Shown here piece after piece: positions 1 to 64,000 of a stretch of DNA of 64,000 nt (positions are counted from its first letter, which is position 1; the number at the start of each line of letters is the position of its first letter). The position numbers were made by a program, and so were the translations under genes. The notes under the pieces are model-generated. The model was not told the origin of the DNA. It was given only the letters and a program-made list of their open reading frames with translations, and ran no database searches. This DNA is from Silvibacterium dinghuense (GTDB lineage: Bacteria > Acidobacteriota > Terriglobia > Terriglobales > Acidobacteriaceae). The stretch is from positions 1,054,001 to 1,118,000 of the forward strand of contig NZ_SDMK01000001.1 of NCBI RefSeq assembly GCF_004123295.1, read 5' to 3'.

Positions 1-2
1 GC

Positions 3-482
3 TCCATGGGCTTTCGTTACGGCGCGCTCATCGGCCTGCCTGAGCAGGAGCCGCAGCACAAGCTCTATAAGCAGCTCGGCGAGATCGAGTATGTACGCAA
101 GCGCGGCCAGTTGGCCAAGGAGTACATCGCCGCGCATCCGGGCCATTTCGCACAGCTTTCGCTCGAGCGTTTCGACTTCTTCTGGGCCAGCGTGCCGCAT
201 CCCACCGACAAGCACTGGTTTCTCGACTTCATCCGTCAGCTCGACTACTGCCTGCCCAGCATCACCGGCGTGCTCGGCCTGCTGCTCGCGCTCAAGCGGC
301 GCGTGCCCGCGGCCGGACTCTTCGCATGGGCCTTCGTCCTGCTGCCGTTTACGTATTATTTTGTGACCGTGGAAGCACGCTTCCGGCATCCCCTTGAGCC
401 GCTCATCGTGATCCTCTCGGTCTATCTCTTCCAGTCCGCCGAACGGCGCCGGGCCTCAACGGCTGCGGCCGCGCAGGCGTGA
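3..482 (+). CDS. GT39-like membrane glycosyltransferase, C-terminal part (5' truncated)
   Basis: The frame is open to the left edge, so this is the C-terminal third of a protein whose start lies outside the window. It aligns by eye with the last ~155 residues of the two complete paralogues downstream, sharing FFWASVPHPTD, LGLLLALKRR-PAAGLFAW and a RFRHPLEPL end. Two or three membrane segments are visible, then a polar Ala-rich tail. The family (PMT/ArnT-like, GT39) moves sugars from lipid-phosphate donors in the inner membrane. The acceptor is not predictable here. The next gene starts 11 bases downstream on the same strand, which suggests an operon that begins upstream of the window. Confidence 0.8.
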   Translation, partial: SMGFRYGALIGLPEQEPQHKLYKQLGEIEYVRKRGQLAKEYIAAHPGHFAQLSLERFDFFWASVPHPTDKHWFLDFIRQLDYCLPSITGVLGLLLALKRRVPAAGLFAWAFVLLPFTYYFVTVEARFRHPLEPLIVILSVYLFQSAERRRASTAAAAQA

Positions 483-492
483 AGAGGAATTT

Positions 493-1779
493 GTGACAGA
501 TACCATTACAAAATCAAACCGCTTCCGCGCCCCATGGATCATCTTCTGGGCCGGTTTCCTGCTGCGTGCACTGGTCATCGTCATCGGCCACACCTATAAA
601 ATCCGCCTCGCGCAGGATCACTTCCAGTTCGGCTGGGAGATGGGCCGCATTGCCCGCGCTCTGGTCACCGGCTACGGCTACGCGGACCCATTTGTCGGCC
701 ACACCGGACCCACCGCATGGACGCCCCCCATCTTTCCCCTGCTGCTGGCCGGCGTCTTCAAGCTCTTCGGCGTCTACACCGCGCTCTCGGCGTGGGTCAT
801 TCTCACCATCAACAGCGTCTTCTCCGCGGCCGTCTCGCTCTTCGTCTATGAGATCGCCGCCCGCTGCTACAACCTGCGCGTGGCGAAGTGGTCCGCGTGG
901 ATGTGGGCCGTGTATCCGGCAGCATTGCAGTACGCCATCCACTGGGTCTGGGAGATGTCGCTCACCGCGATGCTCTTCACCTGGGTGCTCGCGCTCGCGT
1001 TGCGCATGCGCGGCATCGGAGAAGACAAGCCTCGCGAAGCGACTGCCACGCAATGGCTAGGATTCGGTCTTCTGTGGGGCAGCATTGCGCTCTCCAACTC
1101 CACCGTGCTGCTCTTCCTGCCCATCTGCGGACTATGGATACTCTTCGGAGCGAAGCAGCCGCTCGCCCAACTCGGCAAGGTCGCACTCGCCAGCCTCGTC
1201 TTCCTCGCTATTCTCGGCTCCTGGGAGACGCGCAACTTCCAAGCCTTCCACAAATTCATCCCCATCCGCGGCAACATGGGTGCGGAGATGTGGGCCGGCA
1301 GCGGCCCCGACTCTAACGGATTTGCCTGGATGGCCACGCTGCCGCTCGAGGAGCGCAACCCCGAGACCATCCGCTACCGCACGCTCGGTGAGGTCGAATA
1401 CACGCGCCAGCAGGGCGAAAAGTGGCACGTCTACATGCGAACGCACCATCTGCACTACGCCGCCATCTCGCTCAAGCGGTTCTACTTCTTCTGGGCCGGA
1501 GTGCCGCATCCCACCGACGCGCATCCCGCCGCCGAAGCCATCCGCGAGATCGATTACTGCTTCTTCAGCATCACCGGCATTCTCGGCCTGCTGCTTTCGC
1601 TCAGAAATCGAATTCCCGCCGCAGGACTCTTCGCCTGGTCTTTCGTGCTTCTGCCTCTGACGTACTATTTTGTAACTGTGGCTGCACGTTTTCGCCATCC
1701 CCTTGAACCGCTGCTCTTCCTCTTCACGGTGTATCTCTTCCAGTCCGCGCAGCCGCGCAGAAAGCACGAGGCCACATGA
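493..1779 (+). CDS. GT39-like membrane glycosyltransferase (paralogue 2)
   Basis: 428 residues with about ten hydrophobic segments and an acidic early loop QDHFQFGWEMGRIA, followed by GYGYADPF and GHTGPTAW. This layout resembles GT39/PMT-like polyprenyl-phosphate-sugar transferases, where an acidic residue in the first periplasmic loop is catalytic; assigning that role to the D in QDHF is my inference. The end RFRHPLEPL is shared with both neighbours. It starts with GTG after an AGAGGA ribosome site and overlaps the next gene by four bases (ATGA), so the two are probably co-translated. The likely role is glycosylation of an envelope lipid or protein. Substrate is unknown. Confidence 0.8.
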   Translation: MTDTITKSNRFRAPWIIFWAGFLLRALVIVIGHTYKIRLAQDHFQFGWEMGRIARALVTGYGYADPFVGHTGPTAWTPPIFPLLLAGVFKLFGVYTALSAWVILTINSVFSAAVSLFVYEIAARCYNLRVAKWSAWMWAVYPAALQYAIHWVWEMSLTAMLFTWVLALALRMRGIGEDKPREATATQWLGFGLLWGSIALSNSTVLLFLPICGLWILFGAKQPLAQLGKVALASLVFLAILGSWETRNFQAFHKFIPIRGNMGAEMWAGSGPDSNGFAWMATLPLEERNPETIRYRTLGEVEYTRQQGEKWHVYMRTHHLHYAAISLKRFYFFWAGVPHPTDAHPAAEAIREIDYCFFSITGILGLLLSLRNRIPAAGLFAWSFVLLPLTYYFVTVAARFRHPLEPLLFLFTVYLFQSAQPRRKHEAT

Positions 1780-3062
1780 AGACGATCAAGCGCAGCGACT
1801 TTACGGCTCCGTGGATGCTGGTCTGGATCGCGCTCGCCGTGCGCGTCCTCTACATGACCTTCGCGCACACCTGGCGCTTCTCGCCCATCGAGGATCACTT
1901 CAACTTCGGCCACGAGATGGGCCGCATCGCCCGCGCCGTCGCCACCGGCTACGGCTACGCCGATCCTTTCAATGGCCACACTGGCCCCACGGCGTGGCTG
2001 CCGCCCGTCTATCCGCTGCTCATCGCCGCCTGCTTCAAGCTCTTCGGCGTCTATTCGAACGGCGCAGGCTGGGTACTGCTGGCGTTGAACAGCGTCTTCT
2101 CCGCGCTCACCATCCGCCCGCTGTGGGAGATCGCGCAGCGCTCCTTCCATCGCAGCGTCGCCACCTGGTCCGCGTGGATCTGGGCACTCTATCCAGCCTT
2201 CCTGCAGTACGCGGTCAAGTGGGTGTGGGAGACCACGCTCACCACCTGGCTCTTCACCTTCGCGCTGGTCCTCGCGCTGCGCATGCGCGGCATCGGCGAA
2301 GATCGCCACGAGTCCCCCACCGTCGGCGAGTGGCTCGGCTTCGGACTGGTCTGGGCCGGCATCGCGCTCACCAATCCCTCACCGCTGCTCTTCCTGCCCG
2401 TCGCCGGTGTATGGATCATCCTCGGCTGCCCGCTGCGCGACTGGCAGTCGCAGGCCGGCAAGGCCGTGCTCGCGGCCGTGCTCTTCATCGCCTGCGTCGC
2501 GCCGTGGACCTATCGCAACTACCGCGCCCTGCATGCCTTCGTCCCGCTGCGCGCCAACTTCGGCGCCGAGCTCTATCTCGGCAACGGGCCCGGCTCGAAC
2601 GGCCTCGAGATGGGCTGGCAACATCCCTACATGGCGCCCGATCAACGCGAGATCTATCGCCGCATGGGTGAAGTCGCCTACTCGAAGATGCGCGGCGACG
2701 CGGCCAAGGCCTACATCAAACAAGACCCGCTGCACTTCCTGCACAACTGCCTGCTGCGCACCTTCTACTTCTGGGCAGGCGTGCCCCGCACCAGCGTGCG
2801 CGGCTTCTGGAAGCAGTACGGACCGGACCTGAACTTCGACCTCATCACCATCGTCGGCCTGCTTGGCCTGCTGCTGACGCTCACCCGCCGCATCCCCGCC
2901 GCGGGGCTCTACGCACTGGCCTTCGCATTGCTGCCGCTCACCTACTACGCGGTCACGGTCTCAGCACGCTTCCGCCATCCGCTCGAGCCGCTGATCGTGA
3001 TCTTCACCGTCTATCTCTTCCAGAGCGCCGAGAAGCGCTGGACCATCTGGCCCTGGCGGTGA
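1776..3062 (+). CDS. GT39-like membrane glycosyltransferase (paralogue 3)
   Basis: 428 residues, the same length as the preceding gene, with the matching blocks EDHFNFGHEMGRIARA, GYGYADPFNGHTGPTAW, a central multi-span core and RFRHPLEPLIVIF near the end. It begins inside the stop of paralogue 2 (ATGA overlap). Conserved blocks are near identical while the loops between them differ, as expected of an old tandem duplication rather than a recent copy. GT39-type membrane sugar transferase is the best family call. A flippase-linked or O-mannosyltransferase role is possible but not shown by the sequence. Confidence 0.8.
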   Translation: MKTIKRSDFTAPWMLVWIALAVRVLYMTFAHTWRFSPIEDHFNFGHEMGRIARAVATGYGYADPFNGHTGPTAWLPPVYPLLIAACFKLFGVYSNGAGWVLLALNSVFSALTIRPLWEIAQRSFHRSVATWSAWIWALYPAFLQYAVKWVWETTLTTWLFTFALVLALRMRGIGEDRHESPTVGEWLGFGLVWAGIALTNPSPLLFLPVAGVWIILGCPLRDWQSQAGKAVLAAVLFIACVAPWTYRNYRALHAFVPLRANFGAELYLGNGPGSNGLEMGWQHPYMAPDQREIYRRMGEVAYSKMRGDAAKAYIKQDPLHFLHNCLLRTFYFWAGVPRTSVRGFWKQYGPDLNFDLITIVGLLGLLLTLTRRIPAAGLYALAFALLPLTYYAVTVSARFRHPLEPLIVIFTVYLFQSAEKRWTIWPWR

Positions 3063-3082
3063 ACCAGGGCACTGTCATTTAT

Positions 3083-3498
3083 TCAGTTTGATGGAGCGGC
3101 CTTTGTATCTCCGGGAACAGGCTGCAAAGTCGGTGCAGCGGGCGTAGCTTTTTCCATGGCTGGAATCAGGTTATCGCTATCCTTGGTGAAGATGACGTTT
3201 ATCGAGGTCTTCACCTCCACAACCTTGCCCCAATGCTCATAAGGTTTGTAGACACGATGCTGATAGCTACCTGCCGAAGCGCATCTGGACCAGAAACGGC
3301 CTTGACGTCGTGCATTCGCCCATCCTTGCCGATCGTTCCTTTGATCTTTACGATCCCGGCCATGCCAACAGGCTTGGGTACAGCAGGGCAGCCGTTTGTA
3401 CTCGTGGTTGAAGACTGAGTCTGTTGATCTTCAGCCCAAACCATAGGCAGAACGGAAACTAAGCAAAGCGCTACGATGCATCCACGTAACCCGAACAT
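3083..3498 (-). pseudogene. Secreted TonB C-terminal-domain protein broken by a frameshift
   Basis: From 3498 the frame encodes a Sec signal peptide (MFGLRGCIVALCLVSVLPMVWA) and the first half of a TonB-C fold (GIVKIKGTIGKDGRMHDV then VSGPDALRQ). It then runs into an early stop at 3211-3213. In the -1 frame from about 3256 the sequence continues as RVYKPYEHWGKVVEVKTSI and NVIFTKDSDN to a stop at 3083-3085. That is exactly the missing half of the domain (YKPY, then the final VEV-T-I-V-F strand). One base lost or gained near 3254-3260 explains it. It is either a recent pseudogene, a base-call error, or, less likely, programmed frameshifting. The intact protein would be a small periplasmic TonB-like partner. 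Confidence 0.7.
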
Positions 3499-3583
3499 GT
3501 AAACACACTCTCAACGGCAAGGATGGTCCTGGCTAAAGAATACTAGTGGTGAAACATCTCTCCCGCGCAAGCGGCACAAACCC

Positions 3584-4378
3584 TTACGGCTCGACCTCTT
3601 TCACCTTCTGCGCGTACCAGGCCTTCGCGTACTTCCAGTGGATATACGCCGAGTGGTTCAGGTGATAGATCAGCCCCTGCGTGCCGTCGAGAAATCCGCC
3701 GCGGAAAATGTAATTCTTGATGAACGTAAAGAAGGGGTTCACCACTCCCAGCCAGATCAGTGCGCCGGTTGACTTCGCCTTCCCACGCCGCACCAGCACA
3801 TCCAGCGTCTCCGTGCTGTAGTCGTTCATGTGGCTCAGGTAGAGCTCAAAATCCGGGTACGCATAGTGCAGCAGATCGTTCTTCAGCGTGCCCTTCGGCC
3901 CTTCGTGCTGCGGCGTGCCGTGCGGACCGCCCTTCACGTCCATCACCGCCGAGCCGCGCTTGAACAACCGCAGCTTGTGGTCGGGATAGAACCCGCCGTG
4001 CCGCACCCAGCGATCCATAAACAGGTTCAGCCGCGGCAGCCAGTAGGCCGTAAACTCCGGCTTGTCTTGCTCTGATTTCTCAAGTACCTGCCGAATCTCC
4101 GCCGCCAGCTCCGGCGTTACGACTTCATCCGCGTCCAGCAGCAGTATCCAGTCGCTCGTGCACTGGTTGATGGCAATCGTCTTCTGCTGGGGATGCCCCT
4201 CGAAGTTGCGGTTAAACGAGTGCTTGGCGCCGAACTCGCGGGCAATCTCCGGCGTACGATCCACGGAGCCGGAGTCGACGATCACAATCTCGTCGGCCCA
4301 GCGGACGCTCGAAAGGGTGCGCGGGAGGTTCTTCTCCTCGTTGCGCGCGATCATGGCGACGGACAGCGTGGCAGGCAT
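3584..4378 (-). CDS. Family 2 glycosyltransferase, WaaE/KdtX-like
   Basis: 264 residues. The N-terminus has the GT-A nucleotide-binding start SVAMIARNEEKNLPRTL and VDSGSVDRTPEIA. The metal-binding acidic motif LLLDADE lies near residue 80. The C-terminal part FRGGFLDGTQGLIYHLNHS is typical of the WaaE subgroup that adds a hexose to the inner core heptose of LPS. No transmembrane segment is evident, so it should act at the cytoplasmic face of the inner membrane. It is convergent with the GT39 array and codirectional with the permease behind it, with 63 bases between them. The core-LPS role is family inference; acceptor and donor are not visible. Confidence 0.85.
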   Translation of the reverse strand: MPATLSVAMIARNEEKNLPRTLSSVRWADEIVIVDSGSVDRTPEIAREFGAKHSFNRNFEGHPQQKTIAINQCTSDWILLLDADEVVTPELAAEIRQVLEKSEQDKPEFTAYWLPRLNLFMDRWVRHGGFYPDHKLRLFKRGSAVMDVKGGPHGTPQHEGPKGTLKNDLLHYAYPDFELYLSHMNDYSTETLDVLVRRGKAKSTGALIWLGVVNPFFTFIKNYIFRGGFLDGTQGLIYHLNHSAYIHWKYAKAWYAQKVKEVEP

Positions 4379-4441
4379 CTTCGCTTTCAGTTATATCGCG
4401 AAGCCGCGCCCGAGAGGCTGCTATGCACGAACCTGCCCTCG

Positions 4442-6997
4442 TCAATCGTTGCGCAAGGCCGCCATCGGGTCCACGCTCGCAGCCCGGCGAGCCGGCACCG
4501 TCGCGGCGAACAAAGCGGCCAGCGCAAGCAGCAGCGGATCATAAGGCGCAACGCCAAAAAGCTGACCGGCAATAGCCCGGCCCACACCGATGGCCGCAGG
4601 AATGCCGAGGACCAGCCCCAATCCCACCTGCAGAAATGCGCCGCGCAGCACCATGGCCACAACAGACTGACGATCTGCTCCAAGCGCCATGCGGATACCG
4701 ATCTCTCCCGAACGCTGTTCGACCGAGTAGGCAGTGACGCCATAGAGTCCGACCGCCGCCAGCACCAGCGCCAGCGCGCCAAACAGCATGGTCAGGCGGG
4801 CGATAAGCTGCTCCTGAGCGTAGTCGGCGCTGAGAAGCTCATCGTATTTGGAGAAGCTCTCTACCGTGAGATCGGGATTCACTTCCGCGACTGCGTTGCG
4901 CACCTTCTCTTCCAGCCCCGGAGGATTGCCCGGCGCCCAGAGAACAATCTGGCGCAGATAATGCGAGCGGGTTTCGCTGTTGATGTCATCGCCACCCAGA
5001 TACTGCTCAAACTGGGTCTCCGGCATAAAGAACATGGGTTCGGCCATCCTGCCGCTCTGCAGATGCTCCGCGTTCAACAGATATTGGATATCCGCCACCA
5101 CGCCGATAATTTCCATATCGCCGGCATGACCGGCCAGATTCTTTCCGAAATGCTGGCCGATAGGATTCTGCCCCGGGAAGAAGTGCTTCGCAAAAGCATC
5201 GTTGACCACAGCGACATGCCGCGAGGAAGCAGTGTCGTCCTCCGTAATCGAACGTCCCTGCAGCATGCGCGTGCCAAGAGTCTGGAAGAAGCCGGGCTCG
5301 ATACGCACATACCCTGCGGTCACATCCTCTCCCGGAGCCGGCTCAGGCCGTCCCTCGATGCGAATGAACGTATCCCAGTTGTCGCCGCTCATCGGCGCAT
5401 AGAGCGAGGAGCTGGCGCCACGCACGCCTGGAATAGCCTGGAGACGATCTTCGATCTGCCGGTACAGCATGGGCAGGTCGTTCGGCTGATATCCGGCCAG
5501 CAGCGGCTCGACCGTGGCCACATAGCGGCCCTCGGTCTTGAAGCCGAAGGACTGATGCTCCAGGTTGCGCAGGCTCTGGGTCAGCATGGCCGCCGCGCTC
5601 AGCAGCACCAGCGAGAGCGCCGCCTGCGAGATCACAAGCGCCTTCTGCGGCCATGCAATCTTTTGCCCGCTGGAGCGGTTGGCCCCGCGCAGCGCCTCCA
5701 CCGGCTCGGCATGCGAGCTGATCCAGGCAGGCGCAATCCCGAAAACCACACCCGTGAGCGCAGAAAGTCCCATGGCAAAAAGCAGGACCGTCCACGAAGG
5801 GCTGGCCTGGATTGGAACGTAATGATCTCCGCCCGAGAAGGCAAAGTGCAGAATGAGGCTCGTGCCGCCATAGGCCACAAGCAGCCCGGCAACGCCTCCC
5901 AGCACGCCCAGAACGACACTTTCAAACAGCGCTTTTCGCACCAGCAGCGCGCGCGAAGCGCCAAGCGCCATGCGCACCGAAAGCTGCTGACGGCGGGCAA
6001 GGCCACGCGCCAGCAAAAGATTGGTCAGGTTCGCACAGGCAATCAGCAGAACGCAGCCGGCGGCCAGCAGCAGCAGGCGCAGTCCATCCTCGTAGCGCGC
6101 GCGCATCTGCGCCACGCCCGCGCCTCCCGGCGTAAGAAAGAGCTGCTGCTTGGGCAGCCGCTCCCGGTCATTCGCCTGCATATCTTCTATGTGACCGAGC
6201 TGCCACTGGCGCAGCTCCAGGCGCAGCTTGGCCTCCAGAGCCTTCGGATCGGTGCCGGGACGGACCCGGCCGATGACATCGATCCAGTTCTGGTCGGCAT
6301 TGTTCAGCAGCGAGCTGGTGCCCTGCATCATTGGCTCGTCAGAGAACGGAATCCAGAGATCGGGTGTGCCCCAGGTGCGGACGCCAGCGCCGAAGAAGCC
6401 CGGTGCGCCAATGCCCACAATGGTGAAGGACTTGCCATTGAGCTCGAAGGAGGCACCCACCACCGAGGGGTCCGAGCCGTACTTCTGCTGCCAGGTGTGA
6501 TACGCCATCACTGCCACCGGTGCGGCGTCCTCGCGGTCGTCTGCCGGCGTAAACACGCGCCCTGCCCATGCCCCCACACCAAAGGTGGAGAAGAAGTTTC
6601 CCGAAACGAACTGGCCGATGCGCAGCTCCGCGCGGCCGGCGACACCGCTGCGGCGCACGCCGAGCCCGGTATCGCCTCCCTCGAAACCCGCCAGGTCGGC
6701 AAACTCCGGCGTATGGTCGCGGAAATGCCGATAGAGCTCATAAGAAAAGAGCGAATACTCGTTATCCCCGCGCCCGCTCTGGGTATAGCCGCCGATGACG
6801 CAGCAATGGATCTGATCCCCGATGCGATAGAGCTCCGACGGCCGGGCCACCGGCAGCGACTTCAGCATCACCTGCTGCACCAGCGTGAAGATGGCCGTGG
6901 TCGCGCCGATACCCAGCGCCAGCGTCAGCACCGCGGTCACAGTGAATCCCGGCGCCTTGCGCAATTGCCTCAGGGTATATCTCAGATTAGCCCACAT
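4442..6997 (-). CDS. Orphan duplicated MacB/FtsX-type permease (ADOP-like)
   Basis: 851 residues. The start WANLRYTLRQLRKAPGFT followed by VTAVLTLALGIGATTAIF is the standard opening of the acidobacterial duplicated orphan permeases. A periplasmic MacB-like domain follows, then three membrane helices containing ARGLARRQQLSVRMALGA. A second periplasmic domain precedes a final helix set with RSGEIGIRMALGADRQSV. So there are two FtsX repeats in one chain. No ATPase gene is adjacent, which is usual for this family. Known relatives act as mechanotransmission or macrolide/peptide export permeases. Cargo is unknown. It is transcribed away from the GH43 gene across a 290-base divergent gap. Confidence 0.88.
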   Translation of the reverse strand: MWANLRYTLRQLRKAPGFTVTAVLTLALGIGATTAIFTLVQQVMLKSLPVARPSELYRIGDQIHCCVIGGYTQSGRGDNEYSLFSYELYRHFRDHTPEFADLAGFEGGDTGLGVRRSGVAGRAELRIGQFVSGNFFSTFGVGAWAGRVFTPADDREDAAPVAVMAYHTWQQKYGSDPSVVGASFELNGKSFTIVGIGAPGFFGAGVRTWGTPDLWIPFSDEPMMQGTSSLLNNADQNWIDVIGRVRPGTDPKALEAKLRLELRQWQLGHIEDMQANDRERLPKQQLFLTPGGAGVAQMRARYEDGLRLLLLAAGCVLLIACANLTNLLLARGLARRQQLSVRMALGASRALLVRKALFESVVLGVLGGVAGLLVAYGGTSLILHFAFSGGDHYVPIQASPSWTVLLFAMGLSALTGVVFGIAPAWISSHAEPVEALRGANRSSGQKIAWPQKALVISQAALSLVLLSAAAMLTQSLRNLEHQSFGFKTEGRYVATVEPLLAGYQPNDLPMLYRQIEDRLQAIPGVRGASSSLYAPMSGDNWDTFIRIEGRPEPAPGEDVTAGYVRIEPGFFQTLGTRMLQGRSITEDDTASSRHVAVVNDAFAKHFFPGQNPIGQHFGKNLAGHAGDMEIIGVVADIQYLLNAEHLQSGRMAEPMFFMPETQFEQYLGGDDINSETRSHYLRQIVLWAPGNPPGLEEKVRNAVAEVNPDLTVESFSKYDELLSADYAQEQLIARLTMLFGALALVLAAVGLYGVTAYSVEQRSGEIGIRMALGADRQSVVAMVLRGAFLQVGLGLVLGIPAAIGVGRAIAGQLFGVAPYDPLLLALAALFAATVPARRAASVDPMAALRND

Positions 6998-7289
6998 CGC
7001 TCATCGCTCCTTTGGCGGTCACCGGATAGAGAAGCACGTTCCCGGCCAACGGGGAGCGGTGAAAAGTCTTTGAAAGTAAGGCATTTAAACAAAACATCCG
7101 GCCCAGAAGCGTGTTCACACGCGAAGACAGGTGTGCGAAATCGAACAGGGTTACCGGGGCCGCAGGAAAAACCTGCGTCATCCCGCTTCAGCCGGTACAG
7201 ATCCATCATCTAATCTGGAGCATCAGCCTCCATAGCATTTCAGACAGCCTGTGCAGACTCGATCCGCTCAGGCGCTTGAGGAAGAAACT

Positions 7290-8417
7290 TTGCGGTATTG
7301 GAAAGCGCTCACATTTCTGCGGCTCCTCCTGCCTCTGCTCCTGCTGGTATCCCAGGCCTCAACCCCGCTCATGGCCAGCAGCAAGGACCCGCATTTCGAC
7401 TACGAAAACCCGATCCAGACCGATCCCATCCGCGATCCGCAGATCACCAAGGTCGGCAGCACCTGGTACATGACCGGGACCGCCTTCCCTTTCTTCGACG
7501 GCACCGCCGCCGGACCGATCCCCGGCGTAAAGCTGTGGTCTTCCACCGATCTGACCCACTGGAAAGACCTGGGCGTTCTCGTCGCACCGAGCAAGGATCG
7601 CTGGTATCGCCGCCGCTTCTGGGCGCCGGAGCTCTTCCCCTACAAGGGCAAGTGGTATCTCACCTTCTCCTGCCCCTTCGGCGAAACACCCGACAGCCCC
7701 GAGAGCATCGCGCTCGCTGTCGCCGACACCATCACCGGCCCGTATAAAGTCCTCACCGAAGACAAGCCGCTCACCGAGGGCAACGGCGCCACGCTCTTCC
7801 AGGATGACGACGGCAAAGTCTACCTCTTCCGCGACGGCGTCACCGCGACGCTGGTCGATCTGCCCAACGCCGTCCCCATCGGCCAGCCGTTCCCGGTGAT
7901 CCAGCCCGGCGCCGACGGCGCATGGGACGGCCCGGCGAAGGGCGGCCCATCCGTCGGTCTCGAAGGCCCGACGGTGATGAAGCACGGCCGCTCCTACATC
8001 CTGCTCTATTCGTCCTGGGGACGCGGCTACGAGGTCGGCGAGGCAACAGCCGACACCATCACCGGACCATGGCGCAAGTCACGCAGCAATCCCATCTACG
8101 GCGCGCAGGACGAGGAGTGGGCGAAGATCTACAAGCACGCCTACACGCAGAAGTCCGATGTCCCCTACGGCCAGCTCGGCCACGGCTCACCCTTCATCGG
8201 GCCGGACGGCGATCTCTGGTTCGGCTGCCACGGCTACCTGAAGGGCAAGGGCCAGCTCCCGCACCTGGTCATCACACCTATGCGCATCGATCATGACCAG
8301 GTGAAGATGGTCGTCACCTGGACGCCGCAGGTGCTCTTCTACCCCAAGAAATTCCACGTCCGCCCCACCGACACCCGCCTCGCCTCACCGGATTTAGCAA
8401 CGCTAGCCGACCAGTAG
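7290..8417 (+). CDS. Secreted glycoside hydrolase family 43-like protein
   Basis: I prefer the TTG at 7290 because GAGGAAG lies about six bases upstream and the protein then opens with a clean signal peptide (RYWKALTFLRLLLPLLLLV). A GTG at 7251 in the same frame is the alternative. The mature part is a five-bladed propeller: IRDPQITKVGSTWYM contains the catalytic-base Asp, then SSTDLTHWKDLG, WAPELFPYKGKWYLTFS, and GLEGPTVMKHGRSYILLYSS with the likely acid Glu. Family members hydrolyse arabinan, xylan side chains or related plant pentosans outside the cytoplasm. It stands alone between a divergent permease and repeat DNA. Exact substrate cannot be inferred. Confidence 0.85.
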   Translation: MRYWKALTFLRLLLPLLLLVSQASTPLMASSKDPHFDYENPIQTDPIRDPQITKVGSTWYMTGTAFPFFDGTAAGPIPGVKLWSSTDLTHWKDLGVLVAPSKDRWYRRRFWAPELFPYKGKWYLTFSCPFGETPDSPESIALAVADTITGPYKVLTEDKPLTEGNGATLFQDDDGKVYLFRDGVTATLVDLPNAVPIGQPFPVIQPGADGAWDGPAKGGPSVGLEGPTVMKHGRSYILLYSSWGRGYEVGEATADTITGPWRKSRSNPIYGAQDEEWAKIYKHAYTQKSDVPYGQLGHGSPFIGPDGDLWFGCHGYLKGKGQLPHLVITPMRIDHDQVKMVVTWTPQVLFYPKKFHVRPTDTRLASPDLATLADQ

Positions 8418-8650
8418 TGGGAATGCAGGGATAGGGGATAGAAAAGACCCGGTGCCCCACGTTTCAACCCTGAGACGCGGGAAGGCACGAACCCTGGATT
8501 CCCCAGTCTTCCGAGAGGGAAACGAAAACGGGTGCCCCACCCAAGCTCCGCTTGGGTGGGAAGGCACGAACTCCGCACACGAAAGAATAGAACCCCCGAC
8601 ACGCGACCAACGGGAGCGGGGCCGAAGGCGATTCGCCCTGCGCGCAGCAG
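8418..8650. repeat. Intergenic repeat island (tract, two GGGTGCCCCA hairpins, CCGAAGGCGA element)
   Basis: There is no gene here. In order it holds an AGGGATAGGGGATAG tract at 8427-8441, a hairpin with slightly imperfect arms at 8451-8485, and a perfect 11-bp hairpin with arms CCCACCCAAGC / GCTTGGGTGGG at 8536-8560 behind GGTGC. The end is a GACCAACGGGAGCGGGG plus CCGAAGGCGATTCGCCC element at 8604-8647, running right up to the tsaE stop. Each piece recurs elsewhere in the window. Confidence 0.8.
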
Positions 8651-9151
8651 CTATTTGAGCGTGAGCACGATCTTTCGCGTGTCGCCGCCGGCCGAGGTCA
8701 TCACGATCTCGCCATCGCTGCGCCGCTTCACGCTCGGAAACTTCTCACCCCACTCCACCAGCACAATGCTGTCCGGTGCAGCCAGGTCATCGAGCCCCAG
8801 CGTATCGAGCTGCCGCTCGCCTTCAATGCGGTAGAGGTCCAGATGATAGAGGTTCACCGGCGTCTTCGCCGCGCCCTGCGTGCCCTCATATTCATGCACC
8901 AGCGTAAAGGTTGGACTGGTGACCTCGTCCGGCTCTGCCGCATCCAGCGCCTCGGCAATGCCCTTCACCAGCGTCGTCTTGCCCGCGCCCAGATCGCCGC
9001 GCAGGATAAGAAACTTCGGCGGAGCGAGCAGTTCGGCAATCTTGTGGCCGGTCGCGATGGTCTCGGCGGCAGAGGTCGTCGTGAACTCGTAGGTCTTCCC
9101 AGCTTCAGCCTTCCCGACAGCTTCTGCCTTTGCCTTTTCGGTCGTCGTCAT
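8651..9151 (-). CDS. tsaE: tRNA threonylcarbamoyladenosine biosynthesis ATPase TsaE
   Basis: 166 residues from the ATG at 9151, chosen because it overlaps the upstream gene's stop as ATGA; a longer frame upstream lies inside that gene. The P-loop LRGDLGAGKTTLVKGIAEAL, then SPTFTLVHEY, the YHLDLYR strand and LVEWGEKF are the diagnostic TsaE blocks. TsaE works with TsaB and TsaD to make t6A at position 37 of ANN-decoding tRNAs, and its ATPase activity recycles the complex. The N-terminus is Ala/Lys-rich and about 20 residues longer than usual. It is coupled to the NAD(P)HX repair gene, a pairing common in bacteria. Confidence 0.93.
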   Translation of the reverse strand: MTTTEKAKAEAVGKAEAGKTYEFTTTSAAETIATGHKIAELLAPPKFLILRGDLGAGKTTLVKGIAEALDAAEPDEVTSPTFTLVHEYEGTQGAAKTPVNLYHLDLYRIEGERQLDTLGLDDLAAPDSIVLVEWGEKFPSVKRRSDGEIVMTSAGGDTRKIVLTLK

Positions 9152-10767
9152 CGTGCCTCCAACGCTTCCAAGATATCCTGCGGCAGACCTGCCAGCCATG
9201 TAAAACCGGCCGCATCCTGCGGTGAAAAACGATACGCGCGCCACAGGTGCGCGACCGTATCCGTGGCCAGCAGCGTGCGCTCGTCCTGCTCACGAACAGC
9301 AAAGTCCGCGGCAAGCCCGTGCAGGTAGACTGCTGCGCTCACCGCCTCAGCCGCCTGCTTCGGATGCTGCGCCAGCAGGGCTGCGACCATGCCGGTAAGA
9401 ATATCGCCGCTGCCGCCCTTGGCCATGCCCGGGTTGCCGCTCGTGTTGATGGCAAGCTGCCCATCGGGCTGCGCCACGAGTGTACGCCATCCTTTTAAAA
9501 CCAATGTGACATGGTGCTTCGCAGCAAACTCCCGCGCCAGCGGCTCGCGCCGCGCCTGCACCTCCTGCGTGGGGATGCCGGCCAGGCGCCCCATCTCGCC
9601 CGGATGCGGCGTCAGCACCATCGTCCGCCCGCGCCCATCGAGCTTATCGATATGCTTCGCCATAATATTCAGCGCATCGGCATCGAGCACAACCGGGATT
9701 GTCGTGCGCTCCAGCAGTTCCAGCACCAGCTTTTCCGCCGATGGCGATTGCCCAAGTCCAGGCCCGATGGCCAGCACCGTGATCCTGTCCAGCAGCGCGT
9801 CGAAATCGATACGCTCGAGATCGAAACCACCGTCGGCAGCCTCCGGCAGCGCCTCGGTCATCAGCTCAGGAGTAATCGCCGCGACCAGTGGCAGGATCGA
9901 CTCGGCCACCGCCGTCGTCACCAATCCCGCGCCCGCGCGCAGCGCGGCCAGCGACGCCATGGCCGGAGCGCCCGATTTCCCGCGCGCACCGCCCACCAGC
10001 AGCACATGACCGAAATTGCCCTTGTTGCTCTCCGCCCTGCGAGGCCCGTCGAGCGCCGCCTTTGCAGCGCCGCTCCAGCTCAGGTTCAAAGTAGAACGAA
10101 TCGCCGCGTCAGGAGACCCGATCGGCGCAACCACAATCGGCGCATACACCGATCCACAGAGATTCCCACAGACATGCGCCAGCTTGGGCGCGGTAAACGT
10201 AACAACGGCATCCGCGCGGAATGCGCCTTCGACCGCGAACTCGCGCGAATCGGCACCCCAGCCCGAGGGCAGATCGACCGCGATCACCGGCATCTCGAGC
10301 GCGTTCACCCGGTCCCGCAGCGCCGCAGCCGTACCCCGCAGCGGAGGCTGGAATCCTGTTCCGACCACCGCATCGAGCAGCAGATCGGCATTTTCGAAAA
10401 GCTCGCGTACATCGGGACGGCCGAGATCCGCCTCTTCGCGGACCAGCACCGGCTCCATCGCCATCTCTTCGAAGGCGATCTTCGCATCGCCCTTCAGCGC
10501 CGCCGGATCGCCCAGCAGCAGCACATGCACCCGTCGCCCTGCAGCGATCAGCTCACGCGCAGCGACAAAGCCATCACCTCCGTTGTTGCCCCGCCCGCAA
10601 AATACCAGTATCGAGCGTGCGGAAGAAAACTCGCGCACCACAAAGCGCGCCACCGCCGCTCCGGCATGGCGCATCAGGTCGATCGACGACACGCCGTATG
10701 TCTCGGCCGTCACCCGATCGGTGGTCCTCATCTCGTCGGCAGAAAGTATCCGCATCCCGTCTCGCAT
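9148..10767 (-). CDS. nnr: Bifunctional NAD(P)H-hydrate epimerase / ADP-dependent NAD(P)H-hydrate dehydratase
   Basis: About 539 residues fusing YjeF-N and YjeF-C. The N-half opens RILSADEMRTTDRVT and has CGRGNNGGDGFVAAREL, the NADHX-binding loop, and DLPSGWGAD. The C-half is a ribokinase-like fold with LLVGGARGKSGAPAMAS, LDADALN, LTPHPGEMGRL, and NTSGNPGMAKGGSGDILTG, containing the catalytic Asp in GSGD. The enzyme repairs hydrated NAD(P)H: the epimerase interconverts R and S forms and the dehydratase restores NAD(P)H using ADP. I used the ATG at 10767; the ATG at 10755 (RILSADEM) is equally plausible. It is followed by tsaE with a four-base overlap. Confidence 0.93.
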   Translation of the reverse strand: MRDGMRILSADEMRTTDRVTAETYGVSSIDLMRHAGAAVARFVVREFSSARSILVFCGRGNNGGDGFVAARELIAAGRRVHVLLLGDPAALKGDAKIAFEEMAMEPVLVREEADLGRPDVRELFENADLLLDAVVGTGFQPPLRGTAAALRDRVNALEMPVIAVDLPSGWGADSREFAVEGAFRADAVVTFTAPKLAHVCGNLCGSVYAPIVVAPIGSPDAAIRSTLNLSWSGAAKAALDGPRRAESNKGNFGHVLLVGGARGKSGAPAMASLAALRAGAGLVTTAVAESILPLVAAITPELMTEALPEAADGGFDLERIDFDALLDRITVLAIGPGLGQSPSAEKLVLELLERTTIPVVLDADALNIMAKHIDKLDGRGRTMVLTPHPGEMGRLAGIPTQEVQARREPLAREFAAKHHVTLVLKGWRTLVAQPDGQLAINTSGNPGMAKGGSGDILTGMVAALLAQHPKQAAEAVSAAVYLHGLAADFAVREQDERTLLATDTVAHLWRAYRFSPQDAAGFTWLAGLPQDILEALEAR

Positions 10768-10838
10768 CCTAACCGATTCCAGATGCGCAAAGGAGCGCTG
10801 TGGAGTGCACACATCGCGAGAAATCGCCGAAAAAGAAA

Positions 10839-10861
10839 ACGGCCTCCGCAGAGGAGGCCGT
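10839..10861 (-). terminator. Rho-independent terminator of the PBP gene
   Basis: A perfect 9-bp stem (10839-10847 with 10853-10861) is followed on the minus strand by TTTTCTTTTT. It lies between the penicillin-binding gene and nnr and separates their transcripts. Confidence 0.75.
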
Positions 10862-10889
10862 CTCGTTCTGAACGATTCAGGGCTATAGG

Positions 10890-10983
10890 TTTGTCATTCC
10901 GACCGAAGCATTCGTTCTTTCCGTTGTCATCCCGACCGGGGAGCGAAGCCGAAGGCGATCCGCCCTGCGCGCAGCAGCGACCA
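10890..10983. repeat. TTGTCATTCCGACCG element fused to a CCGAAGGCGATCCGCCC element
   Basis: Two tandem TTGTCATYCCGACCG starts, the first followed by AAGCATTCGTTCTT, run directly into the CCGAAGGCGATCCGCCCTGC element. The same two-start arrangement with AAGCATTCGTTCTT recurs at 21245. It ends at the PBP gene stop. Confidence 0.75.
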
Positions 10984-10987
10984 GTCC

Positions 10988-12235
10988 TTACTGCGGAGCG
11001 CCCTGCTCCGTCGCAGCCGCCGCCGGGGTCGCCGGCTCGCCCTGCTTCGAGGCAAAGTAGCTGTGATCCCAGAGGTTGCGGTAGAAGACGCCGGTCAGCT
11101 CGGCCGCCTTCGGCCCGAAGGTCGGGCGTCCGCCTTCGAGGAAGAAGACCGTCACGATCCGGCCGTACTGCGTGTCCGCATAGGAGGCGAACCAGCCGAA
11201 ACGCGTGCCGTTGTCCGAGCAGGTGCCGGTCTTGCCCATCACCGGGAATTGGCTGAAGTTGGCGCGCAGCGAGCGGGCAGTGCCGTAGTCGACCGCTGCC
11301 GCCATGCCGCTCTGAATCTCCGGAATGATGCGGGCGATGTCGAGCGTGCGCTTGATCTTGGGCTGGAAATTCAGCACCTGGTCGGGCGAGGTCGGATGCT
11401 GCAAGTAGTAGAGCGTGCCGCCGTTGGCGATGGCCGAAACCAGCGCGCCAAGCTGCAGCGGGGTCATCGAGACGCTCTCGCCGAAGCTGCACATGCGGCC
11501 TACGCCGCCGCGATCCTCGGGCAGCACCTGATCGGGATAGACGCCGAGCTGCTCACCGGGAATGTTGTAACCGGCCAGCTCACCCAGGCCGAACTGGTTC
11601 GCATAGTGGCGCACGCGCTCGAAACCGAGCCGGCGGCCGATGGTCTCAAAGTAGAGGTTATTTGAGTGCGCCAGCGCCTCGGTCAGGGTCATGTGGTAGT
11701 TGCCGCCCAAGTTCACCGGCGTGTCCTTGGTGATGATGCCCTCTTCAAGAGCAGCCAGCGCGACCGAAACCTTGATCGTCGAGCAGGGCTCGGCGCCGCT
11801 CGAAAGCGCGAGCTTCTGGTTCACCATGGCCAGGATGCGGCCGTTACTTGGGTCGATAGCGACTGCGGTGCCGTTCATGTTGCCGAGCGCGGCAATCGCC
11901 GCCTCGCGCACCACCGGGTCTTCACCCGCCGTGATGTCGCCCTGCGTCTGGTCGATATCCGTAAAGGAGCTGGCATAGAAGCGCTCCCCGCCCCCACGGC
12001 GAATCACCAGATTCGCCCGGCGCAGACGCGCCCCGCCACGGGTACGAACACGGGTCGACGCGCTGACCACGCGCCGGCTGTGCTGGCGGCTGGCTATATG
12101 CCTGGCCGCGGCAGCCGACTCATGAACACGAGTCGCCCGGCGATGGGCGGGATGGCGGGTGGTCGCGGAACCGGCACGGCAGAGCGTGGAACCGGCGAGA
12201 GCCATGGCGAGCACGAAAAGAAAGAGACGCTTCAT
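10988..12235 (-). CDS. Secreted penicillin-binding transpeptidase-domain protein
   Basis: 415 residues. A Sec signal (KRLFLFVLAMALAGSTLC) is followed by a very basic Arg/His/Ala-rich linker to about residue 80. The transpeptidase domain has S152-T-I-K155 (SxxK), S191-N-N193 (SxN) and K335-T-G. All three active-site motifs of the acyl-serine transferase family are intact. The PBP dimerisation domain and a membrane anchor are missing, so it is smaller than FtsI or PBP2. It may be a soluble D,D-transpeptidase, or a beta-lactam-binding relative of class D enzymes. The basic linker could bind anionic wall or LPS. It lies downstream of ftsQAZ but 467 bases from ftsZ, so it is probably a separate unit. 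Confidence 0.8.
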   Translation of the reverse strand: MKRLFLFVLAMALAGSTLCRAGSATTRHPAHRRATRVHESAAAARHIASRQHSRRVVSASTRVRTRGGARLRRANLVIRRGGGERFYASSFTDIDQTQGDITAGEDPVVREAAIAALGNMNGTAVAIDPSNGRILAMVNQKLALSSGAEPCSTIKVSVALAALEEGIITKDTPVNLGGNYHMTLTEALAHSNNLYFETIGRRLGFERVRHYANQFGLGELAGYNIPGEQLGVYPDQVLPEDRGGVGRMCSFGESVSMTPLQLGALVSAIANGGTLYYLQHPTSPDQVLNFQPKIKRTLDIARIIPEIQSGMAAAVDYGTARSLRANFSQFPVMGKTGTCSDNGTRFGWFASYADTQYGRIVTVFFLEGGRPTFGPKAAELTGVFYRNLWDHSYFASKQGEPATPAAAATEQGAPQ

Positions 12236-12702
12236 CGATTATCCGATCCTGATATCCGAATCCGGAGGCCGTGTCTCGAACCCCGATCCTTCAGCCGTTG
12301 TTCTGGGCCCAGCTCTGAACTCTGTCCCGGGCTTTCAAGCGTTCTGACTTGCATCGTACGCAGAAACCGCTCGTATGACCGCTCAAAGTGATGCCAGAGT
12401 GATCGGCACTGCTCAAAAGAGGCAACAGATACCGAAATGGCAAACGCCGCAAAGCGGATAACCTGCCGGTAAAAACCCCAAATGGAATCTGGAGTTCCGC
12501 CAGGCAGTTCCGCTGGCTCAAAACTGCTTGCGTTTTGGGTGGAGTTGCCTGCACCCAGTGTACTTGAGAGTTACGGTCAGCTTCCAGCCGCCAACCGTTC
12601 ATGAAAGAAACTACAAGCCTTACCTCGGAAAACTGCCCGCTCGCGCCCCAAGGGAGCGGAAGCGCGAAGCACGAAATGCCTGGACGGCCAGTCCCGCAGC
12701 AG
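12236..12702. other. Intergenic gap between PBP gene and ftsZ
   Basis: I see no convincing gene, tRNA or strong terminator in these 467 bases. Frames that cross it overlap ftsZ antisense and lack family features. It should hold the promoter of the PBP gene (minus strand) and the ftsZ 3' end. Confidence 0.5.
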
Positions 12703-14088
12703 CTAGAAGCTGTTCCCCCGGCGCAGATACGCCGGAATATCCAGGCTCTCGCCGTTTTCGTCCTGGTGCACATCGGCAAAGGGATCGGGGACGGCCGCAG
12801 GAGCATCCTGGACCGCATGCGGCTGCACGGGCGGCTCGGCGACGGCAATGGCCGGCTCCGGCGCAACCGACGCGGCAGCGGTCTCGACCACCGGCACAGG
12901 CTCCTCTTCGTGGCTGGCCTCGGAAACCACCCCGGCGCGTGCCGAAGTGGTGTAGCCGCTCTCGTCGTCCGACTCCTCGCTGGCAAAGCGCGGACGGGCA
13001 GGCACGGAGCTGATCTCCACCTGCTCGTGCGCATGGCTGATCGGCTCCCGCAGCGAGGTGTTCAGCATGCGCTCGCGGCGCTCCGGGGCCTCACCCTGCT
13101 TGAAGCCGGTGGCGATGACCGTGATCTTCACATCGTCACCCATGCTCTCGTCGAGCACAGCGCCGAAGATGATGTTCGCCTCTTCGTGCGCCGCATTCTG
13201 GATGAGCGTCGAGGCCTCGTTGACCTCGTTCAGCTTGAGCGAGCTCGAGCCGCTGATATTGATCAGGATGCCGCGCGCCCCGTCGATCGCGCCGGCCTCG
13301 AGCAGCGGCGATGCCATGGCGGCCATCGCAGCGTCCACCGCGCGGTTCTCGCCCGAGCGCTGCGCCGTGCCCATCACTGCGTAGCCCATGCCGGCCATCG
13401 TCGTCTTCACGTCGGCAAAGTCGCGGTTGATGATGCCGGGGATGGTGATGATGTCCGAGATGCCCTGCACGCCCTGGCGCAGCACATCGTCTGCGATGCG
13501 GAAGGACTCGAAGAAGCCCGCATCCTTGGCAACCGCCAGCAGCTTCTCGTTGGGAATCACGATCATCGTGTCCACCGACTCGAGCAGCTCCTGCATGCCG
13601 CGCTCGGCCTGCGCCATGCGGCGCTTGCCCTCGAAGCTGAAAGGCCGTGTCACCACCGCAACCGTAAGCGCACCCATTTCGCTGGCCAGCGAAGCGATGA
13701 CCGGAGCTGCGCCCGTACCCGTGCCGCCGCCCAGGCCAGCCGTCACGAACACCATGTCCGCGCCTTCGAGCGCCTCGATGATCTTTTCCGAGTCTTCCAG
13801 CGCCGCACGGCGGCCGATATCCGGATTCGCGCCCGCGCCCAGGCCGCTGGTCAGCTTGGTCCCGAGCTGGAGCTTCACCGGCGCTTCCGAAAGCTGGAGC
13901 GCCTGACGGTCGGTGTTGGCGGCGATGAACTCGACGCCCTCGACCCGCGCCTGAATCATGCGGTTGACTGCGTTGCCACCACCACCGCCGACACCGATGA
14001 CCTTGATCCTGGCTCCGCGCGGAACCTCGTCAAAATACTGAATGCGAATTTCTTCCGGGTAACTCATCGGCTCCGACTCCTTCTCCAT
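12703..14088 (-). CDS. ftsZ: Cell division protein FtsZ
   Basis: 461 residues. The tubulin-like GTPase core has the glycine-rich [16 protein letters not shown] start and the signature [11 protein letters not shown] around residues 120-130. The T7-loop region DFADVKTTM lies within the central helix. From about residue 320 a ~120-residue acidic, Pro/Ala/Val-rich linker follows, ending in [12 protein letters not shown], the conserved C-terminal peptide that binds FtsA. FtsZ polymerises with GTP into the Z-ring that positions septal wall synthesis. Start at 14088; the internal Met at residue 8 is an alternative. It is third in the ftsQ-ftsA-ftsZ operon, 51 bases after ftsA. Confidence 0.98.
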
Positions 14089-14139
14089 CCTCGACTGCTG
14101 AAATACGTTCCTGCCAGATTCCTTACGACTGAAACTCGT

Positions 14140-15357
14140 TTACAAACTTCCTGCAAAAATCGCGCGCAGCTTGGCGCGCAGGCTGTTGTCTTCCGCCGCA
14201 CGGATGATGCTGGTGCGATGGGTATAAAGCAGGGCGCCGATCAGCGCCGAACACTCCGGCTGCGCCAGCTCCTCGGGCATCTTCGAGAGCGGCACCGGCG
14301 AGCCGATACGAGCCGGCACACGCAACAGGCTCTCCGCCGTGTCGAGCAGGCCGGGCAGGCGCGCGCCGCCGCCGGTGAGCACGCATCCGGCGCCCAGCGC
14401 CTCCAGCACGCCACCCTGGCGAAGGTTATCGCGCAGCATATGGAAGAGCTCACGGGCGCGCGGCTCCAGAATCTCGCACACCAGCCGCTGGCGCACCGTG
14501 CGCGGAGCATAGCCGGGCATGCCGGTCAGCTCGATCTCCGCGCTCTGCGAAACGGCCGTAACCACGGCATGCCCGTAGTGGCACTTGATCCACTCCGCCT
14601 CCGGCGGCGTCACATGCAGACCGGCAGCGAGGTCGTTCGTAAAGTGGTCGCCGCCGATGGGAATCACCGAGGTATGCGCCACCGAGCCCTCGAAGAAGAC
14701 GATCAACTCGCTGGTCGCCGCACCGATGTCGAGCAGGCAGACACCCAGCTCGCGCTCGTCGGCAGAGATGGTGGACTCCGCCGCGGCCACGGCTTCGAAG
14801 ACCGATTCCGTCACCTCGAGCCCGGCCCGGTTGGCGCAGGTCACAATGCTCTGCTGCGCGCCGGCCGAGCAGGTCGCGATATGCAGGTTCACCTCGAGCC
14901 GTCCGCCCACCATGCCCACCGGGTCGTGGATATTCGGCTGATCGTCGAGGATGAACTGCTGCGGCAGCAAATGAATGACTTCGCGGTCCTGGGGCAGCGA
15001 GACCGAGCGCGCACGGTCGACCGCGGCGCGGACATCTTCGCGCGAAATCTCGCGCAGGCGATTGCCCAAGCTGATACCGCCGCGGCTGTTTACACCGCGA
15101 ATATGCGGGCCGCCGACCGCGATCACGCATTTTTCAATCGTGGCATCGGCGCGCTTTTCCGCCAGCGTTGCAGCCTTGTTCACGGCCTCGGCCGCGGGCT
15201 TCAGCTCGGCGATCACGCCCTTGCGCATGCCGGCGGCATCCACGATGCCGTGGCCGCGATAGCGCAGCGCGCCGTCATGCAGCTCGGCAATCAGCACGCG
15301 GGTCTTCGAGCTTCCGGTATCGAGCACGGCAATCAGGTTGTCAGACTTCTGGCTCAT
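14140..15357 (-). CDS. ftsA: Cell division protein FtsA
   Basis: 405 residues with the actin-like ATPase layout: phosphate-1 motif LIAVLDTGSSKTRVLIAEL, then GHGIVDAAGMRKGVI and SHS2-domain sequence VAVGGPHIRG. The phosphate-2 strand CLLDIGAATSELIVF and VLTGGGARLPGLLD near the end are also present. The C-terminal membrane-targeting helix is short (LRAKLRAIFAGSL). FtsA tethers FtsZ to the inner membrane and signals to FtsQLB/FtsWI. Its ATG overlaps the stop of ftsQ (ATGA), so the two are translationally coupled. Confidence 0.97.
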   Translation of the reverse strand: MSQKSDNLIAVLDTGSSKTRVLIAELHDGALRYRGHGIVDAAGMRKGVIAELKPAAEAVNKAATLAEKRADATIEKCVIAVGGPHIRGVNSRGGISLGNRLREISREDVRAAVDRARSVSLPQDREVIHLLPQQFILDDQPNIHDPVGMVGGRLEVNLHIATCSAGAQQSIVTCANRAGLEVTESVFEAVAAAESTISADERELGVCLLDIGAATSELIVFFEGSVAHTSVIPIGGDHFTNDLAAGLHVTPPEAEWIKCHYGHAVVTAVSQSAEIELTGMPGYAPRTVRQRLVCEILEPRARELFHMLRDNLRQGGVLEALGAGCVLTGGGARLPGLLDTAESLLRVPARIGSPVPLSKMPEELAQPECSALIGALLYTHRTSIIRAAEDNSLRAKLRAIFAGSL

Positions 15358-16532
15358 CGTGCCGTCCTCCGTACATGGTGCGCAGCCGCAGCGCTACGTT
15401 TCTTTGCGGCTGTCTCCTTTGTATTAGGCTTTGCCGCGGCAGCCGGAGCCGCCGGCGCTGCAGAAGAGGCAGCGGAGGAAGCATCGGGCGCGGGAGCGCC
15501 GCCTTTCTTGAGCACCACCTGCCCGTCGTAACGCAGATCGACGGCCACCAGCGTGGGATACTGCTGTTCCCATTCTGCAACGTGCGACTGGTAGATGCGA
15601 TAACGCTCCAGGAACTTTTCGTCGCCGAAATGCAGCTGCAAATCAGACCCCTTGGCTGGGACCGTCGCACGCACATCTTCTGCGTCAGAGAGATCGATCT
15701 CGCTCATCTGGTCGGAGAGATGCTGGCTGCCGGTATCGAGCGCAGTAAGGAAGCTCTGGTAAAGCTGCATGCGCACCTTGCGCGCGGCCGGCGGATCTTC
15801 AGGACGGATGCCGGTGACCACCGGGAAGGAGAAATGGCGTGTAGCCATCATCTCCGGCGACATATCGAGGATGACGCCGTCGGCATCGGCCAGCTTTACC
15901 TGGTCGCCGATGCGCACAAAGGCAATCGGAGTCCGCTCGGTCACCGCAACCCGCAGCTCGTTCGGCAGAATGCGCATGACCGTCGCATGCTGCACCCAGG
16001 GAATCTCCTCGAGATCCTTCTGGCGCTGCGCGAGCGGCACATGGAAGATGTTGCGGCCGATGTCCTCGCCAAAGACGGAGAGCAATTCGTCGCGGGTCAG
16101 CTGGCTGTTGCCCATGGTCTGAACGTCAGCGGCCGAGTCCATGCGGAAGCGCGGGTCGGTATTCAGGAAGTGGCGGACGGAAAGCACCACCGCGATCCCT
16201 CCGGCAAGGATAGCCAGCCCGGCAACAGCCAGGGCGATGCGGCCCCAGCGGGTATAGGTCCAGAGCGGCAGAAATCCCTTGCGGATAGGAACGCGGCGGC
16301 GGGTGCGGAGAAACGGTTCGTCTTCCTCGGCGGCGGCGCGGCCCAGGTTCTCGGCAGCTTTGTCGAGCAGCCGTTCGCGCACGGAGTCGCGGCTTCGCGC
16401 GCGATCCGCGTCGCCCTTGGCGGCGCGGGAGCGCGCAGGCGCAGCCGGCTTTGCGGGACGAAGAAACGCTTCGTCCGCATCGTCTTCGACGTATGCCGAG
16501 CCCCGAGTTGAATAAGAATCTTTTTTCGCCAC
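15354..16532 (-). CDS. ftsQ: Cell division protein FtsQ/DivIB
   Basis: 392 residues. The cytoplasmic N-terminal extension of about 115 residues is charged and Arg/Ala-rich, longer than in enteric FtsQ. One transmembrane helix (RIALAVAGLAILAGGIAVVL) leads to the periplasmic POTRA domain (residues ~150-220, EEIPWVQHATVMRILPNEL) and the FtsQ beta domain. The C-terminus is an Ala/Lys-rich tail. FtsQ links FtsL/FtsB to the septal synthase. It is the first gene of this ftsQAZ block. murC, murB and ddl, which usually sit upstream, are not here. Confidence 0.93.
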   Translation of the reverse strand: MAKKDSYSTRGSAYVEDDADEAFLRPAKPAAPARSRAAKGDADRARSRDSVRERLLDKAAENLGRAAAEEDEPFLRTRRRVPIRKGFLPLWTYTRWGRIALAVAGLAILAGGIAVVLSVRHFLNTDPRFRMDSAADVQTMGNSQLTRDELLSVFGEDIGRNIFHVPLAQRQKDLEEIPWVQHATVMRILPNELRVAVTERTPIAFVRIGDQVKLADADGVILDMSPEMMATRHFSFPVVTGIRPEDPPAARKVRMQLYQSFLTALDTGSQHLSDQMSEIDLSDAEDVRATVPAKGSDLQLHFGDEKFLERYRIYQSHVAEWEQQYPTLVAVDLRYDGQVVLKKGGAPAPDASSAASSAAPAAPAAAAKPNTKETAAKKRSAAAAHHVRRTAR

Positions 16533-16647
16533 GCCCGAGCCAGGTCGTGAGAGTCGCCGCTTCGACTATAACCGGCAGCCCCCTGTGCATGGGCCAGGGG
16601 AATCAGGAGAGGCATCAGGCCAACAGCGGCAAAGCCGCGCTCACCTG

Positions 16648-17136
16648 CTACAGATACGGCGTAGGAATGCGCGAACGCCGCGGCGCGCGCCGGATGGGGA
16701 CCGAATTTGCCGTATCCCGCAGCCCGCTCCAGCCCTCGGCCACCACGATGCTGTTCACCGGGCGATGAGGATCGTACCGCACCGAACACGGGAAGCTGAG
16801 CCGTGCCTCATAGATGTTGATGTAGTCACCGAGCTGGGTCACATCCTGCGAGCACTCGTAAACCACCCCGGCAATCTCATATTTATAGAGAATCAGCTGC
16901 AGGCCATCCGGACGGCCGCTCTCTTCCGGGCTCAGATCGGAGATATCGAGGATGGTGCCGTCGATGATCCGTCCCGCCTTCACCAGCAGCTCGCGCCGCA
17001 GGCGTTCGAGCTCCTCCTCGGTCGGCTTTTTGCGCATGGCGTAATACGCCGCGATGCCCCCAAGGCACAACCCTGCGGCCGTAAGGACTCCGACAACTTG
17101 GGGATCGCGCAGGGAAAGGCCGCTCATCAGACTCAC
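16648..17136 (-). CDS. Hypothetical single-pass membrane protein
   Basis: 162 residues. One N-terminal hydrophobic segment (VVGVLTAAGLCLGGIAAYYAM) is followed by a basic stop-transfer and a short charged helix (EEELERLRRELLVKAGRI). A beta-rich domain follows with LQLILYKYEIAGVVYECSQD and SVRYDPHRPVNSIVV. The latter resembles DUF3592-like domains, in which a potential 'value requested / value supplied' beta fold ends in YDP-P-S. I do not assign a function. It has its own gap from ftsQ upstream and from the DsbD-like gene, so operon membership is unclear. Confidence 0.75.
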   Translation of the reverse strand: MSLMSGLSLRDPQVVGVLTAAGLCLGGIAAYYAMRKKPTEEELERLRRELLVKAGRIIDGTILDISDLSPEESGRPDGLQLILYKYEIAGVVYECSQDVTQLGDYINIYEARLSFPCSVRYDPHRPVNSIVVAEGWSGLRDTANSVPIRRAPRRSRIPTPYL

Positions 17137-17234
17137 AGGACTTCGATTCGAGAATACCGCAGGTTGGTTGTGGGACAGGCTTTACTTCTGCGGATTGGAC
17201 GTTACCAGCGTCGTGAATGTTCCATGAAACCGGG

Positions 17235-17753
17235 TCATCGGGCCATGATATTCACGGCCACCGGAGCCTTGCGCGGCGGGTAGCAGGAGCGGTCATCGCA
17301 GGCCTGGTAGCGCAGCGCCGCCTCCAGCATGTGATCGCCTGCATTGGCATGAATATGTGCTCTCAGGACGAATTCCCCGGTATAAACGCTCAATTTCTCG
17401 CTGGGCATCGAAGGCAGGGAAAAATCGCCTCCGGAGGGGAAATCGACCGCGCTCACATCCACCGTGCCGCTCCCCGGTCCGCCTTCGGCCACGATCAGCT
17501 GCGTCGGGATCAGCCCCTTCTCGCGCGGCTGATGGGAATTAATGTGCATCCCCGGCTTTACCCGGAAGTGCAGCTCGACGACCGCATCCTTGCCTGCGGG
17601 CACCGATACCTGCTCGGGAAAGAGATATTCCACCGACTGCGGCTGCGCGCCTTCCTTGCTGGCAGCACTGCTATCGCTCTCCCACGGCATCTTCTGCGCC
17701 GAAAGACTCGCACACAGGAGGAAAAACGCAAGAACCGGAAGCGGAGAGCGCAT
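17235..17753 (-). CDS. Periplasmic DsbD-alpha-like protein
   Basis: 172 residues. A Sec signal peptide (RSPLPVLAFFLLCASLSA) precedes an immunoglobulin-like domain with VELHFRVKPGMHINSHQP and ending LRYQACDDRSCYPPRK. The paired cysteines in C-DDRS-C-YPP match the redox pair of the DsbD N-terminal alpha domain (normally YQGC then CYPP), which passes electrons to periplasmic acceptors. The transmembrane DsbD-beta core is absent. Its ATG overlaps the upstream TlpA-like stop by one base (TGATG), so the two probably act together in a periplasmic thiol relay. Confidence 0.85.
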   Translation of the reverse strand: MRSPLPVLAFFLLCASLSAQKMPWESDSSAASKEGAQPQSVEYLFPEQVSVPAGKDAVVELHFRVKPGMHINSHQPREKGLIPTQLIVAEGGPGSGTVDVSAVDFPSGGDFSLPSMPSEKLSVYTGEFVLRAHIHANAGDHMLEAALRYQACDDRSCYPPRKAPVAVNIMAR

Positions 17754-18445
17754 CAGGACTGCCCCGCCGGCGTCGCCAGCGCCTTCTTGATATCGGCTTC
17801 GAGCTCGTCGCGATCGGTCAGCCCCACAGCCGAGGCCACCACCTTGCCGTCACGACCGACAAAGAAGGTCGTAGGCAGCGCCTCGATCCCGCCATAGGGC
17901 TTGGCCACATTCTTCTCATCGAGCAGCACCGGGTAATTGATCCCCAGCTTGCCCGCGCCGTCCGCTACGTCCTTTTCCTGCTTCTCGAGACCAGCTTTAT
18001 TCTCCGCGTCGAGATCATCCTCGGAGACGCCAAGAATCTCCAGTCCCTGCGGAGCATACTGGTCGTGGAACTTGGTCAGCCAGGGAATCTCGACCTTGCA
18101 GGGCGCGCACCATGTGGCCCAGAAATCGATGACCACGGCCTTGCCTTTGTAGTCGGCCAGCGAAACCTTCTTCCCCGTGATGTCCTTGAGAACAAACGCC
18201 GGCGCCACCTGGCCTACCAGGGGATGATTCGCCGGATCGTTCGCCTCGGCCTGGGACGCAGGCGAGGGTGCCGACGGCGGACCCAGCTTCACCAGCATGC
18301 CCTGCATCTCCCGGAGCTTGGCCTCTTCCGCCTTGCGATGGCGGTAATTGACGACGCCCGCCCAGACCATCACCACCAGGGCAAGAATGACGACCACAAG
18401 AACGATTGCGTTGCGCTTCACCCAGCGAGTCCCTCTGTGCACCAT
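17753..18445 (-). CDS. Membrane-anchored TlpA-family thioredoxin-like protein
   Basis: 230 residues from the ATG at 18445; the open frame extends 35 codons further but that part is repeat DNA. An N-terminal anchor (NAIVLVVVILALVVMVWAGV) is followed by a Gln/Glu-rich helix and a thioredoxin fold: VGQVAPAFVLKDITG, FWATWCAPCKVEIPWL with the WCAPC redox motif, GVSEDD, then ALPTTFFVGRDGKV with the cis-Pro loop. Such proteins reduce disulfides in the periplasm, for cytochrome c maturation or repair. Coupling to a DsbD-alpha-like partner supports a reductive role. A ~30-residue spacer EKQEKDVADGAGKLG sits inside the fold. Confidence 0.9.
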   Translation of the reverse strand: MVHRGTRWVKRNAIVLVVVILALVVMVWAGVVNYRHRKAEEAKLREMQGMLVKLGPPSAPSPASQAEANDPANHPLVGQVAPAFVLKDITGKKVSLADYKGKAVVIDFWATWCAPCKVEIPWLTKFHDQYAPQGLEILGVSEDDLDAENKAGLEKQEKDVADGAGKLGINYPVLLDEKNVAKPYGGIEALPTTFFVGRDGKVVASAVGLTDRDELEADIKKALATPAGQS

Positions 18446-18473
18446 TCTAGTGCCTGCATGCGGACAGAAGAGT

Positions 18474-18757
18474 TTAGGGAATAAGGGATAAGGTGTAGAA
18501 AAACGACCGGGTGGCCCATGCAAGCCCGAAGTTGGCTTGAGTGGGGCCATTCACCACAGAGGACACAGAGAGCACAGAGGATTCCATACCCCTGGCCAGC
18601 ATCCCTTTTCAGCGCAAAGGCGCAAAGGATCTTCAAAAAAGACAAATCTAAGGGTGCCCCATGTCTCAATTCTGAGACATGGGTGGTTCCCAGAACAAAG
18701 GATCGCGACCAAAGGGAGCGGGGGCCGAAGGCGATTCGCCCTGCGCGAAGCAGCTGG
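18474..18757. repeat. Composite intergenic repeat island upstream of kdsD
   Basis: In order: a TAGGGAATAAGGGATAAGG tract, a hairpin with arms around CAAGCC / GGCTTG (18517-18550), and a CACCACAGAGGACACAGAGA tract at 18552. A GGGTGCCCC hairpin follows with perfect 11-bp arms CCCATGTCTCA / TGAGACATGGG (18658-18683), then a GACCAAAGGGAGCGGGGG / CCGAAGGCGATTCGCCC element at 18706-18757. The kdsD ATG follows after only a few bases, so the promoter must lie in or before these repeats. Confidence 0.8.
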
Positions 18758-18761
18758 TAGC

Positions 18762-19766
18762 ATGAACTGTTTGACGCCGCACAATCCATCCCGCCCGCTC
18801 ACGCCATCGCGCCTCGTCCGCATCGAGGCCGAAGCCCTGCAGGCTCTCGCCGAACGGCTGGAAGGCTCGATGGCCGCCAGCTTCGAGCGTGCCGTCGAAG
18901 CCGTGGTTGCCTGCGGCGAGACCCGCGGCCGCATCGTAGTCACCGGCATGGGCAAGAGCGGCATCATCGCGCAGAAGATTGCTGCGACCCTCAGCTCCAC
19001 CGGCAGCCCGGCGCTCTTTCTCCATCCGGCCGAAGCCGTACACGGCGATCTGGGCATGGTCGCCCGCGGCGACGTAGTCATTGCGCTCTCGGCCAGCGGC
19101 GAAACCGAAGAGATTCTCCGCCTGCTGGCCAAGATCAAGCGCATCGGCGACGCACTCATCAGCTTCTGCTGCAATCTCGACTCGACGCTGGCCCGCGCCA
19201 GCGACATCGCGCTCGATTGCAGCGTGCCCGCGGAGGCCTGTGGCATGGGCCTGGCCCCCACCGCTTCGACCACCGCCATGCTGGCCCTTGGCGATGCCCT
19301 GGCTATCGCCGTCTCGCTGCGCAAAGGCTTCGAGGCAGAAGATTTCGCCGAGCTGCACCCGGGCGGCAAGCTGGGCAAGCAGCTGGCCCGTGTCCGCCAG
19401 CTGATGCACCAGGGCAATGCCGTTCCGAAGGTTTCACCGCAGACGCCGATGACCGAGGTCATCTACGAGATGTCGCGCAAGAAGCTCGGCATGACGACCA
19501 TCGAGCAGGACGGCAGGCTGGCCGGAGTACTCAGCGACGGCGATCTGCGACGGCTGCTCGAGCGCGACGGCCCGGACGGCCTGCGCAAGACCGCCGGCGA
19601 AGCGATGAACCCGCACCCGCAGACCATCTCCGGCGACGAGCTGGCCGTCCGCGCGCTCGATGCCATGGAGGCGCGCAAGATCACCTCCCTGGTAGTGATC
19701 GACGGACAGGGAGCCATCGAAGGCGTGGTTCACCTGCACGATCTCTGGGAAACCGAGCTCTTTTAG
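18762..19766 (+). CDS. kdsD: Arabinose-5-phosphate isomerase KdsD/KpsF
   Basis: 334 residues from the ATG at 18762; an upstream open frame is repeat DNA. The SIS sugar-isomerase domain (residues ~30-180) has TGMGKSGIIAQKIAATL, STGSPALFLHPAEA-HGDLG and ALSASGETEEI. The motif PTASTTAMLALGDALAIA is followed by FAELHPGGKLGK. Two CBS domains follow with GVLSDGDLRRLL and SLVVIDGQGAIEGVVHLHD. The enzyme converts ribulose-5-phosphate to arabinose-5-phosphate, the first step of Kdo synthesis for LPS. The downstream EAL-HDOD gene is 66 bases away on the same strand. Confidence 0.95.
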   Translation: MNCLTPHNPSRPLTPSRLVRIEAEALQALAERLEGSMAASFERAVEAVVACGETRGRIVVTGMGKSGIIAQKIAATLSSTGSPALFLHPAEAVHGDLGMVARGDVVIALSASGETEEILRLLAKIKRIGDALISFCCNLDSTLARASDIALDCSVPAEACGMGLAPTASTTAMLALGDALAIAVSLRKGFEAEDFAELHPGGKLGKQLARVRQLMHQGNAVPKVSPQTPMTEVIYEMSRKKLGMTTIEQDGRLAGVLSDGDLRRLLERDGPDGLRKTAGEAMNPHPQTISGDELAVRALDAMEARKITSLVVIDGQGAIEGVVHLHDLWETELF

Positions 19767-19832
19767 ACCAATTTCTTAGGCTGTTCTCACGCATCTGCCG
19801 CCCTCTGCCGATGACCGGCAAGAGAGCCGCCG

Positions 19833-21164
19833 ATGACGCAGAGCCACGCCCCGGAATCCCGTACCGAACTCCCCTCCGAATCCAGCCCCGCATTCTCTGA
19901 CGAGTCCTCGAAGAAGGCGGCAGAGCTGTTTCCCTCGCATGCCACCCGCTTCCTTGCCCGTCAGCCGATCCTCGACGCCGCCCGCACCGTCATCGGTTAC
20001 GAGCTCCTCTTTCGCTCCGGCTGGGAAAACTTCTTTCGCGGCGGCGCCGACGATGCCACCCTGCAGATGCTCGACAACTGCGTGCTGATGGGCGTGGACA
20101 ACCTGACCCAGCGCACGCTCGCCTTCATCAACTGCACCCGGGAGGCGCTGGTGGAACGGATGGTCGCGATCCTGCCGCCGGCCACAACGGTACTCGAGGT
20201 GCTGGAGTCCGTAGAGCCGGACCAGGAAGTGCGCGCCGCCTGTGCCGAGCTGCGCGCGCTTGGCTACCGGCTGGCGCTCGATGACTTCCGGGCCGATTCG
20301 CCGCACCAGGAGCTGCTCTCCGAAGCCGCCTACCTCAAGGTCGACTTCCGCCTTTCCGACGCCCGGGAACGAAGCCGGATCGTGAAACTGGCCAAAAGCA
20401 GCGGGGCCGTCCTCCTGGCAGAGAAGATCGAAAACATGGAAGAGTTCGAGGAGGCCCAGAGGGAAGGCTTCCAGCTCTTCCAGGGATATTTCTTCTGCCG
20501 CCCTGCCATCCTGGCGGAGCGGGAGCTTCCCGCCAACTGGGCGAACTACATGCGCCTGGTCGGAGCGCTGGCCCGCGAGCCGCTGAACATGGCCGAGGTC
20601 GCGCCGATCGTCGAAGCCGAGGCTTCGCTCTGCTACCGGCTGCTGCGGCTGGCGAATTCGGCGGCTGTCTCCTCGCGCAAAGCCGTCACCAGCGTGCGCT
20701 CCGCCATGGTGCTGGTCGGCGATGCGCGCTTCCGCACCCTGGCCGCAATCGCCCTGGCGGCCCACATGGGCCGCGGCCAGCCCGAGGTGCTGCTGCAACT
20801 GGCCCTCGAGCGCGCGCGCTTCTGCCGCAACCTGGCCCCGCTGCTCGGCGAAGACCCGAACGAGCAATGCCTGCTGGGATTGCTTTCGCTGCTCAGCGCC
20901 ATGCTGCGCATCCCCATGGCCAGGCTGGTCAATTCCCTGCCCCTGCGCGAGAAGGCCAAGTGCGTGCTGCTGGGAGCCGAGGGCCGCACCGCGATCCCGC
21001 TGCAACTGATCACCGCCCTCGAAGCAGGAGACTGGACTCCCTGCGCCGAGGTGAGCTCTCGCTTCGGCGTCAGCGAATCGCAGATCTCCGCCATCTATCT
21101 CGAAGCCCTGCATTGGACAAAGACGCATGTGCAGCAGCTAGGCCTGGAAGGCAGAGAACATTAG
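19833..21164 (+). CDS. EAL-HDOD signalling protein (CdgJ/YuxH-like)
   Basis: 443 residues. The N-terminal part (about 40-245) is a degenerate EAL domain: FLARQPILDAARTVIGYELL supplies E-L-L-F-R in place of EALLR, FINCT, LEVLESV, and DDFRAD in place of DDFGTG. LAEKIENMEEF and GYFFCRP also remain. HDOD (about 250-430) follows with LCYRLLRLANSA and the LVGDARFRTLAAIALAA helix. Several metal ligands remain but the loop-6 motif is lost, so phosphodiesterase activity is doubtful. Relatives act as c-di-GMP sensors or regulators of motility and surface behaviour. A 35-residue Ser/Glu-rich tail precedes the domain. Confidence 0.9.
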   Translation: MTQSHAPESRTELPSESSPAFSDESSKKAAELFPSHATRFLARQPILDAARTVIGYELLFRSGWENFFRGGADDATLQMLDNCVLMGVDNLTQRTLAFINCTREALVERMVAILPPATTVLEVLESVEPDQEVRAACAELRALGYRLALDDFRADSPHQELLSEAAYLKVDFRLSDARERSRIVKLAKSSGAVLLAEKIENMEEFEEAQREGFQLFQGYFFCRPAILAERELPANWANYMRLVGALAREPLNMAEVAPIVEAEASLCYRLLRLANSAAVSSRKAVTSVRSAMVLVGDARFRTLAAIALAAHMGRGQPEVLLQLALERARFCRNLAPLLGEDPNEQCLLGLLSLLSAMLRIPMARLVNSLPLREKAKCVLLGAEGRTAIPLQLITALEAGDWTPCAEVSSRFGVSESQISAIYLEALHWTKTHVQQLGLEGREH

Positions 21165-21244
21165 GCCGCATCAGCACAAAAGCGCATTGGGAATAAAGGT
21201 TTCCCCGCTGGCTTGCCATTCCAACCGCAGCCTCTCCTCCCCGT

Positions 21245-21375
21245 GTTGTCATCCCGACCGAAGCATTCGTTCTTCACGTTGTCATTCCGACCGGAGCGAA
21301 CCGGGGTCCCCGGCGCGCCCGATGTTGGCGCGCTGGGGTGGGGAAGCGAAGTGGAGGAACCTGCAGTTCTGCTGC
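21245..21375. repeat. TTGTCATYCCGACCG / GGAGGAACCTGCAGTT repeat element
   Basis: Two TTGTCATYCCGACCG starts (21245 and 21279), the first with AAGCATTCGTTCTT, match the arrangement at 10890. The GGAGGAACCTGCAGTTCTGC end is near 21354. The interval between is unique sequence. The rest of 21165-21480 holds no gene that I can recognise. Confidence 0.7.
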
Positions 21376-21480
21376 GCGCAGAGCGAATCGGCCTCCGCTT
21401 CCGCTGGTCGCGAGCTGGCGCGTTGCGGGGCGAAACAAAACCGCGGGTTTCTGCTTGAGCTATAGGTGGATACCGCCTAG

Positions 21481-21746
21481 AGGGTGTTATGAACTTTCCG
21501 GCGGTCGTCGCTGGGAGCCAATTTTTACGAGGTCGAGGAGCGAGTTGCGACGGATATCGGGTTATCTCCGAGCAGCGAGCGACGAAGAGATCGGGAAAAT
21601 TGGCCCCAGCCCTAAAGGGTTGCGGGGAAAATCGGCCCATACTTCGTTGTCGGCCTCGCCTTGGAATCGCCAATGTCTTCGTCCTCCGCCTCGTCTGGGC
21701 CGATTTTCCCCAGCAACGACGGCCACCTGAAAGTCCATAACACCCT
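21481..21746. mobile_element. MITE-like palindromic element with CTAG target duplication
   Basis: 266 bases with terminal inverted repeats AGGGTGTTATGAACTTTC and its near-complement GAAAGTCCATAACACCCT. The inner sequence is also imperfectly palindromic (GGGAAAATTGGCCC against GGGCCGATTTTCCC). It is flanked on both sides by CTAG (21477-21480 and 21747-21750), which fits a 4-bp YTAR-type duplication as made by IS5-group transposases. No transposase gene is inside. The right CTAG contains the stop codon of the STAS gene at 21747. Confidence 0.7.
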
Positions 21747-22088
21747 CTAGAGCGCTTCAGCCTGCGCAACCGTCTCGCAGACCGGGATCAGCGTGTCCAC
21801 GTGCGTCAGCTTGAAGAGTTCGATCACCCGGTAATTCAGCCCCGCCGCAGCCACGCGAAATCCGCGCCGCTGCGCCGAGATATAGGTGTTGATAATCACA
21901 CCCATGCCGGCTGAATCCATGTAGGGCACGCCGCTGAGGTCGAAGACGGTGAGCGGACGATGCTCCCGCCGCAGCTCTTCCTGCAGAGGAAAAATGGTGT
22001 GTAGGGTAAGGGGTCCGGTGAGGCGGAGAATACGGATGCCATCCCGGCTACCGGCGAGCACTTCCAGGTCGAGCGTCTCTTGCTCCAT
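21747..22088 (-). CDS. STAS-domain anti-sigma-factor-antagonist-like protein (paralogue 1)
   Basis: 113 residues from the ATG at 22088, which has GGAG six bases upstream; an in-frame TTG at 22124 is a weaker choice. It is a single STAS domain: LRLTGPLTLHTIFPLQEEL, then VFDLSGVPYMDSAGMGVIIN with the phosphorylatable serine in DSAG, and ELFKLTHVDTLIPV. Such proteins switch partners with anti-sigma factors or kinases according to phosphorylation. No kinase, phosphatase or sigma gene lies nearby. The stop codon TAG lies within the CTAG that borders the MITE-like element. Confidence 0.9.
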   Translation of the reverse strand: MEQETLDLEVLAGSRDGIRILRLTGPLTLHTIFPLQEELRREHRPLTVFDLSGVPYMDSAGMGVIINTYISAQRRGFRVAAAGLNYRVIELFKLTHVDTLIPVCETVAQAEAL

Positions 22089-22242
22089 CACTTGCTCCGT
22101 GTCTTGCGTAGAGCCTCGCTTCAAGACGCAAGCAGTGTATGCAGAAGCCGGGACGGCCCATGTTACGAAACGATGAATTCCATGGGGTTCTCCGCAGGGA
22201 TTCCAGCTCGGAATTCAAGCATAGACAGGCTCTCCGGCACGC

Positions 22243-22605
22243 CTACAGCGTTTCGGCCTGCTCCACCGTGGCGGCGAGCGGAATCAGCGAGTCCACGCGG
22301 GTGAGCTTCAAGAGGTCGAGAACGCGGCCCTGCACGCCGGTCAGCACCAGCTTGTGCCCCCGCTTCTGCGCGGCCACGTAGTACTTGAGAATCGCCCCCA
22401 GCCCGGCCGAGTCCATCTGCGGAACACCGGAGAGATCGAGAATGGTCAGCGGAATCGCTTCACGGAGAAACTCCGATTGAAGCTGGGTGAAATTCTGGAG
22501 AGTAACGGGCCCGGCCACACGCAGAATACGCGTATGTGGAGAACGGCCTGACGACACCTCAATCGACAGCGACACGCGGCAGAGAACCTCAGAAGACGCA
22601 ATCAA
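22243..22605 (-). CDS. STAS-domain protein (paralogue 2)
   Basis: 120 residues. The layout matches its neighbour: LRVAGPVTLQNFTQLQSEFL, LTILDLSGVPQMDSAGLGAI with the DSAG serine, then DLLKLTRVDSLIPL and the same end (EQAETL against AQAEAL). This is a tandem duplication of a SpoIIAA-like antagonist. The start is a TTG at 22605; a GTG near 22575 would align better with paralogue 1. The two genes are 154 bases apart and codirectional, without a clear terminator between them. Partners are not visible. Confidence 0.87.
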   Translation of the reverse strand: MIASSEVLCRVSLSIEVSSGRSPHTRILRVAGPVTLQNFTQLQSEFLREAIPLTILDLSGVPQMDSAGLGAILKYYVAAQKRGHKLVLTGVQGRVLDLLKLTRVDSLIPLAATVEQAETL

Positions 22606-22694
22606 AAGACGACACCCATCATACTAGGGTGCGTCGACAGATTCGGGGAGTCAGCAGTCAGTCATAAAGACGGCCAGCAGAAAAGCGGCCAGTC

Positions 22695-22795
22695 CTCGCG
22701 ACGAACGGGAGCGGGGGCCGAAGGCGATCCGCACTGCGCGAAGCAGCCGAAGGCGATCCGCTCTGCGCGCAGCAGCCGAAGGCGGAAGGCCTGGA
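22695..22795. repeat. Triplicated CCGAAGGCGATCCGC element
   Basis: GACGAACGGGAGCGGGGG precedes three consecutive CCGAAGGCGR units, two of which carry the full TGCGCG-AGCAG end. It is the longest run of this family in the window. No gene lies in 22606-22805. Confidence 0.75.
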
Positions 22796-22805
22796 CGGTC
22801 AGTCC

Positions 22806-23495
22806 TCACTGCGCGGCTTCGGAGCCGGGATGGTCGAGCGCCTGCAGCTCCGCCCGGTAGTGGGTAACCAGCGCGGGGTCTGCCTGGTTCGCATAACGGT
22901 TCAGAAACTGAACCAGGGCCTGGCGATACTCCTGCTGAAACTCGTGGTTGCCGGGGCTGGCAGCCAGCTGGTTCGCCGCGCCCTCCACATCCTGCGATGC
23001 CTTCTCCACAATGAGCCGGATGCCGAATGCCGATTCGTCGCGCATGATCGCCACATTGCGCTCGAATCCGGGAATGTACTTCACCACGAACCGCTCGCCT
23101 TCCGGCGGAATATCGATCTCGTTGCGCGGAGGATAAAGACTCGCCGACATGGTATCGAACGAGATCTTCACGTCGCGTCCGTCGGCGGTTCGCAACACCC
23201 CGTCATAAGCCCAGATGTACTGGTCATTCAGCGTGGAATTCGTCTGCTCCTCATGCGTGATCACGGCGCTGCCGTAGGTTCCGAATTGATGGAGAAACAG
23301 GGCATTGATGCTGGAACCGATAAAGCAGTAAAAGCCTCCGAACATCAGGCCCGCGAAGGCCAGAAGTTGCCACGCCTTGTTCTTGCGCCACTCTGCGATA
23401 CATGCCCCGACAAAGAGACCCGCCAGAAACAGGATCAGCATCGACAGCATCGTGTGCGTCATGAGGAAGTACAGGATCGCAGAAAGAATGAACAT
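22806..23495 (-). CDS. Hypothetical membrane protein
   Basis: 229 residues from the ATG at 23495; the longer open frame upstream is repeat DNA. Two or three N-terminal hydrophobic helices (FILSAILYFLMTHTMLSMLI, LLAFAGLMFGGFYCFIGSS) precede a soluble domain of about 150 residues. The soluble part includes IWAYDGVLRTADGRDVKISF, which reads like a beta-rich domain, then VVKYIPGFERNVAIM, and a charged helical C-terminus (EFQQEYRQALVQFLNRY). No family is recognised. It is divergent from mraY. Confidence 0.75.
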   Translation of the reverse strand: MFILSAILYFLMTHTMLSMLILFLAGLFVGACIAEWRKNKAWQLLAFAGLMFGGFYCFIGSSINALFLHQFGTYGSAVITHEEQTNSTLNDQYIWAYDGVLRTADGRDVKISFDTMSASLYPPRNEIDIPPEGERFVVKYIPGFERNVAIMRDESAFGIRLIVEKASQDVEGAANQLAASPGNHEFQQEYRQALVQFLNRYANQADPALVTHYRAELQALDHPGSEAAQ

Positions 23496-23569
23496 AGGAC
23501 CGAGAGGGTGGCGAGCACTGAGATGCCCGCCGTAATCGGACCGGTTGCATCGCCGGCCGGCGGGTGCCC

Positions 23570-23602
23570 CATCCAAGCTCAGCCTGGGTGGGAGGGCATG
23601 AT
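23570..23602. repeat. GGGTGCCCCA-type hairpin
   Basis: GGGTGCCCCATCC with arms CCATCCAAG / CTGGGTGGG and a short loop, in the divergent region upstream of mraY. The arm pairs with one G-T wobble. Confidence 0.7.
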
Positions 23603-23727
23603 CCTTTCTTCCCGCACATCCCCTTGTCACCTCATGTTCCGGCCGCAATCACTCCGGCCTGCCTTGTCCGCCTGGGGATTCGCTCTGGCCGTATGATGGT
23701 CGAGGACACCACTCCGGCGGAGGACGT

Positions 23728-24861
23728 TTGCTTTACTGGCTGCTGTATCAGAAGCTCTACCTGTATTTCCGCCCCTTCCGCATCTTCCGGTACGAGACCT
23801 TTCGCACCGCTTTCGCCACGCTGACCGCCCTGCTCATCATGCTGTTCATCGGGCCCTACGTGATCGAAAAGCTGCGCGAGTTCCAGATCGGCCAGTACAT
23901 CCGCGAAGAGGGGCCGAAAGACCACCAGAAAAAGGCCGGCACGCCGACCATGGGCGGAGTGCTGATCGCCATCGCCATCCTGCTGCCCACGCTGCTGTGG
24001 AGCGATCTCTCCGACCCCTTCGTCTGGCTGGTCATGGGCTCGACGCTCGCCTTCGGCGCCATCGGCTTCGCCGATGACTACATCAAGGTCGTGCATCGCC
24101 GCAATCTAGGCCTCACCAGCCGCGCCAAGATGGGCCTGCAGTTCCTCGCCGCGCTCGGCGTGGCCATCGCACTCATCGCCATGCAGGAGCAGGGACTCTA
24201 CTCGGCGCAGATCACCGTGCCGTTCGTGAAGAACTTCCATCCGCATCTTGCGCCCGGCTTTCTCACCCACCTGCCCTACTGGGGACTGGTAGCGTTCATC
24301 CCGTTTGTCGTCTTCGTCGCGCTGGTGCTGGTCGGCTCGAGCAACGCGGTCAACCTCACTGACGGACTCGACGGACTCGCCATCGGCTGCACCATCGTCG
24401 CCTCGGGCGCACTCACCGTGCTCACCTACGTAAGCGGCCATGCCGTCTTCTCCGACTATCTCGAGCTGCAGCGCATGCCGCTGGTCGGCGAGCTGACCGT
24501 CTTCTGCGGATCGATGGTCGGCGCCAGCATCGGCTTCCTCTGGTACAACGCCCACCCGGCAGAAGTTTTCATGGGAGACGTCGGCTCTCTGGCGCTCGGC
24601 GGGGCCATCGGCACAGTGGCCGTCGCCATTCGCCAGGAGCTGCTGCTGCCGCTGATCGGCGGCGTCTTCGTGCTTGAAGCGCTCTCCGTCATCCTGCAGG
24701 TGGGCAGCTACAAGCTCCGCAAGAAACGTATTTTCAAGATGGCGCCTCTGCATCATCACTTCGAGCTGCTCGGATGGTCGGAATCGAAGGTGATCGTGCG
24801 CTTCTGGATCGCCGCGCTGGTGTTTGCCCTGCTGGCACTCACCACGCTGAAGCTGCGCTGA
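23728..24861 (+). CDS. mraY: Phospho-N-acetylmuramoyl-pentapeptide-transferase MraY
   Basis: 377 residues with ten membrane helices. Diagnostic blocks are GTPTMGGVLIAIAILLPTLL, IGFADDYIKV with the DD pair, NLTDGLDGLAIG, FMGDVGSLALGGAIG and MAPLHHHFELLGW with the HHH motif. It transfers phospho-MurNAc-pentapeptide to undecaprenyl phosphate, giving lipid I at the inner membrane. Start is the TTG at 23728, six bases after GGAGG. Upstream murE and murF, normally adjacent, are missing; a divergent membrane protein lies there instead. It leads the mraY-murD-ftsW-murG run. Confidence 0.97.
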   Translation: MLYWLLYQKLYLYFRPFRIFRYETFRTAFATLTALLIMLFIGPYVIEKLREFQIGQYIREEGPKDHQKKAGTPTMGGVLIAIAILLPTLLWSDLSDPFVWLVMGSTLAFGAIGFADDYIKVVHRRNLGLTSRAKMGLQFLAALGVAIALIAMQEQGLYSAQITVPFVKNFHPHLAPGFLTHLPYWGLVAFIPFVVFVALVLVGSSNAVNLTDGLDGLAIGCTIVASGALTVLTYVSGHAVFSDYLELQRMPLVGELTVFCGSMVGASIGFLWYNAHPAEVFMGDVGSLALGGAIGTVAVAIRQELLLPLIGGVFVLEALSVILQVGSYKLRKKRIFKMAPLHHHFELLGWSESKVIVRFWIAALVFALLALTTLKLR

Positions 24862-25128
24862 AGGCAGTGGCCAGTTGTGAGTTGTCAGTCTTCAATTGTC
24901 AGTCCCCAGTCGCTGACAACCGAAGACTGGAGGCTTACAGCTCTGTGTCAGGGCACGAATTCAGTCGTGCCGATCAAGGCCACAAAATCAACACGGGCTT
25001 TGCCGCAGCACAGGAAACAAAATCCCGGCAACTGAGAACTGGCAACTGAGAACTGAGAACATGTGTACCCGCACAGCCATCGCCCTACACCTCTCCAACA
25101 TGCAACAATGAGGCCTGAATTGACTGCA
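24862..25128. repeat. Simple inverted repeats inside the mraY-murD gap
   Basis: GTTGTCAGTCTTCAATTGTC type tracts at 24877-24905 are mirrored by AACTGAGAACTGGCAACTG type tracts at 25030-25060. Between them lies a hairpin GGCACGAATTCAGTCGTGCC (24952-24971). No gene. This is an unusually long insertion in what is normally a tight operon. Confidence 0.7.
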
Positions 25129-26517
25129 ATGGAACTCAAAGGCAAGAAAGTACTCGTCGTCGGACTGGGCAAATCCGGTCTCGCGGCCGCATTGTTTCTG
25201 CGCCGCCGCGGCGCGCAGGTCACGGTATCGGATGTACGCAGCGCAGCCGCTCTCAGCAGGGACATTCCGGCGCTGCTCGAAGAAGGCATCATGGTGGAGG
25301 CCGGCGGCCACGGCCTGCTCACCTTCCGCAGGCAGGACCTGATCGTCGTGAGCCCCGGCGTGCCGATGAACACGCCCGAGCTGGTGCAGGTGCGCACCCT
25401 CGGCCTGCCCATCATCGGCGAAGTCGAGCTGGCCGCCCGCTACCTCAAGGGCAGGACGCTCGCCATCACCGGCTCGAACGGCAAAACCACCACCACCTCG
25501 CTCTGCGGCGAGATTCTCGCTGCTGGAGGCCGCAGGACCGCGGTTGGCGGCAACATCGGCCTGCCGGTCATTGCGCTCGTCGATGACTCCACCGACGAAG
25601 GCTGGTCGGTGCTCGAGATTTCGAGCTTCCAGCTCGAAACCACCGAGAACTTCCGCCCCAATATCTCGGTCATCCTCAACATCACGCCCGATCATCTCGA
25701 CCGCCACGGCAGCTTTGAGAACTACGTCGCCGCCAAGGAACGCATCTTCGCAAAGCAGACACCCGAAGATGCGCTGGTGCTGAATGCCGACGACGAAGCC
25801 TCCGCCAAGACGGCTGTCCACGCGGGCGCAGGCGGACATGGCCCGAACATCTATTGGTTCAGCCGCAGGCGCATCGTGCGCCAGGGCGCTTTCGTGCATG
25901 ACGGCACCATTTTCTTCCGCGCTGCTGAAAATGCCGCGCAGGAGCCGATCCTCCGTGTCGACGAAATCCCGCTCAAGGGCGGCCATAACGTCGAGAACGT
26001 CCTCGCTGCCGTCTGTGCCGCGCGCCGCGCCGGGATCGATGCCTCGGCCATTCGCACGGCGGTAGTGAACTTCAAGGCTGTCGCGCACCGGCTCGAGTTT
26101 GTCGCGCAGCTCCACGGCGTCAGCTACTACAACGATTCGAAGGCCACCAACGTCGATGCGACCATCAAGGCGCTCGAAGCCTTCCCCGGCGGCATTCACC
26201 TGATCCTCGGCGGCAAGGACAAGGGCTCGGACTACCGTGTGCTGCGCCCTCTGCTCACCGAGCGCGTGAAGGCGGTCTACACCATCGGCGCGGCTGCGGA
26301 GAAGATTCACACCCACATCGAAGGCGCGACCACGGTGATCGGCGCAGGCACGCTCGATGCCGCAATCGCGAAGGCTGCCGAAGCGGCGAAGCCGGGCGAG
26401 ATCGTGCTGCTCGCACCCGCCTGCTCCAGCTTCGATCAGTTCGAGAACTACGAGCAACGCGGCCAGGCCTTCAAGGACCTGGTGCTGGAAAAACAGGGTA
26501 TAGGGTATAGGGGATAG
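25129..26517 (+). CDS. murD: UDP-N-acetylmuramoylalanine--D-glutamate ligase MurD
   Basis: 462 residues from the ATG at 25129 (ELKGKKVLVVGLGKSG); ATG 25108 is the alternative. Domain 1 is a Rossmann fold with GLGKSGLAAALFL. The Mur-ligase ATP site is AITGSNGKTTTTSLCGEIL, followed by GGNIGLPV, EISSFQLETTENF, NITPDHLDRHGS and the C-terminal YYNDSKATNVDATIKAL. It adds D-Glu to UDP-MurNAc-L-Ala in the cytoplasm. The last six residues (GIGYRG) and the TAG stop are encoded by a GGTATAGGG tract, so the native end after LVLEKQ has been replaced. Confidence 0.96.
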   Translation: MELKGKKVLVVGLGKSGLAAALFLRRRGAQVTVSDVRSAAALSRDIPALLEEGIMVEAGGHGLLTFRRQDLIVVSPGVPMNTPELVQVRTLGLPIIGEVELAARYLKGRTLAITGSNGKTTTTSLCGEILAAGGRRTAVGGNIGLPVIALVDDSTDEGWSVLEISSFQLETTENFRPNISVILNITPDHLDRHGSFENYVAAKERIFAKQTPEDALVLNADDEASAKTAVHAGAGGHGPNIYWFSRRRIVRQGAFVHDGTIFFRAAENAAQEPILRVDEIPLKGGHNVENVLAAVCAARRAGIDASAIRTAVVNFKAVAHRLEFVAQLHGVSYYNDSKATNVDATIKALEAFPGGIHLILGGKDKGSDYRVLRPLLTERVKAVYTIGAAAEKIHTHIEGATTVIGAGTLDAAIAKAAEAAKPGEIVLLAPACSSFDQFENYEQRGQAFKDLVLEKQGIGYRG

Positions 26518-26606
26518 GGGATAGGGTGTAGGGTATAGCGGCCACGACCCACCCGGCGGTGACAAAGCACCGCGGACTTTACTACACCCTATACCCCATA
26601 CCCTCT
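26499..26606. repeat. TATAGGG-type tract with an inverted copy, overlapping the murD 3' end
   Basis: A run of GGTATA/GGGGATA/GGGTGTA units covers 26499-26539 and a reverse copy CTACACCCTATACCCCATAC lies at 26582-26601. The two could pair into a hairpin between murD and ftsW. Similar tracts occur at 8427, 18474, 47518, 52368 and, inverted, 54187. Confidence 0.8.
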
Positions 26607-26630
26607 CTTACCAACCACAGGAGTCGCGGC

Positions 26631-27722
26631 ATGGCAAAACGCGTCGGCGTAGACAAGTGGCTGTACTGCGCCACCCTGCTGCTGGTCGTCATCGGACTGC
26701 TGATGGTCTTCAGCGCCTCGGCGGTGATGGCCAAGGAGCGCACCGGCTCGCCCTACCACTACGTCATGCTGCAGTCGGTCTACGCGGCGCTCGGCCTGGT
26801 CGCCATGACGCTGCTCATGAAGATCGACTACCGGCTCTATAACCGGCCGAATGCCGTCTTCCCCGCCATCGGCATTACCGTCCTTCTGCTGCTGGTGGCC
26901 TTCGTCATGCACGACTCGCATGGCGCGCACCGCTGGATTCGCCTCGGCCCCGTATCTTTACAGCCGTCGGAGATCGCAAAACCGGTGATGGTGCTCTTCC
27001 TCGCCTGGTGGCTGCAGAACCGCATGAGTTCGATTGAGGATCTCCGCGGCACGATCATCCCCGCCGTCGTCCCCAGCCTGCTTTTCATTCTTCTGCTGCT
27101 CAAAGAGCCGGATCTCGGCACGGCGATGGTCTGCGCCGCGGTCACCGCGCTCATGCTCTACCTCGCAGGCATGAACTTCAAGTACCTCGGCTACGCCGCG
27201 GTGGCTGCCGCGCCGGTGCTCTACTTCATGCTCTTCCGCGTGGCGTGGAGACGCGAGCGCATCATGGCCTTCCTCAATCCCGATGCCGATCCGCTGGGCA
27301 AAGGCTTCCACATCATCCAGTCGCTCATCGCCGTCGGCACCGGCGGACTGCGCGGCGTGGGCTACTTCGAAGGCAAGCAGAAGCTCTTCTACCTGCCCGA
27401 GCCGCACACCGACTACATCTTCGCCAACGTCGCCGAAGAGCTCGGCCTCATCGGCTGCATGCTGGTCATCGGACTCTTCGTGCTGCTCGGCTATCGCGGC
27501 ATGCGTGCTGCCATTCTCTGCAAGGACCCCTTCGCGCGCTTTCTGGCCTTCGGCATCACGGCGACACTGCTCATCCAGGCCTTCTTCAACATCAGCGTGG
27601 TGCTGGCGCTGGTACCCACCAAGGGCATCACGCTGCCCCTCATCTCCTACGGCGGGACCTCGCTGTTCATCGAGCTGGCCTCGATCGGCGTGCTGCTGAA
27701 CATCACCCGGGAAGTGGATTAA
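26631..27722 (+). CDS. ftsW: Lipid II flippase / glycosyltransferase FtsW (SEDS family)
   Basis: 363 residues from the ATG at 26631, which has AGGAG upstream. Ten membrane helices fit the SEDS fold: LLLVVIGLLMVFSASAV, RWIRLGPVSLQPSEIAKPV, FLLKEPDLGTA-type LLLKEPDLGTAMV, then FLNPDADPLGKGFHIIQSL, GSGGL-type VGTGGLRGVGY, PEPHTDYIFANVAEELG and PLISYGGTSLF. It polymerises septal peptidoglycan with its cognate class B PBP. It lies between murD and murG as usual. The RodA paralogue at 33753 serves elongation. Confidence 0.95.
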   Translation: MAKRVGVDKWLYCATLLLVVIGLLMVFSASAVMAKERTGSPYHYVMLQSVYAALGLVAMTLLMKIDYRLYNRPNAVFPAIGITVLLLLVAFVMHDSHGAHRWIRLGPVSLQPSEIAKPVMVLFLAWWLQNRMSSIEDLRGTIIPAVVPSLLFILLLLKEPDLGTAMVCAAVTALMLYLAGMNFKYLGYAAVAAAPVLYFMLFRVAWRRERIMAFLNPDADPLGKGFHIIQSLIAVGTGGLRGVGYFEGKQKLFYLPEPHTDYIFANVAEELGLIGCMLVIGLFVLLGYRGMRAAILCKDPFARFLAFGITATLLIQAFFNISVVLALVPTKGITLPLISYGGTSLFIELASIGVLLNITREVD

Positions 27723-27726
27723 CACG

Positions 27727-28803
27727 GTGCGCATTCTCATCGCCGGTGGAGGCACCGGCGGACATATCATTCCCGCCCTGGCCATCGCCGACGAGCTTAA
27801 GGCGCTCTACGGCGCCGAGATCCTCTTCGTCGGCACGCCGCGCGGGCTCGAGTCGAAGCTCGTGCCCCAGGCCGGTTATCCGCTCGAGCTGATCAATGTC
27901 GGCCAGCTCAAGAACGTCTCACTCCTCACCCGCCTGCGCACCCTCGCCGACCTGCCGCTCAGCATCCTGCACTGCCGCACGCTGCTCCGCCGCTTCCGGC
28001 CGGACGCCGTCGTCGGTGTGGGCGGCTACGCTTCGGGTCCGGCCATGGGCGCGGCCGTGCTCTCCGGCATACCGACTCTGGCCTTCGAGCCCAATGCCTT
28101 TCCCGGCCTCGCCAATCGCCTGGTCGGAAAGCGCGTCAGCGCAGCTGCGGTGAACTTCGCCCCCGCGGCAAAGTTCTTCCGCAACGCCGAGATCACCGGC
28201 ATCCCAGTCAGAAAAGAGTTCTTCACCCTTCCACCGCGGCCCGAGGGCGCACCGCCGCACCTGCTCGTCTTCGGAGGCAGCCAGGGGGCGCGCGCGCTGA
28301 ACGCTCTCATGCCCAGGATCGCAGCTCAGTTGCTCGACGCCGTCCCCGGGCTCACCATCCTGCACCAGGCCGGAGCACGCCACGCCGAGACCACGCTCGC
28401 CGCCTACCAGCAGAGCGGAGCCGACCCGGCGCGCTGGCAGGTAGCCGCCTTTCTCGACGACATGGGCACCCGTTTTGCCGCAGCCGACCTGGTGCTCGCC
28501 CGCAGCGGCGCCAGCACCGTCGCCGAACTCGCAGCCGCCGGCAAGCCCTCGCTGCTGATTCCCTTTCCCCAGGCGGCCGACGATCACCAGCGCAAGAATG
28601 CCGAAGTGCTGGCCTCCGCCGGAGCGGCAGAGATGCTAATCGAAGCCGATACCACCGCCGAGAAGCTCGATGCCGTGCTCACCGCGCTCCTTGGTGACCC
28701 GGCACGGCTGCGCGCCATGTCAGCCAGGGCACGGACGCTGGCGCATCCCGATGCCAGCGAACGCATCGCCCGCATGGTCGCCCGCATCGCCGGCAAAGCA
28801 TAA
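27727..28803 (+). CDS. murG: UDP-GlcNAc:lipid I N-acetylglucosaminyltransferase MurG
   Basis: 358 residues. It starts with GTG four bases after the ftsW stop. The acceptor-side glycine loop is ILIAGGGTGGHIIPALAIA, followed by FVGTPRGLESKLVPQAGYPL and VGVGGYASGPAMGAA. The C-terminal donor site has LLVFGGSQGARALN, LARSGASTVAELAAAG and LIPFPQAADDHQRKNAEVL. It makes lipid II from lipid I at the cytoplasmic face of the membrane. It is the last gene of this block: murC and ftsQ do not follow, and a terminator lies at 28919. Confidence 0.97.
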   Translation: MRILIAGGGTGGHIIPALAIADELKALYGAEILFVGTPRGLESKLVPQAGYPLELINVGQLKNVSLLTRLRTLADLPLSILHCRTLLRRFRPDAVVGVGGYASGPAMGAAVLSGIPTLAFEPNAFPGLANRLVGKRVSAAAVNFAPAAKFFRNAEITGIPVRKEFFTLPPRPEGAPPHLLVFGGSQGARALNALMPRIAAQLLDAVPGLTILHQAGARHAETTLAAYQQSGADPARWQVAAFLDDMGTRFAAADLVLARSGASTVAELAAAGKPSLLIPFPQAADDHQRKNAEVLASAGAAEMLIEADTTAEKLDAVLTALLGDPARLRAMSARARTLAHPDASERIARMVARIAGKA

Positions 28804-28812
28804 CCAGATCTC

Positions 28813-28850
28813 CGGGTGCCCCGCCCATGCCTGGTTCTGGCATGGGTAGG
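28813..28850. repeat. GGGTGCCCC-type hairpin after murG
   Basis: GGGTGCCCCGCCCATGCC with arms GCCCATGCC / GGCATGGGT around a 7-base loop. It lies between the murG stop and the terminator. Confidence 0.7.
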
Positions 28851-28918
28851 TCTCACACGAATCTTCAAGAAATCCCTTCCACCCGGGTTTCTTCTGCAAA
28901 AACCATGCTCCAAAACGC

Positions 28919-28955
28919 AAAAAGGCCTGCCCCGATTCGGGCAGGCCTTTCTGTT
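28919..28955. terminator. Bidirectional rho-independent terminator
   Basis: 12-bp stem AAAGGCCTGCCC / GGGCAGGCCTTT (28921-28950) with T-runs on both strands. It serves murG on plus and the Gly/Tyr-rich gene on minus. Confidence 0.85.
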
Positions 28956-28985
28956 CTAGCCAACGGCCGGATACAGACCGGAAGT

Positions 28986-29579
28986 TTACCGGTGTCCGCC
29001 GCCGCCGCCGCCGTGGAAGCCGCCGCCCCCACTGAAGCCACGGGCGCCACCGCTGAATCCGCCGCGGGCAGCACCACCGCCGCTGAAGCCACGGGCTCCG
29101 CCGGCATAACCACCGCGATAGCCACCGCCACCGTAGGCGCCGCGAGCGTAGTTACCGAAGCCGCCACGGTTGTAGCCGCCGGCATAGCCACCACGGTATC
29201 CACCGTAGTATCCGCCGCGATAGCCGCCATAGTAGCCGCCGCGTCCCCAGCCACCCCAGCCGTAGCCGATGCGGTTATAGCCCCAGCCCCAGCCATGGCC
29301 ATACCAGCCGCGATACCACGGGCCGGCACCGATGAAGACGCCGCCAAGAAACCAGTCCGGGCCATAGTAGCCGTAAGGCGCGCAGGCGTACGGATAATAG
29401 GAGTAGTAGCCCCACTCACAGGTCGGGGCAGCATAGACATCCACTGGCGCAGGGTAGCCAACATAGGGGCCGATACCGATTCCTACGGCAATCTGGGCCT
29501 TCGCCGCCGGCACCAAAGCCAGGGGCAACGCAAGCAACATAATCAAAGCAACAGAGCGCAGGATGCGCATATCTCTCAC
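28986..29579 (-). CDS. Secreted Gly/Tyr-rich low-complexity protein
   Basis: 197 residues. A Sec signal peptide (RILRSVALIMLLALPLALVP, cleavage near AKA) precedes IAVGIGIGPYVGYPAPV, then CEWGYYSYYPYACAPYGYYG with two cysteines. From about residue 95 to the end it is almost only G, Y, R, S, F and A: first RGGYYGGYRGGYYGGY repeats, then GGARGFSGGG repeats. The N-terminal part resembles the YXWV-type domain common in acidobacterial exported proteins (CEWGYYSYYPYACAPYG). It may be a surface matrix or adhesive protein. The internal ATG at residue 4 could also start it. Confidence 0.75.
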   Translation of the reverse strand: MRDMRILRSVALIMLLALPLALVPAAKAQIAVGIGIGPYVGYPAPVDVYAAPTCEWGYYSYYPYACAPYGYYGPDWFLGGVFIGAGPWYRGWYGHGWGWGYNRIGYGWGGWGRGGYYGGYRGGYYGGYRGGYAGGYNRGGFGNYARGAYGGGGYRGGYAGGARGFSGGGAARGGFSGGARGFSGGGGFHGGGGGGHR

Positions 29580-29727
29580 CTCCCCGCCGCTCCCATGATG
29601 CCAATCTCGTTCAGGAGGACGCGGCCTTTTCCGGTTCCGTCTTTCCGTCGTTCCAGCCGGACCGTTCAGCCTACTTCATAGAACAGTAGATGCCCAGGAA
29701 AGTTGCGGGGAAGCTACTTTCTGTGTA

Positions 29728-29905
29728 TGAGTCCGGGTGTCCCACCTATGAGATAGGGACAGAACCCAGCTCTTCCCCGCTCAAGCCCGTTGTTGGCTTG
29801 AGCGGGGAAGAGCAAAAGCCATTCACCACAGAGGACACAGAGAGCGCAGAGGGTTCCGTACTCCAGCAAACATCCCGGTTCAACGCTGAGACGCAAAGAT
29901 CGCAA
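29728..29905. repeat. Composite repeat island before the RNase G/E 3' end
   Basis: GGGTGTCCCACC hairpin remnant at 29734, a perfect 19-bp hairpin with loop CGTTGTT at 29769-29813 (arms include CCCGCTCAAGCC / GGCTTGAGCGGG), and a CACCACAGAGGACACAGAGA tract at 29824 match the order at 18517-18585. GACGCAAAGATCGCAAAGG follows. No gene. Confidence 0.8.
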
Positions 29906-29936
29906 AGGATGGCCGCAAAGGATACAAGACAAAGAG

Positions 29937-29970
29937 AAACCCCCGCCCGGCACAAAGCCGGACGGGGTTT
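29937..29970 (-). terminator. Terminator of the RNase G/E gene
   Basis: Stem AAACCCCCGCCCGGC / GCCGGACGGGGTTT with loop ACAAA and one bulge. A T-rich stretch follows on either strand. It lies 90 bases after the RNase G/E stop on minus. Confidence 0.75.
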
Positions 29971-30059
29971 ATTTTCTTGCGAGAATGACAACTCGCGACC
30001 AATCTGCTCGTTCATCCAAGCGAAGCGCGCCGAAGGCGCAGTCGCCTAGATGGCAAATC

Positions 30060-33000
30060 TTAGTGGATGTCGAACTGCTCGGGGTGGAGCGCCGGGTCGG
30101 ACTTGATGATGATCGTCCGTCCAATGAGCTCTTCCATCTCATTGATCCACTTGGCATTACCGGCCTTGAGCGTCTTCACCACCTCGGGATGCACGCGCAG
30201 CATCACATCGCCGCGCTCGAAGTGCTTGTGCATCTTGCGCAGCTCGATGTAGATCTCGTTGGCCACCGTCGTCGGGCTCTTCACCATGCCGGTGCCGGTG
30301 CAGATGTTGCAGGGCACGCTGAGGGTGCGCTCGAGCGACTGCTTGACGCGCTTACGGGTGATCGCCACCAGGCCGAAGTCGTTAAACTGCAGCACCTTGG
30401 ACGGGGCACGGTCGGCCTTGAGGGCCTCTTCGAGCGCGGCCATCACCTTGTGGCGGTTCTTGCGCTCGTCCATGTCGATGAAGTCGATCACAATGATGCC
30501 GCCCAGGTCACGCAGGCGAATCTGGCGAACGATCTCCGGAATCGCATCGAGGTTCGTCTTGAGGATGGTGTCCTCGAGGCGCGCCGTCTTGCCCACGTAC
30601 TTGCCGGTGTTGATGTCGATGGCCACCAGCGCTTCGGTCTGGTTGATGACGATCGAGCCGCCGGACTTGAGCCATACCTTCGACTTGAGGGCCTTGGTGA
30701 TCTCGTCCTGGATGCCGAACTGCTCGAACAGCGGCGTTTCCTTGGAGTAGAGCTTCACGCGGCGCACCAGAGAAGGCTGGAAGCGGTTCAGGAAGCGGAC
30801 AATGCGCTCGTATTCGACTTCGTTGTCGACCCAGATGGTCGAGAAGTTGTCGCTCACCTGGTCGCGCAGCACGCGCTCGACAAGGTTGAGGTCGTGGTAG
30901 ATCAGCGCGGGAGCCTTGCTGGCCTCTTCGCGTGACTTGATCTCGGTCCACAGGCTGATCAGGAAGCGCAGATCGGCGCGGAGCTCTTCTTCGCTGGCGC
31001 CATCGGCGGCAGTGCGCACGATGAATCCGCCCGTCGCTTCGCCCTTCTCGCTGATCAGAATCCGCTTCAGGCGCTGGCGCTCTTCATCGGAGGAGATCTT
31101 GCGCGAAACACCGACGTGGTTGACCGTCGGCATGAAGACCAGGAAGCGCCCGGGGAGCGCGATGTGGCTGGTGATGCGCGCGCCCTTCTTGGCGATCGGC
31201 TCCTTGGCGATCTGGACCAGAATCTCCTGTCCCTGCTTCAGCAGGTCGGTGATGATCGGCAGATCGGTGGTCTGCATGGACTGGCGTCCGCGTCCATGAC
31301 GCCCACCGCGGCCGGCATTGCCGCCCGACTGGCGGCCACGTCCACGGCGGCCATCGCGGCGGCCACGGCGCTCGCCATCCCGGCTGCGCTCGCCACCCTG
31401 CTCAGGGGCAGCGGCATCGGCCTGCGGCTCTTCGCCTTCTTCTTCGTCGTCCTCGCCCTCTTCTTCGTCGATGGCGATTTCCCCGTACTCCGCCTCTTCG
31501 CCTTCCTCTTCTTCCGCGCCCGGCTCGTCTGAGAGCCGCTGGGCGAGGTGGGTGTCGCGAACCATGTCGCCGATTTCGGAACCCGACTGCTCGAGGGTCT
31601 CTTCTTCGAGCTCCTCGGCATCGTGCTCATCGTGGTGCGCATGAATCGGCTCGAAGTCGAACTCCTCGTCGTCGATCACCTCTTCTTCGAGCACGCCAGC
31701 GCCCGGCGTGAATCCGAAGGGTGTCTGCGCAGCAGCCTCGGCGGCCTCGTGGGCAGCATCGGCAGCCGCCTCGTGCGGATGCTCGTCATGCTCATGAACA
31801 TGGTGCTCATGCGTGTGCACCTCGGCAGCTTCCGCCTCATACTCCGCATCCTGGTACTCGATCTCGATCGCCGGCTCGGCCGTCTCAACCGGAGCGACGG
31901 CAACAGCCCCCGTCTCATGCTCGACGTACTCCACTTCTTCGGTCTCGAGCTCCTCGTGTGCCGCTTCGATCTCTGCGTGCAGCTCGGGCTCGGCCGCCAC
32001 GTGCTCTTCCTCGGCTGCGGCCTCGTCGGGGCTCGAAATGCGGAACTCGCTCGGAGCAGCCGGATCGACACGATACGACGCCGAACCGCTCTCCGGCTCG
32101 AATTCGTGGGTCTCTTCTTCGAGCTCATGCTCGATCACAACTTCTTCTGCGGCAGGGGCTTCCGCCACAACCGGCGCAGCCGCCTTCTCTTCTTCCGCGG
32201 CCTCTTCCACCGCCGGCTCGGCGACCGCTTCTGCCGGAGCCACGGCCACATAGTCCGCATCCTGCCCGGCTACTTCGAAATCTGTGACCGGAATGGCGTG
32301 CAGAGCCTCGTGGGCAATCTGGTCGGCTTCCTGCGCAATCTCCTGATGCTCTTCTGCCGTGACATGCTCTTCTGCGGTAACCGGGGTCTCGGCCGTAACC
32401 GGAACTTCTGCCTGCGGCGCAGCGCGGCGTACCGAGCGCGACTCACCGGGCAGCAGCAGGCCGCCGTCCCAGGTGATCTCGGTCTCGATCAGCGTCGAGG
32501 GCTTGGGCGCAACATAATTGACCTTGAATGCCGGTGCGGCCTTGGTCTCGGCTTTGTCTTCTGCCTTGGGAGCCGGAGGCGTCATGCCGTACTTCCCGAG
32601 CGATTCGCCGGGCAGCAGAATGCGGTTGCTGGCCGGAGTGCCGCCAGGAGCGCCATGCTCGGGCAGGATCACGGTCTCGGACTCGATCGACTCCGCTACA
32701 GCCTCGGGCGACTCGATCTCGATGGCCGTAATTTCACCTGGCGCAGCCGTCTGCTCGCCCTGCTCTTCGCGGCTGCGGAACCCGCCACGGCGGCGGCCGC
32801 GACGGCCACGCCAGCGGCGCGTGCCGGACGGCGATTCCTCACCGTCTTCGCTTTCCGGCGCGGAGACAGGCTGAGAGGCCTGTGGTTCCAGAACAATTTC
32901 CTGCTGAGGCTGGCGGTTGCGGCCTTCATTCCGTTCGCGGCGTCCGCCGCCACGACCCTCTCGCTGCTCACCGCGGGACTCCTGGCCTTCTTCGCGGGAC

Positions 33001-33320
33001 TCGCTCCTGGATTCGCTCCGGGACTCATTCCGGGATTCGCGGCGTCCCTGCTGGCTGCCGCCGACGCGGTCGAACTCCGCGCCACCATCCTGCTCCTCGA
33101 GGAAGTCGGTGACATAGAGGAAGGCATCGCGTTCCAGGCCGATGTCGACAAATGCCGACTGCATGCCTGGAAGCACGCGCGTTACCTTGCCTTTGTAAAT
33201 GGATCCTGCGAGGGTGTATTCGTTCTCGCGCTCGTAATAAATTTCGGTGAGTTCGTCGTTTTCGAGAATCGCCAGCCGCGTCTCATGCGGCGTGCTCGAA
33301 ATGCAAATTTCCTTTGACAT
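30060..33320 (-). CDS. rng: Ribonuclease G/E family endoribonuclease with a large acidic insertion
   Basis: 1086 residues from the ATG at 33320 (SKEICISSTPHETRLAIL). The S1 domain begins at residues 35-80 (GSIYKGKVTRVLPGMQSAFV, DIGLERDAFLYV). A ~560-residue low-complexity insertion rich in Glu, Ala and Arg then interrupts it. S1 resumes with GQEILVQIAKEPIAKKGARI. The catalytic DNase I-like part keeps GGIIVIDFIDMDERKNR with the metal Asp and the CNICTGTGMV zinc-link segment. It cleaves single-stranded AU-rich RNA for mRNA decay and rRNA maturation. It lies downstream of rodA on the same strand, separated by 430 bases. Confidence 0.93.
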   Translation of the reverse strand: MSKEICISSTPHETRLAILENDELTEIYYERENEYTLAGSIYKGKVTRVLPGMQSAFVDIGLERDAFLYVTDFLEEQDGGAEFDRVGGSQQGRRESRNESRSESRSESREEGQESRGEQREGRGGGRRERNEGRNRQPQQEIVLEPQASQPVSAPESEDGEESPSGTRRWRGRRGRRRGGFRSREEQGEQTAAPGEITAIEIESPEAVAESIESETVILPEHGAPGGTPASNRILLPGESLGKYGMTPPAPKAEDKAETKAAPAFKVNYVAPKPSTLIETEITWDGGLLLPGESRSVRRAAPQAEVPVTAETPVTAEEHVTAEEHQEIAQEADQIAHEALHAIPVTDFEVAGQDADYVAVAPAEAVAEPAVEEAAEEEKAAAPVVAEAPAAEEVVIEHELEEETHEFEPESGSASYRVDPAAPSEFRISSPDEAAAEEEHVAAEPELHAEIEAAHEELETEEVEYVEHETGAVAVAPVETAEPAIEIEYQDAEYEAEAAEVHTHEHHVHEHDEHPHEAAADAAHEAAEAAAQTPFGFTPGAGVLEEEVIDDEEFDFEPIHAHHDEHDAEELEEETLEQSGSEIGDMVRDTHLAQRLSDEPGAEEEEGEEAEYGEIAIDEEEGEDDEEEGEEPQADAAAPEQGGERSRDGERRGRRDGRRGRGRQSGGNAGRGGRHGRGRQSMQTTDLPIITDLLKQGQEILVQIAKEPIAKKGARITSHIALPGRFLVFMPTVNHVGVSRKISSDEERQRLKRILISEKGEATGGFIVRTAADGASEEELRADLRFLISLWTEIKSREEASKAPALIYHDLNLVERVLRDQVSDNFSTIWVDNEVEYERIVRFLNRFQPSLVRRVKLYSKETPLFEQFGIQDEITKALKSKVWLKSGGSIVINQTEALVAIDINTGKYVGKTARLEDTILKTNLDAIPEIVRQIRLRDLGGIIVIDFIDMDERKNRHKVMAALEEALKADRAPSKVLQFNDFGLVAITRKRVKQSLERTLSVPCNICTGTGMVKSPTTVANEIYIELRKMHKHFERGDVMLRVHPEVVKTLKAGNAKWINEMEELIGRTIIIKSDPALHPEQFDIH

Positions 33321-33752
33321 GCTGCCTCTCTTGAGCCTGCGGAATCTCCCGCAAGGCAACGGCGAGACAGATCAGAGCGGAGGCCCGGAGAGAATCGGGG
33401 ACGACGGAGGTATTGCCGTTTCGAAGAAGATTCTTTGCGTGAGGAATTGCCACCCTTGCCGGAGGCCCGGCGGGGCTTCACTTGAGAAACCAACTGTCTT
33501 ACGGAAGACTTCCTGGCGCAGAGAGTTTGTGACCGCTTCAGCCAATTCTTTTGGCGGGGCCGTTACCCGTCTCCGTGCGCTCATTCCTGATCCTGCCCGG
33601 CCCGGTCATCTGTCCGGCCGGCTGAAGTTAAAAACCTTAAAAAACCTGTTTCCTGCCCTCCGTCCCGGCTTATCCAAAAGCCGCGAACGGAGCCTTGCAC
33701 CAAGCTTCACATTCGGCAGAAGCGGACCCTTGCCGCCCTGCGGGCCGGGGAC
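33321..33752. other. Gap between rodA and RNase G/E gene
   Basis: 432 bases without a recognisable gene. An A/T-rich patch GTTAAAAACCTTAAAAAACC at 33626 is the most promoter-like stretch and would drive the RNase gene on minus. I see no clear terminator after rodA. Confidence 0.4.
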
Positions 33753-34853
33753 TCAGTTCACGAAGCGGCTCATGCGGACATTCATCACCATGCCCAGAGC
33801 GAGAAACGTGAACAGCACCGACGATCCTCCGTAACTCATTAACGGGAGAGGAATCCCGGTGACCGGCATCAGCCCGAGAACCATTCCGACATTGACCGCG
33901 ATCTGGAAGATCAGCACGGCCACCACGCCCATAATCAGGAACGTGCCTGGGAGGTCCGAGGCTGTCTGTGCGTTCTGAATCAAACGCATCAATACCAGAA
34001 AGTATAGCAGCAACACAAGCACGCAACCCACAAACCCGTGCTCCTCGGCAAAGGCCGCGAAGATGAAGTCCGTATAGGGGATAGGCAGAAAGTCGCCCTG
34101 TGTCTGCGTCCCTTTAAGCGCGCCGCGCCCGAAGACACCGCCGTCACCCACCGCGATCAGAGACTGGCGGATCTGGTAGCCGCCGCCCTTGGGGTCGGCA
34201 TCCGGGTTCAGAAAGCTCGTCAGGCGCGCCTTCTGATACGGCTTGAGGATCTTCGAGCTCGAAAACGCTACCCCCACCAGCAGCAGCCCGGCCAGGATGA
34301 GGATCGCCGCTTTCTTCCAGTCGATCCCACCGAGAAACAGGCCGGCCAGCAGGATCGGCGAGTACGTCAGCGCCGTGCCAAGATCGGGCTGCTTGAGCAC
34401 CAGCAGCATCGGTACGCCGACCAGCGCCATGCCTTTGAAGATGTCGCCCCAGGTCAGTTCCTTGCCGGACAGCCCCACAAAATAGCGTGTGACGGCAATG
34501 ATCAACACGAATTTCACCCATTCGGAGGGCTGAAAATGGATGCCTCCCGGGAGCTTGATCCATCGCCGCGCACCCAGCACCTTGGTCCCGACGGTGATAA
34601 CCGCAACCAGGGACAACAGAAAAAAGCCGTAAACCCAGTGGATGATGTCGAGCAGCCGGTGATAGTCGATGGCCGAGACAATGAACATCGCGACAAGGCC
34701 ACCTAAAATCCACAAAATCTGAGATTTATAGAAGCCGACAAACTTGGTGTGCAGGGTCGCCGAGTAAATCTCGAAGATGCTGATAATGGAAAGCAAAAGG
34801 ACGAACCCCAGCAGGGTCCAGTCAAAGTCGCGAAAGGAAAGGAAGCGCCGCAT
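33753..34853 (-). CDS. rodA: Rod shape-determining SEDS glycosyltransferase RodA
   Basis: 366 residues with about ten membrane helices. Signature blocks: FEIYSATLHTKFVGFYKSQI, KLPGGIHFQPSEWVKFVLII, LVLKQPDLGTALTYSPILL, FLNPDADPKGGGYQIRQSL, ALKGTQTQGDFLPIPYTDFI with FAAFAEEHGF, and PLPLMSYGGSSVLFT. It polymerises side-wall peptidoglycan with PBP2 (mrdA, immediately upstream). It is the final gene of mreB-mreC-mreD-mrdA-rodA. A divergent coiled-coil gene sits in the 550 bases between rodA and mrdA on the opposite strand, so the operon is interrupted there. Confidence 0.95.
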   Translation of the reverse strand: MRRFLSFRDFDWTLLGFVLLLSIISIFEIYSATLHTKFVGFYKSQILWILGGLVAMFIVSAIDYHRLLDIIHWVYGFFLLSLVAVITVGTKVLGARRWIKLPGGIHFQPSEWVKFVLIIAVTRYFVGLSGKELTWGDIFKGMALVGVPMLLVLKQPDLGTALTYSPILLAGLFLGGIDWKKAAILILAGLLLVGVAFSSSKILKPYQKARLTSFLNPDADPKGGGYQIRQSLIAVGDGGVFGRGALKGTQTQGDFLPIPYTDFIFAAFAEEHGFVGCVLVLLLYFLVLMRLIQNAQTASDLPGTFLIMGVVAVLIFQIAVNVGMVLGLMPVTGIPLPLMSYGGSSVLFTFLALGMVMNVRMSRFVN

Positions 34854-34977
34854 CCGATGGTTTCATCCTAAATGACAGAGGCTACCGGACTCGCCGGAGG
34901 GTATCTGAAGACGAAAGTACCGTGCGATTCCTTCCAACACTTGTAACGGCAGAGAGCATCGGTGCCATAATCCAGCT

Positions 34978-35349
34978 ATGAGTGTCGTCGAAGAGGTGCG
35001 GCAGGTATTTCAGGATCTCCTGGCGCCGGAACTGCGTGCCGTGGCAGAGCGGGTATCGAGCCTGGAAAAACGGCTGGATGACAACCGGGATGTGCTGGGA
35101 CAGTGGATCGACGAAACGCGCACCGTGCTTGGGCAGAGGATCGAAGATACACGCGCCAGCCTGGAACAACGCATCTCTGCAATAGAGCAGAAGGTGCTGG
35201 CCGTGGATCTGCGCATCGATACGCTGGAATACACGCTCACGCAGCGTATGGACAGGCATTCGGAAAGCCTCAAACACGCCATCCAGCTGAGCCAGGAGCT
35301 TGTGCTCGACAAAATTACCGGCCTGCGCGATGCCCTGGACCTCGACTGA
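34978..35349 (+). CDS. Hypothetical coiled-coil protein
   Basis: 123 residues, nearly all predicted helix with heptad spacing: EEVRQVFQDLLAPELRAVAE, VSSLEKRLDDNRDVLGQWID, QRIEDTRASLEQRISAIEQK, then DLRIDTLEYTLTQRMDRHSE. No signal or membrane segment. It runs opposite to the elongasome operon in the gap between mrdA and rodA. GAGAG lies about 20 bases before the ATG, so the ribosome site is poor. A frame on the other strand (34882-35277) also stays open, but its product lacks structure. Short coiled coils of this kind can be scaffolds; no function is assigned. Confidence 0.6.
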   Translation: MSVVEEVRQVFQDLLAPELRAVAERVSSLEKRLDDNRDVLGQWIDETRTVLGQRIEDTRASLEQRISAIEQKVLAVDLRIDTLEYTLTQRMDRHSESLKHAIQLSQELVLDKITGLRDALDLD

Positions 35350-35403
35350 CGCGTTTCCCGGATTGAAACCAGGCTGTCGTCGAAGCAGGAAGCCGCTTCT
35401 TAA

Positions 35404-37497
35404 CTACCGCACCGCCTCCGCCAACGCGCTCGCTGCCGCCGCACCCTTGGCCGCCTTCGGCTCCTCCGGCACATGCAGGAAGAAATGCCCGGCATAAGCC
35501 GATTCCATCGGGTCTCCATGCTTCGCATGCGGATCGACCGGCTTGCCTCCAAAACCTGCAGGATCATCCGGTTGCGACCAGACCGCGCCTACCTCGACCG
35601 GCTGCACCTGCTGGGCGACGAGATTGTGATCCAGGCGGCGCTGCTTATCGACAAAGGCCTCAATCACCTTGGCCGCCAGGTGCGCCGAACCCGATCCCCA
35701 GCCGCCATGCTGCCAGAAGACCGCTACCACAATGTCCGGATTGCGCCGCGGAGCCATGCCCACGAACCAGGCATTGGCGCGCTGGCTCTTGATCGACGAC
35801 ACGCTGGTCGTGCCTGCACTGTGGTTCACAACCTGCGCCGTCCCCGTCTTACCTGCAAAATCGATCCCTTCCAGGTGCGAGGCGTAGGCCGTGCCGCCCC
35901 TGCTCGCATCCGTCGTCGCGGCCATGCCGTCGGTGATCGTCTCCCAGCTCTCCGGATCGATGGGAATTGTCACGTCACCCGAGCCGGGAAACGAGTCGAG
36001 GATGGCCTGACGGTACTCCGGCGGCAGCTCGCTCGGGAAGACCACGTGCGGCCGCTTGAGAACGCCGCCTGAAGCGATGCCTCCCAGCGCGCGCGCCAGC
36101 TGGATCGGCGTGGCCGCCACCGCTCCCTGGCCGATGCCGACCGAGACCGTCTCGCCCGCGAACCACTTCTCATGGAAGGTCTTGAGCTTCCATTCGGTCG
36201 AAGGCATTACGCCGGTGATCTCATCCGGCAGATCGATGCCCGTCTTCTGGCCGAAGCCGAACTCATGCGCGTACTTCGCGATGGTATCGATGCCCAGCCT
36301 CACCGCCAGCGTGTAGTAATACGTATCGCAGGAAAGAGGAATCGCGTTGTGGATGTCCACGTTGCCGTGGTGGTGGTCGCAACCGTAGAAATGCCCGTAA
36401 AAGCTCGCGCCGCCCTGGCAGTTCACCTTCAGATCCTGCGCGACATGCTGCTCGAGGCCCGCCACCGACATGAGGATCTTGAAGGTCGAGCCCGGAGGGG
36501 ACTGCGCCTGGATCGCCTTGTTGAGCAGCGGATGGTCCGGATCGGTAATGAGCTTGTTCCACTCGTCGCGGCCGATCCTGACGGCGAACTGGTTGGGATC
36601 GAAGGTCGGCCGGCTGACCATGGCCAGCACCTCGCCGGTATGCGGATCGAGCGCCACAATCGCGCCCTCGCGGTCGCCAAGCGCATTCTCGGCGGCCCGC
36701 TGGATATCCATATCGATGGTCAGCTTCAGATTCTTGCCCGGCACCGAGCGCTCGGTGCCCAGCTTGCCGACTTCGCGGCCATGGCTGTCCACCAGCACAT
36801 CGCGCGAGCCGTCCTGCCCGCGCAGAATCGCGTCGTAAGACTCCTCCACGCCCGACTTGCCGACCACGTCGCCCGGCTCGTAGTAAGCATAGCGAGGATC
36901 GTTCAACATCTCTTCGCTGACTTCGCCGACGTAGCCGATAAGATTGGCCGCAAAACCATCCTTGGGATAAAGGCGCCGCTGCTCATCGACCGTTTCAAGC
37001 TCGGGCATTTCGTCGCGGTGCGCCTCGATGAACTCCTGCTCATCGGGCGTGATGTCCTGCTTGAGCGGCAACGGCTGATACTTCGGTGCCGTCCGGTACT
37101 TCTTCAGGATGGCGTGGATATCATCCACGGTCATGTGCAGGCCGCGTGCGATCAACGGAAGATCGGGTTCGAGATTATGCCCCTGTTCCCGCACCAGAAA
37201 GGCCGAAACCGAGGGGTAATTGTCGACCAGCAGGCGTCCGTCGCGATCCAGTAACTGGCCGCGCGGGGCGAGAATCGGCACCTTGCGGACACGGTTCGCC
37301 TCGGCCAGCGCATGCCAGCTTTCCGCATTGACGACCTGCAGCCGCCAGAGGCCGAAGATCAGCACCGCCATCACCGCAACGATCACATATTGAAAGACCG
37401 TAAGCTTGATAGCCGGCAGATCGGCTTCCCGGGCCAGAAGATCCCTGGCATCCTGCCCCGCAGGCGGACGGCGGAATTTTTCGATGAACTGCTTCAC
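35404..37497 (-). CDS. mrdA: Penicillin-binding protein 2 (elongation transpeptidase)
   Basis: 697 residues. A single N-terminal membrane helix (VFQYVIVAVMAVLIFGLWRL) leads to the pedestal domain (VPILAPRGQLLDRDGRLLVD) and the transpeptidase. The active-site SPPGSTFK gives S337 and K340. SCDTYYY provides the SxD form typical of PBP2, and GKTGTAQ the KTG box. PBP2 cross-links side-wall peptidoglycan in the rod complex with RodA and MreC. The C-terminal tail is Ala-rich and about 60 residues longer than the domain. Its ATG overlaps the mreD stop (ATGA). Confidence 0.96.
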   Translation of the reverse strand: MKQFIEKFRRPPAGQDARDLLAREADLPAIKLTVFQYVIVAVMAVLIFGLWRLQVVNAESWHALAEANRVRKVPILAPRGQLLDRDGRLLVDNYPSVSAFLVREQGHNLEPDLPLIARGLHMTVDDIHAILKKYRTAPKYQPLPLKQDITPDEQEFIEAHRDEMPELETVDEQRRLYPKDGFAANLIGYVGEVSEEMLNDPRYAYYEPGDVVGKSGVEESYDAILRGQDGSRDVLVDSHGREVGKLGTERSVPGKNLKLTIDMDIQRAAENALGDREGAIVALDPHTGEVLAMVSRPTFDPNQFAVRIGRDEWNKLITDPDHPLLNKAIQAQSPPGSTFKILMSVAGLEQHVAQDLKVNCQGGASFYGHFYGCDHHHGNVDIHNAIPLSCDTYYYTLAVRLGIDTIAKYAHEFGFGQKTGIDLPDEITGVMPSTEWKLKTFHEKWFAGETVSVGIGQGAVAATPIQLARALGGIASGGVLKRPHVVFPSELPPEYRQAILDSFPGSGDVTIPIDPESWETITDGMAATTDASRGGTAYASHLEGIDFAGKTGTAQVVNHSAGTTSVSSIKSQRANAWFVGMAPRRNPDIVVAVFWQHGGWGSGSAHLAAKVIEAFVDKQRRLDHNLVAQQVQPVEVGAVWSQPDDPAGFGGKPVDPHAKHGDPMESAYAGHFFLHVPEEPKAAKGAAAASALAEAVR

Positions 37498-38012
37498 TCG
37501 CGTGCCCTCGTACGATCCAGAAGCGCGAAGAGAACCACGGCGATCAGCGCATTGATGGCCGCGCTCAACAGCTCGACAACCCAGTTCCAGCCCACAGGCC
37601 GGGCCAGCATGTGGCGCATCAGCACCCAGTCGATGCCGTTATGCAGCAGCACGAAGCAGAAGGTCAGCATCAACCGGCTGCCGTGCGCCTCGGTATCGAT
37701 GCGCGAGCCAAGCGAGGCCGCCAGGTAACCAATAAACGCCTTGCAGATGCCAAAGACACCGATGGGCTGCTGAGTCAGCGCATCCTGCAGGATGCCGATG
37801 ACCATGCCTCCCACCGTAGCCCCGATGGCATTGCGCCGCGCGGTGGCGAAATAGATCACCACCAGCAGCGGCAGGTCGAGCATGCCGAAACGGGCAAAGT
37901 GCAGCGTAGCCAGCGACTGAATACCGATCGCCAGCAGCGGCAGCAGCACATAAAGATAGACCGGCAGTGTCCGTTCGTCGGCTTCCCGTCGTGTTGAGGC
38001 CATCAGAGCCAT
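37494..38012 (-). CDS. mreD: Rod shape-determining protein MreD
   Basis: 172 residues with five to six hydrophobic helices (VYLYVLLPLLAIGIQSLATL; LVVIYFATARRNAIGATVGG; GIFGICKAFIGYLAASLGSR). MreD is an integral membrane subunit of the Mre complex and helps balance MreC activation of PBP2. Size and position between mreC and mrdA are the strongest evidence, as sequence conservation in this family is low. It starts three bases after mreC and overlaps mrdA by four, so translation is coupled through the run. Confidence 0.9.
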   Translation of the reverse strand: MALMASTRREADERTLPVYLYVLLPLLAIGIQSLATLHFARFGMLDLPLLVVIYFATARRNAIGATVGGMVIGILQDALTQQPIGVFGICKAFIGYLAASLGSRIDTEAHGSRLMLTFCFVLLHNGIDWVLMRHMLARPVGWNWVVELLSAAINALIAVVLFALLDRTRARE

Positions 38013-38015
38013 CGG

Positions 38016-39749
38016 CTAGACTCCCCTTCTCTGCGGTGTGGCCGGTTTCTGTTCCTGCGGAGGACGGCTGCCATCATCCGGCACCAGGACAGGACCGCGA
38101 TGGACGGGCTTCTGCGCAGGCTTTTCGGCATTCGGAGCCGCCTGGTTGCCGGCCGGACGCGGAGTACCCGTATTCGGATGAGAGGGACGCGCCTCCGGAC
38201 CATCCACAATGACATGCGTGGTGGAATCGGATTTGAGCGTCGTCGGATGTGTAGCCGCAGCCGGGCTGCCGGCCGGCAAAGCAGCCGGAGGAGGATGATG
38301 CACGGCAGCTGCCGGTGAGCCCGCCACATTATTGGCTCCGGACGTTCCGGCAGGCCGCGGCGTAGAAGAAGCTGTTCCGGTCGCACCACTGCCCGATACC
38401 CCGGTCTGTATCCCGGTCTGAGGCCGTGCCGCCGGGTGAGCCGTACCTGTGCCGGAAGCAGCGCCCGAAGCTGCCGTATGGGCGACAGCCGTCGTACCGG
38501 CCGCATGTGCCACCGCACCGGAAACTGCGCCCACAGGCGTCCCATTTCCCCCGTCCGCAGCGGCAGGCGCAGGTTTCGGCTGAATCTTTGCCGGAGGCAG
38601 CTCTTCGGTCCCTTCCTTCACCGGCACGGAGCGTGCGCCAGGCGTCAGCTCTGCAGCCGGCGGCGTCATATTCGGGCTGAATCCATCGGGATGCGCAGCC
38701 TGCGGAGGATGCAGCGGCTGAACGACATTGCCTGTCTCATCCACATTGCTGTCCGGATTGGTGTCGGAGGGCGCACCCTGATCGATGCGGTTCGGCAAAC
38801 GCTCGGAAAGAATGTCCGAGGCCCGCTTCTGAGCCGCCACACCCTCGGCCTCGCTCTCGGCCAGATCCTTGGCCTCCTGCGCCGAAGCAGCATCCCCCAT
38901 ATTCGTGATGATCAACACCTCTTCCAGCTCGGAGAGATGTGCTGCCGGCTTCACGATCACATCCTGTAACGGATCGCGATCCGGGTCGGGCTGCATCTTT
39001 ACGACCGTGCCCACCGGCAGGCCACGCGGGAAAATCTGGTCGCCTCCGCTGGTGAGAATCGTTTCGCCGGCCTTGATGCGCTCATCGGGCGAGACATTCA
39101 CCACCTGAACACCGCCAAACGGCGCGCCCTTGAGCACGCCGCGAATGCGCGTGGTTTCGAGGATCACGCCAACGCCGCTGGTTGAATCCGAGATGAGCAT
39201 GAGCTGGCTGGTCGAGGGGAAGACTTCCTTGATCCGGCCGACGATGCCATCCTGCGTCACCACCGGCATGTCCGGCTCGATGCCGTCGTCCGAGCCCTTG
39301 TCGATATAAACGATGCCCGACTGCTCGGTACCCGAGCTGCCCACCACCTGCGCGGGGACAGTCTTATAGATGTACTTTTCCTTGAAGCCGAGCAGGGCCT
39401 GCAGGCGCTGTGCCTGCTTTGCATCCTCGGCCACGCTGGCCTGCTCCAGGCGCAGGCGCTCGATCTCACCGTGCAGATCGGCGTTATCGCGGCGGACGTG
39501 GATCAGGTCGATGTAGCCCAGCCAGATGCCTTCGATCCATCCGCCAAAATTGCGCAGCAGCTTTTCCGGAGGCGTGATGACCGTAACCACGGCATAGCGC
39601 AGCATGCTCACCGCGCGCGGGTCGCCGGAGTCCGTAGTGCCGCCCAGGCTCTGGGGACGCTTGACCTGCACCGCCAGGGCGAGCAGCTGCACCACCAGCA
39701 CCAGCAGGAGGACGAGGGCGTTCTTATATCGGGTGAAAAAAGATTCCAT
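38016..39749 (-). CDS. mreC: Rod shape-determining protein MreC with a long disordered tail
   Basis: 577 residues, nearly twice the usual ~300. One N-terminal helix (NALVLLLVLVVQLLALAVQV) is followed by a coiled coil (HGEIERLRLEQASVAEDAKQ) and the two beta-barrel domains with ARVVG-like PAQVVGSSGTEQSGIVYIDK, GDDGIEPDMPVVTQDGIVGR and DQIFPRGLPVGTV. These end near residue 290. The remaining ~290 residues are Pro/Ala/Thr/Gly-rich and presumably disordered in the periplasm. MreC links MreB to PBP2. It lies 51 bases after mreB. Confidence 0.93.
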   Translation of the reverse strand: MESFFTRYKNALVLLLVLVVQLLALAVQVKRPQSLGGTTDSGDPRAVSMLRYAVVTVITPPEKLLRNFGGWIEGIWLGYIDLIHVRRDNADLHGEIERLRLEQASVAEDAKQAQRLQALLGFKEKYIYKTVPAQVVGSSGTEQSGIVYIDKGSDDGIEPDMPVVTQDGIVGRIKEVFPSTSQLMLISDSTSGVGVILETTRIRGVLKGAPFGGVQVVNVSPDERIKAGETILTSGGDQIFPRGLPVGTVVKMQPDPDRDPLQDVIVKPAAHLSELEEVLIITNMGDAASAQEAKDLAESEAEGVAAQKRASDILSERLPNRIDQGAPSDTNPDSNVDETGNVVQPLHPPQAAHPDGFSPNMTPPAAELTPGARSVPVKEGTEELPPAKIQPKPAPAAADGGNGTPVGAVSGAVAHAAGTTAVAHTAASGAASGTGTAHPAARPQTGIQTGVSGSGATGTASSTPRPAGTSGANNVAGSPAAAVHHPPPAALPAGSPAAATHPTTLKSDSTTHVIVDGPEARPSHPNTGTPRPAGNQAAPNAEKPAQKPVHRGPVLVPDDGSRPPQEQKPATPQRRGV

Positions 39750-39800
39750 GCGACTGGAGCAGGCCCCGCGCTGCTTCCGCCGGGGCCGCTCCTCTCAATG

Positions 39801-40865
39801 CTAGTCGATCTTGATCTTGCGCAGCAGGCGGAAGTCGCTCAGCATCTTGCCGGTACCAAGCACAACACTGGCCAGCGGGTCGTCGGCGATCGAAACCGGC
39901 AGCCCGGTTTCCTCGCGGATGCGCTTGTCGAGATTCTTGATGAGCGCGCCGCCTCCGGTCAGCACGATGCCGCGATCGCTGATGTCGGCCGAAAGCTCGG
40001 GCGGGGTGCGTTCCAGCGCTACGCGAATGGCGTTCATGATCGTGGCAATCGACTCGCCCAGCGCCTCGCGGATTTCCGAGTCCTCGATGGTGATGGTCTT
40101 CGGCACGCCCTCGATGAGGTTGCGGCCCTTGATCTCCATGGTCAGCGGCTTCTCGAGCGGATAGGCGGAGCCGATCTCGATCTTGATCTGCTCGGCGGTG
40201 CGCTCACCGATGAGCAGGTTATATTTCCGCTTCAGGTAGTTCATGATAGACTCGTCCATCTGGTTGCCGGCCATGCGGACCGAGCGCGAGTAGACGATGC
40301 CGGAGAGCGAGATCACCGCGATGTCGGTGGTACCACCGCCGATATCGACCACCATGTTGCCCGAGGGCTCGGTGATGGGCAGACCCGCGCCGATGGCGGC
40401 GACCATGGCCTGCTCAACGAGGAACACCTCGCTCGCCTTGGCGCGGTAGGCCGAGTCTTCGACCGCGCGCTTTTCCACCTGGGTGATCTCCGAAGGCACG
40501 CCGATCACGATGCGCGGATGCACCATCATCTTGCGGTTGTGGGCCTTCTGGATGAAGTAGTTCAGCATTTTCTCGGTGACCTTGAAGTCGGCGATGACGC
40601 CGTCCTTCATCGGCTTGATGGCCACGATGTTGCCCGGGGTGCGGCCCAGCATCTCCTTGGCTTCCTTGCCGACAGCCTCGACCTCACCGGTGTTCTTGTT
40701 GATAGCTACGATCGAGGGCTCGTTGACGACAATACCCTTGTTGGCCGCATAGACCAGGGTGTTGGCCGTGCCCAGATCAATGGCGAGGTCACTGGAGAAA
40801 ACACTGAACAGCGAGCGCACACCGTGTGCCCGCGAAGAACGCGACTGAAAACCATTCGATGACAT
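39801..40865 (-). CDS. mreB: Rod shape-determining actin homologue MreB
   Basis: 354 residues from the ATG at 40865 ([20 protein letters not shown]); upstream in-frame sequence lacks conservation. Actin-fold motifs: [60 protein letters not shown], and [20 protein letters not shown]. MreB forms membrane-bound filaments that guide side-wall synthesis. It is the first gene of mreB-mreC-mreD-mrdA-rodA and probably carries the main promoter in 40866-41200. The N-terminal extension before DLAIDLG is about 25 residues longer than the E. coli protein. Confidence 0.97.
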
Positions 40866-41200
40866 GAGGATGCTGACTTCCGAGGAGACTGGACCCAAAA
40901 ACAATTGTAAGCGAATCGCACGCACATACGCGGAAAGGTGCGATTTCTCTGGGTATTTCGCACCTGCTGCGATGCACGTGACTCGCAACCGCTCTTCATG
41001 AGGGCTGCATGCATGTATTTTCCGCAGCGATACGAGATGTCCGTCGGCATAGAGAAGAAGCTTTATGTAGTGCGATCGCCGTGCTCAAATCTCGTTCCCA
41101 TGCAGAGATGAAACGCGCCTGCAAGTAACTTCCGTACCTTTGGACAGCCCGCCGGCGAAGCGGATGATGAGGCAGCGGCGGAAGTCGTGCCGCTAAAACG

Positions 41201-41232
41201 GCGAAAGCCCCGGAGAGCACCGGGGCTTTCGC
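41201..41232. terminator. Perfect 13-bp hairpin upstream of the small ORF
   Basis: Arms GCGAAAGCCCCGG / CCGGGGCTTTCGC with a 6-base loop AGAGCA. A short T-run follows on minus (CGTTTTA). No neighbouring gene clearly needs it, so its partner transcript is unknown. Confidence 0.6.
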
Positions 41233-41250
41233 TTACCTCTGGAGACCACG

Positions 41251-41364
41251 ATGAAAAGAGCATCGTCGTCCAACCGTTGGCCCGCTCAGGTAGCAGCCTG
41301 GGCTAAGGCCGTGTGGGTTGTGGTGAAGACTTGTGCCTTGGCCTGGCACGAGTTTCACTCCTGA
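41251..41364 (+). CDS. Candidate small protein, 37 residues
   Basis: ATG at 41251 is preceded by CTCTGGAGACCACG, a good ribosome site at normal spacing. The frame gives MKRASSSNRWPAQVAAWAKA then VWVVVKTCALAWHEFHS. It has four Trp, a basic N-terminus and a short hydrophobic centre that could form an amphipathic or membrane helix. It sits between two hairpins (41201-41232 and 41377-41413), the second followed by a T-rich stretch, so it looks like its own transcription unit between mreB and the aldehyde dehydrogenase. No family is known to me. A non-coding RNA in the same place is an alternative. Confidence 0.4.
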   Translation: MKRASSSNRWPAQVAAWAKAVWVVVKTCALAWHEFHS

Positions 41365-41376
41365 CCCGGAAAGACT

Positions 41377-41420
41377 AGCCCCGGGTTGCAGGCGGCAACC
41401 TGCTACCCGGGCTTTATGTT
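41377..41420 (+). terminator. Terminator-like hairpin after the small ORF
   Basis: Arms around CCCGGGT and GCAGG pair with CCTGC and ACCCGGG with one internal mismatch and a bulge. TTTATGTTTTC follows on plus. It lies 12 bases after the small ORF stop. Confidence 0.6.
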
Positions 41421-41645
41421 TTCATCGTGCTCCCGCCATCCTCGCCTGTCAATCAAAAACCTGCCATCTATCCATGCTGATCGCCCTGTTTTCGTCCAGA
41501 ACAGCGGTTCTATCAATCACATCCGGCGATTCCCATGCTGAAACTGCCCTCTCGGGACAGGCTTTTACCCCTGCGCCATGCGGCCCGGCAGGACACAATG
41601 CGCCTCCTTGGGTATGCTGAAGTGTTTCGCCCAGAGGAGAGTTCC

Positions 41646-43139
41646 GTGTCCCACACGCTTTACAAGAATCTGATCGGCGGCCACATGGTCGCGAGCCACA
41701 CCGGCAAAACCTTCCTGAACATCAATCCGGCCAACTCCGACGACGTCATCGGCGAATTCCAGGCATCCGGCGCCAAGGACATCGACGACGCCGTGGCGGC
41801 TGCCGCCGAAGCCTACAAGACATGGCGGCTCGTCCCCGCGCCCAAGCGCGCCGAAATCCTCTACCGCTGCGGCGAACTGCTGGCCGAGCGCAAGGAGAGC
41901 TACGCCCGCGAGATGACCCGCGAAATGGGCAAGGTGCTGAGCGAGACGCGCGGCGACGTGCAGGAGGCCATCGACACCGCCTACTACATGGCCGGTGAAG
42001 GCCGCCGCCTCTTCGGCCAAACCACCCCCTCCGAGCTCAAGTCGAAGTTCGCCATGTCGGTGCGCATGCCGGTCGGCGTCGTGGGCATGATCGCGCCCTG
42101 GAACTTCCCCATGGCCATCCCCTCCTGGAAGCTCTTCCCGGCGCTGGTCTGCGGCAACACCTGCGTCATCAAGCCGGCGGAAGACACGCCCCTTTCCACC
42201 TATAACCTCGTCGAGTGCCTCACCGAGGCCGGACTGCCTCCAGGCGTGGTCAACATCGTCACCGGCTTCGGCCCCGACGCAGGCGCGCCGCTGGTCGCGC
42301 ACCCCGGCGTCCGCGCCATCTCTTTCACCGGATCGTCCGAGGTCGGCCGCATCGTCGGCCAGACGGCAGCGGCCAACTTCAAACCCTGCTCGCTCGAGAT
42401 GGGCGGTAAGAACGCCATGATCGTGCTTGAGGACGCCAACCTCGATCTCGCTATCGAGGGCGCGCTCTGGGGAGCCTTCGGCACCACCGGCCAGCGCTGC
42501 ACCGCCACCAGCCGCATCATTCTGCATAAAAAGATCGCCGCCGAGTTCACGAAGAAGCTCGTTGCCCGCGTGGACGCGCTCAAGGTCGGCGACGGCCTCG
42601 ATGAACACACGCAGATGGGCCCGCAGGTGAACCAGCAGCAGATCGAAACCTCGATCCGCTACTGCGAGATTGCGCAGAAGGAAGGCGCGAAGCTGCTCAC
42701 CGGCGGCAGCGTGCTCGAGGACGGCAGCTACGACAAGGGCCACTTTTTCGCGCCCACAGTCTTCGGCGGCGTGAAGCCGAAGATGCGCATCGCCCAGGAG
42801 GAGGTCTTCGGCCCGGTCGTCAGCCTGATCGAGGTCGAAAGCTTTGAAGAGGCACTCGAGGCCGCCAACGGCATCCAGTACGGCCTCTCGACCGCGCTTT
42901 ATTCGAAGGACGTGAACAAGGCCTTCCAGGCCATGCGCGATCTCGAAGCGGGCATTACCTATATCAACGCTCCGACCATCGGCGCCGAGGTCCACCTGCC
43001 CTTCGGCGGCGTGAAGCAGACCGGCAACGGACACCGCGAGGGCGGCACCGGCGCGCTCGACTTCTACACCACATGGAAGGCGGTCTACGTCGACTACTCC
43101 GACACCCTGCAGCGGGCGCAGATCGACAACGCGGATTAA
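41646..43139 (+). CDS. NAD(P)-dependent aldehyde dehydrogenase family protein
   Basis: 497 residues from the GTG at 41646, which has AGGAGAG just upstream; a longer ATG frame from 41535 lacks conservation. Family blocks: [52 protein letters not shown] with the general-base Glu, [10 protein letters not shown] with the nucleophile Cys, and [13 protein letters not shown]. The end [20 protein letters not shown] is close to semialdehyde dehydrogenases of the ALDH7/AmaB type. It oxidises an aldehyde to the acid in the cytoplasm. The natural substrate is not resolved. Confidence 0.93.
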
Positions 43140-43152
43140 ACCATGCAACAGA

Positions 43153-43180
43153 CGCCAGGGCGCATTGCAGCGCCCTGGCG
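43153..43180. terminator. Shared hairpin between convergent genes
   Basis: Perfect 11-bp arms CGCCAGGGCGC / GCGCCCTGGCG with loop ATTGCA, 13 bases after the dehydrogenase stop and 4 before the regulator stop. T-runs are short, so termination strength is uncertain. Confidence 0.65.
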
Positions 43181-43183
43181 TAC

Positions 43184-44131
43184 TTATAGTTTGGGTGTTT
43201 CTGCTCCAACATGCAGCGATGGCAGCAGCGCCCTGGTCACTGAACCGGCAATCTTGTCCTGCACCGCGAGCACATCGGGAAACGGGCTGTTGTATGTATC
43301 GGTCCAGATCACGTAGCCGCTCTTTACCTCGACCAGCCGCACCGCGACCCGCAGCTGCCCGCCCGACTCACGCACACTGCCATCCACTACATACGCCACG
43401 CCCAGCGAGCGCGCCATCTCGGCCAGCGGCACCTGCTTGTCCTTGAAATAAAAGCTTGAGGTTGGTGGCGGCACCTTCAATCCCGGAACCCGGCTCAACC
43501 GATCGATCAGCTCCTCGGTCATGCCGTCGGTGAATTCGCCCTCTTTCATCCCCGGCGTCAGGTCGAGAAACGGCAGTACGGCAACCGACTGCTGCGCCGG
43601 TGCGACGGCGCTCCCATTCGCACCATTCCCCGTCGCGCTATTCCCGGTCGGGCCATTCCGGGGCATATGTGCATGGATCCGCGAGAGCACCCACAGATTC
43701 GCCACGCAGGCGACCGCAGCCAGGGCGACAATCCACAAAAACTTCCGGCGATGTTTCGGAGCCGCGGCCAAAGGCGCTGCCGCTACCGGCTGGGCCTCCG
43801 TGCAGGAGGCAACTTCGGCGACCAGCCGGTAGCCGAGCCGTGGCACGGTCGCAATGTATGCGGGCTGCTTCGGATCATCCCCCAGCAGTCGCCGCAGCGA
43901 CGCCACGGCCTGATAGACCGAATCCTGTGTGACCGCGACCCCGGACCAAACATGGCTGAGCAGGTCGTCCGTGCTCACCACCTCGCCCGGATGCTCCGCC
44001 AGGTAGAGCAGCAGGCGCATTCCCCGCGCCTCCAGCCGGACGTGCTCGCCGTCCCGCGAGATCAGGCCTTTCGATGGATCGACACACCAGGAGCCAATGC
44101 GAAGCATATGCGGGGCCGAGCCCAAAACCAT
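43184..44131 (-). CDS. CadC-like membrane-bound winged-helix regulator
   Basis: 315 residues. The N-terminal OmpR/PhoB-type winged helix (residues ~10-105) has LEARGMRLLLYLAEHPGEVV, LLSHVWSGVAVTQDSVYQAV, and YIATVPRLGYRLVA. One membrane helix (FLWIVALAAVACVANLWVL) is followed by a periplasmic domain starting QSVAVLPFLDLTP with GMTEELIDRLSRVPGL. That fold is shared with TolB/FlgO-like and adenylate-cyclase-linked regulators. The arrangement allows an external signal to reach DNA directly. Target genes are not evident; it is divergent from the small membrane protein at 44279. Confidence 0.88.
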   Translation of the reverse strand: MVLGSAPHMLRIGSWCVDPSKGLISRDGEHVRLEARGMRLLLYLAEHPGEVVSTDDLLSHVWSGVAVTQDSVYQAVASLRRLLGDDPKQPAYIATVPRLGYRLVAEVASCTEAQPVAAAPLAAAPKHRRKFLWIVALAAVACVANLWVLSRIHAHMPRNGPTGNSATGNGANGSAVAPAQQSVAVLPFLDLTPGMKEGEFTDGMTEELIDRLSRVPGLKVPPPTSSFYFKDKQVPLAEMARSLGVAYVVDGSVRESGGQLRVAVRLVEVKSGYVIWTDTYNSPFPDVLAVQDKIAGSVTRALLPSLHVGAETPKL

Positions 44132-44278
44132 CTTCCCGAACCATCTTTCAGAAGTTTTCAGGCTATTTCAGTTGCGATTCAGGACTTCGCCCGACCTTCG
44201 TGGCTATGGTAAACCGCGACGGCCAGGTCCAGAACAGAGGCTCCCGGCGTCCCCTGACACTCCACTGGAAGGAATTGC

Positions 44279-44743
44279 ATGACCCCGGACTCCGTTCCCG
44301 CTCTCACCAGGAATCACGCCGTAACAGCCATCGCCATCGGCGGCCTCGTCGCCGGCGCCATCGACCTCACCCAGGCCTGCATCCTCTTCGGCTGGGACAT
44401 TCCACTCTCGATCGCCAGAGGCCTGATCGGCGCGCGTGCCGATCAGGGAGGCGCCGCCATCTACCTGCTCGGCGTCTTCCTCCACTTCTTCATCGCGTTC
44501 TCCTTTGCCGCCTTCTACTACGCGGTCAGCCGCCGCCTTCGCTTCCTCGTTGAGTACCCGCTCCTCTGCGGCCTGATCTACGGCGCGGCCGTCCAGGAGG
44601 TGATGAGCCTGATCGTCCTGCCTCTTTCAGCCCTGCACGCTCGAGGACCCTACAGCCTCCACGAGCTCATCCAAGGGCTGCTCGTGCACATGGTCGTCAT
44701 CGGATTGCCTATTTCCTTTAGCGTCCGCAAGTTCGCCCGATGA
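44279..44743 (+). CDS. Hypothetical four-helix membrane protein
   Basis: 154 residues with four hydrophobic helices: AIAIGGLVAGAIDLTQACIL, YLLGVFLHFFIAFSFAAFYY, LLCGLIYGAAVQEVMSLIVL and LIQGLLVHMVVIGLPISF. The start is preceded by GGAAGGAATTGC. The layout GG-VAGAIDLT followed by a helix with FFIAFSFAA resembles YagU/DUF1440-type membrane proteins, but I am not sure. No catalytic residues stand out. It is divergent from the CadC-like gene across 147 bases and precedes the antiporter by 120 bases. Confidence 0.75.
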   Translation: MTPDSVPALTRNHAVTAIAIGGLVAGAIDLTQACILFGWDIPLSIARGLIGARADQGGAAIYLLGVFLHFFIAFSFAAFYYAVSRRLRFLVEYPLLCGLIYGAAVQEVMSLIVLPLSALHARGPYSLHELIQGLLVHMVVIGLPISFSVRKFAR

Positions 44744-44863
44744 GGATCATTCCTCCTCGGGAATCCTTCCGAAAACTCGCTTCCAATAATTTCGAAATCC
44801 CGGGATTTCCCACTAGAATCCGCATCTAAGGTTGAAACCCCCAGCCCAACCCCGGAGATCTCC

Positions 44864-46114
44864 ATGACCCTGCTCCTCATCCAGATGGCCACGGTACTGC
44901 TCACCGCCCTGTTCTGTGGATGGCTGGCACGCAAGCTCGGTCAGTCCCGCGTTATCGGCGAAATCATCGGCGGCATTCTGCTCGGGCCCTCGGTCTTCGG
45001 ACGTCTCGCTCCGCATGCCTCGGCAGCTCTGTTTCCGCTGCCCTCGCTCGGTTCATTTGAGACCATCAGCACCATCGGACTGGTTCTGTTCCTTTTCCTC
45101 ATCGGCTCCGAGCTCGACTACGAGCATCTCCGCAGGCAGAAGGCCACGGCTACGCTGGCCAGCGGCATGAGCATCTTGATCCCTTTCGTGCTGGCAGCCC
45201 TGGCCGCGCATTCTCTGCGTATCCGTTTCGCTCCGACCGGAATCGGCCGCATCCCCTTCGTTCTTTTTCTCGGCATCTCGATGAGCATCACGGCCTTCCC
45301 GGTGCTCGCGCGCATCCTCGAAGAGCGCCGCATGCAATCGACCTCGCTCGGCACCACGGCGCTGATGTGCGCCGCCGTCGACGATGTCTGCGCCTGGTCG
45401 CTGCTGGCTATCGCCCTCACGCTGCTGCCTGAAGCGGGTCACTCCACGCCCTTAGGATGGCGGCTGCTCTGGCTCGCGGGCTACCTCGCCGTCATGCTCG
45501 GCGTGGTGCGGCCGCTGGGTGCATGGCTGGTCCGGCGCCAGAACTCCATCGCCCTATCCTATGAGCTGCTGGGCCTGATCGTCGCTGTGGTGCTCGGCTC
45601 GGCTGCGGCCACCGAGGCTATCGGCGTGCATCCGCTCTTCGGCGCCTTCCTCGCCGGGGTATGCTTTCCGCGCATCCCCCATTGGCAGCATGCGGTGCGC
45701 ACCCGGCTCGACACGATCGTCTCCATCCTGCTGCTGCCGCTCTTCTTCGCCGTCACCGGCATGCGCACCCGGCTCGACCTGCTGAGCGAAGGCCGCATCT
45801 GGCTCTGGACCGGCCTGGTGCTGCTGGTCGCCGTCGCCGGCAAGATGGGAGGCGCCATCCTGGCAGCCCGCTGGACCGGACAGTCGTGGCGCAATGCCGC
45901 CGCGCTCGGCGCGCTGCTCAATACACGCGGGCTGGTGGAGCTGGTGGTGCTCAACATCGCCTACAACGCGCACGTCTTCTCGCCGACGCTCTTCACCATG
46001 CTGGTCGTCATGGCGCTGGTGACAACGATGATCACCACCCCCATCCTCAATCTGCTCGGCATTGAGGATCACAGCAAGGAAGCACAGGATCTGGCCATGA
46101 TGGAAGCGGCGTAA
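44864..46114 (+). CDS. CPA2-family monovalent cation:proton antiporter
   Basis: 416 residues with about 12 membrane helices. Conserved features: GEIIGGILLGPSVFGRLAP, GLVLFLFLIGSELDYEHLRR, SMSITAFPVLARILEERRM, and the ion-binding Asp pair in ALMCAAVDDVCAWSLLAIAL. LFGAFLAGVCFPR and TRGLVELVVLNIAY also match. It should exchange Na+ or K+ for protons across the inner membrane and regulate cytoplasmic pH. Neither a C-terminal TrkA-N nor a USP domain is present, so it is the short membrane-only form. Regulation is not visible. Confidence 0.92.
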   Translation: MTLLLIQMATVLLTALFCGWLARKLGQSRVIGEIIGGILLGPSVFGRLAPHASAALFPLPSLGSFETISTIGLVLFLFLIGSELDYEHLRRQKATATLASGMSILIPFVLAALAAHSLRIRFAPTGIGRIPFVLFLGISMSITAFPVLARILEERRMQSTSLGTTALMCAAVDDVCAWSLLAIALTLLPEAGHSTPLGWRLLWLAGYLAVMLGVVRPLGAWLVRRQNSIALSYELLGLIVAVVLGSAAATEAIGVHPLFGAFLAGVCFPRIPHWQHAVRTRLDTIVSILLLPLFFAVTGMRTRLDLLSEGRIWLWTGLVLLVAVAGKMGGAILAARWTGQSWRNAAALGALLNTRGLVELVVLNIAYNAHVFSPTLFTMLVVMALVTTMITTPILNLLGIEDHSKEAQDLAMMEAA

Positions 46115-46160
46115 TGGAAGCCATCCTTGCGTCCAGCGGCGATGGCCTTTGCTTTTTTCC

Positions 46161-46302
46161 CGTTGTCATCCCGACCGGAGCGAGACAGCTTCATCGTCTC
46201 GCGTAGCGGAGGGACCTGCGGTTGCCTCTTCAACACCGGCGGCTCCTTAGAGGAAAACAAACTGCAGGTTCCTCCACTTCGCTACGCTCCGGTCGGAATG
46301 AC
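46161..46302. repeat. TTGTCATYCCGACCG palindromic element
   Basis: CGTTGTCATCCCGACCGGAG with GCGTAGCGGAGGGACCTGCG, followed after a gap by the inverted copy CTGCAGGTTCCTCCACTTCG and CTCCGGTCGGAATGAC. The two halves form a long imperfect hairpin. No gene lies in 46115-46398. Confidence 0.75.
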
Positions 46303-46398
46303 CATTCAGCCGCCACCGCGACCGGCGGGAGCGAAGACAAAGGCCCTGCGCGTCATCCTCTTACGGTAGGATGGAGGGTTGGTCTGTGAGGAGTCTGC

Positions 46399-47514
46399 AT
46401 GATCATTGGAGTACCGAAGGAAGTTAAGGATCACGAGAGCCGCGTCGGCATTACGCCGGCCGGCGTCAAGGCGTTGTCCGACGCCGGTCACAAGGTGCTG
46501 GTCGAAACCCACGCCGGTGAACTTTCCGCTTTCCCCGACGACGAATACCAGGCTGCCGGAGCCGAAATCGTCGGCTCGGCCCACAATGTATGGGGCCTGG
46601 CCGACATGGTCGTCAAGGTCAAGGAGCCGGTCGAAAAAGAGTACGGCCACTTCCGCGAGGGGCTCACGCTTTTCACCTATCTCCACCTGGCTCCGCTGCC
46701 CGAACTCACCGACAAGCTGCTGACCAAGAAGGTCACCGGCATCGCGTATGAGACCATCCGCGACCGCGCCAACACGCTGCCGCTGCTCACTCCGATGTCC
46801 GAAGTCGCAGGCCGCATGTCCGTGCAGGTCGGCGCTGCCTATCTTGAGAAGGAAAAGGGCGGCCGCGGCGTGCTGCTGGGCGGCGTCCCGGGCGTGCCTC
46901 CGGCCAATGTCTGCATCATCGGCGGCGGCATCGTGGGCACCAATGCGGCCAAGATCGCGGTGGGCATGGGCGCGAAGGTCACCATCGTCGACCTGAACCT
47001 CAATCGCCTCCGCGAGCTCGACGACATCTTCGGCGGCAAGCTCTTCACGCTGGCTTCGAACTCCTACAACATCGCCCGCGCCACCTCTGAGGCCGATCTG
47101 GTCATCGGCGGCGTACTGATCCCCGGCGCCGCGGCCCCGAAGATCGTGACCCGCGCCATGGTTTCGAAGATGAAGAAGGGCGCGGTCATCGTCGACGTGG
47201 CCATCGACCAGGGCGGCTGCATCGAAACCGCCAAGCCGACCACGCACTCGAACCCGGCTTACGAGGTCGACGGCGTGGTGCACTACTGCGTCACGAACAT
47301 GCCGGCGGCGGTGCCGAACACCTCCACACTCGCGCTCACCAACGCCACCTTCCCCTACGTCCTCAAGCTGGCGCAGAAGGGCGCGAAGGCCGCAATTCTC
47401 GAGGATGACGGCATCCGCGACGGTGTGAACACCTACGACGGCACCATCACCTGCGAGCCGGTCGCGGCCTCGCAGCAGAAACCCTGGAAGCCGGTGCGCG
47501 AACTGCTGGCGTAA
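46399..47514 (+). CDS. ald: Alanine dehydrogenase
   Basis: 371 residues. The N-terminal half has [20 protein letters not shown] and [19 protein letters not shown] with the pyruvate-binding Lys. The Rossmann domain is [20 protein letters not shown], then [40 protein letters not shown] and [20 protein letters not shown] close the active site. It interconverts L-alanine and pyruvate plus ammonia with NAD, typically for alanine catabolism or redox balance under low oxygen. The gene stands alone with GTGAGGAG before the start and a strong terminator at 47610. Confidence 0.97.
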
Positions 47515-47517
47515 GTC

Positions 47518-47589
47518 TAGGGTGTAGGGGATAGGGTGTAGCAAGGCCGGTGGCCCACTCAAGCCCGCAGCTGGCTTGAGTGGGCCACC
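47518..47589. repeat. TAGGGTGTAGGGG tract and perfect 17-bp hairpin
   Basis: A TAGGGTGTAGGGGATAGGG tract is followed by arms covering 47549-47565 and 47573-47589 around the loop CGCAGCT. The arms include CCCACTCAAGCC / GGCTTGAGTGGG. It lies between the ald stop and its terminator. Confidence 0.8.
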
Positions 47590-47609
47590 CGGAGTTTCCT
47601 GAGTACGCA

Positions 47610-47639
47610 AAAAGGCGTGGCCCGCGGGCCACGCCTTTT
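47610..47639. terminator. Bidirectional rho-independent terminator
   Basis: 14-bp self-complementary stem (AAAAGGCGTGGCCC / GGGCCACGCCTTTT) with T-runs on both strands. It serves ald on plus and the lipoprotein gene on minus. Confidence 0.85.
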
Positions 47640-47660
47640 CTTGTACCTCTCGAGAGCGCC

Positions 47661-48485
47661 TTACTGCTGGCTGACGCTCACCGAACGCTGCAGGCGGAAG
47701 GTGAGGGTAGACTCAGCCGGGATCACGATGTCCTTCTTGCCGGTGAGACCTGCGCCCGCCGTGCCTGCGCCGGCACCGGCCAGGCCGCCGATCAGCGCGC
47801 CCTTGCCGCCGCCCGCCAGGCCGCCGATGATCGCACCCAGGCCAGCGCCGCCGCCGACAAAGCCGGCCGTCCGCTTGCCCTTACCCTGCTCCACACGCTC
47901 GATGGTGCTCGACGCAACCTGGTAGGTCGCGCCCTGCGCGCGCACCGTATCCAGACGCAGCGAAAGCACGGCTCCGCCCTTGAAGCGGCCGAGCGGCTTC
48001 GCGTCCACCACCGTGCCGGTCGCCGTCGAGCCGGCGCGGATGATGGTCTGCCCGCCCACGGTCACCGGCGAGGCGACAGTCGCGGTAAAGGTATCGCCGG
48101 GCTGGCTGATCTTCGAGCCCACCGCATTGCGCAGCGTCACGGCAATGTGCGAGCCGGCCGGGATCACCACCGGCGGAGGCGGTGCCGGAGCAGCCGCTGC
48201 TGCCGGCGCGGGCGCCGGGGCTGCAGCTTCCGGAGCAGGAGCCGGTGCTGGGGCAGGCGCGGGAGCAGGTGCTGCCGTGCTTGTGCTCGCTGCCGGAGCA
48301 GCCGGGGTTGCCGCCGGCGCCGAAGCCGAATTGTCCGGGGTCGAAGCTGCCGGGGCCGGAGTGCTGGCGGGGGTGGTGGCCGGAGTCGTGCTGGCCTGCT
48401 GATCCTGCTTCTTGCAGCCCGAGACCAACAGCACGCTGGCCAGGGCAACGGGGAAGAGCTTCCGCGAAAGCGTATGCATAGTCAT
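47661..48485 (-). CDS. Glycine-zipper lipoprotein
   Basis: 274 residues from the ATG at 48485 (ATG 48479 also possible). A lipoprotein signal (KLFPVALASVLLVSGC) has the lipobox LVSGC, so the mature protein starts at Cys. About 90 residues of Pro/Ala/Thr-rich linker (APAPAPAPAPAP) follow. The folded part includes VIPAGSHIAVTLRNAVGSKI, TFTATVASPVTVGGQTIIRA and VVDAKPLGRFKGGAVLSLRL. It then has a glycine-zipper (GGGAGLGAIIGGLAGGGKGA, AGAGAGTAGAGL) and ends IVIPAESTLTFRLQRSVSV. Glycine zippers often insert in or oligomerise at the outer membrane. Function unknown. Confidence 0.8.
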   Translation of the reverse strand: MTMHTLSRKLFPVALASVLLVSGCKKQDQQASTTPATTPASTPAPAASTPDNSASAPAATPAAPAASTSTAAPAPAPAPAPAPAPEAAAPAPAPAAAAAPAPPPPVVIPAGSHIAVTLRNAVGSKISQPGDTFTATVASPVTVGGQTIIRAGSTATGTVVDAKPLGRFKGGAVLSLRLDTVRAQGATYQVASSTIERVEQGKGKRTAGFVGGGAGLGAIIGGLAGGGKGALIGGLAGAGAGTAGAGLTGKKDIVIPAESTLTFRLQRSVSVSQQ

Positions 48486-48641
48486 AACGCCCAATATGAT
48501 GCCACTTCCAGCCAGGAAGTGGCGCAAAATCGACACAAAAATCCTTCCGGGGCAAACACCGGCCCCTCCCGCGCCGCATCCGGCGCTGTTTTATACCGCG
48601 CCTATAATGAAGCCTGATCGGAAGACGACCTGGAGAACTCT

Positions 48642-51005
48642 TTGGGCGAAGCGAAACATCGCCGGGCCACCATCGTGGTGCTGGCCTCGGCCACCTTCCT
48701 CCTCCTGCTGCTCATCAGCGGCCTGAATGCCTTTCACCTGGGCTTTCTGCACCCCAGCTCCACGGTGCAGATCCTGGTCTTCAGCGCGCTTTCCATCCTC
48801 ATTTTCCTGCTCTTCGTCACGCTGCTGGTTCTGCTGCTGCGCAACATCCTCAAGCTGCTGGCCGACCAGCGCAGCCGGGTGCTCGGCTCGCGTCTGCGCA
48901 CGCGCATGATCGTCGGCGCGCTGCTGATCTCCATCGCTCCGGCGGCGGTCATGTTCGCCTTCAGCTACCTGCTGATGAACCGCTCCATCGATCGCTGGTT
49001 CTCGCAGCCGGTAGCCGAGATCCGCGAAAACTCCACCCGCATCGCCCTGAGCCTGGCGCAGTACGTCAGCCTCAATGCCCGCGCCGAAGCCGAATCGCTG
49101 ACCCGCTCTCCAAGCTTCGAGACGGCCTGGCAGGCCTCCGACCGGCAGGCGATGGTGGAGGAGATCCGCAGCCACCGCATCACGCTGCAGGGCGGTTTCG
49201 CCATCGTCTACCGGGACAGCAGCGCCATCGCCAGCTACGACGTGCCCTCGTCGAGCGGACCGGTCACCGTGCGTTCCTGGCTCGATACCTCCCTCGACTC
49301 TTCCGAGGACAGCTCCAGCGAGACGCCGGCCGACCCGCTGCCCGCCGTCGTCCTGCAAACCGCCCACAGGACCGATGAGCCGGTGCTCTCGATCGGAGAC
49401 GGCCGGTACACCGTAGGCATGGCCACGCTCGGGCAGGATGGCATGATCGTCGTCGGGCTGCCCATGCCCTCGGGCCTCGACCAGGCCGTCACCGAGATCA
49501 GCCGCGGCTCCACGCAGTACTGGTCCATCTATCGCACCCGCCGCACCATCCGGCTCACCTACCTGCTGCTGCTGCTCATGCTGACGGCGCTGATCTTCTT
49601 TGCCTCCAGCTGGCTGGCGCTTTACCTCTCGAAGCAGATCACACGCACCGTCGAAGCACTGGCCGACGCCATGAACGAGATTGCCGAGGGCCAGTACGAG
49701 CGCCGCGTCACCGTCTCCGCCACCGAGGAACTGGGTGAGCTGGTGCGCTCGTTTAATCACATGGCCGCCGATCTCGAGCAGAACCGCAACCTGGCCCAAA
49801 GCTCGGCCGAACAGCTCTCCGCGGCCAATCTTTCTCTGGAAACCCGTCGCCGCGAGCTCGAAACCATTCTCGAAACCATCCCCAGCGGCGTCGTCACTCT
49901 CGATACCGGGCTGCGCATCGCCCAGGCCAACCGCGCCTTTCTCGACCTCTTCGACCTGCCCGGCAACGATGCCCTGGCCGGCACGCCCCTGAACGCTGTT
50001 CTGCCGGCCGAGCTTACCGCCGAGATTGCATTGCTCGAGCGCCGCGCCCAGCGCATGGGCATCGCCGCCAACGAGTTCGAGCTGGCACGGCCCGACGGCC
50101 CGCTGCGCCTCACGCTGACGCTTGCCGCCCTCGATCTCGGCTATCAGCGGCGAGGCTCCATTCTCGTTACCGAAGACGTGACCGAGCTGCTGCGTGCCCA
50201 GCGTCAGCTGGCGTGGAAGCAGGTAGCCCAGCGCGTGGCGCACGAGATCAAGAACCCGCTCACGCCCATCGGTCTCTCCGCCGAGCGCATCCGGCGCCAC
50301 ATGGACCAGCCCCGCCCGGATAGCGAAACGGTCATCCGCAAGTGCAGCGACGTGATCCTCTCCTCGGTCGAGTCCATGCGCACGCTCGTCGATCAGTTTG
50401 CCGTGCTGGCCGAGTTCCCTGCCGCGCAGCCCCGGCCCGAAGACTTGAACCTCATCGTCGAGAACGCCATTGCCCTCTTCCACGGCCGCCTGCAGGACAT
50501 CCGCATCGAGCAGCGGCTGGACCGGACACTGCCGCTGGTGATGGTCGATCCGCAGGCGCTGCAGCGCGCGCTCGCCAACCTCATCGACAATGCCGCGGAG
50601 GCCATGCAGCGCAGCCTGCTGCGCATGCTTTCCATCTCTACCGGCTACAACGAGACTCACACCATGGCGGAGATCGTACTGGCCGACACCGGCCACGGTC
50701 TCACCGAGGAAAGCCGCGAGCGGCTCTTCCTGCCTTACTTCTCCACCAAGCAGCGCGGCAGCGGCCTTGGTCTCTCCATCGCCGCCAAGGTCATTCAGGA
50801 GCACCACGGCGCCATCCGGGCGGAGAACAATACCCCGGCCGGCGCGCGCTTCATCGTGAATCTTCCCTTTGCCGAGGTAGCCGGCCAGGACAACACGCCG
50901 ATAAACGGCACAGCCCAGCACAACGGCAAGGCATCCAACGGGCATCTGTCTCATAAGCCGGAACATGGCACACTGCTCATGCCACCTGTGGAAGAGAGCG
51001 AATGA
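48642..51005 (+). CDS. ntrY: NtrY-like sensor histidine kinase
   Basis: 787 residues from a TTG at 48642 with GGAG upstream. Three N-terminal helices (TIVVLASATFLLLLLISGLN and others) frame a periplasmic loop, then a further helix (LTYLLLLLMLTALIFFASSW). HAMP (SKQITRTVEALADAMNEIAE), PAS (LETILETIPSGVVTLDTGLR), then HisKA with H534 in VAHEIKNPLTPIGLSAERI. The ATPase domain has NLIDNAAEA, DTGHGL and GSGLGLSIAAKVIQEHHGA. NtrY senses nitrogen or redox state and phosphorylates NtrX. Its 3' end overlaps ntrX by four bases (ATGA). The C-terminus is a polar tail of about 40 residues. Confidence 0.92.
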   Translation: MGEAKHRRATIVVLASATFLLLLLISGLNAFHLGFLHPSSTVQILVFSALSILIFLLFVTLLVLLLRNILKLLADQRSRVLGSRLRTRMIVGALLISIAPAAVMFAFSYLLMNRSIDRWFSQPVAEIRENSTRIALSLAQYVSLNARAEAESLTRSPSFETAWQASDRQAMVEEIRSHRITLQGGFAIVYRDSSAIASYDVPSSSGPVTVRSWLDTSLDSSEDSSSETPADPLPAVVLQTAHRTDEPVLSIGDGRYTVGMATLGQDGMIVVGLPMPSGLDQAVTEISRGSTQYWSIYRTRRTIRLTYLLLLLMLTALIFFASSWLALYLSKQITRTVEALADAMNEIAEGQYERRVTVSATEELGELVRSFNHMAADLEQNRNLAQSSAEQLSAANLSLETRRRELETILETIPSGVVTLDTGLRIAQANRAFLDLFDLPGNDALAGTPLNAVLPAELTAEIALLERRAQRMGIAANEFELARPDGPLRLTLTLAALDLGYQRRGSILVTEDVTELLRAQRQLAWKQVAQRVAHEIKNPLTPIGLSAERIRRHMDQPRPDSETVIRKCSDVILSSVESMRTLVDQFAVLAEFPAAQPRPEDLNLIVENAIALFHGRLQDIRIEQRLDRTLPLVMVDPQALQRALANLIDNAAEAMQRSLLRMLSISTGYNETHTMAEIVLADTGHGLTEESRERLFLPYFSTKQRGSGLGLSIAAKVIQEHHGAIRAENNTPAGARFIVNLPFAEVAGQDNTPINGTAQHNGKASNGHLSHKPEHGTLLMPPVEESE

Positions 51006-52360
51006 ATCACATCCTCGTCGTCGACGACGAACCGGAAATCCGCCAGCTCCTCGAAGAAATCCTCCGCGAAGAGGGGTACGGCGTCTCCTCCACACCGAGC
51101 GGCGTGGAAGCACTCGTGCTGCTGCGCGATGCCACCTATGACGTGATGCTGCTCGATGTCTGGCTGCCGGACCGCGACGGCCTCGAGGTGCTGAACGACC
51201 TCTCTACGCTCGAAGCCGAGAACCGGCCCGAAGTGATTGTCATCTCCGGCCACGCGACCATTGAGACCGCGGTACGCGCCACCAAGCTCGGCGCCTTTGA
51301 CTTCCTCGAGAAGCCGCTCTCCCTTGAGCGCACGCTCATCGTCATCAAGAACGCCATCCAGGCACACCGGCTGCGCAACGAGAACCTCGAATTCAAGCGC
51401 CAGTTCGCGCTCGAAACCACCATCACCGGCGAAAGCGTGCCGGCCAAGGCACTGCGCCAGCAGATCAAGCTCATGGCGCCGACCAACGGCCGCGTGCTCA
51501 TCTTCGGCGAGTCGGGCTCGGGCAAGGAGCTGATCGCGCGCGCCATCCACGCACAGAGCCCGCGCCAGGACCGCGTCTTCATCGAGCTGAACTGCGCGGC
51601 CATCCCCGAAGACTTCATCGAGAGCGAGCTGTTCGGCTATCGCAACGGCGCCATGCCCGGCGGACCGGCCGAGAAGCGCGGGACATTCGAACGCGCCAAC
51701 GGCGGCACGCTCTTCCTCGACGAAGTGGCCGACATGAGCCTGAAGACACAGGCCAAGGTGCTGCGCGCGCTCGACGAGCAGAGCTTCGTGCCGGTGGGCG
51801 CAACCCAGCCCATCAGTGTGGACACACGCGTGATCGCCGCGACCAACAAGAATCTCGAAGAAGAGATCGCCAAGGGCAACTTCCGCGAAGATCTCTTCTA
51901 TCGCCTCAACGTGATTCCGTTCTATGTGCCGCCGCTGCGCGAACGCAAGGAAGATATCCCGGTGCTGGCGAAGGAATTCCTGCGCAGCTTTGGGCGCGAG
52001 TACGGCCGGCCAAGAATCGAGATCGGCGAAGACGCGCTGGAGCTGCTAAAGCAGTACCACTGGCCAGGCAACGTGCGCGAGCTCAAGAACGTGCTCGAGC
52101 GCGTCATCATCCTGCATCCGCAATCGAACCGCATCGAGCGCAGACACCTGCCGATGCTCGTCCACCGCAGCGCCACGCGCAAAACGGACGAGTTCAGCAC
52201 CCTGCAGGACGCGCGCGAAGCCTACGAACGCGAGTACATCCTGCGCAAGATTGACGAATGCCACGGCAACATGAGCCGCGCCGCCGAAGCCCTGGGACTG
52301 GAACGTAGCCACTTATATCGCAAGATGAAAGCCCTGGGCGTGGTGGTACGGGAGCAGTAA
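51002..52360 (+). CDS. ntrX: NtrX-like response regulator lacking a canonical GAFTGA motif
   Basis: 452 residues. The receiver (1-120) has ILVVDDE, D52 in LLDVW, and K104 in LEKPLS. The AAA+ domain has Walker A GESGSGKE (169-176) and Walker B LFLDEV (237-242). The loop that should read GAFTGA is GAMPGG (216-221), so the surface that contacts sigma-54 is altered. A Fis-like HTH closes the protein (MSRAAEALGLERSHLYRKMK). Losing GAFTGA while keeping the ATPase fold is known in NtrX proteins, which regulate sigma-70 promoters. It is coupled to ntrY. Confidence 0.92.
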   Translation: MNHILVVDDEPEIRQLLEEILREEGYGVSSTPSGVEALVLLRDATYDVMLLDVWLPDRDGLEVLNDLSTLEAENRPEVIVISGHATIETAVRATKLGAFDFLEKPLSLERTLIVIKNAIQAHRLRNENLEFKRQFALETTITGESVPAKALRQQIKLMAPTNGRVLIFGESGSGKELIARAIHAQSPRQDRVFIELNCAAIPEDFIESELFGYRNGAMPGGPAEKRGTFERANGGTLFLDEVADMSLKTQAKVLRALDEQSFVPVGATQPISVDTRVIAATNKNLEEEIAKGNFREDLFYRLNVIPFYVPPLRERKEDIPVLAKEFLRSFGREYGRPRIEIGEDALELLKQYHWPGNVRELKNVLERVIILHPQSNRIERRHLPMLVHRSATRKTDEFSTLQDAREAYEREYILRKIDECHGNMSRAAEALGLERSHLYRKMKALGVVVREQ

Positions 52361-52367
52361 GCAAGAC

Positions 52368-52641
52368 AGGGTGTAGGGGACAGGGTGTGGGGTGTAGAAA
52401 AACTGACGGCGGCCCATTCAAGCCCGCCGTTGGCTTGAGTGGGGCGGCACACTCTTCACTCTCACCCGACCGCCGCGCCTGTATCTCGCACATTGTCATT
52501 CCGACCGGGACAACTTATCTCTCTAATTGTCATTCCGACCGAAGCTCGCCAAAGGCGAGCGCAGCGGAGGAACCTGCAGTTCTCTCTATACGCGAGGATA
52601 AGGGTGCCCCGTCCAAGCTCCGCTTGGGCGGGACAGCGCGA
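52368..52641. repeat. Composite repeat island, left side of the DUF4145 region
   Basis: In order: AGGGTGTAGGGGACAGGG tract (52368), a hairpin with arms CCCATTCAAGCC / GGCTTGAGTGGG around CGCCGTT (52412-52442), and the TTGTCATTCCGACCG element with two starts and the end GCGGAGGAACCTGCAGTT (52492-52584). A hairpin CCCGTCCAAGC / GCTTGGGCGGG follows GGGTGC (52602-52632). Inverted copies of the tract and the element lie at 54085-54206. Confidence 0.8.
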
Positions 52642-52727
52642 CACCATTCAAGCCAAGAAAAGAATAAAGCGACCATCCAGACACACTGAATACTGTATAA
52701 ATACTGCTGTTATTCAACCTTCTCATA

Positions 52728-53393
52728 ATGGCGGGAATGATGAAACGCGAACTTAGTACTTCTGAGTTCTTAATCACTCAAATCGAATCACGTGATGATG
52801 CCTTCACGCCAGAAGAGCGAGCCCAGGCGGAGAAGGACAGAGCCTTTACAGAGGCGGTTGCGCGAAACATTATTAAGGCGCGCACGGACAGAGTAGATAA
52901 GAGTTTGGCGGCTCTTGAAGTCCTTGTACGTGACAGCGAAGGCCACGAATTGATCGCGGGCACCTTAAACAACTTCTACACCCGTGAGGCACTAGACGCT
53001 ATCCCCTCTCAAGTTGACCGGACATTACGCCTCGCGAAATTAGAGATACAGATAACACCCTCTGCGGTCACGAACTCGTATTTACGAGAGGCAATTCGAA
53101 CCTACATTCTAGGTCTCCCGCAAGCGTCAGTCGCACTAAGCCGAGCGGCATTAGAGCAGGCTCTAAAAGAGGGTATGGGATATCAATCAACGAAGACGAT
53201 CGTTGAGATGAAGGGGCTACTAGACGAAGCTGAATCTGGGATCGGTTTAGACCGCAGCGTTCGGAAGCTCGCAGAAGAAGTCGCGAAGGCTGGAAATGAT
53301 GTGCTTCACGAAAAGCCAACGACGCTAGAGGACGCATTCAATGTACTGATAAAGATGCGTGGCGTGTTCGAATCTATCTACGCGGACCAATAA
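52728..53393 (+). CDS. DUF4145-like protein, AT-richer than its surroundings
   Basis: 221 residues, mostly helical and charged. A Glu/Arg-rich N-terminal half (AFTPEERAQAEKDRAFTEAV) precedes LREAIRTYILGLPQASVALS and RAALEQALKEGMGYQ, which resembles the DUF4145/HEPN-like motif, then AEEVAKAGNDVLHEKPTTLE. DUF4145-like proteins often accompany restriction or abortive-infection systems, but this one stands alone. Third positions are far more A/T-rich than in neighbouring genes, consistent with recent acquisition. Alternative starts exist at 52737 and 52740. I do not assign a biochemical role. Confidence 0.8.
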   Translation: MAGMMKRELSTSEFLITQIESRDDAFTPEERAQAEKDRAFTEAVARNIIKARTDRVDKSLAALEVLVRDSEGHELIAGTLNNFYTREALDAIPSQVDRTLRLAKLEIQITPSAVTNSYLREAIRTYILGLPQASVALSRAALEQALKEGMGYQSTKTIVEMKGLLDEAESGIGLDRSVRKLAEEVAKAGNDVLHEKPTTLEDAFNVLIKMRGVFESIYADQ

Positions 53394-53400
53394 AACGTGC

Positions 53401-53445
53401 TTCTCTTTCCTGCGCAAGCTAAGCTTGCGCAGGAAAGAGCACCCT
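53401..53445. repeat. 18-bp hairpin, GGGTGC type, inverted
   Basis: CTCTTTCCTGCGCAAGCT and its exact complement are separated by one base (53406-53442). GCACCC follows, so on minus it begins GGGTGC like the rest of the family. The long stem could terminate the DUF4145 transcript. Confidence 0.75.
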
Positions 53446-53486
53446 ACGCAGGCCAAAAAGAAGGCTTGAGTGGTACATTTTGCGGA

Positions 53487-54038
53487 TCACCCAGCAAACT
53501 CCTGCCGAAGCATAAGCGACAACCCTTCCACCGCCGCCCCATCATTCAACGCAAAGACACCCTCCCGGGGCAGATACACGCCAACACAGCTCTTGCTCAT
53601 CTTCGGGATTGCAAGCAGGGGAAGCGCAAGCCGGGCGAGCGTGGAGTAGGCTTCCGCCTTGGGCAGTTCGAGATTCCAGAGATCGAGCGCCAGCCAGCCT
53701 CGATGCTGACGCCACGCACGGGCCTGCTGCTCACTGCGCAGCTGCTTCGCCATTTCCTTCTGCGCGCCAAGGTAGCCCTTGTTGCCCTCGAGCAGCGCAA
53801 TCACGTGCGGACCGGCCTTCACAAACTGCATCCCCGGCTTGCCCGTCACCGCGAACAACGGATCTTCCTGGCCATCGAAACGCCGCTCCCAGCCACGCTC
53901 CGCCGCCGCCTGCAGATCGGCATTCGGGAGATACACAAACTTCCGGAATAGCAGCACCACAGAGAACGGCATCTCGCCGGGAGCACCCTCAGGCTTTGCT
54001 TCTGCACGTTTGATGCGACCCAGAATCTTACTGAACAC
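53487..54038 (-). CDS. Hypothetical protein, convergent with the DUF4145 gene
   Basis: 183 residues without signal or membrane segment. Notable stretches: MPFSVVLLFRKFVYLPNADL, then a Trp/Arg-rich ERGWERRFDGQEDPLFAV, VKAGPHVIALLEGNKGYLGA, a long amphipathic helix with RAWRQHRGWLALDLWNLELP, and KSCVGVYLPREGVFALNDGA at the end. Codon usage is high-GC like the chromosome and unlike its neighbour. It is enclosed by inverted repeat islands (52368-52641 and 54085-54206). I do not recognise a family. Confidence 0.7.
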   Translation of the reverse strand: MFSKILGRIKRAEAKPEGAPGEMPFSVVLLFRKFVYLPNADLQAAAERGWERRFDGQEDPLFAVTGKPGMQFVKAGPHVIALLEGNKGYLGAQKEMAKQLRSEQQARAWRQHRGWLALDLWNLELPKAEAYSTLARLALPLLAIPKMSKSCVGVYLPREGVFALNDGAAVEGLSLMLRQEFAG

Positions 54039-54084
54039 GTTAACCTCTTGTCATTGCAAACGGGCTTGCCAGGCCCCATGTGAG

Positions 54085-54206
54085 GGAGAACTGCAGGTTC
54101 CTCCACTTCGCTCGCCTTTGGCTCGCTTCGGTCGGAATGACAATCCCTTTGAAAAAGCGAAGCCGCAAGCAGCAGAACGAACCCGCTACACCCTATCCCC
54201 TAAACC
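54085..54206. repeat. Inverted repeat island, right side
   Basis: GAACTGCAGGTTCCTCCACT and GCTTCGGTCGGAATGACAAT (54088-54144) are the reverse complement of the element at 52492-52584, including GCTCGCCTTTGGC. CTACACCCTATCCCC (54187) is the inverted TAGGGTGTAGG tract. It abuts the era stop. Confidence 0.8.
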
Positions 54207-55325
54207 CTAGTTCTCTTCCTCGTCCTGATTTTTAGGAATCAAATGCTCCAGCTGATTCCGCCAATCCAGCGTCTCGATGAACCCGCGCTGCTCGCGCCAG
54301 TTATCGCGGACGATCACATGCAGCTCCATGAAGACACGCGTACCCAGAAGCGATTCGATCTCCTTGCGCGCAGCCGTGCCGATCGCCTTGAGCTTCGCTC
54401 CGCCCTTGCCGATCAGAATCGCCTTCTGCCCGCTGCGCTCGCAGTAGATAGCCGCGGCAATCTTTGTCACCGGCAGCTTCGCGCCCGGTTTCGACGCCCG
54501 CTCCAGCTCTTCCGCTGTCGGCTCTTCGAAGCGCTCGATGATCACGGCCGAAGCGTACGGCACCTCTTCGCCGGTCTCGGTGAGAATCTTCTCGCGGATC
54601 AGCTCGGCGACGAGGAAACGCTCGGGCTGGTCGGTGAACTGCTCCTTCGGAAAATAGCGCTCGCCCTCAGGCAGCACGGCCACCAGGCGATCGATAAGCC
54701 GATCCAGCCCGTCTTTCTTGCGCGCTGAGATCGGAATCACTTCCGCGAACGAATACAGCGACGAGAGCTGCTGGATGAGCGGCAGCAGCTTGGCACGCTC
54801 GATGAGATCGATCTTGTTGAGCAGCAAAAAGACCGGGCAATCGAGTTTCTTTAACAAATCAAATACAAATTCGTCTTCGCTCTGCCCCTCGCGTCCGCCC
54901 GGCCGCTTGGGCGCCGAGCGCGTCACCTGCTTGCCATCGGCTGAGGTAATTGTCAGGCCAAGATTCGGGCTCTCGCCCTCTTCGGCTTCCGGATCGAGGC
55001 CCGGCAGGTCGAGCCGCCGCGTCGCATCCACCATCAGGAGCACGGCATCGCGCGTCTCGAGCGCGTCGTGCACCTCCTGCATCATGCGCTTGTCGAGCGT
55101 GGTATGCGGCTTGTGCACGCCCGGCGTATCCACGAAGACAATCTGCGCAGCCGGCCGCTGTTTCTTGCGCGCGGGCACCTCCACGATGCCGTAAATGCGG
55201 TTGCGCGTGGTCTGCGGCTTCGCCGTGACGATGGCCACCTTCTCACCCACCAGTGAGTTCATCAGCGTGGACTTGCCCGCGTTCGGGCGTCCGAGGATCG
55301 ATACAAATCCCGATCGAAACTTCAT
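54207..55325 (-). CDS. era: Ribosome-associated GTPase Era
   Basis: 372 residues against about 300 usual. G1 GRPNAGKST (residues 11-19), switch I TAKPQTTRNRI, G3 DTPGVHKP, G4 NKIDL, and the KH-domain GKGGAKLKAIG near residue 320. The extra length is an acidic insertion between G3 and G4 (DPEAEEGESPNLGLTITSAD) plus a Lys/Glu tail. Era binds 16S rRNA near its 3' end and checks small-subunit maturation. It is the last gene of ybeY-corC-era, overlapping the CNNM gene by four bases. Confidence 0.95.
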   Translation of the reverse strand: MKFRSGFVSILGRPNAGKSTLMNSLVGEKVAIVTAKPQTTRNRIYGIVEVPARKKQRPAAQIVFVDTPGVHKPHTTLDKRMMQEVHDALETRDAVLLMVDATRRLDLPGLDPEAEEGESPNLGLTITSADGKQVTRSAPKRPGGREGQSEDEFVFDLLKKLDCPVFLLLNKIDLIERAKLLPLIQQLSSLYSFAEVIPISARKKDGLDRLIDRLVAVLPEGERYFPKEQFTDQPERFLVAELIREKILTETGEEVPYASAVIIERFEEPTAEELERASKPGAKLPVTKIAAAIYCERSGQKAILIGKGGAKLKAIGTAARKEIESLLGTRVFMELHVIVRDNWREQRGFIETLDWRNQLEHLIPKNQDEEEN

Positions 55326-56635
55326 GCTTTTTCCTTTTCTTCTGCCGCTGCGTTGGTTTGCTCAGCGCCTACGCGCGAGACATGCAGCCGGTCAATCCTG
55401 CGGTCGGTCGATTCGAGGATTTCGAACCGCAGGCCGTGTTCTTCCACCACCTCGCCGGCCTGCGGAATCCGTCCTGCGGATTCGCTCACCAGGCCGGCCA
55501 CGGTGGTCGCCTCATAGTCTTCGGGCAGCTCCAGCGCCTCGCCCAGCAGCTCTTCCATCTGCTCGACGGGCAGCCATCCGGGCACCGTCCATGAGCCATC
55601 GGCCTCGCGCACCGGGCCGTCCTTATCGTCTTCCTGCTCGTGCTCGTCCTGGATCGCGCCCACCAGCTCTTCGATCAGGTCTTCGATCGTGACCAGGCCG
55701 GCCACGCCGCCGTATTCATCGATCACGATGCGCATGTGCTGCTTCTCGCGCTGCATCTCGCGCAGCAGCTCGTTCACCTTCTTGGTCTCAGGCGTGAAGG
55801 TCGCGGTGCGCTCGATGCTTGCGACCGTCTGCGTGAGCGCGTCTTCGTCGCGGATGCGCAGCAGGTCATGCGCGAAGGCAATGCCCGTCACATGATCGAG
55901 CGAGCCCTCGTACACCGGCACGCGTGAATACGGCTCGTTCACCAGCATTTCGAGAAACGCAGCCAGCATCGTCTCCATGGGCACGGCAAAAATCTCCGGA
56001 CGCGGCGTCATCACATCGCGCACCAGCTTGTCGCCAAACTCCACCGCAGAGCGCACCAGGTCGCGATCGCTCTCTTCCAGAATGCCCTCTTCCTGCCCGG
56101 CTTCGAGCAGCGCCTCCACCGCCTCGGTCGTCGCCTCTTCTTCCTTGCGCGCCGGAGCCTCGGCCAGCGCGGCGATCGAAAGCAGGAAGCCGAGAAAGAG
56201 GGTCGCCGGCATCATCAGGTAGAAGAGCACGCGCAGCACATGCCGCCAGCGCACGATCCAGAGACCGCGCGTGCGCGTAAAGAAAACGAATGGCAGCACC
56301 TGGTTGAAGATCACGACGATCATCACCACGCCCAGGCCAACCTGCAGCACCTCGGGCGCGGTCAGGTGATCGCTCGGCTTGCGGTCGAAGAGCAGCATGC
56401 CGAAGATCAGCGTGAGCCCGGCCAGCGCCAGCTGCGCAAGAATGGCCGCAGAGAGCGCAATGTGGTCACGATCCAGACGCAGACGCGGCTCTACGTGCTG
56501 CTCCCACGCGTCGATATTCTCCTGGAACTCACCGGCGAGAAACTTACCCATCTCCGAGTAGAGGCGACTGACATACGAGGCCAGCGTAAGAATAAGCAGC
56601 AGCAGCGCAATGGAGATCACCGTCCAGAGGCTCAT
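55322..56635 (-). CDS. CNNM/CorC-type membrane protein with CBS pair
   Basis: 437 residues. Three N-terminal helices (TVISIALLLLILTLASYVSR, ALSAAILAQLALAGLTLIFG, VLFYLMMPATLFLGFLLSI) form the CNNM-like core. A cytoplasmic CBS pair follows with VRDVMTPRPEIFAVPMETML, RVPVYEGSLDHVTGIAFAHD and VIDEYGGVAGLVTIEDLIEE. A CorC_HlyC domain ends it, with WLPVEQMEELLGEALELPE and GRIPQAGEVVEEHGLRFEIL. Members are linked to Mg2+/Co2+ efflux. It sits between ybeY and era as in many genomes, overlapping both by four bases. Confidence 0.92.
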   Translation of the reverse strand: MSLWTVISIALLLLILTLASYVSRLYSEMGKFLAGEFQENIDAWEQHVEPRLRLDRDHIALSAAILAQLALAGLTLIFGMLLFDRKPSDHLTAPEVLQVGLGVVMIVVIFNQVLPFVFFTRTRGLWIVRWRHVLRVLFYLMMPATLFLGFLLSIAALAEAPARKEEEATTEAVEALLEAGQEEGILEESDRDLVRSAVEFGDKLVRDVMTPRPEIFAVPMETMLAAFLEMLVNEPYSRVPVYEGSLDHVTGIAFAHDLLRIRDEDALTQTVASIERTATFTPETKKVNELLREMQREKQHMRIVIDEYGGVAGLVTIEDLIEELVGAIQDEHEQEDDKDGPVREADGSWTVPGWLPVEQMEELLGEALELPEDYEATTVAGLVSESAGRIPQAGEVVEEHGLRFEILESTDRRIDRLHVSRVGAEQTNAAAEEKEKA

Positions 56636-57222
56636 CGCGCGCGGCTCCTGGAGTCTTTATGCGTTGCCACTTTCTTCGCGGAGACCTGCTTCGCAACAGC
56701 CTTTTTTGCAGGCGCCTTCTTCGCGCTTTTCTTCACAGGTGAAGTGTTTTTCTCCGCAGGCTTCGCTTTACCCAGGGTCCGCAAGATCAGACCTGCTTCC
56801 AGCCCTAGCTTCTTGCGCAGGCGCTCTTCCTTGCGCGCCATCTCGCCGTCGTCGACCTCGTGGTCGTATCCGGCCAGGTGCAGCGCACCATGCAGCAGCA
56901 GCACTTCCAGCTCGATCACCAGCGCATGCCCGCGCGATTCGGCCTCGCGTGCGGCGGTTTCGACCGAGATCGCCAGATCACCGGCAATGCCCATCGCCTG
57001 CCCCATCTCGTCAGCCGGGAAAGAGAGCACGTCCGTCGCCTTGTCCTTCTTGCGATAGTCGCGATTCAGGCGGCGAATCTCCGCATCGCCGGTCAGCAGC
57101 ACGGAAACTTCGCCCTTCAGGCGCGCCTCGGCCTGCGCGGCGGCCAGAAAGCGCGTGAGCCGCGCCCGCTTGAGCGCGGTCCGCCCGAACTTCTCCTCTA
57201 TCTCTGGGTCGATGTCGATCAT
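56632..57222 (-). CDS. ybeY: Endoribonuclease YbeY with a lysine-rich tail
   Basis: 196 residues from the ATG at 57222; the longer frame would start inside the terminator at 57256. The zinc site is HGALHLAGYDH, with the preceding RKKDKATDVLSFPAD and ELEVLLLHG. YbeY processes 16S rRNA and takes part in ribosome quality control. The last ~45 residues are Lys/Ala/Pro-rich (KKSAKKAPAKKAVAKQ, VATHKDSRSRAR), resembling histone H1-type tails, and are an addition to the family. It is coupled to the CNNM gene; phoH lies upstream across a terminator. Confidence 0.95.
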   Translation of the reverse strand: MIDIDPEIEEKFGRTALKRARLTRFLAAAQAEARLKGEVSVLLTGDAEIRRLNRDYRKKDKATDVLSFPADEMGQAMGIAGDLAISVETAAREAESRGHALVIELEVLLLHGALHLAGYDHEVDDGEMARKEERLRKKLGLEAGLILRTLGKAKPAEKNTSPVKKSAKKAPAKKAVAKQVSAKKVATHKDSRSRAR

Positions 57223-57255
57223 GGTCTGAAATGGCTCATCACGTGCAGACAAAGC

Positions 57256-57282
57256 AAAAGGAGGGCACTGAGCCCTCCTTTT
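57256..57282 (-). terminator. Terminator between phoH and ybeY
   Basis: Perfect 11-bp arms AAAAGGAGGGC / GCCCTCCTTTT, loop ACTGA. A short T-run follows on minus. It separates phoH from ybeY although they usually form one operon. Confidence 0.8.
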
Positions 57283-57305
57283 GAGGATACCCCACAGCAA
57301 AACCG

Positions 57306-58319
57306 TTACTGCGGTTTCGAGGCGCTCGAGCCATCGCCTTCCGGCATGCGCAGCGGCAGCTCCGGCTGCTGACGGCCGAAGTTGTCGTAGGCCTGGATGA
57401 TGCGCTGCACCAGCTGGTGACGCACCACGTCACCGCTCTCAAAGTGCGTGAAAGCAATGCCGTCCACGCCCTCGAGGATCGACATCGCCTCCACCAGCCC
57501 GGATTTGCGCGGATTGGGGAGATCGATCTGCGTAATGTCCCCGGTGATGACGGCCTTGGAATTGTTGCCCAGGCGTGTGAGGAACATCTTCATCTGCTCG
57601 CTGGTCGTGTTCTGCGCCTCATCCATGATGACGAAGGCATCGTTCAGCGTGCGTCCGCGCATGAAGGCCAGCGGCGCAACCTCGATGATGTTCTTCTCCA
57701 GCATACGGTCCACGCGCTCCGGCTCGAGCAGGTCATAGAGCGCGTCATAGAGCGGACGGAGGTAGGGATCGACCTTCTCCTGCAGGCTGCCGGGCAGGAA
57801 ACCCAGCTTCTCTCCGGCCTCGACCGCCGGACGCACTAGGATGATGCGGCTGACCTTCTTCGCCAGCAGCGCCGAGGCGGCCATGGCTACGGCAAGGTAC
57901 GTCTTGCCGGTGCCCGCCGGCCCGATCCCGAAGGCCATGTCGTTCTGCTCGATCGACTCGACGTAGCGCCGCTGGTTGATCGACCGCGGCTGCACCATGC
58001 GCTTGATGCCGCCCGCCGCACGCTGCTTGCCGCTCTCCGTGAGCGAGCGCAGCGACACCGCCGGATCGGCGACGACCAGCCGCAGCATGCTGTGCAGCTC
58101 CGCGCCCTGGGGGCACTGCCCCGCCTTGCACATGGCCTCGTAGTCGGCAAAGATGCGCTCGACCCGCACGATGTTCTGCGGCGCGCCCTCCACCACCACG
58201 GCATCCGATTGGAGATCGATGCGCACATGGAGCATGTCCTCCATGAGCCTGAGGTTTTCATCGCGGGTCCCGAAAAGGGGCTCAAGGTTCGGCGTGATGT
58301 CGAGCGCTTTTTTGGTCAA
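57306..58319 (-). CDS. phoH: PhoH-family ATPase
   Basis: 337 residues from a TTG start whose early residues ([16 protein letters not shown]) match the family. The P-loop [20 protein letters not shown] is followed by [20 protein letters not shown] and Walker [11 protein letters not shown] with [20 protein letters not shown], then [10 protein letters not shown]. PhoH is a cytoplasmic ATPase, possibly an RNA helicase, tied to ybeY and ribosome maturation. The start has no clear ribosome site. Confidence 0.94.
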
Positions 58320-58618
58320 AAGGAGAAATGCCCTCCGGGTTGGGCCGTTGCCGGCGCCGTGGATTTTAGATGGGGATGGGTGCAGAGAGAACCTTCAGCC
58401 GGGGAGCAGGCGCGAGTGGCCATGAAACGAAATCGAAGACAGGCCGGACAGGCCTCCTCGCGATCCCGATGCACTCCGCCGCTGTGCCGAAGGGTAACGA
58501 TGCGCTCAGAGTAGCCCCGTCGGGACGACGAGTCAATGCGCAGGCAGTGAATTTTTCAAGACCGATGTATCCGGATAGAAACAGCGGCGCTACCGCTGCA
58601 CGGGCTTCGCGCGGCTTT

Positions 58619-58936
58619 TTACGCCACGACCTCCAGCCCCTTCTTCGCTACCAGCGAAAGCAGCTTCAGCGACGCGCCCTGCGGACGCTTCTCGCCGCGC
58701 TCCCATTTACTCACCAGGCTTGGCGTCACGTTCAGATAGGCTGCGAAGACCGCCTGACTCGCCTGTTCCCTATCGCGCAGTGCGCGAATCTGGGCCGGCG
58801 TCATCTCCTGGACCGGGGTCAGGCAGAGTGCATCGAACTTCCGCATCGTCTTACGATCCATGCCTCCTACACGGTAGAGATCCGCCGCAGCCTCGTGCAC
58901 AGCTGCCATGGCATCGCTGCGAAACTTCTTAGGCAT
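58619..58936 (-). CDS. XRE-type HTH antitoxin (HigA-like)
   Basis: 105 residues from the ATG at 58936 (PKKFRSDAMAAVHEAAADLY). The HTH is in the C-terminal half: LTPAQIRALRDREQASQAVF-type TPAQIRALRDREQASQAVFA, then AYLNVTPSLVSKWERGEKRP and GASLKLLSLVAKKGLEVV. The domain order (N-terminal helix, then XRE fold) is that of HigA2/MqsA-like antitoxins that bind their toxin and the operon promoter. It begins eight bases before the end of the toxin gene, so the pair is translationally coupled with the toxin first. Confidence 0.87.
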   Translation of the reverse strand: MPKKFRSDAMAAVHEAAADLYRVGGMDRKTMRKFDALCLTPVQEMTPAQIRALRDREQASQAVFAAYLNVTPSLVSKWERGEKRPQGASLKLLSLVAKKGLEVVA

Positions 58937-59342
58937 TGCCTTCCTCCCCCGAAGGTCCAACTTGCAACAAGGCACCATCCCTCACCCGCTGCGCGATTTC
59001 GGCCTCCGTATAGCCAAGTACCACTCGTGCGAGTTCTCGAAAGGCGTCGAGCTCATCCAGACGAATATTTGCCCGGTCCTTCTTCTCGAAACCATAGACG
59101 TACACCAGCCTGTCACCCCGCCGGAAGAAGATGATCGATCTGGAGCCGCCAGATTTCCCTTCTCCTGCCCGCGCGATTCGCTGTTTGATGACCCCGCCTC
59201 CGAGGTCCGCATCGATCAGCCCCTGCTCGGCTGCCTTTGCTGCCTGCAGTAAATCAGCATCGGATATACGCGCTTTCCGCTGGAAGCGTGCAAACGGCCT
59301 GCTCTTATAAACCGCCAGCGGCTGCCGGGGCATCCTGCCCAC
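58929..59342 (-). CDS. RelE/HigB-type toxin (DUF1044-like)
   Basis: 137 residues. The fold block KSRPFARFQRKARISDADLL, then LGGGVIKQRIARAGEGKSGG, SRSIIFFRRGDRLVYVYGFE and KKDRANIRLDELDAFRELA, matches the HigB2/YgiU-like RelE superfamily, whose members cleave mRNA on the ribosome. The Gly-rich KSGGSRS loop, Arg and FF-type strand are in place. It precedes its antitoxin, the higBA order, and overlaps it. A palindrome for autoregulation is not obvious upstream. Confidence 0.87.
   Translation of the reverse strand: MGRMPRQPLAVYKSRPFARFQRKARISDADLLQAAKAAEQGLIDADLGGGVIKQRIARAGEGKSGGSRSIIFFRRGDRLVYVYGFEKKDRANIRLDELDAFRELARVVLGYTEAEIAQRVRDGALLQVGPSGEEGNA
58937..59342 (-). other. Spacer note: see toxin gene 58929-59342
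   Basis: This stretch is entirely the toxin coding region; no other feature lies in it. The 299-base gap 58320-58618 between the antitoxin and phoH holds no gene that I can recognise and should carry the phoH promoter. Confidence 0.3.
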
Positions 59343-59392
59343 AGAAATACTCTAGCACTGAGTGCTATGACTGAGTGATTCATTCTGCGGCA

Positions 59393-60739
59393 TCAGCCAA
59401 ACACTTCCCGGTCCAGAAACGCATTCCGGAACTTGCCGTGTGGATCGAGCTGCGCCGCCAGCGCGCGAAACTCCGCCATCCGCGGATATTGCGCATCGAT
59501 TTTTTCCGGTGCCAGGGTGAAGACCTTGCCCCAGTGCGGACGCGGCTGGAAGGGTGCGAGTGCCTGCTCGATCTCCGGCAGCACGGCGTGGACAGCCTCG
59601 ATTTCCGGCTTCCACGTGAAGTGAATGGCGAGCGACGGCCGCCGGTACGCCATGCTCAGCCAGAGGTCATCGGCGGCGACGGTGCGCAGCTCGGTAATGA
59701 AGAGGTGCGGCGTGATTTTGTCCTTGAGCTTCTCTACGGCGCGGATTGCCTCGTAGCCATGCTCGCGCGGCACAAAGTACTCCGTCTGGATTTCGTTGCC
59801 GCTGGAAGGCGTGAAGGCCATCTTGAAGTGCGGCAGCCGCTCATACCATGGCCCCGGCACGCCGAGCTGCTCGGTGCACGGCGTCGCATCGTGGCCGAGA
59901 ATGGGATGCACCTTCACCGTGGCCGCCTTCGCGCCGTGGAACTCGTCCTCGAAACGGATCTGGCCACCTTCAACCTTGCGCTTCAGCCATACCTGCGTCG
60001 CGCGGTTCTGCTGCCAGTCGGTAAAGAGACTCACGCTGTAAGCCGAGCCGAAGATGGCATCGAGATCGTGCTCCAGGCGATCGAAGCTCAGGTCGAGATA
60101 AACCTTCTGCGCCACCTGAAAGCTCGGCACCACATGCACCGTAGTCGAGGCCTGCACGCCGACCGACCCCAGCGCGACGACCATGCCATCGAATCGATTT
60201 CCTCCGTCTTTCTCGCGGGAGAACGAGTGAAGCTGGCCGTCGGCGGTGATCAGCTCGAAGCCTTCCACCGCGGAAGACAGGTTCCTGTTTTCATTTCCCG
60301 ACCCGTGCGTGGCCGTGGCGCAGGCTCCGGCCACCGTCACATGGGGCAGCGAGGCCAGATTGTGGACGGCATAGCCCTTCGCGTCGAGCCAGGGCGCCAG
60401 TTTGCCATAGCGGACACCGCCGCCCACGGTCACCGTCTTCGCCGTCTCATTCAGCTCCATCGATTCGAGCTTTTCGAGCGAAATCTGTGCCGCGGTGCTG
60501 TCCGCGATGCGGTTGAAGCAGTGCCGCGCGCCCAGCGCGCGGATCTTCGAGGCCGCGCGGATGGTTTCCCGGGCCTCGTCGACCGACGAGGGGATAAAAA
60601 GCTGGTCCGTGCTGTACTCGATGTTTCCCGCCCAGTTCGTCCGATGCGCCGCCAAGGTCTTCTCCGCCTTCAGCATACGGGAGACGACCGTACCCGCCGC
60701 CGCTGCGCCCGATACCTTCAAGAACTCTCGCTTGTTCAT
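59393..60739 (-). CDS. FAD-linked oxidase, alditol/xylitol oxidase-like
   Basis: 448 residues from the ATG at 60739 (NKREFLKVSGAAAAGTVVSR), which looks like an export signal with K-R rather than twin Arg. The PCMH FAD domain has LFIPSSVDEARETIRAASKI and ALGARHCFNRIADS; the His there matches the covalent FAD His of AldO. Then GGGVRYGKLAPWLDAKGYAV, ATATHGSGNENRNLSSAVEG. The C-terminal ALO domain ends PHGKFRNAFLDREVFG. Family members oxidise alditols or aldonolactones with O2 to give H2O2. The exported form suggests periplasmic polyol oxidation. Substrate unknown. Confidence 0.88.
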   Translation of the reverse strand: MNKREFLKVSGAAAAGTVVSRMLKAEKTLAAHRTNWAGNIEYSTDQLFIPSSVDEARETIRAASKIRALGARHCFNRIADSTAAQISLEKLESMELNETAKTVTVGGGVRYGKLAPWLDAKGYAVHNLASLPHVTVAGACATATHGSGNENRNLSSAVEGFELITADGQLHSFSREKDGGNRFDGMVVALGSVGVQASTTVHVVPSFQVAQKVYLDLSFDRLEHDLDAIFGSAYSVSLFTDWQQNRATQVWLKRKVEGGQIRFEDEFHGAKAATVKVHPILGHDATPCTEQLGVPGPWYERLPHFKMAFTPSSGNEIQTEYFVPREHGYEAIRAVEKLKDKITPHLFITELRTVAADDLWLSMAYRRPSLAIHFTWKPEIEAVHAVLPEIEQALAPFQPRPHWGKVFTLAPEKIDAQYPRMAEFRALAAQLDPHGKFRNAFLDREVFG

Positions 60740-60861
60740 AGGCCGTCCATGCTCGCCCGGAGCCTGCACGAGCGTCAATGGCCTTGCGATCTGAGTTGTG
60801 CACGGGCCTGCGTCCGCAACTCAAGACCACAGCATGAACCGCCTCATTTGATTGATAGAAT

Positions 60862-60889
60862 TGAAGTTAAGGCAGGGAGCGATACACTC
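60862..60889 (+). promoter_or_regulatory. Predicted sigma-70-type promoter of rpsT
   Basis: TTGAAG at 60862 and TACACT at 60884 with a 16-base spacer. The transcript would start near 60897, immediately before the nested hairpins. Confidence 0.5.
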
Positions 60890-60899
60890 TCCAAATAAC

Positions 60900-60978
60900 A
60901 GTAATAGCCTAAAAAGGCTATTACTCTCTTATAGAAAGTCACTCTCTTTTAGAGAGTGACTTTCTATAAGAGAGTAAT
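60900..60978 (+). promoter_or_regulatory. Nested hairpins in the rpsT leader
   Basis: First stem AGTAATAGCCT / AGGCTATTACT (60900-60925) with loop AAAA. Second stem has 28 perfect base pairs: 60920-60947 with 60951-60978 and a 3-base loop TTT. The segment ATTACT at 60920-60925 belongs to both stems, so they are mutually exclusive. No T-run follows the long stem. The ATG of rpsT is 128 bases downstream. Confidence 0.75.
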
Positions 60979-61106
60979 CCGGAAGAATTCCCTTGCCGGG
61001 GTCGGTTTCCAATTGACCGGCGGGGCGAGTTCCCCTAAACTTAAGGTTTGCAGGGGATGCCTCATTGCCTGCATCCCAACTTCAGGAAAAGAGTTCAAGA
61101 ACTACC

Positions 61107-61382
61107 ATGGCAAATCACGTCTCCGCGCTGAAGCGCGTTCGTCAGACCGAGAAGAAGACTGCAGTGAACCGCGCCAACAAGAGCCGCGTGCGCGGCAGCC
61201 TCCGCCTTCTGCGTGAGGCGATCCAGAAGGGCGATGTCAAGGCTGCGGCCGAGCAGTATCGCGCCACCGCTTCCGCTCTGGATAAGAGCGTCCAGAAGGG
61301 CATCCTGCACGCCAACACGGCTTCCCGCTACAAGAGCCGCCTGAACGCCCGCGTGAAGGCCCTGGCGCTCAAGGCCGCCTAA
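61107..61382 (+). CDS. rpsT: 30S ribosomal protein S20
   Basis: 91 residues from the ATG at 61107 ([20 protein letters not shown]); a frame extending 14 codons upstream has no family support. The sequence is basic and helical: [40 protein letters not shown] and [21 protein letters not shown]20 binds 16S rRNA helices 9, 11, 13 and 44. It has its own promoter, a long structured leader and a terminator at 61450. In E. coli S20 represses its own translation; a similar control could act here through the leader. Confidence 0.97.
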
Positions 61383-61435
61383 AGCTTCTAGCTTCTAGCT
61401 TCTAGCTTCTAGCTTCTAGCTTCTAGCTTCTAGCT
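61383..61435. repeat. AGCTTCT heptamer tandem array, seven copies
   Basis: Seven exact AGCTTCT units and a partial one follow the rpsT stop directly. A degenerate inverted copy (AGCTAGAAGCTGCC) lies at 61570-61583, beyond the terminator. Confidence 0.9.
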
Positions 61436-61449
61436 AAAGATTGAAAATG

Positions 61450-61476
61450 AAAGGCCACGCTCGATGCGTGGCCTTT
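61450..61476 (+). terminator. Terminator of rpsT
   Basis: Perfect 11-bp stem AAAGGCCACGC / GCGTGGCCTTT, loop TCGAT, then TTGTTGTTTTTG. Confidence 0.88.
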
Positions 61477-61512
61477 TTGTTGTTTTTGTGTTGATTTTCT
61501 GGGGTCTGGGAA

Positions 61513-61547
61513 CCCACATCTCGAACGGCACGAGATGTGGGGCACCC
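61513..61547 (-). repeat. GGGTGCCCCA-type hairpin, inverted
   Basis: Arms CCCACATCTCG / CGAGATGTGGG (61513-61541) with loop AACGGCA, followed by GCACCC. On minus it reads GGGTGCCCCACATCTCG, the usual family start with a new arm sequence. Confidence 0.75.
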
Positions 61548-61583
61548 GGGTTCTCGCTAAAAGCTAGTAGCTAGAAGCTGCCT

Positions 61584-64000
61584 TTAGAAGCTGAAGACCG
61601 CCTGCACGAAGATACGGCGGCTGGCCGAACCCGAGGAGAAGATCTGCCCCGCCAGCGCGTTGGACTTGCCGAACTCCGGCGAGCCGAGGATGCCGGTGGG
61701 TGCGGCCAGGTTGATGTCGTTGAAGAGGTTCAGCGCCTGGGCATTAAGCGTCAGGCTGTAGCGGGGATGCGTCGGCGTCTGCTGCTGCTGACCATCCGGC
61801 CCACCACGGCCGCGATTCCCACTGAGACCGCCGGGGCCAAGACCACCGCCGGGACCGCCGCCAGGACCACCGCCGCCGCCATGGCCGCCACCACCACCGG
61901 GACCACCGCCGGGGCCGCCCATGCCGCCGCCCTGCGAGGCCGCGCCTGCGACCCGGGGGCCGAAGTTGAAGGTCTTGCTGGCACGCAGGTTGAAGGTGAA
62001 GAGGTTCGGGCCGTCGCCGTAGTTCACCGGCACCAGCTTCTCACCCTTGGCCAGGCCCGCGGTCGGGTTCAGGTTGAAGGTGCCGTAGGACGTGGCGACC
62101 GTGTCCGTGTCGCCGGACTGGGCAAAGGTCGGACGGTCGTTGAAGAACGAGTCGCCGTTGTTGTCCTCACCCGTGGTGATATTGAACGGCGTGCCCGACT
62201 GGACCACGATGAAGGGGCTAAAGCGCAAATTCCAGCGCGTGGACCAGCTGCCCATCAGGAAGAGGCGGTTGCGGACATCGAAGGAGGCGCGACCGTAATC
62301 CTGCTTCAGATTGGCCGAGTTGCTCGGATTGCCGGAGACGCCGGACGAATCGCTGTTCGCCCAGCTTGCCGAATAGAAGCCGAAGAGCGAGAGGTTCGGG
62401 CTGAAGCGAGCATTAAAGTTGGTCATCAGCTGGTTCTGCTTGAAGACTGCTTCAGAGAAGTACTGATAAACGTTCGGATCGGCCGCATCGTAACCGGCCA
62501 TGTAAGGCGCGTTCGCGTTGCGGGTGATGAGCTGATGGTTCCCCAGCGAATTGATGTAGGTCACCGAAATGGTCGAGGCCTTGGTCACCTGCCGCTCGAT
62601 GCTGAAAGCGGCCTGCTGCGTAACCGGAGCGTGCAGGTCGGGAGCGATCTGGTAGACGGCCGTCTTGCTGCTGGTGCTGCCGGCTTCCTGGCAGGAAGTC
62701 AGATCGGTGGAGGTGATGCTGGTCGCCGAGTAGCAGGTCGGATCCTCGATCACCGCTTCCTTCTGCGGGGAATCGGCGTTCTCGTTCAGGCGCTTGGCCT
62801 GGAGAATTTCTGCCAGGGCGAAGCGGTCATAGAAGAAGCCATAGCCACCGCGGAGGACGGTCTTGGCCTGCTTGCCCGGCTTGGCCAGTCCCCAGGCAAA
62901 GCTCAGACGCGGCGCCCAGTCGTTCTTGTCGTGGATGCCGGACTGCGATTCCCAGCGCACGCCATAGCTCAGCGTCAGGTTCTGCTTCGCACGCCAGTCG
63001 TCCTGGTAGTAGAGGCCCACGTCGGTGAGGCTGGAGACGATGTTCGGGCTGCCGTATGTCAGGTTCAGCTGGCTGGGACCGCCGCCGGCTGCGCGGATCT
63101 GCGCCCAGGTCTCGCCGGTGCCCAGGCCCTGGATGGTGGCCGCATAGGCTTCGGCCGCCGTCGTGGTGGTGCAGTCCGTTTCCGAGCTGCTGCACTGGTT
63201 GCCGCCGAAGGTGAAGGAGCCGTTGAAGCTGCTGCTCGAGGTGTTGGCGTCGCGGGCGTAGCGCAGACGGCCGCCGAAGTTGATCGCGTGGGTCTTGAGA
63301 GCAATCTCGGTCAGGTTCTGCAGCTCATAGCGCAGGGTGTGGTCGTTTTCGGTCTGTCCGGTGTAACCGCCGAAGGTCTCGAGACCGGAGACCGCCGTCT
63401 CCGGGTCGGTCGAGGCCGGGGTGGTCTTCGAAAAGTCACGCAGGAACTGGAAGCGCGTCTCGTTGATGACCTTGTCGCTCAGGACCTGCGTGTCGCTGAT
63501 CTGGACGGTGTGCTCGGTCGAAGAGGTGTTGTAGGCCTGGTCGCGCAGCGAATACTGCCCCACGCCTTCGTTCTTCTCATTGTCGTCATAGAACTGGTAA
63601 CGGACGCTCAGGGTGTTGCTGGCGCCCAGCTGCAGATCGATGCGCGGGCTGATGTTGGTGCGGCCATGGGGCGTCACCACCGCATCGTTGAAGGCAACGG
63701 TGTCGTAGTCGGCGGCGTTGGTATAGATGCCGGCGGCAAAGTCGCCGTTCACCTCACCCTGTAACCGGTACGCATCGACGACCGCGTCATCCTGAATGGT
63801 GCGATGCTCGGCGCTGACGAAGTACGAAGCATTCTTGCTGATAGGACCGCTGACCGTGCCGTTGTACTGGTAGCTGTAGTAGTCCGGAATGTCCTTATCG
63901 AAGGGGTTGCCGGTGTTCAGCTGCGAGGGATTGCCCTGGGCCATGAACTGGGCACGGAACTTGTCGGTACCCGGCTTGGTCAGGATCTCGATGCGGCCGT
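61584..64000 (-). CDS. TonB-dependent receptor, Oar-like (5' end outside the window)
   Basis: The frame is open to the right edge, so the N-terminal plug and any CarboxypepD_reg domain are missing. About 805 residues of barrel are visible, beginning GRIEILTKPGTDKFRAQFMA. Alternating beta strands include NISPRIDLQLGASNTLSVRY, DDWRAKQNLTLSYGVRWESQ, NDWAPRLSFAWGLAKPGKQA and a final ASRRIFVQAVFSF ending in Phe, the outer-membrane insertion signal. Near residue 720 a ~60-residue Gly/Pro/Gln-rich stretch is inserted. Such receptors import oligomers or act in adhesion/secretion. The ligand is not inferable. Confidence 0.9.
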   Translation of the reverse strand, partial: GRIEILTKPGTDKFRAQFMAQGNPSQLNTGNPFDKDIPDYYSYQYNGTVSGPISKNASYFVSAEHRTIQDDAVVDAYRLQGEVNGDFAAGIYTNAADYDTVAFNDAVVTPHGRTNISPRIDLQLGASNTLSVRYQFYDDNEKNEGVGQYSLRDQAYNTSSTEHTVQISDTQVLSDKVINETRFQFLRDFSKTTPASTDPETAVSGLETFGGYTGQTENDHTLRYELQNLTEIALKTHAINFGGRLRYARDANTSSSSFNGSFTFGGNQCSSSETDCTTTTAAEAYAATIQGLGTGETWAQIRAAGGGPSQLNLTYGSPNIVSSLTDVGLYYQDDWRAKQNLTLSYGVRWESQSGIHDKNDWAPRLSFAWGLAKPGKQAKTVLRGGYGFFYDRFALAEILQAKRLNENADSPQKEAVIEDPTCYSATSITSTDLTSCQEAGSTSSKTAVYQIAPDLHAPVTQQAAFSIERQVTKASTISVTYINSLGNHQLITRNANAPYMAGYDAADPNVYQYFSEAVFKQNQLMTNFNARFSPNLSLFGFYSASWANSDSSGVSGNPSNSANLKQDYGRASFDVRNRLFLMGSWSTRWNLRFSPFIVVQSGTPFNITTGEDNNGDSFFNDRPTFAQSGDTDTVATSYGTFNLNPTAGLAKGEKLVPVNYGDGPNLFTFNLRASKTFNFGPRVAGAASQGGGMGGPGGGPGGGGGHGGGGGPGGGPGGGLGPGGLSGNRGRGGPDGQQQQTPTHPRYSLTLNAQALNLFNDINLAAPTGILGSPEFGKSNALAGQIFSSGSASRRIFVQAVFSF

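Follow-up and report, generated by a model that had tools for sequence, protein, structure and literature searches.

Between two conserved genes, the ntrX-like gene and era, of Silvibacterium dinghuense (GCF_004123295.1, contig NZ_SDMK01000001.1; genome 5.1 Mb) lie two accessory genes, flanked on either side by inverted copies of the same two repeat families. This mirror symmetry poses the question whether the genes form a cassette that was inserted or rearranged through the repeats, as a sequence-only reading of the locus had proposed. Here we analyse this arrangement within a window, the 64,000-nt stretch at positions 1,054,001-1,118,000 of the forward strand, and compare it with the rest of the genome and with related genomes. 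Positions refer to the window unless a contig (C) is named. Genome-wide tendencies were measured in an 800-kb sample (C1:900001-1380000 and C4:100001-420000; 16% of the genome) with genes from a home-made caller.

We consider it likely that the region is a variable convergent gap furnished with dispersed repeats, which two accessory genes have entered and in which the repeats need not have taken part. What we find is ordinary genome architecture plus a single orphan gene that may be of interest for defence.

Layout of the ntrX-era gap

The left flank is formed by a gene for an ntrX-like sigma-54 response regulator on the plus strand (51002-52360; Pfam Response_reg, Sigma54_activat and HTH_8), which ends in a TAA stop at 52358-52360. 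Eight nucleotides past this stop starts a G-rich heptad tract (52368-52397, plus strand; assigned from its sequence and from family statistics). It is followed, all on the plus strand, by a dispersed hairpin repeat, CCATTCAAGCC ... GGCTTGAGTGGGG (52411-52444), whose 14-mers occur up to 13 times in the 800 kb, a partial GTCATT element comprising the core only (52492-52507; found by repeat analysis of the window), the left copy of the complete, REPIN-like GTCATT element with its internal hairpin GCTCGCCAAAGGCGAGC (52526-52587), and a dispersed palindromic repeat, GGGTGCCCCGTCCAAGC ... GCTTGGGCGGGA (52602-52633). Within the latter, GTGCCCCGTCCAAGC is found 15 times in the 800 kb and its reversed control not once.

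Next comes an intact gene for a 221-residue DUF4145 (HEPN-type) protein with atypical codon usage (52728-53393, plus strand; Pfam PF13643). It converges, across a perfect 18-bp palindrome with a 3-nt loop in the fold (53397-53442), on a minus-strand gene for a 183-residue protein without family match (53487-54038), which has an alpha+beta model and codon usage in the normal range. The right copy of the GTCATT element (54083-54144, minus strand) and a second heptad tract with three G-runs (54186-54209, minus strand) complete the gap. The first TAG of this tract is the stop codon of the era GTPase gene (54207-55325, minus strand; Pfam MMR_HSR1 and KH_2). Over positions 50000-57000, no Rfam family reached threshold.

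The inverted pair of elements that the sequence-only reading had described is real: its arms are 62 nt long, 92% complementary and 1495 nt apart. A heptad tract is likewise present on both sides, as claimed, but the left one starts with CAGGGTGTAGGGG and not TAGGGTGTAGGGG, and the right one runs beyond position 54206, where the island had been thought to end, into the era stop codon at 54207-54209.

GGGTGCCCC is a very common repeat core, with 164 copies in the 800 kb versus three for the reversed control; in the window it occurs at 8530, 18652, 23562, 28814, 52602 and 61539.

Dispersed repeats and the cassette reading

Both repeat families are dispersed throughout the genome, which argues against the central claim that they bracket or mobilise a cassette. 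They are far above chance in number, but not private to the locus. The element core TTGTCATTCCGACCG has 49 exact copies in the 5.1-Mb genome (reversed control 0), and the 62-nt element sequence has at least 51 matches at E up to 0.01, with 40 of the 135 candidates scored. With a profile built in this analysis, we found 111 copies in the 800 kb, all but three of them outside gene calls; the remaining three overlap a called gene. Of the 108 extragenic copies, 44 stand between convergent, 46 between co-directional and 18 between divergent genes.

Neighbouring copies are often arranged as close inverted doublets. Among 29 pairs within 300 bp, 22 are in +- orientation, four are --, two -+ and one ++. 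Shuffling the strands gave a mean of 7.1 +- pairs and never reached 22 in 10000 trials. The spacer measures 11-16 nt in 12 of the 22 close inverted doublets. In these respects (extragenic position, high copy number and, in the 800 kb, inverted doublets with a short spacer), the GTCATT element resembles REPINs, which the available part of PMC3116915 describes as short palindromic, extragenic elements present in many copies and arranged as inverted doublets with a short spacer. Unlike REPINs, the GTCATT family has no RAYT transposase gene found adjoining it in this genome, and because no RAYT gene flanked by the element was found, we label it REPIN-like rather than REPIN. GTAG and CGTC tags are described in PMC3733652. 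In the portions of the literature covered by our search, we found no description of either the GTCATT element or the TAGGGNN tract for Acidobacteria.

Only one Y1_Tnp (RAYT-type) match was detected in the genome, at C1:2075683-2076006. The gene is flanked by a different palindrome family, GGCACGGCTTCAGCCGTGCC and GGGGCTGAAGCCCC, and among the GTCATT copies listed none lies near it. The idea that this transposase moves the GTCATT element thus found no support.

Between 1 and 2.5 kb, 23 neighbouring pairs comprise 11 ++, five --, six -+ and a single +-, which is the ntrX-era pair itself. Facing copies at cassette-like spacing are thus not in excess, although the chance expectation for +- pairs at this distance is rough, as close doublets use up many +- neighbours. 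Because there is no such excess, the two copies in the gap would face each other by chance.

If the inverted repeats were the ends of a true mobile cassette, recognised in trans by a transposase as in a cargo-carrying MITE, the inverted pairs of both families would be accounted for, and the genome does hold a Y1 transposase gene. We nevertheless regard such a cassette as extremely improbable. The sole Y1 gene is associated with the other palindrome family, ends around different cargo at cassette spacing were not seen elsewhere in the 800 kb, and no target-site duplication is visible by eye beside the outer ends. Related elements also occur in the same gap of relatives that lack these genes (see below). 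Genes flanked by the element are no more foreign in codon usage than unflanked ones (27 genes with elements on both sides versus 438 with none, p = 0.27; 92 genes have one), so that the idea of element-flanked genes being foreign in general was not borne out.

Alternatively, the genes may have been inserted into the spacer of one GTCATT doublet, so that the repeat served as a landing site and not as a mobilising end. The two copies do face each other as in a doublet, which is how close copies of this element are usually arranged. Against this, the locus is the only +- pair among those at 1-2.5 kb, and no called gene stands between the members of the four +- pairs at 300-1000 bp. Moreover, the left copy is closer to a copy at C1:1793763 (97% identical, the best among the matches listed) than to its supposed partner (92%), and the 183-residue protein gene has codon usage in the normal range. 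We judge this scenario unlikely.

The heptad tracts account for the remaining part of the symmetry. In the 800 kb there are 37 (TAGGGNN)n tracts, 33 of them intergenic. Nineteen of these 33 are positioned from -12 to +30 nt relative to a stop codon on their own strand, compared with 6.6% of random intergenic positions. Starts on that strand have no tract beside them, and opposite-strand stops and starts have one each. Across the whole genome, there are 61 copies of AGGGTGTRGGG and four of its reversed control. The convergent ntrX and era genes each carry a tract at their 3' end, so that the clustering of tracts at 3' ends gives the mirror symmetry that had suggested a cassette. The ntrX-era gap would combine a heptad tract at each 3' end with GTCATT copies and other short palindromes, as do other gaps of this genome. 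More generally, convergent genes together with dispersed repeats can look like a bracketed mobile island and probably give rise to false positives in such genomes.

Not every tract fits this simple gene-end reading. Fourteen of the 33 intergenic tracts stand away from any same-strand stop. Ten pairs of tracts lie within 2 kb of each other, eight of them facing (+ then -), one -+ and one --, and three of the eight facing pairs are located between co-directional gene calls. For these three, the gene-end reading offers no explanation; they could reflect missed genes or an inverted element in its own right. Together with the 14 tracts away from stops, they indicate that the tract may partly be such an inverted element. 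Two facing tracts about 45 nt apart are also found at 26496-26596, outside the convergent gaps as judged from the gene calls.

The tract recurs in related bacteria. Exact copies of the 12-mer TAGGGTGTAGGG are also numerous in G006 of the same genus (nine) and G041 of the same family (eight), and at least one copy is present in 15 of 100 genomes, our own included. For the relatives, 30 loci yielded 21 rows, from which four duplicates were dropped to leave 17 distinct sites, all plus-strand hits. Eight of these sites end an open frame of at least 145 codons within 11 nt or at their own TAG; the check is weak, as for three of the eight the control direction, too, holds an open frame (88-99 codons).

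The closest repeats on record are the G-rich heptads of Xanthomonas and Nostoc. According to the part of PMC4692102 available, most downstream copies of the Xanthomonas (GGGAATC) and Nostoc (GGGGAYT) heptads lie on the coding strand, 0-50 bp from the stop codon or overlapping it, and paired convergent copies occur in Xanthomonas, too. TAGGGNN shares with them a G-rich 7-nt unit, the intergenic location and the position on the coding strand near a stop codon, as far as that account goes (PMC4692102). It differs in its unit, its short arrays and its Acidobacteriota host. With four G-runs and loops of 3-4 nt, the left tract matches, on its coding strand, the canonical sequence pattern of a G-quadruplex. 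With our data, the G-rich heptads at gene 3' ends in Xanthomonas and Nostoc gain a counterpart in Acidobacteriota.

The first TAG of a heptad tract can be the stop codon of a gene, and TAG recurs through all three frames. It is conceivable, if distinctly doubtful, that the heptad is a functional 3'-end device and that convergent gaps, with heptads of the G-quadruplex type at both gene ends and with hairpin doublets, are tolerated landing sites for single foreign genes of the defence type. If so, the heptad tract would end translation or transcription in these bacteria.

The gap in related genomes

Of 61 genomes, 32 have a match to era at E up to 1e-60; this number includes our own, and pieces around the gene were fetched for 18 of the 31 others. 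In 13 of the 18 pieces ntrX stands beside era; it was not found there in G004, G010, G015, G016 and G020. The gap is shorter than 300 bp in seven of the 13 (G001, G005, G006, G024, G025, G027 and G035), and in the other six it is filled with other open frames. These comprise a 272-codon frame without Pfam hit (G008), DUF2911 (G012), HATPase_c_2 (G014), a TonB receptor (G029), several genes including a molybdopterin oxidoreductase (G031) and an esterase (G034). The proposal that extra genes have been added at this site is therefore supported. A tblastn search at E up to 1e-4 detected neither of the two window genes among the 18 pieces.

Relatives of the GTCATT element are located near the ntrX end of the gap in G008 (E 8.6e-6) and G005 (E 4.9e-4), oriented like the left copy in the window and without either window gene. 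The gap of G005, a member of the same genus, measures about 265 bp and is too short for both genes; a related element in it means that such repeats can be present without an island. In the gap of G014, the element has a weak match (E 0.004), and two core-like sequences face each other. Era proteins of the closest relatives compared are 75-80% identical, a distance at which breakpoints are not readable at base level.

In G031, a 225-bp piece at 5883-6106 of the fetched locus is 92% identical to that genome's own era 3' end. It lies downstream of a block of other genes, which include DUF202 and the molybdopterin oxidoreductase, as if an insertion had duplicated the 3' end of era.

The accessory genes and the hairpin between them

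The assignment of the first accessory gene to the DUF4145/HEPN families was borne out by HMM search, with a PF13643 match over residues 127-205 (E 2.5e-6, 27.9 bits, cut-off 23.1). Against the same cut-off, one homologue (L033) scores 36.9 bits and another (L032) 17.1 bits, below it. The gene had also been described as AT-rich. At about 50% GC, where most windows of the flanking genes have about 57-69%, it is so only relative to its surroundings. Its codon score is -0.12 per codon, against a 1st percentile of 0.065 and a median of 0.317 among 495 called genes of at least 450 nt; these were picked with the same score, so that genes with low values are too few among them and the DUF4145 gene stands out somewhat more than it should. 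By codon usage, the DUF4145 gene is probably foreign.

It is also rare. Matches at E up to 1e-3 were found in 10 of 100 genomes, our own included, and near-full-length ones in only three: our own copy, G010 (35% identical) and G066 (32%). A scan of genome contigs confirmed two of 77 pattern matches, apparently these same G010 and G066 copies. The last 4 nt of a gene with an RE_endonuc domain overlap the G066 homologue (L186), and next to the G010 homologue (L185/L032) lies a toxin-antitoxin-like pair that carries Gp49 and HI1420-antidote domains. The DUF4145 gene of the window is thus a rare orphan, and its two near-full-length homologues have a restriction-type gene and the toxin-antitoxin-like pair, respectively, as neighbours.

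The RNase motif of HEPN proteins is RX4-6H, which is not universal in the family. According to the available part of PMC3710099, DUF4145 is a HEPN-superfamily domain that occurs fused to restriction, TerD and McrBC genes or next to them, and its table entry reads 'Mostly conserved (80%)', which we took to refer to this motif. In contrast to the reported family, the window gene stands alone and its protein has no arginine before the conserved histidine. The segment reads KAGNDVLH, with no arginine in the eight residues preceding the histidine, and L032 is alike; L033 has the arginine (RLTGRNAVH). RNase activity of the window protein is doubtful for this reason. As the motif is not universal, the missing arginine bears on the RNase claim and on no other; the defence role suggested by the sequence-only reading is plausible, the family being known from restriction and defence loci. 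Most likely, the protein would be a helical, HEPN-type accessory or defence protein with a non-catalytic or altered active site.

Further searches yielded little for this protein. PADLOC returned a weak CARF_HEPN match (E 0.03), PHROGs a single match to phrog_1305, 'DNA binding protein' (E 3.3e-6), and a sequence search of solved structures one match at E 0.22. No relative was confirmed in viral contigs, and the plasmid and phage collections gave no match. The predicted model is all-helical, with a mean pLDDT of 42.6 from three sequences, too poor for a structure search.

Searches of Pfam, PADLOC, NCBIfam and PHROGs gave no match for the 183-residue protein at E up to 1, nor did a sequence search of solved structures. 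The protein has matches in two of 100 genomes and six of 396 phylum genomes, our own included in both counts, and the relatives examined stand in different settings, as judged from open-frame lists. Its model is good (alpha+beta, mean pLDDT 84.1), with no clear fold match: the best hits were an AdoMetDC prozyme in the PDB (Foldseek, E 0.05), a phage AdoMetDC-family model in BFVD (E 0.011) and a Roco COR domain with VIA (Z 6.9, under the level that stands out). With a codon score of 0.206, which 17% of the 495 genes fall below, the gene lies in the normal range and is not obviously foreign.

The two genes could in principle act together as a toxin-antitoxin or defence unit. They are adjacent, and the neighbourhoods of the DUF4145 homologues (the RE_endonuc gene and the Gp49/HI1420-antidote pair) would suit such a role. 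Against this, they are convergent and form no operon, differ in codon usage and, in the 100 genomes searched with both, occur together in our own only. In addition, a 13-kb piece around one relative of the 183-residue protein gene (L093) contains no DUF4145 homologue. A joint unit is thus very unlikely. In the variable gap that we favour, the two genes would probably have arrived separately, because the DUF4145 gene looks foreign while the other has normal codon usage, belongs to a rare family and occupies varied sites in relatives.

The long hairpin between the two genes, noted from the sequence at the outset, is real, with a folding energy of -33.6 kcal/mol and a z-score of -8.1. Its 15-mer arm occurs once in the 800 kb sampled. 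It has no T-tract and was not flagged by the terminator scan. The hairpin is a possible bidirectional 3' end and might terminate both transcripts or protect them.

Upstream of the DUF4145 gene, at 52691-52710, lies TACTGTATAAATACTGCTGT, which resembles one half of a LexA box of the E. coli type.
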